DNA of 42,155 bases, from positions 1-42,155 of the forward strand of contig DSCM01000002.1 of NCBI GenBank assembly GCA_011049115.1, given 5' to 3'. Source of the DNA: Pseudomonadota bacterium. GTDB lineage: Bacteria > Desulfobacterota > Anaeroferrophillalia > Anaeroferrophillales > Tharpellaceae. A model generated the notes under the pieces. It was not told the DNA's origin, ran no database searches, and worked only from the letters and a program-made list of their open reading frames with translations. The position numbers and the translations under genes are program-made. Positions 1-42,155 of this stretch are shown piece by piece (the first letter of the stretch is position 1; every line of letters starts with the position of its first letter).

Positions 1-114
1 GGTCGAGTCTGGGGACGGGTGGGCGTGATTGGTCCGACGCGGATGGATTATTTGAATATAATTCCTTTGGTGAACTATATCGCTGATGTTATGGGTCAGC
101 GTTTGCACGTATAA
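1..114 (+). CDS. hrcA: HrcA heat-shock repressor, C-terminal end (partial)
   Basis: Only the last 37 codons are present; the gene enters from the left edge in frame 1 and stops with TAA at 112-114. The visible peptide contains GVIGPTRMDY followed by IIPLVNYIADVMG, which is the conserved C-terminal signature of HrcA. HrcA is the dimeric repressor that binds CIRCE operators ahead of groE and dnaK operons and is itself assisted by GroEL (family knowledge). Its position directly ahead of grpE-dnaK-dnaJ is the classical hrcA-grpE-dnaK-dnaJ order, which supports the call. The DNA-binding N-terminus and any CIRCE element lie outside the window. Confidence 0.9.
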   Translation, partial: GRVWGRVGVIGPTRMDYLNIIPLVNYIADVMGQRLHV

Positions 115-205
115 GCCAAGGATTACAAGGATTAGAACTTATTTAAGGCTTCCGGCCACCAGAACGCCGCAGGAACGGGGTTGGCCGGAGCGTAAGGAGG
201 CAGCC

Positions 206-814
206 GTGAAGGAAGCGCGGGACCAGGTTGAAAAAAAAGAGGGAGCGGAGAGTGAGCCGGTTTTGGGGACGAAAATTTCGGAACAGGGCGGTGGTGAAGT
301 TCAGGAAGAAAACCTGCCGACAGCTGAGGCAAAGGTGATTTCTGAACTGGAAGCAAAGATAAGTGATCTGCAAACGCTTAACAGCTCATTGCAGGAGCAA
401 ATGCTCAGAGTACGAGCTGAGGCCGATAACTTTCGCAAGCGGGTACAGAGGGAAAAGGATGAATTTACTCTTTTTGCCCGCGAGGGTTTTATTCGTGATC
501 TGTTGCCGGTAAAAGACAATCTGGAACGGGCTTTGAGTTTGAGTCATTCGGCCACGGATACGGATGCGCAAGCGATAATTGAAGGGGTCAGGTTGACTCT
601 GGAGCAGTTTGAGTCGGTTCTCAAAAATATGGGGGTCGAATGTGTCGAGTGTCTGGGCCAGGCCTTTGATCCAGCTTTTCATGAAGCCATGACCCAGGTC
701 GAGAGCGATAAGCATGAGCCCAACATGGTGGTCGATGAGTTGCAGAAAGGTTATCAACTGCATGGCCGGCTTCTGCGGCCGGCTCTGGTTAGTGTGGCCC
801 GAAGTAAGACCTGA
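206..814 (+). CDS. grpE: GrpE nucleotide exchange factor
   Basis: GrpE is the nucleotide exchange factor of DnaK: it opens the DnaK nucleotide cleft and releases ADP. The start is placed at GTG 206 because AAGGAGG lies at 194-200, while the longer in-frame reading from 86 would overlap hrcA and has a non-GrpE N-terminus. The product is 202 aa, normal for the family. An acidic N-terminal tail leads into a long coiled-coil helix (about residues 40-105), containing RAEADNFRKRVQRE, then the four-helix and beta-wing head, with VKDNLERAL and the conserved FDPAFHEAM segment. It lies about 90 bp after hrcA and 111 bp before dnaK, consistent with one heat-shock transcription unit. Confidence 0.95.
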   Translation: MKEARDQVEKKEGAESEPVLGTKISEQGGGEVQEENLPTAEAKVISELEAKISDLQTLNSSLQEQMLRVRAEADNFRKRVQREKDEFTLFAREGFIRDLLPVKDNLERALSLSHSATDTDAQAIIEGVRLTLEQFESVLKNMGVECVECLGQAFDPAFHEAMTQVESDKHEPNMVVDELQKGYQLHGRLLRPALVSVARSKT

Positions 815-882
815 TGAAAAACAAAGCTAAGGGTTGATTTTCGGTTTCTGCGTGCTTAACTTGTAGCGCGGGTTGAGTTTGA

Positions 883-900
883 AAAATATAATTATATTTT
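883..900 (+). promoter_or_regulatory. AT-rich 18-bp perfect palindrome with embedded TATAAT ahead of dnaK
   Basis: Positions 883-900 read the same on both strands (AAAATATAATTATATTTT) and sit 25 bp before the dnaK start codon. A perfect -10 hexamer TATAAT occupies 887-892, but no good -35 is found at 16-18 bp. The best candidate, TTGTAG at 861-866, is 20 bp away. It could be a dnaK-specific promoter core, an operator or a leader hairpin. It does not match CIRCE, which is TTAGCACTC-N9-GAGTGCTAA. Confidence 0.3.
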
Positions 901-925
901 AATAACCTTTTTTAAGGAGTGTGTC

Positions 926-2827
926 ATGGGGAAAATAATCGGCATTGATCTGGGGACCACCAACTCATGTGTCAGTATTATGGAAGGTGGCGAAGCCAAG
1001 GTTATCGCCAATTCGGAAGGGGTCCGAACCACTCCTTCGGTGGTTGCCATCAATGAAAGTGGAGAGCGTCTGGTGGGGCAGCTGGCTAAACGTCAGTCGG
1101 TTACCAACCCGACCAACACGGTTTTTGCCGTCAAACGTCTGATCGGTCGCAAGTTTTCCGCACCCCAGGTCCAGCAGATGAAGAGCAAGGTGCCTTTTGC
1201 GATTACCGAGTCCAAAAATGGTGATGCCTGGGTTAAAATCAGGGATAAGGAATACAGCCCGGCCGAGATTTCGGCCATGGTTTTACAGAAAATGAAACAG
1301 ACGGCTGAGGATTATCTCGGCGAACCGGTTACCGAAGCTGTCATTACGGTGCCCGCCTATTTCAATGACAGTCAGCGGCAGGCGACTAAGGATGCCGGCA
1401 AAATTGCCGGTTTTGACGTTAAACGCATTATCAATGAACCGACGGCAGCCGCCCTGGCCTATGGCGCGGATAAGAAAAAAGATGGAAAAGTTGCGGTTTT
1501 TGATCTTGGGGGCGGTACTTTCGATATCTCCATTCTGGAGCTGGGCGACGGGGTTTTTGAGGTCAAGGCGACCAATGGCGACACCTTTCTGGGGGGGGAG
1601 GATTTCGATGAACGGGTTATCGATTATATCGCCGATCAATTTCGTAAAAGTGACGGTATTGACCTGCGCAATGACAAAATGGCTCTGCAGCGTCTTAAGG
1701 AAGCCGCCGAAAAGGCTAAATGTGAGCTCTCCTCCTCGATGGAGACCGATATTAATCTACCCTTTATTACAGCTGATGCCTCCGGCCCTAAACATCTGAA
1801 TGTTAAACTGACCCGGGCAACCCTGGAGAGCCTGGTGGCCGACCTGATTGATCGGGTGGTTGGTCCCTGCCGTACCGCGATGAAAGATGCCGGAGTCTCG
1901 GCCTCGGATATCAATGAAGTTATTCTGGTCGGCGGCATGACCCGGATGCCCAGGGTTCAGCAGAAGGTCAAGGAAATTTTCGGTCAGGAGCCGAGCAAGG
2001 GGGTTAATCCGGACGAAGTGGTATCGATTGGGGCGGCGATTCAGGGCGGCGTTCTGCGGGGCGATGTCAAGGACGTTTTGCTTCTCGATGTGACTCCGTT
2101 GTCGCTGGGCATTGAAACCCTGGGTGGCGTTTGCACCAAGTTGATTGAGAAAAATTCGACCATTCCGACTAAAAAGAGCCAAATTTTTACCACGGCCGCG
2201 GATAATCAGCCGGCGGTCAGTATCGTTGTTTTGCAGGGTGAGCGCCAGATGGCCGCCGATAATAAGCGGCTGGCCCAGTTTGAACTGGTTGGCATTCCGG
2301 CCGCGCCGCGCGGGGTTCCGCAAATTGAAGTGACTTTCGATATCGATGCCAACGGGATTGTCCATGTTTCCGCCAAGGATACGGCAACCGGCAAGCAGCA
2401 GTCGATTGAGATCAAGGCCTCCAGTGGTCTGAGCGATGCGGAAATTGAACAGATGGTCAAGGATGCCGAGCTTCATGCCGACGAGGATAAAAAAAAGCGT
2501 GAGCTGATTGATTTGCGCAATCAGGCGGACAGTACGATTTACCAGACTGAAAAGAGTCTTCATGATCTGGGCGATAAAGTTCCGGCGGCCGATCGCGCTA
2601 ATATCGAAGCTGCGCTTAATCAGTTGAAAACGGTTAAGGATGGTGGGGATTCGGCCGCGATCAGTAAGGCCATGGACGGTTTGCAGCAGGTTTCTCACAA
2701 GCTGGCGGAAGCGATGTATGCCCAGAATCAGGCGGGGAGTCCTGCCGGAGAAACTGCCGGAGCCTCTGCAGGCAGTGACGATGATGTTGTCGACGCCGAT
2801 TTTGAAGAGGTTAAGGACGAAAAATAA
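926..2827 (+). CDS. dnaK: Chaperone DnaK (Hsp70)
   Basis: ATP-dependent Hsp70 chaperone of the cytoplasm, working with DnaJ and GrpE encoded on either side. The 633-aa length is typical. The N-terminal ATPase domain (about residues 1-380) shows the phosphate-1 motif [10 protein letters not shown] near residue 5, the phosphate-2 motif [10 protein letters not shown] near residue 190 and the adenosine motif [10 protein letters not shown] near residue 330. The linker [13 protein letters not shown] near residue 380 leads to the substrate-binding beta domain, and the C-terminus ends in an acidic tail with [10 protein letters not shown], which is diagnostic of bacterial DnaK. The start ATG has AAGGAG at 914-919. 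A strong terminator follows the gene, so dnaJ may need its own promoter or readthrough. Confidence 0.98.
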
Positions 2828-2872
2828 TCACCGCCGGCGGGGTTCTGCCCCCGGGCTTATCTTTTGGGAATT

Positions 2873-2906
2873 CCAGGTACGGTGGTGCGCCGTACCTGGT
2901 TTTTTT
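2873..2906 (+). terminator. Intrinsic terminator after dnaK
   Basis: Perfect 10-bp stem CCAGGTACGG (2873-2882) with CCGTACCTGG (2890-2899), a 7-nt loop and seven T residues (2900-2906). It lies about 45 bp after the dnaK stop and about 160 bp before dnaJ. Confidence 0.9.
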
Positions 2907-3069
2907 CGTCTTCGCGTTGGTCTCGCTGAAAGTGTGAGGTTTCGTTTTCAGGATAGAAGAGCGGATTGTTAAGGCGAGGGTGACGTTTCGTCGGGGGCGC
3001 GTGGTTGTGGGCCCGAAGGCTTTTCCGTGAAGCCGCTGGTTTCATGTATTTGGAGGGAGATTTACAGGC

Positions 3070-4179
3070 GTGGCGCAAAAAAGAGACTATTATGAGGTGT
3101 TGGAACTCCATCGCAACGCCTCTGAGACTGAAATTAAGAAGGCCTATCGCAGGATGGCTTTTAAGTACCATCCTGATCAGAATTCGGGTGACCCCGAAGC
3201 CGAAGCTAAGTTTAAGGAGCTCAGTGAGGCCTATGGGGTTTTGTCCGACAGCCAGAAACGGGCTCTTTACGACCAGTATGGCCATGACGGGCTGCAGCAA
3301 CAAAATGGAGGTGGTTTTGATTTTGGTGGGGGCTTCGGCGACCTTTTCGGCGACCTTTTCGGCGAGGTTTTCGGGGCGTCCGGCGGCCGGCGACGTTCAA
3401 GCGGACAAGCCGGTGAAAGTCTGCGCTATAATCTGGAAATTAACTTCGAAGAAGCGGTTTTTGGGACTCAGGCCAAAATCAAGGTCCCTCGTTATGTGGT
3501 CTGCGATCTCTGTCGAGGGTCGGGTCTGAAGGCCGGGTCTCGGCCTGAGGTCTGTCCGACCTGTAAAGGGCATGGCCAAGTACGCTACCAACAGGGTTTC
3601 TTCAGCGTTAGCCAGGCCTGTTCAACCTGTCGGGGAGAAGGGTCGGTAATCAAGGATCCTTGTTCGAAATGTCAGGGCCGTGGTCGTATACGGGAAGATA
3701 AAAGTCTTTCGGTCAAAATTCCGGCCGGAGTTGAGACCGGCACCAGGCTGAAGTTGGTGGGTGAAGGTGGCGCCGGCATCAAAGGCGGTCCGGCGGGAGA
3801 TCTTTATGTGGTGATTCAGGTGCGCGAGCACCCCTTCTTTCACCGGCGCGGCAACGATATCTACTGTCAGGTTCCGATCAGCTTTGCCCAGGCGGCTCTC
3901 GGGGCTGATTTTGAGGTGGAGGCTCTGGAGGGCAAGGAGAAGGTTTCAGTTCCGGAGGGAACCCAGTCAGGGGATCATCTTTGTCTGCGAGGTAAAGGCG
4001 TGCCGCATCTGAACGGATATGGTCGTGGCGATCAGATTCTGGAGCTGCTGGTCGTGACCCCGAAAAATTTGACCTCTCGGCAGCGGGAACTTTTCGAGGA
4101 GCTTGCGCGTGAAGAGGGAGATGTTTCCACGCATGAAAATAAAAGTTTTTTTTCCCGGATTCGTGAGATGCTGGATTAG
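3070..4179 (+). CDS. dnaJ: Chaperone DnaJ (Hsp40)
   Basis: Type I J-protein that delivers unfolded clients to DnaK and stimulates its ATPase. The start is GTG 3070, with GGAGG at 3053-3057; the protein begins [12 protein letters not shown], a normal J-domain start. The domain order is: J domain with the HPD triad (YHPDQNS, about residue 34); a Gly/Phe-rich stretch (about 75-105) containing a repeated [14 protein letters not shown]; four zinc-finger CxxCxGxG repeats, [24 protein letters not shown] and CSKCQGRG (about 145-210); then the C-terminal client-binding domains. At 369 aa it is full length. The terminator after dnaK suggests partly separate expression. Confidence 0.97.
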
Positions 4180-4191
4180 GGTTGCTCCTTG

Positions 4192-4953
4192 ATGTGCACG
4201 GTTTTGCTGGCCTTTCAAAAGGTCGCGGGCTGGCCTCTGGTGGTGGCCAATAATCGCGACGAGTTCTTTGATCGTCGCGCCCTGCCGCCGCGGGTTTACA
4301 GGGCTGGGCGGAAAGGTGGACGGCGTTGGCTGGCTTGCCTGGACTTGAGTGGCGGCGGCAGCTGGTGGGGGTACAACGACCGGGGGCTGATGGTTTTTCT
4401 GACTAATCGTTGGATCGGAGACAACTACGCTCCGGGCTCCTGTTCTCGGGGCCAGCTGGTTCTTGAGCTTTTACAGTTTTCCGAAATCAATGAAGCCCGC
4501 GAAGGCTTAGGTCGGATTGCCGTTGAACATCCCTTTAACCCTTTTAATCTGCTCGTTACTTCCCGTTACCAGGGCTTTTTTTCTTCTAATTTTCCCGAAC
4601 TTCACTTTTGCCCTCTGTTGCCGGGGTATCATTATCTTGGCAATGGCCTGCTTGATGGTTGCAGCTCCATGAAGGCTCGCAGCGCTCGCCGTCTTTTTGC
4701 CCGGTTAGCGATTGACGGGGCTTCTCTCGGCTGCGTTCTGGATAGTTTTATGCAGGCTTTGCGCAGCCCCTATCCTCAGGATGGCATTCCCCCTCAGGGT
4801 TTTAATGTCTCCTTTGATGGCTACGGAACAACATCATCTTTACTCCTGGCCGTCCCCGAGACCGATAACGCGAATCTTTTCCTGGGCTACTGCGATGCCA
4901 ATCCCTTGCGCTCTCAATACCGGGATTATTCGGCTTTGGGCCAGCTGCTCTAA
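4192..4953 (+). CDS. NRDE family (TANGO2-like) protein
   Basis: The protein contains the family-defining NNRDEFFDR motif at about residues 17-25. The start is set at ATG 4192, not the TTG three bases earlier, because proteins of this family begin Met-Cys and the second residue would act as an N-terminal nucleophile after Met removal; here the protein begins MCTVLLAF. The 253-aa length fits. In eukaryotes the TANGO2 relatives are linked to haem trafficking and Golgi organisation; the bacterial role and any substrate are not established. It lies 12 bp after dnaJ, so it is probably co-transcribed with it. A weak hairpin with a T run follows. Confidence 0.85.
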   Translation: MCTVLLAFQKVAGWPLVVANNRDEFFDRRALPPRVYRAGRKGGRRWLACLDLSGGGSWWGYNDRGLMVFLTNRWIGDNYAPGSCSRGQLVLELLQFSEINEAREGLGRIAVEHPFNPFNLLVTSRYQGFFSSNFPELHFCPLLPGYHYLGNGLLDGCSSMKARSARRLFARLAIDGASLGCVLDSFMQALRSPYPQDGIPPQGFNVSFDGYGTTSSLLLAVPETDNANLFLGYCDANPLRSQYRDYSALGQLL

Positions 4954-4960
4954 AGGGAAG

Positions 4961-4983
4961 GCAAGGTTTTTTCTTGCTTTTTT
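4961..4983 (+). terminator. Probable short intrinsic terminator after the NRDE gene
   Basis: GCAAG (4961-4965) and CTTGC (4973-4977) form a 5-bp stem with a T-rich loop, followed by six T residues (4978-4983). The stem is short, so termination may be incomplete. Confidence 0.5.
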
Positions 4984-5130
4984 ATTCGCTCTTAACCTAT
5001 AAGCCGGTTGCCGCGCTCTGGTTGTCCGGCGGCTCGGGCTTGCTTTCTGGATGCGGACAGCCCGGGAAAATTTTTAAAATAAACCGGTCGGTAGCTTACC
5101 CTGCCGGCGCAGAGAAGGGGTTTTTGCTGG

Positions 5131-7035
5131 ATGTTAAGAATCATGCGAAAAAACGCCCAGTCCATGGTCGTTAAGTTTATTTTCGGGGTGATTATCGTCG
5201 TCTTTTCTTTCTGGGGTGTCGGCAGTATGAAGGCCAGGCAGATGACGCTGGCGGCAACGGTCAATGGAGAAAGTATCGATCGCAAGGCTCTGGATGAATC
5301 CTTTCGTAATCTCTGGCGTAATTATCAGGAGCAGGCGCAGGGTAAGTTTGATCCCGATGAAACCCGGATCCGCCAGCTCAAACAAGAGGCTCTGAACAGT
5401 CTGGTTGATCGTCGTCTGCTTCTGAAGGAAGCCGAGAAGTTGGGCCTGATTGTCAGTGAAGAAGAATTGCGTCAGCGAATCGCCGGCCTGGGGGCTTTCC
5501 AGCTGGAGGGTCGATTTGATCGGGAGACCTACCGGCGGGCACTGAGTTACAGTCGTTTGACCCCAGCTCAGTTTGAAGCCGGGCTGCGGGAAGACCTGTT
5601 GCTGGATAAACTGCGGCAGGTGATTGCCGATGGTGTAAAGGTGCTGCCTGAGGAGGTTGATATTCTGCTGCAGCAGCAGAAAGAAGAGATTCGCTTGGCT
5701 CTGTTGCGTCTGGCGCCGGCTGATTTTCAGGCGCTGATGCCGGTGGATGCGGAAGGCCTAGAAAAATTTTTCAGCGAAAAACGGGAACGGTTTCGTATCC
5801 CGGAACAGCGTCGAATCGCGGCGGTCGTCATTGAGCGGGAGCCGCTGCTCGATCAGGTCGTCTTGGCAGAGGGGCAGGCTGAAAAGTATTATCAGGATAA
5901 CCAGGAAAAATTTCGGGTCGACGAGCAGGTTAAGGCCCGCCATATTTTGATCAGGGTTGGAGCGGATGCCGGGGGGCAGGAACTAGCCGAGGCCGAGGCT
6001 AAAATCGGGGAGATTCTCATGCAGCTTGAAGCCGGGGGCGATTTCGCTGAACTGGCTAAAAACTATTCTCAGGATGCGGCGGCCTCCAGGGGGGGGGATC
6101 TCGGTTGGTTTGGTCGCGGAGCCATGGTTGCTCCCTTTGAAGAGGCGGTTTTCGCACTTGAGACCGGGGTGGTCAGTGCTCCGGTGCGGACCGATTTCGG
6201 GATCCATCTGATCAAGTGCGATGAGCGGAAGACTGCCCATGTCAAGACCTTTGCGGAAGTGAAAAACAATATTGAGAAAGACTTGCGGGCGGAAGCCCTT
6301 CCCACGCTGCTGCGGCAGCGTCTGGCGGAAGTCGGCGAAGGTCTGGCCGGCAGTGGTCCGGATGACTTTGTCAAGGTGGCGGGGCGGCTTGGTTTGAAGG
6401 TGATAGAGACCCCTTTTTTTAGTCAGAAAGATGGCGTGGTGCCTGAGATTGGTCGGGATGTGGCTCTGATGGCTGAAGTCTTTAACACCGGAACTGGCGA
6501 GACGGCTGAATTAAATAATCCGACGCGTAACAGCTATTACTTTATGGTGCTTGAGCGGAAGGATAGTTATTTGCCGGAACTGGTCGAGGTAAAGGCTTCG
6601 GTGGAGAATGCTTACAGGTTGGAAAAGGCCAGGCTGCGCGTAAAAGAATTGACTGCACAGGTGGTTTCGCGCCTGCAGGAGGGGAAAGCCCCCCTGGAGG
6701 AGGCGGCCCATGAAATTGGGGTTGAACTTCTGGATAGCGGTTTTTTTCAGCGTGGTCGCGGGGCGATTCCCAAAATCGGCACCGACCAGCAGCTCAGTAG
6801 TCAGCTTTTCGCCCTGCTCGAGGGGCAGACATCGTCGCCACTGCGATATAAGGATGTATATTTTTTTGCTCGTCTGGAGGAGCGACGTCTTGAACTCGGC
6901 GACGATGCGAGCGCTCAGAAAAATGAGATCAGGGCGCAATTATTACAGTTCAAAGGATATCGCCTGATGAATGAGTTTGTTCAGGATCTGAGACAGAAAG
7001 CGGAGGTGAAGATTATGTCCGGAGTTCTTGATTAA
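5131..7035 (+). CDS. ppiD: PpiD-like membrane-anchored periplasmic chaperone / peptidyl-prolyl isomerase
   Basis: 634 aa. A single N-terminal transmembrane anchor (about residues 14-31, FIFGVIIVVFSFWGVG) follows a short basic segment beginning MLRIMRKNAQ, the usual PpiD arrangement of cytoplasmic tip, anchor and large periplasmic body. A SurA-N-like chaperone region (about 40-190) is followed by a parvulin rotamase domain at about 268-360, recognisable by VKARHILI, DFAELAKNYSQD, GGDLGWFGRG and FGIHLIK. A second, more divergent parvulin-like region follows. PpiD-type proteins sit near the Sec translocon and assist folding of exported proteins. The ATG at 5131 is preferred over 5143 because family members begin Met-Leu-x-x-Met-Arg-Lys. 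The gene name is by domain architecture. Confidence 0.85.
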   Translation: MLRIMRKNAQSMVVKFIFGVIIVVFSFWGVGSMKARQMTLAATVNGESIDRKALDESFRNLWRNYQEQAQGKFDPDETRIRQLKQEALNSLVDRRLLLKEAEKLGLIVSEEELRQRIAGLGAFQLEGRFDRETYRRALSYSRLTPAQFEAGLREDLLLDKLRQVIADGVKVLPEEVDILLQQQKEEIRLALLRLAPADFQALMPVDAEGLEKFFSEKRERFRIPEQRRIAAVVIEREPLLDQVVLAEGQAEKYYQDNQEKFRVDEQVKARHILIRVGADAGGQELAEAEAKIGEILMQLEAGGDFAELAKNYSQDAAASRGGDLGWFGRGAMVAPFEEAVFALETGVVSAPVRTDFGIHLIKCDERKTAHVKTFAEVKNNIEKDLRAEALPTLLRQRLAEVGEGLAGSGPDDFVKVAGRLGLKVIETPFFSQKDGVVPEIGRDVALMAEVFNTGTGETAELNNPTRNSYYFMVLERKDSYLPELVEVKASVENAYRLEKARLRVKELTAQVVSRLQEGKAPLEEAAHEIGVELLDSGFFQRGRGAIPKIGTDQQLSSQLFALLEGQTSSPLRYKDVYFFARLEERRLELGDDASAQKNEIRAQLLQFKGYRLMNEFVQDLRQKAEVKIMSGVLD

Positions 7036-7061
7036 AATGCGGTGCTGAGGTAGAAAAGATA

Positions 7062-7090
7062 TTGACAGGGCTGCCCGGGCATGATAATAG
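7062..7090 (+). promoter_or_regulatory. Probable promoter of tRNA-Ala
   Basis: A consensus -35 TTGACA at 7062-7067 is followed either by TAATAG at 7085-7090 (17-bp spacing) or by GATAAT at 7083-7088 (15-bp spacing). A GC-rich discriminator follows, and the tRNA begins at 7113, as expected for a stable RNA promoter. Confidence 0.75.
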
Positions 7091-7112
7091 GGCCCTCCGC
7101 GACTTGGGGAGA

Positions 7113-7188
7113 GGGGCTGTAGCTCAGCTGGGAGAGCGCTTGACTGGCAGTCAAGAGGTCGACGGTTCGATCCCGTTCAGCTCCACCA
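7113..7188 (+). tRNA. tRNA-Ala (anticodon GGC)
   Basis: A 76-nt cloverleaf can be folded by hand: acceptor GGGGCTG with CAGCTCC, D stem GCTC/GAGC, anticodon stem CTTGA/TCAAG with loop CTGGCAG (anticodon GGC), T stem GACGG/CCGTT, discriminator A and encoded CCA at 7186-7188. The acceptor has the G3:U70 pair that is the main alanine identity element, agreeing with the anticodon. It has its own promoter and terminator and so appears to be a single-gene unit. Confidence 0.97.
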
Positions 7189-7200
7189 AAAGTAAAAAAA

Positions 7201-7237
7201 GCAGGCACTTGCGTAATGACGCAGCTGTCTGTTTTTT
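7201..7237 (+). terminator. Intrinsic terminator after tRNA-Ala
   Basis: Outer stem CAGGCA (7202-7207) with TGTCTG (7226-7231, one G-T pair) and inner stem TGCGT (7210-7214) with ACGCA (7219-7223), followed by six T residues at 7232-7237. Confidence 0.8.
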
Positions 7238-7396
7238 GTTTTGGCACAAAACGTGCAAGGCTAATCTGGAAACTGGGCTTTCAATCGGGTCGGCAGGTTT
7301 TTGTTCACGTGGATTGCAGTCTTCCCGAGGGTTTTTAAAATCTTGGTTTGTTTGCGAGAAACCCAAGGCCTGTTTTCCTAAATTAAGGAGAGAGTG

Positions 7397-7594
7397 ATGA
7401 GGATTATGAAAGGTAAAAATAATGCTGAAATCGGTAGTATCGAGGTAGCGGAGCTGCTGGATACGAGCCCCGATAATGTAAACTACATGGCCCGGAAAGG
7501 GATTCTGCCTGGGTATAAAGAGAAAAAATTCTGGCGCTTTAATAAGCGTGCGGTGGTTCGTTGGATTAAATCCAGGAAGCTGGTAGAGGTTTGA
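7397..7594 (+). CDS. Small excisionase/MerR-like helix-turn-helix DNA-binding protein
   Basis: 65 aa, basic. The fold is visible as SIEVAELLDTSPDNVNYMARKG (a winged-helix first half: the layer VAELL then recognition helix) followed by FWRFNKRAVVRWIKSRK, which matches the excisionase-family HTH pattern in which FNKxxVxxWI closes the domain. ATG 7397 is preferred over GTG 7394 because AAGGAGAG lies at 7384-7391. Such stand-alone domains serve as recombination directionality factors or as small transcription regulators. No integrase or attachment site is visible here, so a regulator is more likely. Its target is unknown; the paired palindromes directly downstream are one candidate, but that is only positional. 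Confidence 0.7.
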   Translation: MRIMKGKNNAEIGSIEVAELLDTSPDNVNYMARKGILPGYKEKKFWRFNKRAVVRWIKSRKLVEV

Positions 7595-7674
7595 CTTCTT
7601 AGAGTGGACTATAGGTTTAGGCTTTGGTGTGGAGGGGTGGTGAAAATTGCCTCTTTTTTCGGGTTGTTTTTCGC

Positions 7675-7763
7675 CAGTTAACGTTAACTGAAGTCACAAA
7701 TTCAGACCTTTCTGCTGGGAATCATTTTTTGAAAAAAAAGTTATTGCCAGCTGACGTTAACTG
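7675..7763 (+). promoter_or_regulatory. Two 16-bp palindromic operator-like sites, 73 bp apart
   Basis: Site 1 (7675-7690) is the perfect palindrome CAGTTAACGTTAACTG. Site 2 (7748-7763), CAGCTGACGTTAACTG, differs from it at two positions in the left half. Their centres are 73 bp apart, close to seven helical turns, so both face the same side of the DNA. Site 2 ends 7 bp before the -35 hexamer at 7771. The arrangement suggests a dimeric transcription factor acting on the acyl-CoA synthetase promoter by looping or activation. I cannot assign the regulator family. Confidence 0.6.
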
Positions 7764-7770
7764 TTTTTAG

Positions 7771-7797
7771 TTGACAAAGTCATGTTCTTGTTATATG
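7771..7797 (+). promoter_or_regulatory. Probable promoter of the acyl-CoA synthetase gene
   Basis: The consensus -35 TTGACA at 7771-7776 is followed by TATATG at 7792-7797. The 15-bp spacing is short, which would fit a promoter that depends on the adjacent operator-bound factor. The leader to the start codon at 7986 is about 180 nt and contains an 8-bp hairpin, CGGCTTTG (7894-7901) with CAAAGCCG (7913-7920), without a T run. Confidence 0.5.
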
Positions 7798-7985
7798 GGG
7801 AGGGACGGCTTTTCGTAGAAAGCTGTTTTATACATGGCTTTGTTCATGGATTGCTGAGCCCTGCTGCCGGGAGCGTAACGGTCGACAGGCGGGCGGCTTT
7901 GCCAGGGCGATACAAAGCCGACAAACATAATTGTTGACCTTGAAATGGGTCGATGCAGCGGAGACGGTTAAGGAGAGAGGAAGCT

Positions 7986-9671
7986 ATGCAACTGACAACC
8001 CCGTACGACAATGTTCCGGTAGATCTCAATGGTCCTAACATGAAGGATTACGATGAGGTTAAGAAAAACTTTAAATTCGATATTCCAGAATTTTTTAATT
8101 ACGGTTTCGATGTCGTTGATCGCTGGGCTAAGGACCGGACCAAGTTGGCGATGGTCTGGGCCAGTACCGACCTGAGTGAGATTCGCAAGTATTCATTTTT
8201 CGATCTGCAGTGTCTTTCCAATAAGTTCGCCAATGTGTTACGCAAAAAGGGATTGAAAAAAGGCGACCGGGTTTTTGTCATGGTTCCCAGGATTGTGGAA
8301 TGGTATGCGGTTATGTTGGGGACCGCCAAGCTCGGCGTGGTGCCGATGCCGGCCCCCAATATTCTGGTTCCGCACGACGTTGAGTATCGCGTGCAGCAGG
8401 CCGATGCGGTTGCGGCCATCATGTGGCATGAAAATGTCTCGAAGATTGATGAGGTTCGCAGCAGCTGTCCGACGCTGAAGCATTACATTTGTATTGGTGA
8501 AAAGAAGGAGGGTTGGGATGCTTATGCCGATCTGATGACGGAGGCGTCGGTTAAACTCTCTCGTGACGAAGTCGAAGCGACTAAATCCAGCGACGGGTTA
8601 CTGATTTATTTTACTTCCGGGACGACCAAGTTCCCCAAAATGGTTTGTCATACCCACGCGTCATACGGAATTGGCCATATTATAACCGCTAAATTCTGGC
8701 AGGATCTGAAACCCACTGATCTGCACTGGACTCTTTCCGATACCGGGTGGGCGAAAGCCGGTTGGGGCAAGATTTACGGTCAGTGGCAAATCGGCGCGGC
8801 GGTTATGGTGCATAACGCAGCCGGTCGTTTTGATGCAAAAACCCATCTTAAGATTATTGAAACCTGTGGCGTGACCACTTTCTGTGCTCCGCCGACCGCT
8901 TATCGAATGCTTATTCTTGAAGATCTTTCTCAGTATGATCTATCCGGTCTGCGCCACTCTTTGGCCGCCGGCGAACCTCTCAATCCAGAGATCATCAAGG
9001 TCTGGAAGGAGCATACCGGGACGACGATTTATGACGGCTTCGGTCAGACCGAATCAGTAAACATGATCGCCAATTATCCTTGTATGAAGATCAAGTTCGG
9101 TTCCATGGGCAAGCCGACTCCGGGCTTTGACATTCATCTGGTCGATGACGACGGCAATCCGGTGCCGATTAACGAAGAGGGCCATATCGCGGTGCGCGTT
9201 AAACCCGTGGCTCCGGTTGGTCTGTGTACGGAGTACTGGCGTAACCCGGAGGCCACGAGTGAAGCCTTTGTTGGAGACTGGTACTATACCGGCGACAAGG
9301 CGAAGGTCGATGAAGATGGTTATTTCTGGTTTGTCGGGCGTTCTGATGATGTGATTAAGGCTTCCGGTTATCGCATCGGACCCTTTGAAGTTGAAAGCGC
9401 CCTGCAGAGCCATCCCGCCGTCGCCGAAAGCGCGGTGGTCGGTTCTCCCGATGAATTGCGGGGGACGATCGTCAAGGCCTTCATCATTTTGGCTCCCGGT
9501 TTCGAGCCTTCGGATGAGTTGATCAAAGATATACAGGATCATGTTAAAAAGGAGACGGCTCCGTATAAGTATCCCCGGGAAATCGAATTTTTGAAAGAGC
9601 TGCCGAAAACGGTTTCCGGCAAGATTCGCCGCGTTGAGTTGCGCAAAATGGAAGAGGCGAAAAAAGCCTAA
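7986..9671 (+). CDS. AMP-forming acyl-CoA synthetase, medium-chain (ACSM-like)
   Basis: Activates a carboxylic acid to its CoA thioester through an acyl-AMP intermediate. 561 aa from ATG 7986, which has an AAGGAGAGAGGAAG ribosome-binding stretch; the reading can be extended upstream to 7953 without ribosome-binding support. ANL-superfamily motifs are present: P-loop YFTSGTTKFPK (about residue 215), the A5 motif YDGFGQTE (about 350), the A7 segment YYTGDKAKVDEDGYFWFVGRSDD (given here as key residues TGD and GRSDD, about 438-458), the hinge, and the catalytic lysine in KTVSGKIRR (about 545). The overall pattern is that of the ACSM/butyryl-CoA synthetase group; the exact substrate cannot be read from sequence. 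A strong terminator follows immediately. Confidence 0.85.
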   Translation: MQLTTPYDNVPVDLNGPNMKDYDEVKKNFKFDIPEFFNYGFDVVDRWAKDRTKLAMVWASTDLSEIRKYSFFDLQCLSNKFANVLRKKGLKKGDRVFVMVPRIVEWYAVMLGTAKLGVVPMPAPNILVPHDVEYRVQQADAVAAIMWHENVSKIDEVRSSCPTLKHYICIGEKKEGWDAYADLMTEASVKLSRDEVEATKSSDGLLIYFTSGTTKFPKMVCHTHASYGIGHIITAKFWQDLKPTDLHWTLSDTGWAKAGWGKIYGQWQIGAAVMVHNAAGRFDAKTHLKIIETCGVTTFCAPPTAYRMLILEDLSQYDLSGLRHSLAAGEPLNPEIIKVWKEHTGTTIYDGFGQTESVNMIANYPCMKIKFGSMGKPTPGFDIHLVDDDGNPVPINEEGHIAVRVKPVAPVGLCTEYWRNPEATSEAFVGDWYYTGDKAKVDEDGYFWFVGRSDDVIKASGYRIGPFEVESALQSHPAVAESAVVGSPDELRGTIVKAFIILAPGFEPSDELIKDIQDHVKKETAPYKYPREIEFLKELPKTVSGKIRRVELRKMEEAKKA

Positions 9672-9691
9672 ACATGGGGTTTGAAGATCAG

Positions 9692-9717
9692 GGGGAGACG
9701 TTAGTCTCCCCTTTTTT
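9692..9717 (+). terminator. Strong intrinsic terminator between the two acyl-CoA synthetase genes
   Basis: Perfect 8-bp stem GGGGAGAC (9692-9699) with GTCTCCCC (9704-9711), loop GTTA, and six T residues (9712-9717). It lies 20 bp after the first synthetase and 52 bp before the start codon of the second, and helps decide that the second gene starts at 9770 and not at the in-frame ATG 9674. Confidence 0.92.
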
Positions 9718-9769
9718 AGAAGGTTTCTTGTATACTAGAGAAGAGTTGGAAGAGAAAGAGGAGGTATTG

Positions 9770-11449
9770 GTGAACAAACCGCAATTTGAACTTGGTAATA
9801 TTACCATCGGAAAATTAATCGAAACGGTTGCCGGGCAGTTTGGTGACAATAAAGCGTTAGAGTATCATAAGCAGGGGCTCAGCCTGAGTTATAAAGAGCT
9901 GAATCAAGTCTGCAACCAGGTGGCTAAAGGTTTCATGGCGCTGGGGGTTAAGCGCGGAGACCATGTCGCCATCTGGGCCAACAACGTGCCGCAGTGGACC
10001 TATACACAGTTTGGTTTGCCCAAGTGCGGGGGCGTGTTGGTTACCGTCAATACCGCCTATCGCAGCTTCGAGCTCGAATACCTGATGAAGCAATCCGATT
10101 CGACGACTCTGATTCTGATCGGCGGAGTGCGTGAAGCGGATGAGTATGTCAAGGTTATCAATGAAGTTTGTCCGGAACTGAAGGATGCCCAACCGGGGGA
10201 ACTTGACTGCGCCAAATTACCGAAGCTTAAAAATGTTGTTTATATCGGAACAGAAAAGATTCCCGGAACCTTCAGCTGGGAAGATGTTATGGCTCTGGGT
10301 GAAAAGATCAGCGACGTCGAGCTTGAGGCACGGCAAGCGACCTGTCAGCCAGAAGATGTCATAAATATGCAGTACACCTCAGGGACTACTGGTTTTCCCA
10401 AGGGGGTTATGCTGACCCACACCAACCTGATCGGCAACGCCTACAGCATGGCGGATTGCATGAACCTGACTGCAGATGACTGTCTTTGCATTCCGGTTCC
10501 CTTTTTCCACTGTTTCGGATGTGTGATCGGTAATCTCTGCAGTCTGGTTTCGGGAGCGACCATGGCCCCGGTGGTTGCCTTTAACGCCGTGGATGTTTTG
10601 GAAACCATTCAGGCTTCGAAGTGTACCGTTATTCACGGTGTCCCGACGATGTTTATCGCTGAGCTTGAGGAGATGAAAAAGAAGAAGTATGATACCTCAC
10701 ACCTGCGCACCGGGGTCATGGCTGGATCTCCCTGCCCGATCGAGGTTATGAAGCAGGTGGTCGATGTGATGGGGGCCAGCGAGATGACGATTGTCTATGG
10801 CCAGACCGAAGCTTCGCCGGGCTGTACCCAGACCCGGGTTACGGATTCCCTGGAACTGCGGGTTTCAACCGTGGGGCGGGCCCTGCCCAATGTCGAGGTC
10901 ATGATTGTCGATCCTGATACCGGCGCGGAAATGCCGCGTGGCGAGCAGGGTGAGCTTGTAACCCGGGGCTATCATGTCATGAAGGGTTACTATAAGATGC
11001 CGGAAGCTACTGAGAAGGCGATCGACAAGGATGGCTGGCTCCATACCAGGGATCTGGCGGTGATGGACGCCGAGGGCAACTGCAAGATTACCGGCCGGAT
11101 GGGCGATATGATCATTCGGGGCGGCGAAAATATCTACCCGCGTGAAATCGAAGAATTTCTTTATACCAACGAAAAGATCAAGGACGTGCAGGTGGTTGGC
11201 GTACCCAGCATCAAATATGGAGAGGAAGTGGTCGCTTATGTGCAGATGAAACCTGGACAGCAGGCCACTGAAGAGGAACTTAAAGCCTTTTGTAAAGGCA
11301 AGATTGCTTTTCACAAAACTCCGGCTTTTTTTATGTTTGTCGACGAATATCCGACTACTGCCAGCGGCAAGATTCAAAAGTATAAATTGCGTGAAATGGC
11401 CACTGTTTCATTGGGGCGAGAAGAAGCCGCCAAGATCAAAACTGCCTAG
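9770..11449 (+). CDS. AMP-forming fatty-acyl-CoA synthetase (ACSF2/FadD-like)
   Basis: Second ANL-superfamily acyl-CoA ligase, from a different branch than its neighbour. Start GTG 9770 has GAGGAGG at 9758-9764. The longer in-frame reading from 9674 would translate through a terminator hairpin and has no ribosome-binding site. 559 aa. The motifs are MQYTSGTTGFPKG (about residue 203), the A5 motif VYGQTEASP (about 343), GWLHTRDLAV (about 454), KITGRMGDMIIRGGENIYP (about 472-490) and the catalytic lysine in TTASGKIQK (about 535). These match the ACSF2/FadD13-like medium- to long-chain ligases. It may be expressed by readthrough of the preceding terminator or from a promoter near TATACT at 9731. 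Confidence 0.85.
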   Translation: MNKPQFELGNITIGKLIETVAGQFGDNKALEYHKQGLSLSYKELNQVCNQVAKGFMALGVKRGDHVAIWANNVPQWTYTQFGLPKCGGVLVTVNTAYRSFELEYLMKQSDSTTLILIGGVREADEYVKVINEVCPELKDAQPGELDCAKLPKLKNVVYIGTEKIPGTFSWEDVMALGEKISDVELEARQATCQPEDVINMQYTSGTTGFPKGVMLTHTNLIGNAYSMADCMNLTADDCLCIPVPFFHCFGCVIGNLCSLVSGATMAPVVAFNAVDVLETIQASKCTVIHGVPTMFIAELEEMKKKKYDTSHLRTGVMAGSPCPIEVMKQVVDVMGASEMTIVYGQTEASPGCTQTRVTDSLELRVSTVGRALPNVEVMIVDPDTGAEMPRGEQGELVTRGYHVMKGYYKMPEATEKAIDKDGWLHTRDLAVMDAEGNCKITGRMGDMIIRGGENIYPREIEEFLYTNEKIKDVQVVGVPSIKYGEEVVAYVQMKPGQQATEEELKAFCKGKIAFHKTPAFFMFVDEYPTTASGKIQKYKLREMATVSLGREEAAKIKTA

Positions 11450-11768
11450 AGGGTGTCGTTACTGGACGGGAGTCGATCTAATACGGTCGTCTTTCGTCCA
11501 TCTTGAGTTGTCAGGCAAATGTTTAATAATTTAGGAAAGGGAGGTGAGGATATACAGGTTGGGAATGCCGGGGTTAACGGCGAAGCGCTGAAATTTCAGA
11601 TTGACAACAAGGCAGGGTTGCCCGCGTGTGCTTGTATCGGCAAAAGAAGAAGAAAAGGGTTCTTGGACAGCGAAATTTTTATTGAGTATTGCCTTTTTGA
11701 TCGACTTAGGCTTGATATGTGCAGACGGGTAAAATTTAAATTGACTGTATTTTAGGAGGAGAAAGTCG
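11450..11768 (+). other. Intergenic region before the symporter genes
   Basis: About 320 bp with no gene I can support. A 78-codon reading at 11519-11755 has no family resemblance and no ribosome-binding site. A TTGACA occurs at 11602-11607 without a convincing -10. The region ends with an excellent ribosome-binding site, AGGAGGAG, before 11769. No terminator hairpin is obvious, so the symporter genes may be partly co-transcribed with the upstream ligase. Confidence 0.4.
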
Positions 11769-12023
11769 ATGAGTCCTTATAAAAAGGAGTGCTGGTTCAC
11801 GTTGATCAGCTTTCTGATCGTGATATTTCTGACCAATATTTTTCCGCTTTATTTCATGTTCCCAGGCTTGACTAAGAGCTATATCATGGGTTACCCCAGC
11901 CATTATTTCCTGGCTATGTTTTTTGGCTGGATTGCTTTGATTCCGTTTTACTGGTTCTACATGAACGTCAGTGAAAATATCGATCGCGAAATTGAAAACA
12001 GCGGCTCGGGAGGGAAAAAATGA
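11769..12023 (+). CDS. Small membrane subunit of a sodium:solute symporter
   Basis: 84 aa with two transmembrane helices (about residues 9-30 and 46-67), separated by a short loop, and a charged C-terminal tail containing SENIDREIEN. This matches the size and topology of the small partner proteins (YjcH/DUF485 or DUF4212 type) encoded directly ahead of SSS-family transporters. ATG 11769 follows AGGAGGAG. The stop overlaps the start of the transporter gene (ATGA), indicating translational coupling. I infer an accessory or assembly role; which small-subunit family it belongs to needs a profile search. Confidence 0.75.
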   Translation: MSPYKKECWFTLISFLIVIFLTNIFPLYFMFPGLTKSYIMGYPSHYFLAMFFGWIALIPFYWFYMNVSENIDREIENSGSGGKK

Positions 12024-13762
12024 GACGTATTTTAATTGCCGTACTGGTTCTGCTGTGTTCTCCCGCGCTGGTCATGGCGTCGGAAGAGGCGGCCAAAATT
12101 TTCAAGTTTGAGCCCACGAAATCACTTTCGGCCCTCGGCCTGATTTATACCGTGCTCATGGTTTTCGTCTTTCTGTATGTCGGTTATCTTTCGAAGAAAA
12201 AGACCACCACGTCGGATGATTACTATACCGCCGGGCGCGGTATCGGCGCTCTCTCCAACGGTCTGGCCATGACTTCCAATTATCTCAGTCTGGCGACCTT
12301 TCTCGGGTTTACCGCGCTGATCTGGAAGCTGCAGTTTCTGTTGGTTGCCTTCGTCATGGCCTGGATGGGCGGCTTTGTGCTGATCTCTATCGGTGTGGCT
12401 CCAAGTCTGCGGCGTTGGGGTAAGTTTACCAGCATGCAGTTTATCGGTGAGCGCTATGGTCGATTTGCCAAAATCATATCCGTTATCTGCATGATTCTGC
12501 TGGCCCAGCTTTATCTGATCGGACAGATGAAGGGGGTCGGCAACGTCTTTCAGGTCATGTTTCACTGGGATTACACGACCGGCCTGGTCATCGGCGGCCT
12601 CGTCGTCACCACTTATGTCACGATCGGGGGTATGTACGGACTATCCTATAATCAGACCCTGCAGACGATCATCATGGGCTTCGCGCTCATTTTCCCGACG
12701 GTTATAATTTTGATGAAGTTGGGGGCCGGCGGCGCCGCTATCTTTCCGCCGCTTGGTTACGCCAAGCTGGTGCCGACCATGTTGGCTCAGCTGCCGACCT
12801 ATTTCGATCCTTTTACCACGGTCGGCGGCAAGATTCCTCTGACCTTCAAGTACTATACGGCAATCATTTTCAGCCTTGGCATGGGAACCATCGGTTTGCC
12901 CCATATCGCCATGCGTTATTTTACGGCGCCGTCGGTGCGCGAAGGGAAAAAGGCCACTTTGTGGGGCATCTTTTTTGTCGGGATCATCTTTCTGACGACC
13001 TTTGCTATTGGTTTCGCGGCTAAACTTTATACGGTTGAAGTCATCAATAAGCAGATGGGTCTGACGATGGCTCCACAAGATGCCGACTTGCTGGTCGTGG
13101 TTATGAGCCAGGCCTTTACGCCGAGCTGGATTGCAGCTCTGCCGATCGCCGGCGCTCTGGCTGCCGGTCTTTCCACCATCGGAGGCCTGCTGATGGTTAT
13201 CGGAACCGGAATCGGCCACGACATCTACACGACGATTTCTCCGAATGCGACGGAAGAGAAAAAGATGAAGATGGGTCTTTTCTTTACGGCTGCCGGTGGA
13301 ATCACGACTATTTTGCTGGCTCTGAATCCGCCTGAGTTCCTGCTGACCAGCGTTATCTGGGCTTTCGTGGTCGCCGCTTCCACCTTTACCCCGGTGCTGA
13401 TTCTTGGTGTCTGGTGGAAGGGAGCCAACAAGGTGGGAGCCGTTTGCGGCATGGCTGTCGGGGCTTTTCTTTCGATTACCTTGTGGTGGACCAAAGGCAA
13501 ACTGTTCGGTTTCCAGTTTGTCAATATGGGTCCGCTGGGTCACCTGATGGGCGGTATTTTTTCCGCTTCCGCTGCGTGGTTTGTGACGGTGCTCGTCAGT
13601 CTGATTTCCGGTGGTGAAAAAGACGAAGAGATTCTGCGCGTGGTTGATCGTATTCATGGCTGGACTGACTACAGCACCGAGCGTTACTCGGGTAACACCT
13701 TTGCGATCTGTTGCGCTCTGGTCGCCTTGGGCTTGATGATCTGGTCGGCGATGCCAGCCTAA
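12020..13762 (+). CDS. Sodium:solute symporter (SSS family), ActP acetate permease-like
   Basis: 580-aa integral membrane transporter. The N-terminus has a signal-peptide-like segment with a likely cut after VMA (about residue 21), a feature also seen in ActP, followed by roughly 13 hydrophobic segments. SSS hallmarks include DDYYTAGRGIG (about residue 66), NGLAMTSNYLSLATFLG (about 81) and the GTIGLPHIAMRYFTAPS region (about 292). ActP-type proteins import acetate, propionate or other short carboxylates with sodium. The neighbouring pair of acyl-CoA synthetases supports a monocarboxylate substrate. It overlaps its small-subunit gene by 4 bp and is followed by a strong terminator. Confidence 0.85.
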   Translation: MRRILIAVLVLLCSPALVMASEEAAKIFKFEPTKSLSALGLIYTVLMVFVFLYVGYLSKKKTTTSDDYYTAGRGIGALSNGLAMTSNYLSLATFLGFTALIWKLQFLLVAFVMAWMGGFVLISIGVAPSLRRWGKFTSMQFIGERYGRFAKIISVICMILLAQLYLIGQMKGVGNVFQVMFHWDYTTGLVIGGLVVTTYVTIGGMYGLSYNQTLQTIIMGFALIFPTVIILMKLGAGGAAIFPPLGYAKLVPTMLAQLPTYFDPFTTVGGKIPLTFKYYTAIIFSLGMGTIGLPHIAMRYFTAPSVREGKKATLWGIFFVGIIFLTTFAIGFAAKLYTVEVINKQMGLTMAPQDADLLVVVMSQAFTPSWIAALPIAGALAAGLSTIGGLLMVIGTGIGHDIYTTISPNATEEKKMKMGLFFTAAGGITTILLALNPPEFLLTSVIWAFVVAASTFTPVLILGVWWKGANKVGAVCGMAVGAFLSITLWWTKGKLFGFQFVNMGPLGHLMGGIFSASAAWFVTVLVSLISGGEKDEEILRVVDRIHGWTDYSTERYSGNTFAICCALVALGLMIWSAMPA

Positions 13763-13803
13763 AGGGTGAGTTGCTTCTCTAAGACCGCATGATGAAATAA
13801 AAA

Positions 13804-13845
13804 AAGGAGAGAAGGGAATTATTCCTTCTCTCCTTTCGTTTTTTT
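13804..13845 (+). terminator. Intrinsic terminator after the symporter
   Basis: Stem AGGAGAGAAGG with CCTTCTCTCCT, extended by AAT/ATT (one bulged G), across about 13805-13834, followed by TTTCGTTTTTTT. It closes the acid uptake and activation module. Confidence 0.9.
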
Positions 13846-13878
13846 AGGTGTAGTGAATGCAGAAGTATATTTTACTAA

Positions 13879-13896
13879 TGCGGGAATCATCCCGCA
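13879..13896. repeat. Small hairpin
   Basis: TGCGGGA (13879-13885) pairs with TCCCGCA (13890-13896) around a 4-nt loop. It has no T run on either strand, so it is not an obvious terminator. It lies in the roughly 210-bp gap between the symporter terminator and the Yip1-like gene. Confidence 0.5.
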
Positions 13897-13957
13897 GCCC
13901 AAATGATTTTTCACGGCCCGTACTTAAAGGTATTTCCTTTGGTCATAAATATGTACT

Positions 13958-14016
13958 CTTTACAGAACATTTTCTTGTTTTTGTGGTTGAAAAAAACAAG
14001 AAAATGTTCTGTAAAG
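13958..14016. repeat. 25-bp perfect inverted repeat with 9-bp spacer
   Basis: The left arm is 13958-13982 and the right arm is 13992-14016; the arms are fully complementary and separated by GTGGTTGAA. Each arm carries an AGAACA/TGTTCT core. The stem is AT-rich and not followed by a T run on either strand, so it does not look like a normal terminator. It could be a large operator, a processed RNA hairpin or the end of a miniature element. It lies 42 bp before the next start codon. Confidence 0.8.
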
Positions 14017-14057
14017 TACTAAAAAGGTAGAACCATTACTTTAGTCAGGAAACTTAA

Positions 14058-14639
14058 ATGAAGTTATTAATAGATTTGTTCTTATTGCGCGAAACCCCTT
14101 ATCGCTATGCTGCAGAAAATCCCAGATCGCCGCTCTGGATGCCCTTTTTATTAATTGGCACAGGGGCCGTTTATGGAATCCTGGTTGCGATTTTTCAGAG
14201 GATTTTAGGGGGTAACCTGCAAGGATTTGCCGTGCAGGATATCTCTAATCCGATTTTGATGGGGGGAAATATCCTTTCCGGTATCTTCGTTGCTTTGATT
14301 TTTCATGGCGGAGTTACCATGGTGATCTGGCTGATGGCGCGTGGTGTCGGGGGCGCCGGACGGCTGGCGGTACTTTATCGCAGCACAGCATTTATCCTCC
14401 CCCTCGCCGTGCCGGCCTTTCCGTACATGGCTGCTCACAGTGTGCCGGCAGAAAGTCAGGCAAGTCTGATTTTACCTTTGGGCTGGTCATATCCTTTGCT
14501 GGCGGCAATTGCGCTGGTTATGGTTATCGTGGGACTTTTCCGGCTGTTTCGCGTCACTCAAAAGCTTTCAACCTTTCGCTGTGGGTTTGCGGTATTCTTA
14601 GTGTTTTTCTTTTCACTTGCGGTTTATTTTCTCCAATAG
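14058..14639 (+). CDS. Yip1-like integral membrane protein
   Basis: 193 aa with about five hydrophobic segments (roughly residues 29-48, 68-92, 113-128, 142-160 and 172-192). The layout and the segment around GGAGRLAVLYRSTAFILPLA resemble bacterial Yip1-domain proteins, in which a Gly-rich stretch between transmembrane segments precedes a conserved hydrophobic helix. The function of bacterial members is not established. ATG 14058 has AGGAAA about 6 bp upstream. It stands alone, between a large inverted repeat and a convergent thioesterase gene. The family call is moderate and rests on pattern only. Confidence 0.55.
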   Translation: MKLLIDLFLLRETPYRYAAENPRSPLWMPFLLIGTGAVYGILVAIFQRILGGNLQGFAVQDISNPILMGGNILSGIFVALIFHGGVTMVIWLMARGVGGAGRLAVLYRSTAFILPLAVPAFPYMAAHSVPAESQASLILPLGWSYPLLAAIALVMVIVGLFRLFRVTQKLSTFRCGFAVFLVFFFSLAVYFLQ

Positions 14640-14768
14640 CCGTTAACTGTTCTGATTTAGAAGGACATGAATTTTGTTTAATTCGGTGATGTTTTAGGGC
14701 TATGAAGCTAAGACTCAGATGCATATTGCAGGGAGTAAAGTTTGTTAATCAAAGAGAAGTCATGATTG

Positions 14769-15263
14769 TCAAGTTCGAAACAGCTCTTCCATCTCCTGCA
14801 TGAATTCTGGCGGAATAAGTCTAAGACGTGCAAACTCATTGTTGTCAAAGAGAACAAAATCACCTTCACCGCTGCAGCAGACAATGTTATCTGGGTCCCT
14901 GACTTCTGCCTTAAGCCTTAAAACTTTGTTTTTACGGGCTAGAATCTCCCCGTAGACGGTCAGTGCCGTGCCAATAAAAACCGGTTTTCTGAAAATTATA
15001 TTGATATTCTTGGTTAAAATAAAGCCTTTTCCGAAGTGAATCGCCGTCCAGGACATGGTTTCGTCAAGAACGGTTGCAAGTATGCCGCCATGTACCAAAT
15101 TATGCCATCCTCGGGTATAATCAGGGAGTGTAATTAATGATCTCAATCTTTTTCCATTGGTGGTAAAAGTCATTTTCAAGCCGCAGCGATTTTCGGTGCC
15201 GCAGGCAAAGCAAAGTCTATCTATATTGGGCAGTGCAGTCCAAGTTTCTGGGTCAGCCGTCAT
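14769..15263 (-). CDS. PaaI-type hotdog-fold thioesterase
   Basis: 164 aa. The hotdog active-site region is visible as LVHGGILATVLDETM (about residues 58-72 of this start), where HGG and the following acidic residue are characteristic of PaaI/YdiI-type acyl-CoA thioesterases, followed by NINIIFRKPVFIG. A CFACG motif near the N-terminus (with C18 and C21) is common in a sub-branch of these proteins. The start is ATG 15263 because GGAGG lies 5 bp upstream; the TTG four codons earlier would be inside the ribosome-binding site. It follows the acs genes on the same strand but behind a terminator hairpin. It probably hydrolyses an acyl-CoA, substrate unknown. Confidence 0.8.
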   Translation of the reverse strand: MTADPETWTALPNIDRLCFACGTENRCGLKMTFTTNGKRLRSLITLPDYTRGWHNLVHGGILATVLDETMSWTAIHFGKGFILTKNINIIFRKPVFIGTALTVYGEILARKNKVLRLKAEVRDPDNIVCCSGEGDFVLFDNNEFARLRLIPPEFMQEMEELFRT

Positions 15264-15366
15264 TTTACCCTCCAAGTAGAAGTTCAGATGTCAAGGAAAA
15301 AGAATTGCGTTTGAGCCCTCAAGATGGCGAAAGTAGAAAGTGTATTGATATCTGGACTTTAAATTA

Positions 15367-15398
15367 ATAAGGGCCGCTTATTTAGAAGCGGCCCTTAT
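15367..15398 (-). terminator. Terminator hairpin between acsE and the thioesterase gene
   Basis: Perfect 13-bp stem ATAAGGGCCGCTT (15367-15379) with AAGCGGCCCTTAT (15386-15398) and a 6-nt loop. On the minus strand it is followed by ATTAATTTAA, a weak T-rich run. It probably ends the acs transcript. Confidence 0.75.
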
Positions 15399-15429
15399 CT
15401 TGGGAGTAACGCGATTTAAAATTGGTGGC

Positions 15430-16356
15430 TTATTTATACCAATTCTTGTTGTACTTTCCAACTAGATCTTCGATCCAGGAGTGCGAATACAGGACCTCAC
15501 CCATCAGACATTTGATGCTGCGATAGTAAACCTGCATTTCCGTACTCAGGTTGTTGGAATCAACATCGCCACCTTCCATCATCGTTTTGGTTAATTCCTC
15601 GACCTGAGGAATTTTCCCTTTGCATAGAGCCATCATTTCAGTATCGTAAGCATCCACAATGGAGGAGTAAATTCCAAGATACATATGCATGGCCTGATAT
15701 GCACGATTCAGATATTGACGCAGTTCCGTTGGGGTCCCGTTGGAAATGTTGGAAAGACCACAAGTTGACTTAGCTCCGGGAGCAAAATCAGGAATCAGGG
15801 GCAGAAACTCTAGAAAAGAGGCAACCTGACCTGGGTCAACGCAGACCGGTAAAACAATCGGGTCAATATACATTCTTTCGGCAGGAATATCATATTCCAG
15901 GGCCTTATTGTAAATTTCCGCTGCACACATCCCGCGCTCGTTGACATCGCGTGGAATACCTTCATCGCTCAGCGTCAATGCAACAAACTGACAACCGTAT
16001 TTTTTTACCAGCGGCATCCTGTCTTCAAGGCTCTGGGGCTGCGCGGAGATTGAATTCAGAATACAGGACTCTGGTCTTTTCGAGGCTTTAAGTCCGGCTT
16101 CAATAGCAACCGTATTGGTAGTGTCCAGCGCCAGCGGCAGATCGGAAACCTCTTCCACAGTCTTGACCAGCCAGGCCATCATTTCGTCACCGGCTTTACG
16201 CGCCGGTCCCAAGTTCAGATCCTGTACATCCCCACCGGCTTCCATCTGTTCAATCGCCATCTTCTGAATCGGCTTGGGATCGCGCTCTTTGATCGCGGGC
16301 CCGATGGTTTTGGACATGATGTTAATGCTTTCAGGTATGGTAATGATTGATGCCAT
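15430..16356 (-). CDS. acsE: Methyltetrahydrofolate:corrinoid/iron-sulfur protein methyltransferase AcsE
   Basis: Transfers the methyl group of methyl-tetrahydrofolate to the cobalt of the corrinoid iron-sulfur protein, the entry step of the methyl branch into acetyl-CoA. 308 aa; the start is ATG 16356 because GGAGGAAG lies just upstream, whereas the 13-codon longer reading is unsupported. Pterin-binding TIM-barrel features are visible: an early MEAGGDVQDLNLGPAR segment (about residues 38-53), a LPLALDTTN strand (about 72-80), SILNSIS-like strand NSISAQPQ, and KSTCGLSNISNG (about 196-207), where the Asn and Gly line the pterin site. The call also rests on its place beside acsC/D/B. An attenuator-like hairpin separates it from acsC. 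Confidence 0.93.
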   Translation of the reverse strand: MASIITIPESINIMSKTIGPAIKERDPKPIQKMAIEQMEAGGDVQDLNLGPARKAGDEMMAWLVKTVEEVSDLPLALDTTNTVAIEAGLKASKRPESCILNSISAQPQSLEDRMPLVKKYGCQFVALTLSDEGIPRDVNERGMCAAEIYNKALEYDIPAERMYIDPIVLPVCVDPGQVASFLEFLPLIPDFAPGAKSTCGLSNISNGTPTELRQYLNRAYQAMHMYLGIYSSIVDAYDTEMMALCKGKIPQVEELTKTMMEGGDVDSNNLSTEMQVYYRSIKCLMGEVLYSHSWIEDLVGKYNKNWYK

Positions 16357-16400
16357 ATCTTCCTCCGCAAAACTGCTTTTTATTGAATGATTCAAGGGCT

Positions 16401-16442
16401 AAAAAGACAGGTGCAGGGTGTCTCTTGACTCCCTGAACACCT
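16401..16442 (-). terminator. Attenuator-like hairpin between acsC and acsE
   Basis: On the minus strand AGGTG-tt-CAGGG (16442-16431) pairs with CCCTG-CACCT (16418-16409), a 10-bp stem with a 2-nt bulge and a 12-nt loop. It is followed by GTCTTTTTAG, with a five-T run at 16405-16401. It could lower acsE expression relative to acsC or mark a processing point. Confidence 0.6.
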
Positions 16443-16466
16443 ATCTTAAAGATCGTATTCTCGTTT

Positions 16467-17810
16467 TTACAGACCTTTCAAGAAAGCGGGAAGGTCTGAC
16501 GCTTCACGGGTTCCGATAATTACTTCCCAGTCACTACCAAGTTCTTCCTGGAACTCACCGGAAAGCTGTGCGACATAGCCCGGGATAATGATTTTACTAT
16601 GGTTGATTTTGTCTCTGATGCCGCTCTTGACGACAAAAGGAGCCATTGCGTCGGCCACAAATTTTCCTGCCGACCAGGCGGTCAGAACCGACATTCCTTC
16701 AACGTCCATGATCAATAACCAGGTTGGCACCCGGCTGGCTTCGATTTCGGCCGCAACTATAAAATAAGTCAAGGCAAAGTTGGTGGTGATGATTACTGGA
16801 GAGTCGGGACCGGGCTTATTAATTTCGTAAATGCCTTCGTCCATCACCATCGGCCGTTGCGGGTCGGTGTAGATGTTAAGGCGCTGGACCAGCAGGGGCA
16901 GCATTCTTTCCTTATCGACGTCGCTCATGACAATTATGCCGGCATATTTGGCGATCGCAATATTGGCCAGCATGGCTTCCATGTAGGGATCGTCGGTCAT
17001 GTCGCAGACAAAGTCAATGGTGGGGAAGCCCAGTTCCCGGTTTTTGGCTTTCAGCGCCGCCCGTCGTACCTGGACATCATTATAAAACATGGTCTTGAGA
17101 TCTTTGGCGCCGCAGTCAATGACAATATCCTTAATTCCCGCTTCAACGATTTTGCCGGTAAAATTCGAAACTTCTTCAGGGTTGGCGCCTTTGGCGACAA
17201 CCGCGGCTCCGGTTTCCTTGGCAAGAGAAGCCATCTTTTCACAGTTATCGGCGGTTGCGGCATAGAGCAAGGCGCCTTTTCCGCTGGCTGCCTTGGCGCC
17301 GGCTTCAAGGGCGGCAAAGTTATCGCTCATCAGAATCAGACCTTTACTGGTGGCCCCGAGAGCTTTTTTTACCAGAGCTTCAAATTTACCAACGTCACCA
17401 CTGCTGTTGCGAATGGCCAGATAGTCAGGTGCCAGGGTCAAACCCACGCGCTCAAAACAAACATTGTTAAGATTGCTGATCTTGGCGTCGATTTCTGCCT
17501 CAGGCATGGTATCGCTTATCAGGCAGGCAATTCCGGTTGCGTTAACAAAGGTTTTTTCATGGCGATACATAACCAACTCTTCGCCGATTTTCTTGGCATT
17601 CGCACCACTGCCGATAGTGACGCCGCGAATTGGAGGCGCAGAGGCTTCGCTCAGGATGGTTTTTGCCTCATCCGAAACATATGGGCATTTACTTAGTTCC
17701 GCTTTGCCTCCGGCCAGGGCCATGGCGAAAGCCAGACAGGTCGGGCTACCACATTCTTTGCAGTTGGTCTTGGGGAGCAACTTAAAGATTTGTATTCCAG
17801 TGAGTCCCAT
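16467..17810 (-). CDS. acsC: Corrinoid/iron-sulfur protein large subunit (AcsC, CFeSP gamma)
   Basis: Large subunit of the heterodimeric corrinoid iron-sulfur protein, which carries the methyl group on cobalt from AcsE to acetyl-CoA synthase. 447 aa, the normal size. The N-terminal 4Fe-4S domain has Cys17, Cys20, Cys25 and Cys42 (NCKECGSPTC, then SKC). The central TIM-barrel domain and C-terminal cobalamin-binding Rossmann domain follow, the latter including LLIMDVEGMSVLTAW. ATG 17810 is supported by AAAGGAG 9 bp upstream. The 241-bp gap to acsB contains a cobalamin riboswitch whose last helix lies about 24 nt ahead of this start codon, so its translation is probably controlled by corrinoid. 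Confidence 0.96.
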   Translation of the reverse strand: MGLTGIQIFKLLPKTNCKECGSPTCLAFAMALAGGKAELSKCPYVSDEAKTILSEASAPPIRGVTIGSGANAKKIGEELVMYRHEKTFVNATGIACLISDTMPEAEIDAKISNLNNVCFERVGLTLAPDYLAIRNSSGDVGKFEALVKKALGATSKGLILMSDNFAALEAGAKAASGKGALLYAATADNCEKMASLAKETGAAVVAKGANPEEVSNFTGKIVEAGIKDIVIDCGAKDLKTMFYNDVQVRRAALKAKNRELGFPTIDFVCDMTDDPYMEAMLANIAIAKYAGIIVMSDVDKERMLPLLVQRLNIYTDPQRPMVMDEGIYEINKPGPDSPVIITTNFALTYFIVAAEIEASRVPTWLLIMDVEGMSVLTAWSAGKFVADAMAPFVVKSGIRDKINHSKIIIPGYVAQLSGEFQEELGSDWEVIIGTREASDLPAFLKGL

Positions 17811-17833
17811 TCAGACTTCTCCTTTTGTGTTTG

Positions 17834-18022
17834 TCCCCAACTTCATCTTTCGCCGCGTACTAGCATCGTTGAGGAACACTGACCGGTCAGGTCTTCTGGC
17901 TTCCGGATCTTCCATCTAGCTCTCCTTCCCAGGTTGCCCCAGTGGTTTATTGAGTAGAAGTCCCCGGTTACAGCGGCGGGCCCGCTTCCGCTTTTAACGG
18001 AATTCCCTGTGCCGGCAGTGTT
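17834..18022 (-). ncRNA. Cobalamin riboswitch ahead of acsC
   Basis: Read on the minus strand. Closing helix P1 is AACACTG (18022-18016) with CAGTGTT (17881-17875). The core has the class signature: ACAGGGAAT; a small hairpin ending in AAAAGCGGAAGCGGG; then CCCGCCGCTGTAACCGGGG; then ACCACTGGG, GGGAAGG and the B12 box AAGCCAGAAGACCTGACC (17902-17885). Directly after P1 is a hairpin TCCTCAAC (17875-17868) with GTTGGGGA (17841-17834), whose loop has GCGGCG (17856-17851). This is perfectly complementary to CGCCGC in loop L5 (17978-17973), giving the expected L5-L13 kissing loop. There is no T run, so control is likely translational: the regulatory hairpin ends 10 nt before the acsC ribosome-binding site. 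Aptamer identity is strongly supported; switch direction is not known. Confidence 0.93.
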
Positions 18023-18051
18023 CGGTTATTAAAATTAATTCAAAAAATTTT

Positions 18052-20277
18052 TTACATCATTTCCATCAAAGAATCCATCTCCATGCAAGGATGTCCGACT
18101 TCGGTCAGGAATGCCATGATGCTTTCTTCATCGGTGCCGTTTTCCTCGGTGGCGATCTTGCTGTAAAGATCAGGCACCCCGGCTTCCGCCGCGCGCACAT
18201 CGATCATTTCCTTCAATGATTCTTTTAAGGCTTTCGGCATCCAGCAGAGACGCTTGATACCGCCTTCGGCCGAAATAAATTTTTTACTCCCGATATAGAA
18301 CTTGGAAATTCCGACGAATCCAGGGGTTTGCAGGCCTCCACCGACCGAACCCGCCAAGGTTGAAAAGGCCATTCCGCAGGGTGTCTCTCCGGCATAATCG
18401 CGGTCGACAACCATGACGCCGTTCGCGGCGAAAAGACAGGCGGCAATCGCCTCGAAGCAGCCGCAGGAAGTCATCGGATCAACCATGATTGAATAAGCGG
18501 CAAATGATTCAAAAGCGTTACCGGAAGCCGGACGTACGAATTCATCGACCCCTTTCCATTTACCAAGTCTGGCGTCTATGACATCGCCTTTGACAATCGG
18601 CTGGTTCGGACCGTGTTCATTGATCTCATAAGAAGCCCGGCAGTCCAGCCAGTTGTAGGCGCCGCAGAGCCCCGGACGTTCCGGGGTGACGACGCAGACG
18701 TGAGTCGGAGCAAAGGACTGGCAAAGGGAACAAGAATAATAGGTTTCCGTGGTTTCGTCATTCATGTCGGCGAGACGGTTGTCGCGTTCGGTCCAGGTTT
18801 TGCGAGCGACATCGAGATGTTGTTTGACGTCTTCTTCGTTGGTGAAAATCGTCACCTGAACCTTATCCACGATGGCACCGAACTCGTTATGCATCTTGGC
18901 ATGGAGGATCGTACCAAAATGCTCAAAAGTGAAGCCGGATTCGACGGCCTTTTTGGAAACCCGCATCCAGACGATGTCGCGCTGTCCGATGTGCAGAATT
19001 CCTTCAGCGCCATTCAGCAAATGATGGCACTGACGCTCCAGAATGGGTTCGAAGTCCTCCTGGAATTTACGTCCCGCCAGCTCAATCCAGATGCCGATAG
19101 GCAGCAGGCCGCCGGCTTCGATATCCTTGATGTTGGGGCCGACGACCTTGAATTTCCCGTCCTCGACCTGGTCGAGTGGTTTGGAGTAGGCAAATTCAAA
19201 GCCCATGGATTTGGGTCCGCCGAGCTCGACGTACATGGCGTCTTTTTTGATGCGCTCGCCCTCAAAGGCTGGACCGTAGGACATCGGAATATCGATTTTG
19301 GTGATGTTGATCTTCAATCCGCGGACTTCGATGCTTTTGGCGACGATTTCTTCCTGCGGAATATTGGATACCACATGTTCATAGGTACAGATACCGGTCG
19401 GCAGGATTTCCGGAATATCGGTATCGGCAATTGCCGGGTAACCCCAGTTGATGGCTCCGGCGGCGGCGGCGTACTTTTCATCATCGATTTCATCAAGGGC
19501 AAGCACGAAGGCAAAAATGCGATCCTTACTGTACTTGAGAATGCCTTTGTAATCCCCGGCGGCCTTGCCGCCAAAGGTCAACGCTGCTCTGGTGGCGAAG
19601 CCCAGGGCATGAATCGCCGCCGAGGTATCTTTGCCGAAACTGACGAGACGGGTGTTCCAGCCTAACTGAACCCCACCCTCTTTGAGCTGTTCGGCAAAGG
19701 AAATGCCGGTTTTCGGGTTGTGTCCGGCCATGAAGACATAAATGCTTTTCTCCTGTAATTCTTTAGCAATCTTAACCGCGGTCTCGACATCTTTGGCGGC
19801 TCCGACGACGGCGGCAAAGCCGGGAGCGGAACCGTCAACGAATTCGACCCCGCGTTTCCGCAGAATAATATCATCCGCAGCTCCGAGCCAGATGTCCGCG
19901 TCGGTATCTTCAGGATCTTCCTTGCTTGGCAGATATGGGCAGTTTTCAATGTATTTGAGCGCTTCTTCCATGTCGAAAGCAAAGGCCGTGGCCATGCCGG
20001 CGTCGAGGCCTGGGCCGAGATACGGCAGCCATGCCGTTTCCGTCGGCAGCTCGGGCAGTAATTCACGACATCGGGTTAGGACCGGAATCATGTCACCCAG
20101 GGTTGAAACCTTCATGCCGCCGATACCGTAAACAACGGGCAGGTAGTAAGCGGTGTTGGGCAAGGCCACCTCTTTGTCGGCGCCAAACTTTTTGATCGCG
20201 GCATTGATTTTACCTTCAACCCGGTCCACCACGGCATGGGCGCCGCGAATCGCTGCTGTAAGGATTAATTTAGACAT
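18052..20277 (-). CDS. acsB: Acetyl-CoA synthase (CO-methylating), AcsB
   Basis: Makes acetyl-CoA from CO, a methyl group delivered by the corrinoid protein, and CoA. 741 aa, matching the bacterial three-domain form that keeps the N-terminal CODH-docking domain missing from archaeal enzymes. All six A-cluster cysteines are present: Cys516, Cys519, Cys528 and Cys538 (YYSCSLCQS ... GLCGAYN) and Cys605 and Cys607 (MTSCGCFE), an offset of +10 from the Moorella numbering. ATG 20277 follows AGGAGAATAAG. A 5-bp GC hairpin (20294-20308) lies in the 77-bp gap after acsD. The usual partner, CODH catalytic subunit acsA/cooS, is not encoded in this window, so it must be elsewhere or absent. Confidence 0.97.
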   Translation of the reverse strand: MSKLILTAAIRGAHAVVDRVEGKINAAIKKFGADKEVALPNTAYYLPVVYGIGGMKVSTLGDMIPVLTRCRELLPELPTETAWLPYLGPGLDAGMATAFAFDMEEALKYIENCPYLPSKEDPEDTDADIWLGAADDIILRKRGVEFVDGSAPGFAAVVGAAKDVETAVKIAKELQEKSIYVFMAGHNPKTGISFAEQLKEGGVQLGWNTRLVSFGKDTSAAIHALGFATRAALTFGGKAAGDYKGILKYSKDRIFAFVLALDEIDDEKYAAAAGAINWGYPAIADTDIPEILPTGICTYEHVVSNIPQEEIVAKSIEVRGLKINITKIDIPMSYGPAFEGERIKKDAMYVELGGPKSMGFEFAYSKPLDQVEDGKFKVVGPNIKDIEAGGLLPIGIWIELAGRKFQEDFEPILERQCHHLLNGAEGILHIGQRDIVWMRVSKKAVESGFTFEHFGTILHAKMHNEFGAIVDKVQVTIFTNEEDVKQHLDVARKTWTERDNRLADMNDETTETYYSCSLCQSFAPTHVCVVTPERPGLCGAYNWLDCRASYEINEHGPNQPIVKGDVIDARLGKWKGVDEFVRPASGNAFESFAAYSIMVDPMTSCGCFEAIAACLFAANGVMVVDRDYAGETPCGMAFSTLAGSVGGGLQTPGFVGISKFYIGSKKFISAEGGIKRLCWMPKALKESLKEMIDVRAAEAGVPDLYSKIATEENGTDEESIMAFLTEVGHPCMEMDSLMEMM

Positions 20278-20354
20278 ATCTTATTCTCCTGTACGGGCTT
20301 CTTGCCCGCCTTGTAAGAGTTTCTAAATCGAAATCTACTTAATCATAGGCCAGC

Positions 20355-21302
20355 TTAGGCCAAAAGCTCGGCGATGCAGTTTTCCACCAGTTTCACAGCT
20401 TTGGGGTTTCGCATGATCAGCAGGTTGGATCCGGACAAAGCCATGTCCATGGCCGTCATGGCCTCCCAGAGGACGCCGCGTTTTTCCATGTCCGGACCAA
20501 AGGCCGGTTCTTCGACTTCAGTCAGTTTGACCTCGCGGGCTTTCCAGCATTCCTTGCCCAGGTCATTAATGATCGGAGCCTGCATTTTTTCGTCATTTTG
20601 CGCCAGAGCGGCCAGTGAAATGCGCTCCATTACCGAATAAGAATATTCAACTCCGTAGCCCAGCGCACCGGTCGAAGGCTCCATGATAACCTTGTTCAGG
20701 GGCAGGCCGAGATTGTTGATGAGAATATTCATCTGCTTGGCCATGTTGACATCGATCGGACTCTGGGAAACCACAGCGTGACCATAGCCGAGACAGGCCG
20801 CGGCGATCTTTTTGTAATTAGCCTCGACGGCGGGCCCGACCAGGAGGTTTTTGCCTTCGTTGACCTGGCAGACTTTAGCCAGGACTTCAGCGTCTTTTTC
20901 AACGTTGCCGGAACCCCAGACAATCAGGGGAACGTTGATTGCTCCGAGCATCTTTTTGACCAGATCCGCGGCGTAGTCGGCGTTTTTATTCTCGCCGTTG
21001 GGGTCGGTTCCCGCCAGCTGCAGACAGATCGCCGCGGCGCCATATTCTTCCACGTTCTTTTTGGCCCAGGCAATCGGGTCGTTGATTACGTCTTTAAAGG
21101 GGTCGACCACGGCGGCCGCCCATTCGGGATCGACCACGTCATAGACTTCCATGGCCACAATGGGTTTATGGGGGATCGCGCCGTCAAAGGTACCGAAAGG
21201 CATGGCCGCCTGACCGCCTACTGTGAGTGCATGGTCACCGCTGCCAAAGGTCAGGGTGCCCATTTTCCCGGAATACTTCTCTGTCTGTGCTGAAAATGCC
21301 AT
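20355..21302 (-). CDS. acsD: Corrinoid/iron-sulfur protein small subunit (AcsD, CFeSP delta)
   Basis: Small TIM-barrel subunit that pairs with AcsC to hold the corrinoid between them. 315 aa, normal for the bacterial protein. Recognisable segments include DHALTVGGQAAMPF near residue 23, KPIVAMEVYDVVDPEW near 46, GAAAICLQLAGTDPNG near 88, LIVWGSGNVEKD near 125 and SGSNLLIMRNPKA near 290. ATG 21302 has AGGAGG just upstream. It has its own promoter 170-200 bp upstream, so the genes from acsD onward can be transcribed separately from fhs, RACo and cooC. Confidence 0.96.
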   Translation of the reverse strand: MAFSAQTEKYSGKMGTLTFGSGDHALTVGGQAAMPFGTFDGAIPHKPIVAMEVYDVVDPEWAAAVVDPFKDVINDPIAWAKKNVEEYGAAAICLQLAGTDPNGENKNADYAADLVKKMLGAINVPLIVWGSGNVEKDAEVLAKVCQVNEGKNLLVGPAVEANYKKIAAACLGYGHAVVSQSPIDVNMAKQMNILINNLGLPLNKVIMEPSTGALGYGVEYSYSVMERISLAALAQNDEKMQAPIINDLGKECWKAREVKLTEVEEPAFGPDMEKRGVLWEAMTAMDMALSGSNLLIMRNPKAVKLVENCIAELLA

Positions 21303-21474
21303 CAGATATTCCTCCTGTTAGAGTTGGTGGGGTTGATGTTTCTCATTGCTTTATTAAAAATCATTAGCTTTGATTGATGCAGATCTTATTCGCATGCCAT
21401 GGTGGCGGGGTGAAAACGATTTGTCAGAGAACACAGATGCTGAAACTGTACATTGTATATTTACGAAGCGCGGC

Positions 21475-21504
21475 ACTATAATCACATTCGAAGAATTATT
21501 TCAA
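21475..21504 (-). promoter_or_regulatory. Probable acsD promoter
   Basis: On the minus strand TTGAAA (21504-21499), 18-bp spacing, TATAGT (21480-21475). Just downstream is the word AAATATACAAT (plus strand ATTGTATATTT, 21452-21462), which also occurs inside the fhs promoter. The leader to acsD is about 165 nt. Confidence 0.65.
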
Positions 21505-21523
21505 GAAAAATTTCGCCTTGTTT

Positions 21524-22276
21524 TTAATAGGGAAATATTTCGGCCATAATTTTATTGATCTCGATGCTGGCCGGGGAGTCCGTCGGAAGCTTGATCGTGG
21601 CCTTGCCTTCGCGATCAAATTCGGCAATCAGAGGATCGTCGGGAATGACTCCGGCCAGATCTATGCCGATTTCATTGATTAATGCGTAGGCTTCGTCAAC
21701 CAGCTTGCCGTCACTGGCCCGGTTAACGATCAGGGCCAGGCCTCCGACCCGAAGCCTGAGCTCTTCAACCAGTTCCTTAATACGTCCGGCGGTGCGGATG
21801 CCGCGCAGACTGGGATCGGAAACCACCAGCAAAAGGTCAATGTCTTTCATCAGAAGGCGACTCAGGTGTTCCATGCCGGCTTCATTATCGATCACCACAT
21901 AATCGTAATCCTTGACCATGAAATCGATAAACTTGGTACACAACGAATTGGCGTAGCAGTAGCAGCCGGCGCCCTCGGGACGACCCATGGTCAAAAGATC
22001 AAACGTGCCGGTCTCTACCAGCAGGTTCTGGATATGGTATTCCATGTAAGCTTCTTTGGTCATGCCGGTGGGAACTTCGGTTTTCATGCCTTCGCGGAGC
22101 TCGCCGATGGTGCCGGGAATTTTGACGTCTAGGACTTCTCCCAGATTGGCGTTGGCATCCGCATCAACCGCCAGGATCGGCTTCATTCCCTGTTCCGCCA
22201 TCCAGCGTAGAATGAGGCCGATCAACGTAGTTTTTCCGGTTCCGCCCTTCCCGGCGATAGCGATGGATTTTCCCAT
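21524..22276 (-). CDS. cooC: CooC/AcsF-type nickel-insertion ATPase
   Basis: P-loop ATPase of the MinD/NifH class that helps insert nickel into CODH or acetyl-CoA synthase. 250 aa. The deviant Walker A motif is at residues 9-17 (GKGGTGKTT), with the signature lysine Lys10. VDADANANLGEVL (about 37-49) is the switch/Walker A' region, and a Cys-x-Cys pair in GAGCYCYANSLC (about 104-115) is the metal-binding motif of CooC dimers. VVIDNEAGMEHL (about 126-137) is Walker B-like. ATG 22276 follows AGGAAA. It sits between the RACo gene and acsD, as in acetogens, fitting an ACS-maturation role; a CODH target cannot be excluded. Confidence 0.9.
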   Translation of the reverse strand: MGKSIAIAGKGGTGKTTLIGLILRWMAEQGMKPILAVDADANANLGEVLDVKIPGTIGELREGMKTEVPTGMTKEAYMEYHIQNLLVETGTFDLLTMGRPEGAGCYCYANSLCTKFIDFMVKDYDYVVIDNEAGMEHLSRLLMKDIDLLLVVSDPSLRGIRTAGRIKELVEELRLRVGGLALIVNRASDGKLVDEAYALINEIGIDLAGVIPDDPLIAEFDREGKATIKLPTDSPASIEINKIMAEIFPY

Positions 22277-22378
22277 TTTATGTTTCCTGACTTAATTTAA
22301 GGATTGTGGGGAGGCATTGCTTTCCGCCCGGTTCACTTGACTACCGCCGGACTGGCATCTTACCGTCGTCACGTCAAG

Positions 22379-24352
22379 TTACCGCAGCAGTTTCATGGTC
22401 TTCGGAAAAGCTTTACTGTCAGTATGCGGCAGAAATTGGGCCGCGACATATTCATCCATGAATTTCATGTTGTTGGCGAGTTCGATATTAGTCATCATTT
22501 CGGCAACCCGGCGGGCTTCACTCATCATTTCCCGGGAGACTGAAACCAGGCGATTGCCGAGCAGGGCGCCGTTGCCGGCAAACATAAATTTATCGAGTTC
22601 TATCTCCGGTAACAGCCCGATGGTGATCGCTCGTTCCAGATTGATATATTTGCCGAAACCGCCGGCTATAATAAAGCGATCAAGTTCAGAAAAGGTCAGG
22701 CCGACGCTGTCCAGCAGAATCCGGCAACCGGCGTAAATCGCGCCTTTGGTTCGAATAATATTATCGATATCCCCTTCGGTGATCGTGATTTCAGCAATTC
22801 CTGCAGCGCTTTGCTCGGCATCGGCAAGAATGAATTCCCAACCGCTTTCGCCCTCACGGATGCGATTGCCAGGCAGATCGCGTCGGAACTTGCCGTTTGG
22901 CTCAATGATCCCGACCAACAGCATTTCCGCGATAGCTTCAATAATCCCGGAGCCGCAGATGCCTAAAGGCTTTTGTTTGCCGATCGTCAGCAGCATCGGT
23001 TCAAAGGTTTGCGGGTTGATGCGGATCTGCTCAATCGCGCCAACCGTTGCCCGCATGCCGTATTTGATGCCGCCTCCTTCAAATGCGGGTCCGGCAGAAC
23101 AGGAGGTGCAGACCAGCCAGTCGCAGTTCCCGAGAACAATCTCGCCGTTGGTTCCGACATCCATAAACAGGGTCAGTTCGTCGCGCTGAAAAATGCCGGA
23201 ACCCAGGACTCCGGCCACGATGTCCCCGCCGACATAAGAGGAAACCGCCGGAAAGGTATATACATGCACATGCTCAGGCAGCTTCAGGCCGAGGTTGACC
23301 GCACGTACCGGAGGAAAGAAATTGGCGGTGGGAACATAAGGGGCTTCGCGGAGGTATTTAGGGTCAATTTCCAGAAAAAACTGGGTCATTGCGGTATTGG
23401 CTGCAATGACCAGATGTGAAATCTGTTCCTTGGGGATGCCACCGGCGCTTATCAGATTGTCAATTATTTCATTCAGATCGCCGATAATGACCCGATGCAG
23501 ATCCTGCAGTCCCGTTCCTTTTTGGGAGTAAACGATGCGACTGATGACATCCTCGCCGAATCGCACCTGCGAGTTGTATTTAGCGTCGCTGGCAACCAGT
23601 AACTCGTTGTCGAGGTCATTGACTACCGAGCGGTTCTCGGCTTGCTGGGAGGCGTTAAGATTAAGAAGCTGTCCTTGAACCGTAGTCGTGCCGATATCGA
23701 TAATGATGGAATAGTTTTTATCTCTGGTATCGCCTGCTTCGATATCAATCAGTTTCAAACCTTTGGGGTTATAGACGATGGTTGCCGTAACCTGCCATTG
23801 CGCCTGGCGCAGCAGGTTGCCCAGACGCCGTAAAAGAAAATAGTCGGTTGAAATGTTTTCAAGCTGGTGAATTTGTTTCAGTTCTCGCATCAAACGGCCC
23901 AGGTCGCTCAGGTTGTCATCCGGGGTCGGAGGCGGCATCTCTATGTAATATTTGAATACGGCGGGGTTTATTCTGACGCCTTTGACCAGGGTGTTGATAT
24001 CCCGGGCCATCAGGGTATGTTGTTGCTGTCCGAGATTCTTCTTCAGGACGGAATGGTCAATGCGGGATTCCGGAGGAATCATGATTACCAGGTCGTCGGT
24101 CACTTTGGTCAGGCAGGCCAGGCGATAGCCCTTTTCCCAGTCCGCATGGTTAATTTTGGCGGAAGTATCGCTTTCGGCCTTCCCTTTTTTAAGGATGACC
24201 CTGCATTTGCCGCAGGCTCCGGTGCCGCCGCAGGAAGCGTTGATATGGACGCCAGCCGCGATTGCGACGCGGAGCAGGTTTTCACCGTCCCGATAAACGT
24301 CGACGGTCTGGTTGTCGGGTTCAAAAGTGACCTGGTGGATAGGTTCGGGCAT
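22379..24352 (-). CDS. RACo-type reductive activator of the corrinoid/iron-sulfur protein
   Basis: ATP-dependent reductase that returns inactive Co(II) corrinoid on CFeSP to Co(I). 657 aa. The N-terminal 2Fe-2S ferredoxin domain has Cys41, Cys47, Cys50 and Cys80 (SCGGTGACGKC, then RLAC). A linker region follows, then an ASKHA-type ATPase domain from about residue 205: IIIDIGTTTVQG, FMDVGTNGEIVLG (about 395), CSAGPAFEGGGIKYG (about 416), LGICGSGIIEA (about 460) and IIAGGFGKYINLE (about 570). These fit the RACo/DUF4445 family in acs clusters. There is no strong ribosome-binding site at 24352. Its place between fhs and cooC supports the call over other corrinoid activators such as RamA. Confidence 0.9.
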   Translation of the reverse strand: MPEPIHQVTFEPDNQTVDVYRDGENLLRVAIAAGVHINASCGGTGACGKCRVILKKGKAESDTSAKINHADWEKGYRLACLTKVTDDLVIMIPPESRIDHSVLKKNLGQQQHTLMARDINTLVKGVRINPAVFKYYIEMPPPTPDDNLSDLGRLMRELKQIHQLENISTDYFLLRRLGNLLRQAQWQVTATIVYNPKGLKLIDIEAGDTRDKNYSIIIDIGTTTVQGQLLNLNASQQAENRSVVNDLDNELLVASDAKYNSQVRFGEDVISRIVYSQKGTGLQDLHRVIIGDLNEIIDNLISAGGIPKEQISHLVIAANTAMTQFFLEIDPKYLREAPYVPTANFFPPVRAVNLGLKLPEHVHVYTFPAVSSYVGGDIVAGVLGSGIFQRDELTLFMDVGTNGEIVLGNCDWLVCTSCSAGPAFEGGGIKYGMRATVGAIEQIRINPQTFEPMLLTIGKQKPLGICGSGIIEAIAEMLLVGIIEPNGKFRRDLPGNRIREGESGWEFILADAEQSAAGIAEITITEGDIDNIIRTKGAIYAGCRILLDSVGLTFSELDRFIIAGGFGKYINLERAITIGLLPEIELDKFMFAGNGALLGNRLVSVSREMMSEARRVAEMMTNIELANNMKFMDEYVAAQFLPHTDSKAFPKTMKLLR

Positions 24353-24405
24353 CGGCTTTTATAATTGAATTAAGGCAAGGTAAAAACTCAGATATCGCAG
24401 AGTTG

Positions 24406-24450
24406 TAAAAAGGGCTGGGTGTGCGGCGGCGCCCCACCGATCACCCAGCC
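24406..24450 (-). terminator. Terminator-like hairpin ahead of the RACo gene
   Basis: On the minus strand GGCTGGGTG (24450-24442) pairs with CACCCAGCC (24421-24413), a 9-bp stem enclosing a GC-rich 20-nt loop, followed by CTTTTTAC. It is one of three hairpins in the 190-bp gap between fhs and the RACo gene. Confidence 0.65.
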
Positions 24451-24465
24451 TTTCAAGACTTGATC

Positions 24466-24502
24466 GACCGTGGTTTCGAGGCCAGGCCACGAAACCACGG
24501 TC
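24466..24502. repeat. 13-bp perfect inverted repeat between fhs and the RACo gene
   Basis: GACCGTGGTTTCG (24466-24478) and CGAAACCACGGTC (24490-24502) are perfectly complementary with an 11-nt loop. It lacks a T run, so it may be a processing/stability stem or a protein-binding site. Confidence 0.75.
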
Positions 24503-24514
24503 TTATGGAACAGA

Positions 24515-24539
24515 ACGGAAAAAGGACAGGTGTCCTTTT
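24515..24539 (-). terminator. Hairpin with T run directly after fhs
   Basis: AAAAGGACA (24520-24528) and TGTCCTTTT (24531-24539) form a near-perfect palindrome four bases after the fhs stop, continued by T residues on the minus strand. It is probably a partial terminator. Confidence 0.55.
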
Positions 24540-24543
24540 AAGC

Positions 24544-26325
24544 CTAGAACAATCCCTTTACCTGACCGGTCTTGGTGTCTACATCTATCCGACGGTAGGC
24601 AGGATCGGAAGCCGTTCCCGGCATCAATTTGATGGTTCCGGCCAGAGGTACGCAGAAACCTGCACCCTGGTAGATAAGGACGTCGCGAATCGGAAGAATG
24701 AAACCTTTCGGGCGGCCTTTCAGAGTCGGATCATGAGATAATGAAAGGTGGGTCTTGACCATGCAGGTTCCAAGTTTGGAAAGCTCAGGATCATTTTCAA
24801 TCATTTTGATCTTCTTGAGTGCTTCATCCGTGAAGGACGCACCGTCGGCCCCGTAGACTTCGGTGGCCAGTAATTCAATGCGTTTCTTTAGTGGCGTGCT
24901 GTCTTCGTAAAGAAGTTTGAAGTTGGTCGGCTCATCACAGGCAGCAATTACCGCTTCGCAAAGCTCTTTGGCGCCTTCGCCACCGAACTGCCAATGTTTG
25001 GAAACCGCACAGCGAGCACCGGCTTTCTCGGCCTCTTCCTTGATTACCGCGATTTCGGCGTCGGTATCGGTATAAAAACCGTTAATGCAGACAACCGGAT
25101 TAATGCCGGCCTTCTTGACGGTTTCGATATGAGCCACGAGATTGCAGCAGCCGGCTCTGACCAGGTCGATATTTTCTTCAACATATTCCTTGGCCAGTTT
25201 GCGGCCGGGCACGACTTCGGGACCGCCGCCGTGCATTTTGAGGGCGCGAACCGTGGCCACGATGACCGAACAGTTCGGGGTCAAACCGGAGAAACGGCAC
25301 TTCAGATTCCAGAACTTTTCGAAGCCGATGTCGGCTCCGAAACCTGATTCGGTAACCACGTAGTCGGCCAGCTTGAGGCCGATCCGGTCGGCGATAATGG
25401 AGGACTGGCCGATGGCGATATTGGCGAAAGGTCCGGCATGAACCAGCACCGGCTGGCCTTCAACTGTCTGCAGCAGGTTGGGGTTGAGGGCCTTGACCAT
25501 CCAAGCGGTCATCGCACCGGCGACGTCCAGATCCTCGGTGGTTACCGGGTTGCCGGCCTTGCTGTAGGCGACAATGATTTTGCCGATGCGGGCGCGCAGG
25601 TCGGCAAGATCCTTGGCCACGGCCAGGATCGCCATGATTTCTGAAGAAACGGCGATGGCGAAGCCGGATTCCATGACCATGCCGTCAAGGCGGCCACCGA
25701 GGCCGATGACGATGTTACGCAGGGACTGAGCACAGAAATCGATGATCCATTTTACTTCAACCCGATTGGGGTCGATGTCGAGACGCTTGAGCCCTTTGCT
25801 GGCCAGGAAAGCGTCACTGTTGTTCTGCTCGTGCTGCATGCGTGAGGTCAGCGCCACCATCATCAGGTTGTGAGCGTTCATGATGTTGTCGATGTCGCCG
25901 GTCAGGCCGAGGGAGAATGGGGTCAGCGGAATGGTCTGGGCCAAGCCGCCGCCGGCGGCGGAACCCTTAACATTGAAGGTCGGTCCACCGGAGGGCTGAC
26001 GGATGGCGCCGACGACCTTTTTGCCGAGTAGGCCAAGTCCTTGGACCAAACCCATGCTGGTCGTGGTCTTACCTTCTCCCAACGGGGTTGGGGTGATCGC
26101 CGTAACATTGACGTATTTGCCGTCGGGCTCATCTTTAAGGCGTTCGAGAACCTTCATGTAATCGATTTTGGCAACATACTTGCCCATCGGAATGAGTTCT
26201 TCGCCTTCAAGGCCTAGCTCGTCTGCGATCTCGGTGATCGGTTTCATTAACTTTTCTTCGGCCAATGCGGCAATCTGCCAGTCGGCCAGATTGGGCGCGT
26301 CAAATACGCTGAAATCTAATCCCAT
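24544..26325 (-). CDS. fhs: Formate--tetrahydrofolate ligase
   Basis: Makes 10-formyl-THF from formate, THF and ATP, the ATP-using step of the Wood-Ljungdahl methyl branch. The start is ATG 26325 with GAGGAGGAAG upstream; a 22-codon longer reading has no ribosome-binding site. 593 aa, slightly longer than the common 555-560. The P-loop is [13 protein letters not shown] (about residue 80), followed by [19 protein letters not shown] (about 112-130), [13 protein letters not shown] (about 142) and the folate-site region with [12 protein letters not shown] (about 408). It is the first gene of the minus-strand carbon-fixation block, and its leader holds an intrinsic terminator, so its expression is likely controlled by attenuation. 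Confidence 0.95.
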
Positions 26326-26409
26326 TGCTTCTTCCTCCTCGGAAATTGAGTTTTGCCGGTCATCTCTGGCCGGTCTTTTAAAAGCTCTCACCAGCGCCGG
26401 GCTGGTGGC

Positions 26410-26449
26410 AAAAAAAAGGCAGCGAACCTCGAAAATTAAGGTCGTTGCC
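26410..26449 (-). terminator. Intrinsic terminator/attenuator in the fhs leader
   Basis: On the minus strand GGCAACGA-CCT (26449-26439) pairs with AGG-(T)-TCGCTGCC (26429-26418), 11 bp with one bulge and one G-T pair and a 9-nt loop, followed by eight T residues (26417-26410). It lies about 85 bp before the fhs start and about 155 bp after the probable promoter. It could end transcripts from the upstream cca gene or act as a conditional attenuator for fhs. Confidence 0.8.
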
Positions 26450-26489
26450 TGGGTGCATTCATCCTTTCGTAAAAGATCTCAAGCTTCAT
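26436..26489 (-). CDS. Possible 17-codon leader peptide upstream of fhs
   Basis: A short open reading from ATG 26489 encodes [17 protein letters not shown], and its TAA stop falls in the loop of the leader terminator. Such a position is what a translation-coupled attenuator needs. However, no good ribosome-binding site precedes it (AAAAAGCCATT), and the composition is not rich in one amino acid apart from three arginines. It may be chance. Confidence 0.2.
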
Positions 26490-26605
26490 AATGGCTTTTT
26501 GTACAGTTAGCTGTCGGAGCTATAAAAAATTATAAAAGACGAGGCCGCCGTTCAGCAATGGTCTGGAAGAGATAAGGCTCCAGTTGCTTAAACCAAACCG
26601 CGGGG

Positions 26606-26634
26606 CTCATACCCTATTGTATATTTTTTGTCAA
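26606..26634 (-). promoter_or_regulatory. Probable fhs promoter
   Basis: On the minus strand TTGACA (26634-26629), 17-bp spacing, TATGAG (26611-26606). The spacer contains the ATTGTATATTT word (26616-26626) also found at the acsD promoter. A related TTGTATATT is at 26669-26677, upstream of the -35. Confidence 0.7.
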
Positions 26635-26685
26635 TCATTTTTAGCTTGAACTTGTCGTATATATAATTTTGTATATTCCGGTCCG

Positions 26686-28080
26686 CTAGTTTTCCCCTGC
26701 CCTCAGCAGCTGTTGGACCTCAACCAGAGCTTCCTGGCGGTCGGTGATGGTTCCCGACAACTGTTTTTTATGAATCATTCGCAGAATGGTCCCGATGGCT
26801 GGGCCTGGTTGCAGGCCCAAAAGTAAAAGATCTTTGCCGGTGAGCAGAGGTTTTATGAAGCGAGCCCGTTCTTCGCTGTAAATCGTTTTAAGTTGCCGCC
26901 AGAGTCTGAGCAGCTTTTCTTGGCGGGCTGAGGAAGCTTGTCCCTGCGTTGCTTCGAGGTCGGCAAAAGCGAGCACCATGAGTAGTTCGAGGTCATCTTC
27001 GAGCTCAAAAATCAGCTGCCGCAGGCTTTTAGCTTGGGACTTGTCGGGGTCGGTCAGTAATGGGCGCCGATGATTTTCGATCAGGCGGGCAAGGCGTTTG
27101 AGTGATGTTCTCCCAAGGGCGAAACCGGCCAGGGTTTCCCGGGCGAGATGACTTGAAAAACCTTCATATCCGTAAAAATGTACCGCACCGCAGTCGGGAT
27201 CAACGGTTCGGGTCAAGGCTTTTCCGCAGTCATGGAACAGCGCGGCCCATTTGAGCAGCGCCCGATTGTCGGCGGAAAGCGGTTTTATCTGCAACGGATT
27301 TTCCTCGCATAATCGGTCCAGGGCCGCGATTGTCGCGAGGCTGTGCTGGAAGACATCCGGATGGTGGTGATGGTTCTGGGGTAGTTCTTTCAAGGGTGCC
27401 AAAGGGGGTATGATTTCGCATAAGGCCCCGGCTTTGTCGAGTTCCTGCAGGGCGCATACAGAGTTTGAGTGGCTGAAAATGTGGTGAAACTCCGGGGTAA
27501 AGCGTTCCCGGGCGACTTGTTTGAGCGAACCAGCCCCATCGCTCATGGCCAGGCAGGTGGTTGCGGTTAGTTCGGCTTTAAATTCGAGCATAAAGCGTAC
27601 GGCTCGGACAATCCGTATGGGATCGTGCGTCAGGTTCTTTCGCCGGACGCAGTTAATGCGCCCGGCCCGCAGATCCTGCAAACCAAAGAAGGGGTCGTGG
27701 AAGGTGTTTTGGGCTACATCCCAGGCCATGGCATTGATCGTGAAATCGCGATGTTCCAGGTCTTCATTCAGGTCATTTCCCTGCAAGGGTGCCAGGTCAA
27801 TGGTGAACTGTCCGCTGACTAGCCTGCGAATGGTCTGTTTCTTGGCCCCCAGGGTTATAAAATGTCCCTGCCCAAGGCGCTCTAGGATGGAGTTTTCCCA
27901 AAAAATAAGCTCGGTTTCGGGGATGACAAAATCAAGGTCGCTGATTTTTTTGCCATACAGCAGGTCACGCACTGCGCCGCCGACCAGATAGATGGGTTTA
28001 TGCTGTCGGCGGGCAATCGGGCCCAGATCTAGGATTTGGGGAACTTGTTGTGAAAGTCGGGAGATAAAATCGGCAATCAT
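26686..28080 (-). CDS. CCA-adding/poly(A) polymerase family nucleotidyltransferase with HD domain
   Basis: 464 aa from ATG 28080. The class II nucleotidyltransferase head domain has YLVGGAVRDLLYGK (about residues 31-44), the catalytic pair in SDLDFVIP (about 47-54), and RDFTINAMAWD plus DPIRIVRAVRF (about 111 and 150), all typical of tRNA CCA-adding enzymes and poly(A) polymerases. A C-terminal HD phosphohydrolase motif appears as ALFHDCGKALT (about 285-295). The head motifs cannot separate a CCA-, CC-, A-adding or poly(A) enzyme. The tRNA in this window already encodes CCA, so repair is the likely use if it is a CCA enzyme. A GTG 24 codons upstream is the alternative start. The 28149-28176 inverted repeat lies at its 5' end. 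Confidence 0.85.
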   Translation of the reverse strand: MIADFISRLSQQVPQILDLGPIARRQHKPIYLVGGAVRDLLYGKKISDLDFVIPETELIFWENSILERLGQGHFITLGAKKQTIRRLVSGQFTIDLAPLQGNDLNEDLEHRDFTINAMAWDVAQNTFHDPFFGLQDLRAGRINCVRRKNLTHDPIRIVRAVRFMLEFKAELTATTCLAMSDGAGSLKQVARERFTPEFHHIFSHSNSVCALQELDKAGALCEIIPPLAPLKELPQNHHHHPDVFQHSLATIAALDRLCEENPLQIKPLSADNRALLKWAALFHDCGKALTRTVDPDCGAVHFYGYEGFSSHLARETLAGFALGRTSLKRLARLIENHRRPLLTDPDKSQAKSLRQLIFELEDDLELLMVLAFADLEATQGQASSARQEKLLRLWRQLKTIYSEERARFIKPLLTGKDLLLLGLQPGPAIGTILRMIHKKQLSGTITDRQEALVEVQQLLRAGEN

Positions 28081-28148
28081 GTCCTGGAATACTCCGCAGG
28101 GCTGGTAAAACGTAAAACTCAAAAGCTGGCTTTTGCCGTTTCCGACAG

Positions 28149-28176
28149 GCACTGCATATCATTGTGTATGCAGTGC
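28149..28176 (-). promoter_or_regulatory. 10-bp inverted repeat beside the -35 of the CCA-polymerase gene
   Basis: GCACTGCATA (28149-28158) and TATGCAGTGC (28167-28176) are perfect complements with an 8-nt gap. On the minus strand a TTGACA (28186-28181) lies just upstream, so the repeat covers the spacer, the -10 region and the likely transcription start. It could be an operator or a 5' hairpin. The -10 itself (AATGAT) is poor. Confidence 0.5.
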
Positions 28177-28267
28177 GCTTTGTCAAATAAAATTTCATTG
28201 GGTTAAGGTGCGCGGCAAGGTTTCGCCGGCAAAGACGGTCTGTAAAACTGAAATCAGAGAAGGGTGC

Positions 28268-28296
28268 TTGACAGTTTGCGCCAAGATGTGTAGAAC
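28268..28296 (+). promoter_or_regulatory. Probable promoter of the CoA-transferase pseudogene and rdgB
   Basis: TTGACA at 28268-28273, 17-bp spacing, TAGAAC at 28291-28296, about 80 bp before the ATG at 28376. Confidence 0.6.
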
Positions 28297-28375
28297 GCAG
28301 TTATGAGATGTTCCGGGCGGATCTTGGTGCCATTTTAAGGATGTAGGTAAAACTCAAAATTCGGGGAGCGGGTTT

Positions 28376-29671
28376 ATGGCGGATTGGCGGAAGATGTATG
28401 ACGAGAAACTATGTTCAGCGGCAGAGGCAGCGGCGGCAATTGAATCCGGTGACCATATCTGGTTTCCGGTGGGAGCTGGTGAGCCCTATTCTTTTATCCT
28501 GGCTCTGGAGGCCCGCAAAAAAGTCTGAAGCATGTGGTGACCCATCAGATTCTGCCGGCTCGCCCCGGTTATTTCGATGAGGATTCGTCGTTGCATATTC
28601 GTCATAATTCACTTTTTACCAGTGGGGCCTCGCGTGCCGCCGTCCATGAAGGCTGGGCTGATTTTACGCCCAACTATTTCCATGAAATTCCGCGCTTGAT
28701 TCGGGAATATTGGTCGGCTGATGCTGCCGGCGCGATTGTTTCGCCGATGGATGAACATGGTTTTTTCAGCCTGGGGCTGGGCGTTGATTATACCTGGGAA
28801 GCCCTGCATAAAGCTAAAAAGGTGATTTTTGAAGTTAATCCGGATGCACCCCGCTGTCACGGCAACTGCCAGGTGCATATTTCCCGGGTTACCCATATTA
28901 TCGAGTGTGACGATCCCATTCCGGTGCTGCCGATGCTTGAGCTTTCCGAGGTTGAAAAAAGCCATCGGGGGGTATGTGGCGGAGTTGATTGCCGATAGTT
29001 CAACCTTGCAGATTGGTTTCGGTGGGGTTCCCAACGCGGTTTGCAAGGCGTTGGAGCAAAAAAAGATCTGGGGATTCATACCGAGATGATGACCGAGGGT
29101 ATCATGGAACTGGCCGCTTGCGGAGCGGTTAATAAATAACTCACGGAAAAATTTTAATCGCGGGAAAATGGTCGGCACCTTCGCCTGGGGCAGCAAACAT
29201 CTTTATCAGTTTATGCACGCCAACCCGATGGTCGAAATGCATCCGGTCGATTACACCAACGAACCTTATAACGTGGGACGAAACGATAATATGGTGGCTA
29301 TCAATTCGACCATTGAGGTTGATCTTCTGGGTCAGTGTCGTTCTGAATCAATGGGGCCTAAACAGTGGAGCGGCACCGGCGGGCAGGTTGATTTTTTCCG
29401 CGGAGCCAATATCTCCAGGGGGGGCAAAGGTTTTGTGACGATGCCTTCGACCGCGAAAAGCGGCACGGTCTCCCGAATCGTGCCGGCCCTGAAGTCGGGG
29501 GCCGTGGTGACCACGAATAAGAATGATGTCGATCATATTGTCACCGAGTTCGGAGTTGCTAAAATGCGCGGGCAGAATGCCCGGCAAAGAGCTTTAGGTC
29601 TGATTCGCATCAGTCATCCGGACTTTCGCGCTGAACTGACCCGTGCCGCACGAAAGTTGAAGCTGATCTGA
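28376..29671 (+). pseudogene. Broken acetyl-CoA hydrolase/transferase (4-hydroxybutyrate CoA-transferase-like)
   Basis: Conceptual reading gives about 430 residues of a class I CoA-transferase/hydrolase: an N-terminal domain (IESGDHIWFPVGAGEP), LQIGFGGVPNAVCKAL in the middle, then NPMVEMHPVDYTNEP and GGQVDFFRGANISRGGKG with late VDHIVTEFGVAKMRGQ. It is interrupted by: loss of one A in the A6 run at 28517-28522 (stop TGA 28526); gain of one A in the A6 run at 28955-28960; loss of one A in the A7 run at 29058-29064; an in-frame TAA at 29137-29139; and gain of one T at 29152-29155. The reading begins and ends in the same frame. Residues between the breaks remain well conserved, so the decay is recent, or the bases are miscalled. 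Start ATG 28376 has GGGAG upstream. Confidence 0.88.
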
Positions 29672-30279
29672 TGCGGCAACCGGATACGCGGCTGCTGCTG
29701 GCCACAACCAATCAGGGCAAGGTCAAGGAATTGCGGGTTCTGCTCGCGGGCACCGGGGTAGAGCTCGTTTCTCTACTTGATTTTCCTCATCTGCGGATGC
29801 CTGAAGAGACCGGTATGACCTTTGCGGAAAATGCTCTTTTGAAGGCCCGGGCGGCAGCAGTTGAGTTCGGGGGCTGGGTTTTAACCGATGATTCAGGACT
29901 CGTGGTGGAGGCTCTGGACGGGGCTCCCGGAATCCACTCGGCCCGATATGCCGGGGCTGGGGCCGGTGACGCGGAAAATAATGCAAAGTTGCTGCGAGCT
30001 TTGGTGTCAGTGCCGGAAGCGCTGCGCAAAGCTGAGTTCGTCTGCGTGCTGGCCTTGGTTTCGCCTGCGGGAGAAGAGTACTTGTTTGAGGGTTTCTGTC
30101 GAGGCCGGATTGCCACGGCGCCAGCTGGGGGTGGTGGCTTCGGGTACGATCCTGTTTTTCTGGTCGGGCCCGATTATCGGTTGAGCATGGCTCAGCTCAG
30201 TTTAGAACAAAAAGCCGAGGTCAGCCACCGGGGGCGGGCTTTACGAAAATTTCGTGCCTGGTGGCTGGCTGTCTTCTGA
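29671..30279 (+). CDS. rdgB: RdgB/HAM1-type XTP/dITP diphosphatase
   Basis: House-cleaning pyrophosphatase that removes ITP and XTP from the nucleotide pool. 202 aa, normal length. The N-terminal LLLATTNQGKVKEL (about residues 8-21) is the family's substrate-binding motif, ETGMTFAENALLKARAAA (about 46-63) and VLTDDSGLVVEALDGAPGIHSARYAG (two parts, TDDSGL and GIHSARYAG) follow, with FGYDPVF (about 156) and SHRGRAL near the end. The ATG overlaps the TGA of the broken CoA-transferase gene (TGATG) and has no strong ribosome-binding site, so it may depend on translation of that gene. Confidence 0.95.
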   Translation: MRQPDTRLLLATTNQGKVKELRVLLAGTGVELVSLLDFPHLRMPEETGMTFAENALLKARAAAVEFGGWVLTDDSGLVVEALDGAPGIHSARYAGAGAGDAENNAKLLRALVSVPEALRKAEFVCVLALVSPAGEEYLFEGFCRGRIATAPAGGGGFGYDPVFLVGPDYRLSMAQLSLEQKAEVSHRGRALRKFRAWWLAVF

Positions 30280-30378
30280 TCGGTAAGGGCTGGCTCTGGT
30301 GGCTAAGCTTTTCGCGTGAAGCGACCGGATCCGGTTAGGGAAAAATTGTTTTTTTGTCCTGGCGAAGTGAAAAAAATG

Positions 30379-30407
30379 TTGACAATAACCCATTAAATAT
30401 CTATATG
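30379..30407 (+). promoter_or_regulatory. Probable rho promoter
   Basis: TTGACA at 30379-30384, 17-bp spacing, TATATG at 30402-30407. It is the best promoter match in the gap before rho. Confidence 0.7.
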
Positions 30408-30780
30408 CTCCTGCAAAACCCGCCTTTATTAGATTATTCTTAATTTTGAAGACCTTATAATAAGCCCGTTGAGAAGTTTTGCCGCGGCTGTTGCGGATGG
30501 TCGGCTTGGTTTTCCTGGCCCCGTTTTCATGGGGTTGGTGGAAAAACGTCATTTCCAAGTTTTACGGGCTTGCTTATGAGAGGCGCATTTAAATCTTATA
30601 GCCAACTTGAAAAGTATTTATCTATAAAAAACAGTTCCGGTTAGCTCTTCTTTTTCTGTTCCCGTATTCCTTTCGAAATGATTCGAAGTACGAAATCATA
30701 TTAACGCCCGGATAAAATCAAAACTGCTTTTTTTTAATCAAATACCTTTTAAAAAGTCGGTTGCCTCTTTGCCGACAGCC

Positions 30781-30796
30781 AAAAACAGCTGTTTTT
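30781..30796. repeat. 16-bp perfect palindrome in the rho leader
   Basis: AAAAACAGCTGTTTTT at 30781-30796, about 95 bp before the rho start codon and directly after a GC-stemmed hairpin. It could be a weak terminator-like stem (6 bp, loop AGCT, T-rich 3' arm) or a protein-binding site. Confidence 0.5.
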
Positions 30797-30889
30797 ACCC
30801 TTATGTTGTTGTGTCGCGGTAGCAGCTGAAGGCGGACAGGTCCGTCAGCGCTGGCGATCTTCTGTTCAAAGTCTTTGCAAGGAATATCT

Positions 30890-32137
30890 ATGAATCTGTC
30901 TGAGTTGAAAACCAAAAAAATCGCCGAACTGATGGATATGGGGCGGGAAATGCGGATTGAGGGGGCGGCCGGAATGCGTCGCCAAGATCTGATCTTTGCC
31001 ATATTACAGGCCCATGTCAATAAAAATGGCGCGATTTTCGGCGAAGGTGTGCTTGAAACACTGCCCGATGGTTTTGGTTTTTTGCGTGCACCCGACTATA
31101 ATTATCTTTCCGGTCCGGATGATATTTATGTTTCCCCTTCCCAGATCAGGCGTTTCAATCTGCGAACCGGCGATACGGTGGCGGGTCAGATTCGTTCCCC
31201 TAAGGAGAGTGAACGCTATTTTGCGCTGTTGAAAGTCTCCGAAGTCAACCATGAAAAACCGGAGGTTTCGCGCGATAATATCCTTTTCGACAATCTGACT
31301 CCGATTTTCCCCGACCAGCGTTTTATTCTCGAACGCGAGCAGGATAATTTCTCTATGCGGGTGATGGATCTGATGACGCCCATCGGAAAGGGCCAGCGCG
31401 GCTTGATCGTGGCTCCTCCCCGCACCGGGAAAACCGTCCTGCTGAAACAGATCGCCAACAGTCTTACCAAAAACCATCAGGAAATCACCCTGATCGTGCT
31501 CCTGATTGATGAACGACCCGAGGAGGTTACTGATATGAAACGCTCGGTGCGGGGCGAGGTGGTTTCCTCCACTTTCGACGAGCCGCCGCAGCGCCATGTT
31601 CAGGTCGCTGAGATGGTTTCCGAAAAAGCCAAACGCCTGGTTGAACATAAGCATGACGTGGTTATTCTGTTGGACAGTATAACCCGTCTTGCCCGGGCCT
31701 ATAATACAGTTATTCCAGCCAGCGGCAAGGTGCTTTCTGGTGGGGTTGATTCCAATGCCCTGCACAAGCCGAAACGGTTTTTCGGCGCCGCCCGGAACAT
31801 AGAGGAAGGGGGTTCTCTGACGATCATATCAACCGCCTTGGTGGATACCGGGAGCCGTATGGACGAGGTTATCTTTGAGGAGTTTAAAGGCACCGGTAAC
31901 ATGGAGCTTCATCTTGAGCGCCGCCTGGCGGACAAGCGTACCTTTCCGGCGATTGACATCATTCGTTCCGGAACCCGGCGCGAAGATCTGCTCATGGATC
32001 CCAAGGATCTGCAGCGGGTCTGGATTCTGCGGAAATTCATTCAGCCGATGAATGTTGTCGAAGGTATGGAATTTCTTTTGGAAAAAATGAAAGACACCAA
32101 GAATAACGCCGACTTTCTTGACTCAATGAACAGCTGA
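30890..32137 (+). CDS. rho: Transcription termination factor Rho
   Basis: Hexameric RNA helicase that ends transcription at C-rich unstructured sites. 415 aa from ATG 30890, which follows AAGGA; the reading can be extended five codons upstream without support. The N-terminal helical and cold-shock-like RNA-binding domain includes [26 protein letters not shown] (key residues GFGFLR and DDIYVSPSQ, about 55-85). The ATPase domain has Walker A APPRTGKT (about 174-181), Walker [17 protein letters not shown] (about 256-271), the Q-loop/R-loop with SGGVDSNAL and the Arg finger region. It has no N-terminal insertion. It heads the rho-rpmE-thyX-prfA group. Confidence 0.98.
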
Positions 32138-32151
32138 AATTTTAAATTTTG

Positions 32152-32181
32152 TTGACAATTGCATCCGGAAAGGGGTACAAA
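32152..32181 (+). promoter_or_regulatory. Probable rpmE promoter
   Basis: TTGACA at 32152-32157, 18-bp spacing, TACAAA at 32176-32181, beginning 15 bp after the rho stop. The rpmE group can therefore be transcribed independently of rho. Confidence 0.65.
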
Positions 32182-32228
32182 ACCCGGCTTCTTCCTTTTC
32201 TGCAAAAAAATATGGAGGTCTATCTAAA

Positions 32229-32426
32229 ATGAAAGAAGGAATTCACCCTAATTACGATAAGTGCGAAGTCAGTTGCGCCTGTGGTTTCACTTATGAGACC
32301 CAGTCGACATTGTCTGAGATCAAGGTTGAAGTCTGCTCTCAGTGTCATCCTTTTTTTACCGGCAAGCAGAAGTTTGTCGATTCCGCCGGCAGGATTGAAA
32401 AGTTTCGTCGCAAATACAGTAAGTAG
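32229..32426 (+). CDS. rpmE: Ribosomal protein L31, zinc-binding (C+) form
   Basis: 65 aa beginning MKEGIHPNY, the usual L31 start. The zinc ligands are kept: CEVSCACG (three Cys, about residues 12-18) and [12 protein letters not shown] (about 36-39), so this is the zinc-containing form, not the C- paralogue used under zinc shortage. GGAGG lies at 32214-32218, 10 bp before the ATG. It sits directly after rho, a widespread order. Confidence 0.97.
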
Positions 32427-32440
32427 GCGGTTTTCAGGAT

Positions 32441-33130
32441 TTGTTGGTTTTTCTTTTGAGCTTCACCCCGGAAGCCGAGCGTTTGGTGGCCAATGCCGCT
32501 CGGCTTTGTTATTCGGCGGCGGATGGTCAGGCTCTGGGGTTGGGTTTCGGGCCGGATGATGACCGGAAAATGATCGCCAAGGTGCTGGCTTTGGGGCATC
32601 ATGGTGTTCTGGAACACGCAGTTTTCAGCTTTATGGTGGAAGGCGTTTCCCGGGCCTTGACCCATCAGCTGGTGCGTCACCGGCTGGCCTCTTTTGCCCA
32701 GCAAAGCCAGCGTTACGTTGCCTTTGACGATGGTTTTACGTATGAAGTCCCCCCCGCCATCGCAGAGCGCTCCGATCTGGTGGCCCGTTACATTGATGAA
32801 ATGGGCCGCTTGGCGGCGCTGTATAATGAATTCCGGGCGGCTGGGGTCAGTGCCGAGGACGCTCGTTTTATTCTGCCCAATGCTGCTCATACCCGCCTTG
32901 TTGTTACCATGAATGCACGTGAACTGCGTCATTTCTTCCGTTTGCGCTGTTGTCGTCGATCCCAGTGGGAGATTCGGGGGCTGGCGGTTAGAATGCTGCA
33001 GGAAAGTAAAAAAGTAGCACCGGCTTTATTTGAAAACGCCGGACCCGGTTGTCTGGTCGGGCCTTGTCCGGAAGGGCAAATGAGTTGCGGCGAAGCCGCT
33101 GCAGTCCGCCGCGAATTTTCCTCCCTTTAA
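32441..33130 (+). CDS. thyX: Flavin-dependent thymidylate synthase ThyX
   Basis: Makes dTMP from dUMP using methylene-THF and reduced FAD, without the ThyA mechanism. Up to 229 aa. The ThyX signature is present as [14 protein letters not shown] (about residues 79-92), preceded by [20 protein letters not shown] (key residues EHAVFSF and THQ); later segments are [26 protein letters not shown] ([13 protein letters not shown]). No ATG is available: TTG codons at 32441, 32444 and 32456 are the candidates, and AGGA at 32436-32439 best suits 32444 or 32456. It lies 14 bp after rpmE and is probably co-transcribed. It links to THF metabolism, as does fhs. Confidence 0.93.
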
Positions 33131-33144
33131 TCATTAATACAGCT

Positions 33145-34212
33145 ATGTTTGCCAAACTTGAAGAAGTGGAACTGCGTTTTCTGGATCTCGAGGCCGAACT
33201 TGTTCAACCGGGGGGAATCGCCGACCGCAAGCGTTATCAGGAGGTCAACAAAGAACTTTCCGATATGCGTCCGGTGGTGGAGGCGTTTCGTCTTTACCGG
33301 GAGCTGGTTGATGAAATCAAGGAGCATCGTGAAATACTGAAAGACGACGACGAGGATCTTCGGGGGCTGGCTTACGACGAACTGCCGATTCTGGAGCGGC
33401 GGCAAGAGGCGCTGGAAAAAGAGATTAAGTTTCTGCTCCTGCCCAAGGATCCCAATGACGAAAAGAATGTGATTCTGGAAATACGGGCGGGGACCGGGGG
33501 CGAAGAGGCGGCCTTGTTCGCGGCCGACCTTTTTCGCATGTATGCCCGTTATGCCGAGCGACAGCGTTGGCAGATCGAAGAACTGGGCCGCAGTGAAACC
33601 GGAGTCGGCGGGTTGAAGGAAATCATTGTTCTTGTCAAGGGTAAACGGGTTTACAGCCGGCTTAAATATGAAAGCGGGGTGCATCGGGTGCAGCGGGTGC
33701 CCGCCACGGAATCACAGGGTCGCGTTCATACCTCGGCCGTGACCGTGGCCGTGCTGCCGGAAGCCGATGAGGTTGATGTTGAAATCAATCCTCAGGATTT
33801 GCGGATAGATATTTATCGCTCTTCGGGTCCCGGAGGGCAGAGCGTCAACACTACTGATTCCGCGGTGCGGATCACCCATCTGCCGAGCGGACTGGTGGTT
33901 GCCAGTCAGGATGAACGCTCGCAGCATAAAAACAAGGCTCGGGCAATGAAAGTTCTGGCTTCCCGGTTGCTGGATCTGCGTTTGCAGGAGCAGCATGATC
34001 AAATAAGTTCTGAACGTCGTCTACAAGTTGGCAGTGGTGATCGCAGCGAACGGATTCGGACTTATAATTTCCCTCAGGGACGGGTTTCCGACCATCGCAT
34101 CGGGTTGACCCTGCATCGGCTAGAGACAATTATGAGTGGTGAAATCGATGAGTTGCTTTCCGCGTTGGTCTCTCATTATCAGGCCGAAGCCCTGCGAGGT
34201 CCCACTTCATGA
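33145..34212 (+). CDS. prfA: Peptide chain release factor 1
   Basis: Recognises UAA and UAG and triggers peptide release. 355 aa from ATG 33145; the 32-codon longer in-frame reading would overlap thyX. The RF1-specific PxT tripeptide is visible as PAT in [16 protein letters not shown] (about residue 187), and the catalytic GGQ is in [16 protein letters not shown] (about 233). The start has no clear ribosome-binding site (TTAATACAGCT precedes it), so translation may depend on coupling. Its last codons overlap prmC by 4 bp (ATGA). Confidence 0.97.
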
Positions 34213-35108
34213 GTTCACTCTGGACGGTGCTCAGCCTGCTTAACTGGGCCGCACCGTACCTGGCGAAATATGGTATTTCCTCCCCCAGACTCGACGCGGA
34301 GCTTTTGCTGGCCCGGGTTCTTGCTTGTCCCCGTCTTGATCTTTATCTGCGTTTCGACCAGCCGCTGGCCGCTTCCGAACTGGCTTCTTTCAAAGAACTC
34401 ATTCTTGAACGCCGCCGGGGGGTCCCGGTAGCGTACCTGTTGGGTGAAAAAGAGTTCTGGTCTCTGCCGTTCAAGGTCAGTCCTGCAGTGCTGGTTCCTC
34501 GGCCTGAAACCGAACATCTGGTGGAAGAGGCGATTACTTTTCTTGAAAATACCTTTCCTCACGGTTGTGGAGTACTTGATCTAGGTACCGGATGCGGCAA
34601 TATTATTTTAGCCTTGGCGCGCCATTTCTCGCAGGTTTCAGGATTTTCCTGGTGTGGGGTTGATCTGCGTCCGGCCGCCCTGGAAATTGCCTGCATCAAT
34701 GCCCGGCAACTGGGTTTGCCGAATGTTTCCTGGCTGCAGTCCGATCTGTTTGCTGAAATTGGTTCCGAATCCTCGGTGTTTGGATTGATTGTCGCTAATC
34801 CGCCTTATATCGTCTCGGCGGAAATGGCAGGGCTGCCATCGGAGGTGCGCCATGAACCTGCCGCGGCTTTGGATGGGGGAGTTGACGGGCTTGATTTTTA
34901 TCGACGGATCAGCGTGGCCGCGCGAAGGTTTATGCTTCCAGGTGCAGGGTTGATGTTTGAAGTAGGTGACGGGCAGGCGGAAGCGGTTAAAAATATCTTG
35001 GCATCATGCGGTTACAGTGCTATCTCTACGCGCATGGATCTGGCTTGCCGGGAAAGGGTGGTGAGGGGGTTGTTTGAGCCACGCCGGGAAAGTCAATCAG
35101 GTGCTTGA
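34209..35108 (+). CDS. prmC: Release factor glutamine methyltransferase PrmC
   Basis: Methylates the glutamine of the GGQ motif in release factors, including the RF1 encoded just before it. 299 aa. An N-terminal helical release-factor-binding domain (about 1-80) contains [17 protein letters not shown]; the SAM-binding fold starts at [16 protein letters not shown] (about residue 121) and the substrate-binding NPPY motif is in VANPPYIVS (about 195). [14 protein letters not shown] (about 96) is the family signature. It overlaps prfA by four bases and the murA reading by four, so the three genes are likely translated as a coupled unit. Confidence 0.96.
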
Positions 35109-35125
35109 AATTTTTTGGAGCTGGG

Positions 35126-36418
35126 TTGGAAAGTATAATTATTAAAGGTGGTCGGCCCTTGTCCGGCGAGGTTACGATTGATGGGGCTAAAAATTCTGCC
35201 CTGCCCTTGATCGCCGCTACCCTGCTTGCGGAAAACGGTTGTAGCCGGCTTGAAAATATGCCTGATCTCAGAGATATCGGAACTATCCGGAGCCTGCTGG
35301 AGGGGATGGGTGCGGAAACCATGGTTTCGGGCAGCACCCTCGCCATTGTCGCCGAGCGTCTCAAAAACCAGCAAGCCCCGTATGAGTTGGTAAAGACTAT
35401 GCGGGCCTCAATTCTGGTGCTCGGGCCGCTGATGGCCCGTTTCGGTCGGGCCCGGGTATCATTGCCCGGAGGCTGCGCGATCGGGGCGCGCCCGGTCAAC
35501 CTTCATATCAAGGGGCTGGAGATGATGGGGGCCCGGATTAAGGTTGAACATGGCTATATCATAGGTCAGGCCGAACGGCTGCGGGGGGCCGATATCAGTT
35601 TTGACCTGACTACCGTGACCGGGACCGAGAACCTGATGATGGCGGCGGTCTTGGCCCGGGGGGTGACCGTTTTGCGCAATGCCGCCCGTGAACCGGAGAT
35701 TGTCGACCTGGCTTGTTTCCTGAGGAAAATGGGGGCTCGGATCGAGGGCGAAGGGACGCATACGATTACGATTACCGGGGTTGAACGGTTGGCGGCCGCG
35801 GATTATCGCGTGATGCCTGATCGCATCGAAGCGGGAACCTTCATGGTGGCCGCAGGCATCAGCGGCGGAGATATCGTGATTCGTAATGCACCGCTGGCGG
35901 CCCTGGGCGGGGTTGTCAGTAAATTGCAGGAGATCGGACTGCTTATTGAACCCTTGACCGTTTTTCATGAGGAGGACTTGTTGGCGGGGACGGCGGTGCG
36001 GGTGCGGCGCCGGGATCTGGGTTTACGTTCCCTGGATGTCAAAACCATGCCCTATCCTGGTTTCCCCACCGACATGCAGGCCCAGATCATGGTTCTTCTG
36101 GCTTTGGCTCAGGGAACCAGTGTTATCAGTGAAACTGTTTTTGAAAATCGTTTCATGCATGTTTTTGAACTGCAGCGCATGGGGGCCGATATCGAGGTCG
36201 AGGGCCGCACGGCGGTGGTCCGTGGCGTTACGGCGCTTTCCGGGGCTCCGGTCATGGCCTCCGACCTGCGGGCGAGCGCCGGTTTGGTGCTGGCCGGCCT
36301 GGCCGCCGAAGGGGAAACCGTGATGTCACGAGTCTACCATCTGGATCGCGGTTATGCCGGATTCGAAAAAAAACTTCAAGCGCTGGGAGCCGATATTCAG
36401 CGGCGTCAGGAAATCTGA
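35126..36418 (+). CDS. murA: UDP-N-acetylglucosamine 1-carboxyvinyltransferase MurA
   Basis: First committed step of peptidoglycan synthesis: adds enolpyruvate from PEP to UDP-GlcNAc. The start TTG 35126 is chosen because GGAG lies 5 bp upstream and the protein then begins [16 protein letters not shown], the normal MurA N-terminus; the reading can be extended to TTG 35105. 430 aa. Lys-Asn in [10 protein letters not shown] (about residue 22) and the active-site cysteine in [15 protein letters not shown] (about residue 113-127) are present, so it should be fosfomycin-sensitive, as Cys is retained. [16 protein letters not shown] and IDRGYAG-like [11 protein letters not shown] lie near the end. 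hisD follows after 67 bp. Confidence 0.97.
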
Positions 36419-36485
36419 CGCCGCCGCTGCGCGGAAAACCCTTTTTGCGCTTGCGGGCAAGTTAAGTCGGGGCAGAGAGAGGAAC

Positions 36486-37799
36486 ATGGTAAAAATTCAT
36501 TCAAGCACCGATCCGCATTTTGCTGATTTTTTCGCACGGCTCTGCGAACGTAATCAGGGCTTTGACCCGGCCGTCGACGGAGTGGTTGCTGAAATTCTTG
36601 AGCGCGTTCGGTGTGAAGGCGACCACGCCCTGTTTGACTACACGCGGCGTTTTGATGGGCTTGATTTAACGACTGCTGGGATTGTCGTGAGCGAGGCGGA
36701 GATCGACGCGGCTTTTACGCAAATCGGCCGGGAGCAGTTGGCCGATCTTGAGCTTGCGGTGCAACGGATTACCGCTTATCACGATCGTCAACGCCGGCAG
36801 TCCTGGTTTGACGATCATGAAAACGGCGTCCTGCTGGGGCAGAAGATTACCCCGCTGTCCCGGATTGGTATTTATGTGCCAGGGGGTAAGGCCTCATATC
36901 CTTCTTCGGTGCTGATGAACGCTCTTCCGGCCCGGGTTGCCGGGGTTGATGAAATCGTCATGGTTTCGCCGGCGTCTCAGGGTTACAACCCCGCAGTTCT
37001 GGCGGCCGCCCGGCTCAGCGGCGTGGCTCGCATTTACCGCATCGGCGGGGCCCAGGCCGTCGCGGCGCTGGCTTTCGGCACTGCATCGGTGGCCCCGGTC
37101 GATAAAATCGTCGGGCCGGGCAATATCTACGTAGCTCAGGCCAAGCGGCAAGTCTTTGGTCGGGTTGGGATCGATATGGTCGCCGGTCCCAGCGAAATCA
37201 TGGTCGTGGCTGATGATGGCGCCAATCCGGTTTTCATTGCGGCCGATCTTCTTTCCCAGGCCGAACATGATGAACTGGCGGTCGTGGTTTTAGTGACCCC
37301 GTCCGCTAAATTATGTGTCGAGGTCCGGGAAGAGCTGGCCCGGCAGCTTTCGCTTTTACCGCGGGCGGGCATCGCCCGGCAGGCTCTGGCTGATCAGGGC
37401 GCTCTGATTACTACCGGAAGTCTGGAAGAAGCCCTGGAGCTCGCCAACCGTTTCGCGGCCGAACACCTGGAACTGGCGGTCGCGGAACCCATGGTTGCTT
37501 TAAGCGCGATTCGTCATGCCGGGGCGATTTTTCTCGGCCATTTCACCCCGGAGGCTCTGGGAGATTATCTGGCCGGCCCCAATCATGTTTTGCCGACCGC
37601 AGGCACGGCTCGTTTTTCATCGCCCTTGGGCGTGGATGATTTTCTCAAAAAAAGCAGTGTTATCTCATTTAGTCCGGCAGCGCTCGGACGTTATGGTCGT
37701 CCGGTAACCGCGCTGGCGCAAATGGAGGGCCTCGCGGCCCATGGTCGGGCTGTCAGTCTGCGTCTGGCTGCTGATCGGGAGGGAGTTCATGGGGAGTAA
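36486..37799 (+). CDS. hisD: Histidinol dehydrogenase
   Basis: Catalyses the last two oxidations of histidine synthesis, histidinol to histidine, with NAD and zinc. 437 aa from ATG 36486, which follows AGAGAGG; the longer reading overlaps murA. The family signature IGIYVPGGKASYPSSVLM (about residues 123-140) is present, with NAD/zinc-site segments PVDKIVGPGNIYVAQAKR (about 203-220), VDMVAGPSEIMVVAD (about 228) and FAAEHLELAV (about 325), holding the catalytic Glu-His. LPTAGTARFSSPLGVDDFLK is a further signature. It overlaps hisB by 11 bp. No hisG or hisC is found between murA and hisD, although hisG commonly sits there in related bacteria. Confidence 0.97.
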   Translation: MVKIHSSTDPHFADFFARLCERNQGFDPAVDGVVAEILERVRCEGDHALFDYTRRFDGLDLTTAGIVVSEAEIDAAFTQIGREQLADLELAVQRITAYHDRQRRQSWFDDHENGVLLGQKITPLSRIGIYVPGGKASYPSSVLMNALPARVAGVDEIVMVSPASQGYNPAVLAAARLSGVARIYRIGGAQAVAALAFGTASVAPVDKIVGPGNIYVAQAKRQVFGRVGIDMVAGPSEIMVVADDGANPVFIAADLLSQAEHDELAVVVLVTPSAKLCVEVREELARQLSLLPRAGIARQALADQGALITTGSLEEALELANRFAAEHLELAVAEPMVALSAIRHAGAIFLGHFTPEALGDYLAGPNHVLPTAGTARFSSPLGVDDFLKKSSVISFSPAALGRYGRPVTALAQMEGLAAHGRAVSLRLAADREGVHGE

Positions 37800-38388
37800 T
37801 GTACGTTGCGCCGAAATCCGCCGGCAGACCGCCGAAACCGATATTCAGCTGCTTCTGACCCTGGAGGGCCAAGGGGAGGGCCGGATTGAAACCGGAATTC
37901 CTTTTATGGATCACATGTTGACCCTCTTCGCCCGGCACAGCGGCAGCGATCTGGAGATTCTGGCGAAAGGTGATCTGGAGGTCGATTTTCATCACACGGT
38001 CGAGGATCTGGGGATTTGTCTGGGGCGGGCCTTAAGTCAGGCCCTGGGTGAACTTGGCGGTCTTGCCCGGTACGGAGAGGCCTTGATTCCGATGGATGAG
38101 TCCCTGTGTTCAGCGGTTGTTGATATCTCGCGACGACCTTTTCTGGTTTTCAACCTGGCTCTACGAACCCCCAAGGTGGGCGAGCTTGACAGTGAACTGA
38201 TCGAGGAGTTTTTTCGGGCGCTGACAGTGCATGGGGGTCTGACTTTACATCTGAATCTCCATTATGGTAAAAATCAGCATCATATCTTCGAGTCGGCTTT
38301 TAAAGCCGTCGCCCACGCCCTGCGCCGGGCCTGGACGCCGCGGACGGAACTCGCGGGCCAGGTGTTAAGCTCAAAAGGGGTTTTGTAA
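37789..38388 (+). CDS. hisB: Imidazoleglycerol-phosphate dehydratase
   Basis: Dehydrates imidazole glycerol phosphate in histidine synthesis. 199 aa, the monofunctional form without a histidinol-phosphatase domain. Both metal-binding His-rich motifs are present: [12 protein letters not shown] (about residues 38-49) and [14 protein letters not shown] (about 64-77), with the later [20 protein letters not shown] (key HHIFE, about 162). ATG 37789 lies 11 bp inside the end of hisD, with GGAGGGAG just upstream. The next gene starts one base after its stop. Confidence 0.97.
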
Positions 38389-38389
38389 A

Positions 38390-39022
38390 ATGATCGCGAT
38401 TGTTGATTATGGTATGGGCAACCTGCGCAGTGTGCAGAAGGCCGTGGAAAAGTTCGGTCGCCGGGCAGTGATTACTCGCAGCCCACAGCTGTTGGCCGAT
38501 GCCCGGGCCGTTATTTTACCGGGAGTCGGAGCTTTTCGGGATTGCATGGATAATCTGGAAAACTTTGCTTTGATTGATCCGGTGCTGCGCGCCATTGCTT
38601 CTGGAAAGCCTTTTTTAGGTATCTGTCTGGGGTTGCAGTTGCTGTTCAGTGAGAGCCTGGAATTTGGATGCCATGCCGGACTTGGGGTGATCAAGGGCCA
38701 GGTCCGGCCTTTTGCCGTGGATTTGCCGGATCCGGATCGTCCCGGCGCTTTTCTGAAGATTCCCCATATGGGCTGGAACGAGGTTGTCAAAACCAAAGAC
38801 TGCGCCGTGCTCGACGGGCTTGATCCGGCCGCCTATTTTTACTTTGTTCACTCTTATTACGTGGTTCCCGAGAATCCGGAAGTGATCGCTGCGAAAACGG
38901 ATTATGGCGGTGAGTTCGTGGCGGCTGTAGCCTTTGACAATGTCTTAGCGACCCAGTTCCATCCAGAAAAGAGTCAGCAGCAGGGACTAGCCCTTTTCCG
39001 GGCCTTTGCGGCGCTGGAGTGA
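38390..39022 (+). CDS. hisH: Imidazole glycerol phosphate synthase, glutaminase subunit HisH
   Basis: Class I glutamine amidotransferase that supplies ammonia to HisF. 210 aa. The nucleophile Cys is in [13 protein letters not shown] (about residues 76-88), and the His/Glu pair is in [13 protein letters not shown] (about residues 188-200). The N-terminal [15 protein letters not shown] is the HisH signature. ATG 38390 has AAGGGG upstream. An additional gene, a lipoprotein, lies between hisH and hisA. Confidence 0.97.
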
Positions 39023-39034
39023 AAGGAAGAAAAA

Positions 39035-39736
39035 ATGATCAAGCCTGAGGTCTTTGCCGTTGTTTGGCGGAGTGTCTTGCTGTGTCTGATGGCGATCTTC
39101 TGTGTAGCCTGTACGAGCAAGGATGTTCGGGTGCGCGCGGTCGAGGAAGTTCCTCCGTTTACCCGGATTGCGGTTATGCCGTTTGATGTGAGCGGCTGTC
39201 AAAGTTGTGCGCAAGCCTATCCTTCCTGCCGCCCCGACGGGGGCAAGATTATCTGCGACCAGATCGACAGCGGTATTGGTTACGAACTGGCCCTGTCGCT
39301 GGCGCGGGAAATTGCAATTTATGGAAAATATAAGGTAGTTGAACCGGAAACGGCGGTTAACGTGCTGCCTTTGGTCGGTCAGGCGCCGATGGCTGAAATC
39401 GGTCGGCGTCTGGGGGTTGAGGTTTTACTTTTTGGCGCGGTCAACCGTTTTGAGGAAAGGGTCGGCGGCCCCATCTCAGCACTCAGTCCGGCCTCGGTGT
39501 TTTTTGAGGTGGCGATGGTCGATGCCCGCAGCGGCCGCAAGGTCTGGTATGCGGTTTTTGACCAGACCCAGAAATCCTTAAGTGACGATATTACCAATCT
39601 GCGAAACTTTATACGCGGCGGCGGCAGGTGGTTGACGGCCCGCGAATTTGCCGATGTCGGGATTGCCGAGCTGGTGGAAAACTTTCCCGGTCTCGGGAGG
39701 AGTCAGATAAAAGATGATTATCATGCCGGCGATTGA
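39035..39736 (+). CDS. Predicted lipoprotein of unknown function inside the his operon
   Basis: 233 aa. The N-terminus has a lipoprotein signal: [18 protein letters not shown], with the lipobox VAC and the modified Cys at about residue 26. The following residues (TSKDVRV) lack an Asp at +2, so transport to the outer membrane is expected. The mature part begins with [11 protein letters not shown] and later reads [25 protein letters not shown] and [19 protein letters not shown]. This layout resembles CsgG/LpoB/GNA1162-like penicillin-binding or stress lipoproteins with a Rossmann-like core, but I cannot name the family. Two extra Cys pairs (SGCQSC and [11 protein letters not shown]) may form disulfides. 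The gene overlaps hisA by 23 bp. Confidence 0.75.
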
Positions 39737-40451
39737 TCTTAAAGATGGTAATTGTGTGCGGTTGCGGCAGGGTCGGATGGAGGATGATACGGTTTTCTCC
39801 GGCGACCCGGTGGCCATGGCCCTAAAATGGCAATCTGCGGGGGCCAGGTATCTGCATCTGGTCGATCTCAATGGCGCCTTTGCCGGAGTTCCGGTAAATC
39901 GCGCGGTTATCGAAGAGATTGTCGCCGCCCTGACGATTCCCTGTCAGCTGGGCGGCGGGATTCGAGATCTGGAAACGATTGCGGCCTATCTTGAACTTGG
40001 TTTGGAACGAGTCATTCTGGGAACGGTGGCCGTGGAAAAGCCGGAACTTGTCAGGCAGGCGGCGGCGGCTTTTCCGGGACGGATCTGTGTCGGCATTGAT
40101 GCTCGGCAAGGGTGGGTCGCGACTCGGGGCTGGGCCGAGGCCACTCGTGTCCAGGCCCTGGATTTGGCGCGTGGTTTTGAGGATTGCGGGGTTGCCGCGA
40201 TCGTCTACACCGACATTTTGCGGGACGGGATGCGCAGTGGTGTTAATCTGGAAGAAACCCGCTCTCTGGCGGAGATAGTTTCCATTCCGGTGATTGCATC
40301 GGGCGGAATCGCCACGCTGGATGACATCAGGGTCTTGTTGCCGCTGGAAAAATCCGGAGTGCAGGCGGCGATTACCGGCCGGGCGCTTTACGAAGGCAGT
40401 CTTGACTTGGGGCAAGCTCAGGCTTTGGCTGACGGAGAGGGAGGGTTGTAA
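39714..40451 (+). CDS. hisA: Phosphoribosylformimino-AMP cyclase isomerase HisA (ProFAR isomerase)
   Basis: Isomerises ProFAR to PRFAR in histidine synthesis. 245 aa, (beta-alpha)8 barrel. Start ATG 39714 gives [17 protein letters not shown], the normal HisA N-terminus, with the catalytic Asp in AIDLKDG. The second catalytic Asp is in YTDILRDGM (about residue 165-173). Phosphate-binding glycines are in LGGGIRDL (about 81-88) and [10 protein letters not shown] (about 200). GGAGGAG lies about 11 bp upstream. It overlaps the preceding lipoprotein gene by 23 bp and touches hisF by one base (TAATG). Confidence 0.97.
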
Positions 40452-41209
40452 TGTTGGCGAAAAGGATTATTCCCTGTCTTGATGTCAAGGACGGCCGAGT
40501 GGTAAAAGGGGTTAATTTTGTCGGCTTGCGGGATGCCGGTGATCCGGTGGCCGTGGCCGCGATGTATGATGAACAGGGCGCAGACGAATTGACTTTTCTC
40601 GATATTACCGCTTCCAGTGATCGGCGCTCGATTATTCTGGATGTGGTTGCCCGCACTGCCGAGCAGGTTTTTATTCCCCTGACTGTCGGTGGAGGGGTTC
40701 GAACTCTGGATGATATCCGGGCTCTGCTCAACGCCGGCGCCGATAAGGTTTCGATCAATACCGCCGCTGTGCACCGGCCGGAATTTGTCAAGGAAGCGGC
40801 TTATTGTTTTGGCAGCCAGTGTATTGTGGTGGCGATTGACGCCAAGGCCCGATCAGTAGGTGACGGTTGGGAGGTTTATATTTATGGCGGCCGTGAACCG
40901 ACCGGAATCGATGCAGTGGCCTGGGCTCGGCGCATGGTCGATTACGGGGCCGGTGAAATTCTCCTGACCAGCATGGATCGGGATGGCACCAAGGATGGTT
41001 TTGACCTGGAGCTGACCCGTACAATTGTGGATGCCGTTGCGGTGCCGGTGATTGCCTCGGGAGGGGTCGGTAGCCTTGAACATCTCTATCAGGGCCTGAC
41101 ACGAGGGGCTGCCAGCGCCGCGTTGGCCGCCTCGATTTTTCATTATCGTGAATATACCATCACCCAGGCTAAAGCCTATCTTAGAGAACGCGGAGTCAGG
41201 GTTCGGTGA
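40451..41209 (+). CDS. hisF: Imidazole glycerol phosphate synthase, cyclase subunit HisF
   Basis: Cyclase half of IGP synthase, using ammonia from HisH. 252 aa, full-length barrel. The catalytic Asp is in [15 protein letters not shown] (about residue 12), the second in [14 protein letters not shown] (about 175-188), and the phosphate sites are in [10 protein letters not shown] (about 81) and [11 protein letters not shown] (about 201). The ATG shares its A with the hisA stop. The stop TGA overlaps the GTG start of the downstream hisE-mpl frame. Confidence 0.97.
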
Positions 41210-42155
41210 TAGCTGAAGTTTACCGCCTGATCTGTGCGCGCCGGGATCGCCCCCGCCCCGATTCTTACGTGGCTGAACTTCTCGGGAATGATCCAGACCG
41301 GATTTTGAAAAAAATCGGGGAAGAGGCCTGTGAAGTTATTCTGGCGGCCAAGCAATCAGGCTCTGAAGCTCTGGTTCATGAACTTGCCGATCTGACCTTT
41401 CACCTGTTGGTCCTGATGGCTTCGCGGGGGCTTTCCCCTGAGTCCGTGGCTGCGGAGCTTGGGCGCCGTTTCGGGGTCTCAGGATTGGAGGAGAAGCGCC
41501 GACGTGAAGAAATGCATCGCGGGCAGAAGCTTGCCGAGGTTGCAAAGGATGATTTAAATGATGGCGGCGCAACGGCCGGGATGAAAAAAGTCCACCTGAT
41601 TGGCATCTGCGGGACGGCGATGGCGGCTTTGGCCGGTATGCTTCATGAACGGGGGTGGTGGGTCTCTGGTTCCGATGCCGCCGCCTACCCGCCGATGAGT
41701 GAGTTGCTCGCCGCCCGGGGCATAAATGTAGGCTTGGGATACGAGCCCGCCCGACTCAGTAGCGAGTTGTCTTTGGTGGTTGTCGGCAACGTTGCCGCCC
41801 GCAGCAATGTGGAGGTGATACGGGCTCGGGAATTAGGGCTTGAGTGTCGTTCGCTGCCGGAAACTCTGTGGCGCGAGTTTCTGGTGACGGCCGGGCGTCG
41901 TCTGGTGGTTGCCGGCACTCACGGTAAAACCACGACAGCCTCGATGCTGGCCTGGAGTCTGGAATGTTGTGGAGTGGAGCCCTCCTTTATGATCGGGGGA
42001 GAGCTGATAAATTTCTCGACTAACTACCGACTGACTGGTAAAGCCGATTTTGTTCTCGAAGGGGATGAGTATAACAGTGCCTTCTTTGATCGTCATGCCA
42101 AATTTCATCACTATCGGCCGACTCATCTGATCATTACCGGAATCGAAATGGATCA
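41206..42155 (+). CDS. HisE-Mpl fusion: phosphoribosyl-ATP pyrophosphatase joined to UDP-MurNAc:tripeptide ligase (partial)
   Basis: One uninterrupted frame from GTG 41206 to the window end, 316 codons without a stop. The first about 100 residues are His[26 protein letters not shown] (metal-binding Glu residues) and [15 protein letters not shown] linker of about 25 residues with a low-complexity [11 protein letters not shown] leads into Mpl from about residue 126: [31 protein letters not shown], the ATP loop [13 protein letters not shown] and [11 protein letters not shown] with the following [11 protein letters not shown]. Mpl recycles murein tripeptide onto UDP-MurNAc. The Mpl ATG at 41581 is in frame but has no ribosome-binding site, so a true fusion is favoured over a separate gene. 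HisI is not present here. Confidence 0.85.

Follow-up and report, generated by a model that had tools for sequence, protein, structure and literature searches.

In published descriptions, cobalamin riboswitches shut off B12 synthesis, B12 uptake or B12-independent isozymes; a single activating case is proven, and it is transcriptional. What would such an element do inside an acetyl-CoA synthase operon, directly ahead of the gene for a protein that carries a corrinoid? The question is raised by a window of 42,155 nucleotides, the whole stretch of DNA analysed here, whose minus strand carries fhs (26391-24544), acsV, a MinD/CooC-like ATPase gene, acsD, acsB, the riboswitch, acsC and an acsE-like gene, in that order. 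Upstream of the switch lie acsD (20355-21302), which encodes the small (delta) subunit of the corrinoid iron-sulfur protein (CFeSP; NF003376, 385 bits, cut-off 280), and acsB (18052-20277), which encodes acetyl-CoA synthase (NF040764, 1016 bits). The presumed target is acsC (16467-17810), encoding the CFeSP large (gamma) subunit (NF003195, 577 bits), followed by the gene for an acsE-like methyltetrahydrofolate:corrinoid protein methyltransferase (15430-16395; NF005719, 225 bits, below the curated cut-off of 259). These gene coordinates agree with the original prediction, which placed the switch within the operon directly ahead of acsC and acsD upstream beyond it. The CODH catalytic subunit (acsA/cooS) was unmatched among the open reading frames scanned in the acs cluster (window 14769-26391) and may be encoded elsewhere.

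The aptamer sits in the 241-nt gap between acsB and acsC on the minus strand. A cmscan search of the whole window yields an RF00174 Cobalamin match at 18031-17867, which scores 86.2 bits where the gathering cut-off is 31.5 bits, has an E-value of 4.9e-20 and spans the complete model (1-189); orthologues in relatives score 78-103 bits. The covariance-model search that had been proposed as a check thus confirms the predicted cobalamin aptamer between the two genes. P1 pairs AACACUG (18016-18022) with CAGUGUU (17875-17881) over 7 bp, or 8 bp with a flanking G-C pair. The B12 box GCCAGAAGACC is read from the sequence at 17900-17890, alongside the core words CCACUG and GGGAAGG, and L5 CGCCGC (17973-17978) forms a perfect 6-bp kissing pair with L13 GCGGCG (17851-17856). 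The 7-bp P1, the B12 box and the full complementarity of the two loops had all been described beforehand and are present in the sequence as described. RNAalifold recovers the L5-L13 pairing unprompted, and the L5 sequence is invariant across 12 aligned leaders. In relatives the kissing interaction is kept as a core of some 5 bp that includes G-U changes; a mismatch occurs in one leader (L010). The larger class-I architecture is associated with adenosyl-corrinoids. The complete RF00174 match, together with CCACUG and GGGAAGG, points to this architecture, which indicates that the acsC element is a class-I (AdoCbl-type) corrinoid riboswitch with a correspondingly predicted ligand. Class-I-type switches accept several corrinoids (Kennedy et al., PMC9600662).

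AcsC was searched in 22 genomes of the window's order, the relatives of Candidatus Tharpella and Candidatus Anaeroferrophillus, and the loci were then scanned with Rfam. A riboswitch stands immediately ahead of acsC in 14/14 leaders of the order that have enough upstream sequence, so that the survey of related acsC 5' regions suggested with the original prediction returns the switch throughout. Eight of these leaders, including that of the window, belong to the Tharpella side (family 1) and six to the Anaeroferrophillus side (family 2). Among the named GenBank records that match the loci carrying the switch are those of Candidatus Tharpella aukensis, Thermodesulfobacteriota MAGs and a Candidatus Anaeroferrophillacea MAG. 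Other orders of the phylum share the gene order acsB-acsC(-acsE); the acsB-acsC gap measures about 240-370 nt in this order versus mostly 10-150 nt in other lineages. In the 449-nt regions upstream of acsC from other lineages, no B12 box occurs at the position expected for an acsC switch, and B12-box matches with at most two mismatches are scattered, mostly within acsB or in gaps too short for an aptamer. The subset of outgroup loci scanned with Rfam gave no match ahead of acsC. A general acsC riboswitch across bacteria is unsupported, there being neither a B12 box in the expected place in these upstream regions nor an Rfam match in the outgroup loci scanned. In a tree of aptamer cores, the 14 acsC riboswitches form one clade (support 0.87) that is split like the two families, and the simplest reading is a single insertion before the order diversified, followed by vertical inheritance.

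Two variations on the locus were observed among relatives. In three Tharpella-side leaders (L015, L016 and L127), the acsB match falls about 10 residues short at its end and the distance to acsC is greater by about 100 nt, which suggests an altered acsB C-terminus or an insertion ahead of the switch. Relative G003 has a second cobalamin riboswitch downstream of acsE (L010 3993-4177; 121.9 bits, with a terminator), so that another B12-controlled unit follows the acs genes there.

An aptamer in this position might be a relic, copied from an uptake-type riboswitch in an ancestor and without a present regulatory role, and the words of the acsC aptamer are indeed similar to those found in the other riboswitches of these genomes. 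Such an origin without function is very improbable, given an element kept in 14/14 leaders over two families whose AcsC proteins are roughly 75-87% identical, helices that keep pairing while both sides change (11/29 consensus pairs of the aptamer), and a kissing loop and P13 that are kept as well. On the sequence record, the acsC switch is ancestral in the order and under selection.

The other cobalamin riboswitches of these genomes provide a reference for its mode of action. The window's genome has eight RF00174 matches, and, as read from translations, several of the others precede TonB-dependent-receptor-like genes and one a cobalamin-synthesis-like methyltransferase gene. On contig C91 of this genome, two full cobalamin aptamers (L002 613-795 and L005 1017-1206) stand in tandem before one TonB-receptor-like gene, with a terminator after the first and none after the second, an arrangement that looks like a stack of one transcriptional and one translational switch. 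The weakest RF00174 match of the genome (46 bits; L008 1501-1674, contig C112) is without a normal B12 box, keeps its terminator, and is perhaps a degraded or variant switch. Across six genomes of the order, an intrinsic terminator lies downstream of 21/24 non-acsC cobalamin riboswitches (one of them weak) versus 0/6 acsC riboswitches, which indicates that the acsC expression platform differs and is of a non-terminator kind. In the acsB-acsC gap of the window, neither a terminator-like nor a promoter-like site is seen. A transcriptional terminator/antiterminator platform was rejected on the lack of a terminator in the gap, and an internal promoter ahead of the switch was rejected in a search for sigma-70-type sites, which gave no sigma-70-like match. 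The intra-operon position without either site, together with the rho gene in the window's genome, would suit a corrinoid sensor whose output is something other than acsC initiation, for example Rho-dependent termination or RNA processing or stability, which would set how much AcsC (and AcsE) is made relative to AcsB and AcsD. This output is judged unlikely, as the constraint described below, at codons 2-3 and 12-13 and around the Shine-Dalgarno (SD) sequence and AUG, points to initiation.

P13 follows P1 directly and is present in 14/14 leaders, its inner part being exchanged between the families. In family 1, CCUCAAC (17868-17874 in the window) pairs with GUUGGGG (17835-17841), and in family 2 CCUCA(U)CUCUC pairs with GAGAGUGGGG. 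The SD of acsC, AAGGAG (17819-17824), lies outside this helix, about 9 nt downstream in the window and 9-23 nt beyond P13 across all 14 leaders, and sequestration of the SD inside P13 was rejected on this ground. The 3' strand of P13 has an alternative partner in acsC itself, at codons 11-14. The resulting competing helix is possible in 14/14 leaders, and it and P13 are mutually exclusive. Its length is 7 bp in family 1, where UUGGGGA pairs with UCCCCAA of the coding sequence (17840-17834 with 17776-17770 in the window, codons 12-14). In family 2 it reaches 8-10 bp, up to UGGGGGGCAG:UUGCUCCCCA, where GCA:UGC lengthens it beyond P13. When given only the segment that starts with the P13 3' strand and ends at codon 15, RNAalifold picks the competing helix as the outer stem unprompted, and in 12 sequences it finds A-U to G-U changes and no break. 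These changes are one-sided, with no compensatory ones, because the coding-sequence arm is invariant.

Smaller pairings surround the start site. A 5-bp start-codon hairpin is present in 14/14 leaders, with a left arm that differs by family (AGUCU:GGACU versus AGUGA:UCACU); in the window, AGUCU (17813-17817) pairs with GGACU (17807-17803). In the closed state, UCUUU of codons 8-9 (17784-17788) can pair with AAGGA of the SD (17824-17820), and this pairing appears inside the competing helix in the alternative-state fold of leader L009 and of most family-1 relatives. A complementarity spotted by eye between aptamer GACUUCU and AGAAGUC at the SD was dropped, as it is not conserved in the alignment.

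The coding arm of the competing helix (17770-17776) contains codons CTC12 and CCC13, which are invariant in the 14 leaders. When 13 acsC genes from the clade are compared, an invariant residue with a synonymous choice is found in 272 codon columns, and just 20 of these keep one codon; those within codons 2-15 are GGA2, CTC3, CTC12 and CCC13. For residues with at least four codons, one codon is kept in 4/7 columns within codons 2-15 versus 7/147 in the rest of acsC, and only 2/24 invariant-leucine columns keep one codon, namely codons 3 and 12. The pair CTC12-CCC13 occurs in 12/84 acsC genes without a switch. Some start-proximal codons, TTA3 or GGA5 for example, are likewise retained in other acsC clades, and CCC is a common choice for Pro13 in acsC genes elsewhere; part of the codon signal is therefore non-specific, and most weight falls on CTC12 and the joint pattern. 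Synonymous shuffles of the duplex between the P13 3' strand and the coding sequence gave 3/2000 to 416/2000 equally good duplexes per leader. Since these tests are mostly weak, codon invariance across leaders is relied on instead. From the leader anatomy and this constraint, we infer that the acsC element acts on translation, through a platform that extends into the coding sequence of acsC.

The proposed mechanism involves an exchange of partners by the P13 3' strand. Without corrinoid, this strand would pair with the acsC coding sequence and close a long hairpin around the SD and AUG; such loop closure would presumably inhibit initiation, leaving AcsC poorly made. With corrinoid bound, the L5-L13 kissing loop would hold P13 together, freeing the coding sequence and the SD, and release of the SD would allow AcsC to be made, an ON response. 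The corrinoid-carrying subunit would be made only when the cofactor is there to fill it, with upstream acsD and acsB unaffected.

Folding calculations bear on both the feasibility and the sign of this exchange. The energy of the alternative state minus that of the P13 state ranges from +0.9 to -3.6 kcal/mol, values that vary with how much coding sequence is included. The two states are close in energy, which a switch requires, and the kissing loop, once stabilised by ligand, is expected to tip the balance to P13. In family 1, opening of the SD is cheaper in the P13 state in 8/8 leaders, by 0.4-2.2 kcal/mol, while in family 2 that state leaves the SD as open as the competing state does, or slightly less so. 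With coding sequence to +90, family 2 becomes slightly OFF-like because CUCC of codons 12-13 can pair with the SD: the SD:CUCCCC probability reaches 0.49-0.90 in the P13 state of 5/6 leaders, and SD opening there mostly costs slightly more.

The same pairing gives the element an opposite reading, a translational OFF switch in which bound corrinoid would form P13 and the freed CUCC would pair with GGAG of the SD, blocking acsC; without ligand, GGGG of the P13 3' strand would capture CUCCCC and the SD would stay open. Physiologically, this would provide more apo-CFeSP at scarce corrinoid, better able to compete for the cofactor, or it would trim AcsC at corrinoid excess. GGAG and CUCC are both present in 14/14 leaders, and all but one of the characterised corrinoid riboswitches repress (PMC10653944). 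However, the SD:CUCC probability is near zero in the P13 state of family 1, including the window, with coding sequence to +60 or +90, and the pairing itself has no more than 4 bp with which to close a long loop. Repression also leaves unexplained the third-base retention of CCC13 and the family-2 GCA:UGC extension beyond P13, and a corrinoid carrier repressed by its own cofactor is hard to rationalise.

Taken by family, the folding points to ON in family 1, whereas in family 2 it is neutral or leans slightly towards OFF. Given this split, a translational ON switch for acsC, possibly also acting on the acsE-like gene behind it, is judged to be only just probable, and the OFF switch to be possible but rather unlikely. 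The fuller proposal, a corrinoid-activated translational riboswitch with its inhibitory arm in the coding sequence, AcsC made only with cofactor available and AcsD outside its control, has about an even chance of being right. The ON sign put forward in the original prediction gains support from the anatomy, with the SD outside P13, no terminator, and a P13 3' strand shared with the acsC helix, but the folding supports it in family 1 alone.

The ON sign is further favoured by the layout, which is that of the proven activating cobT switch of Alkalihalobacillus halodurans, reported as the first activating corrinoid riboswitch (PMC10653944). In that system, P13 cannot coexist with an inhibitory hairpin that uses the same 3' side, and the riboswitch activates (Procknow et al. 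2023, PMC10653944). The cobT and acsC leaders have in common a P13 stabilised by a kissing loop (PMC10653944) and a P13 3' side shared with a competing hairpin. They differ in that the competing hairpin of cobT is an intrinsic terminator, whereas the partner in the acsC leader is coding sequence and there is no terminator. The best ligand of cobT is cobinamide and its activation is proven, while activation of acsC is predicted from the layout. With cobT known, an activating corrinoid riboswitch is not wholly new.

With the RF00174 class as a whole, the acsC element shares a complete aptamer, a B12 box, an L5-L13 kissing loop and P13. The usual targets of the class are synthesis, uptake or a B12-independent isozyme, in contrast to the corrinoid-carrying protein of an acetyl-CoA synthase operon, and the acsC element also differs in its predicted platform, which extends into coding sequence. 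The enteric btuB translational riboswitches (Ravnum and Andersson 1997; Nou and Kadner 2000; cited in PMC2211319) resemble the predicted acsC switch in a translational control that needs both leader and coding sequence, but they are repressing, precede an uptake gene and stand first in the transcript. The B12-elements of delta-proteobacteria, broadly related bacteria, belong to the same riboswitch class; in the sections of PMC545781 that treat them, they precede cobalamin synthesis or transport genes or nrdDG, and no acs target is named. Targets named for delta-proteobacteria in the text available from these sources are synthesis, transport, nrdDG and metE, and the corresponding portions of the Dehalobacter, Oleidesulfovibrio and older delta-proteobacterial survey reports likewise name no acs target. 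In papers on Eubacterium limosum and Acetobacterium bakii, the named cobalamin riboswitches precede cobalamin synthesis or transport genes. In the main texts of the open-access papers searched, there is no report of a cobalamin riboswitch ahead of acsC or of any other CODH/ACS gene. A survey of skin bacteria (PMC9600381) places riboswitches near both cobamide-dependent and cobamide-independent enzyme neighbourhoods, so that some hints already exist that genes using B12 can be under such control.

The riboswitch class is known and its activating topology is known once; the new elements are acsC as a target, a platform predicted to include coding sequence, and conservation throughout the order. 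Situated in a central carbon-fixation operon, the acsC switch offers a specific example in which to ask if cells use RNA to adjust the synthesis of an apoprotein to the supply of its cofactor, and it also raises the question of whether a riboswitch can have coding sequence as its expression platform. If the ON reading is true, the element would represent cofactor-gated apoprotein synthesis for a corrinoid-carrying protein of the Wood-Ljungdahl pathway, with a sign that is unusual for the class.
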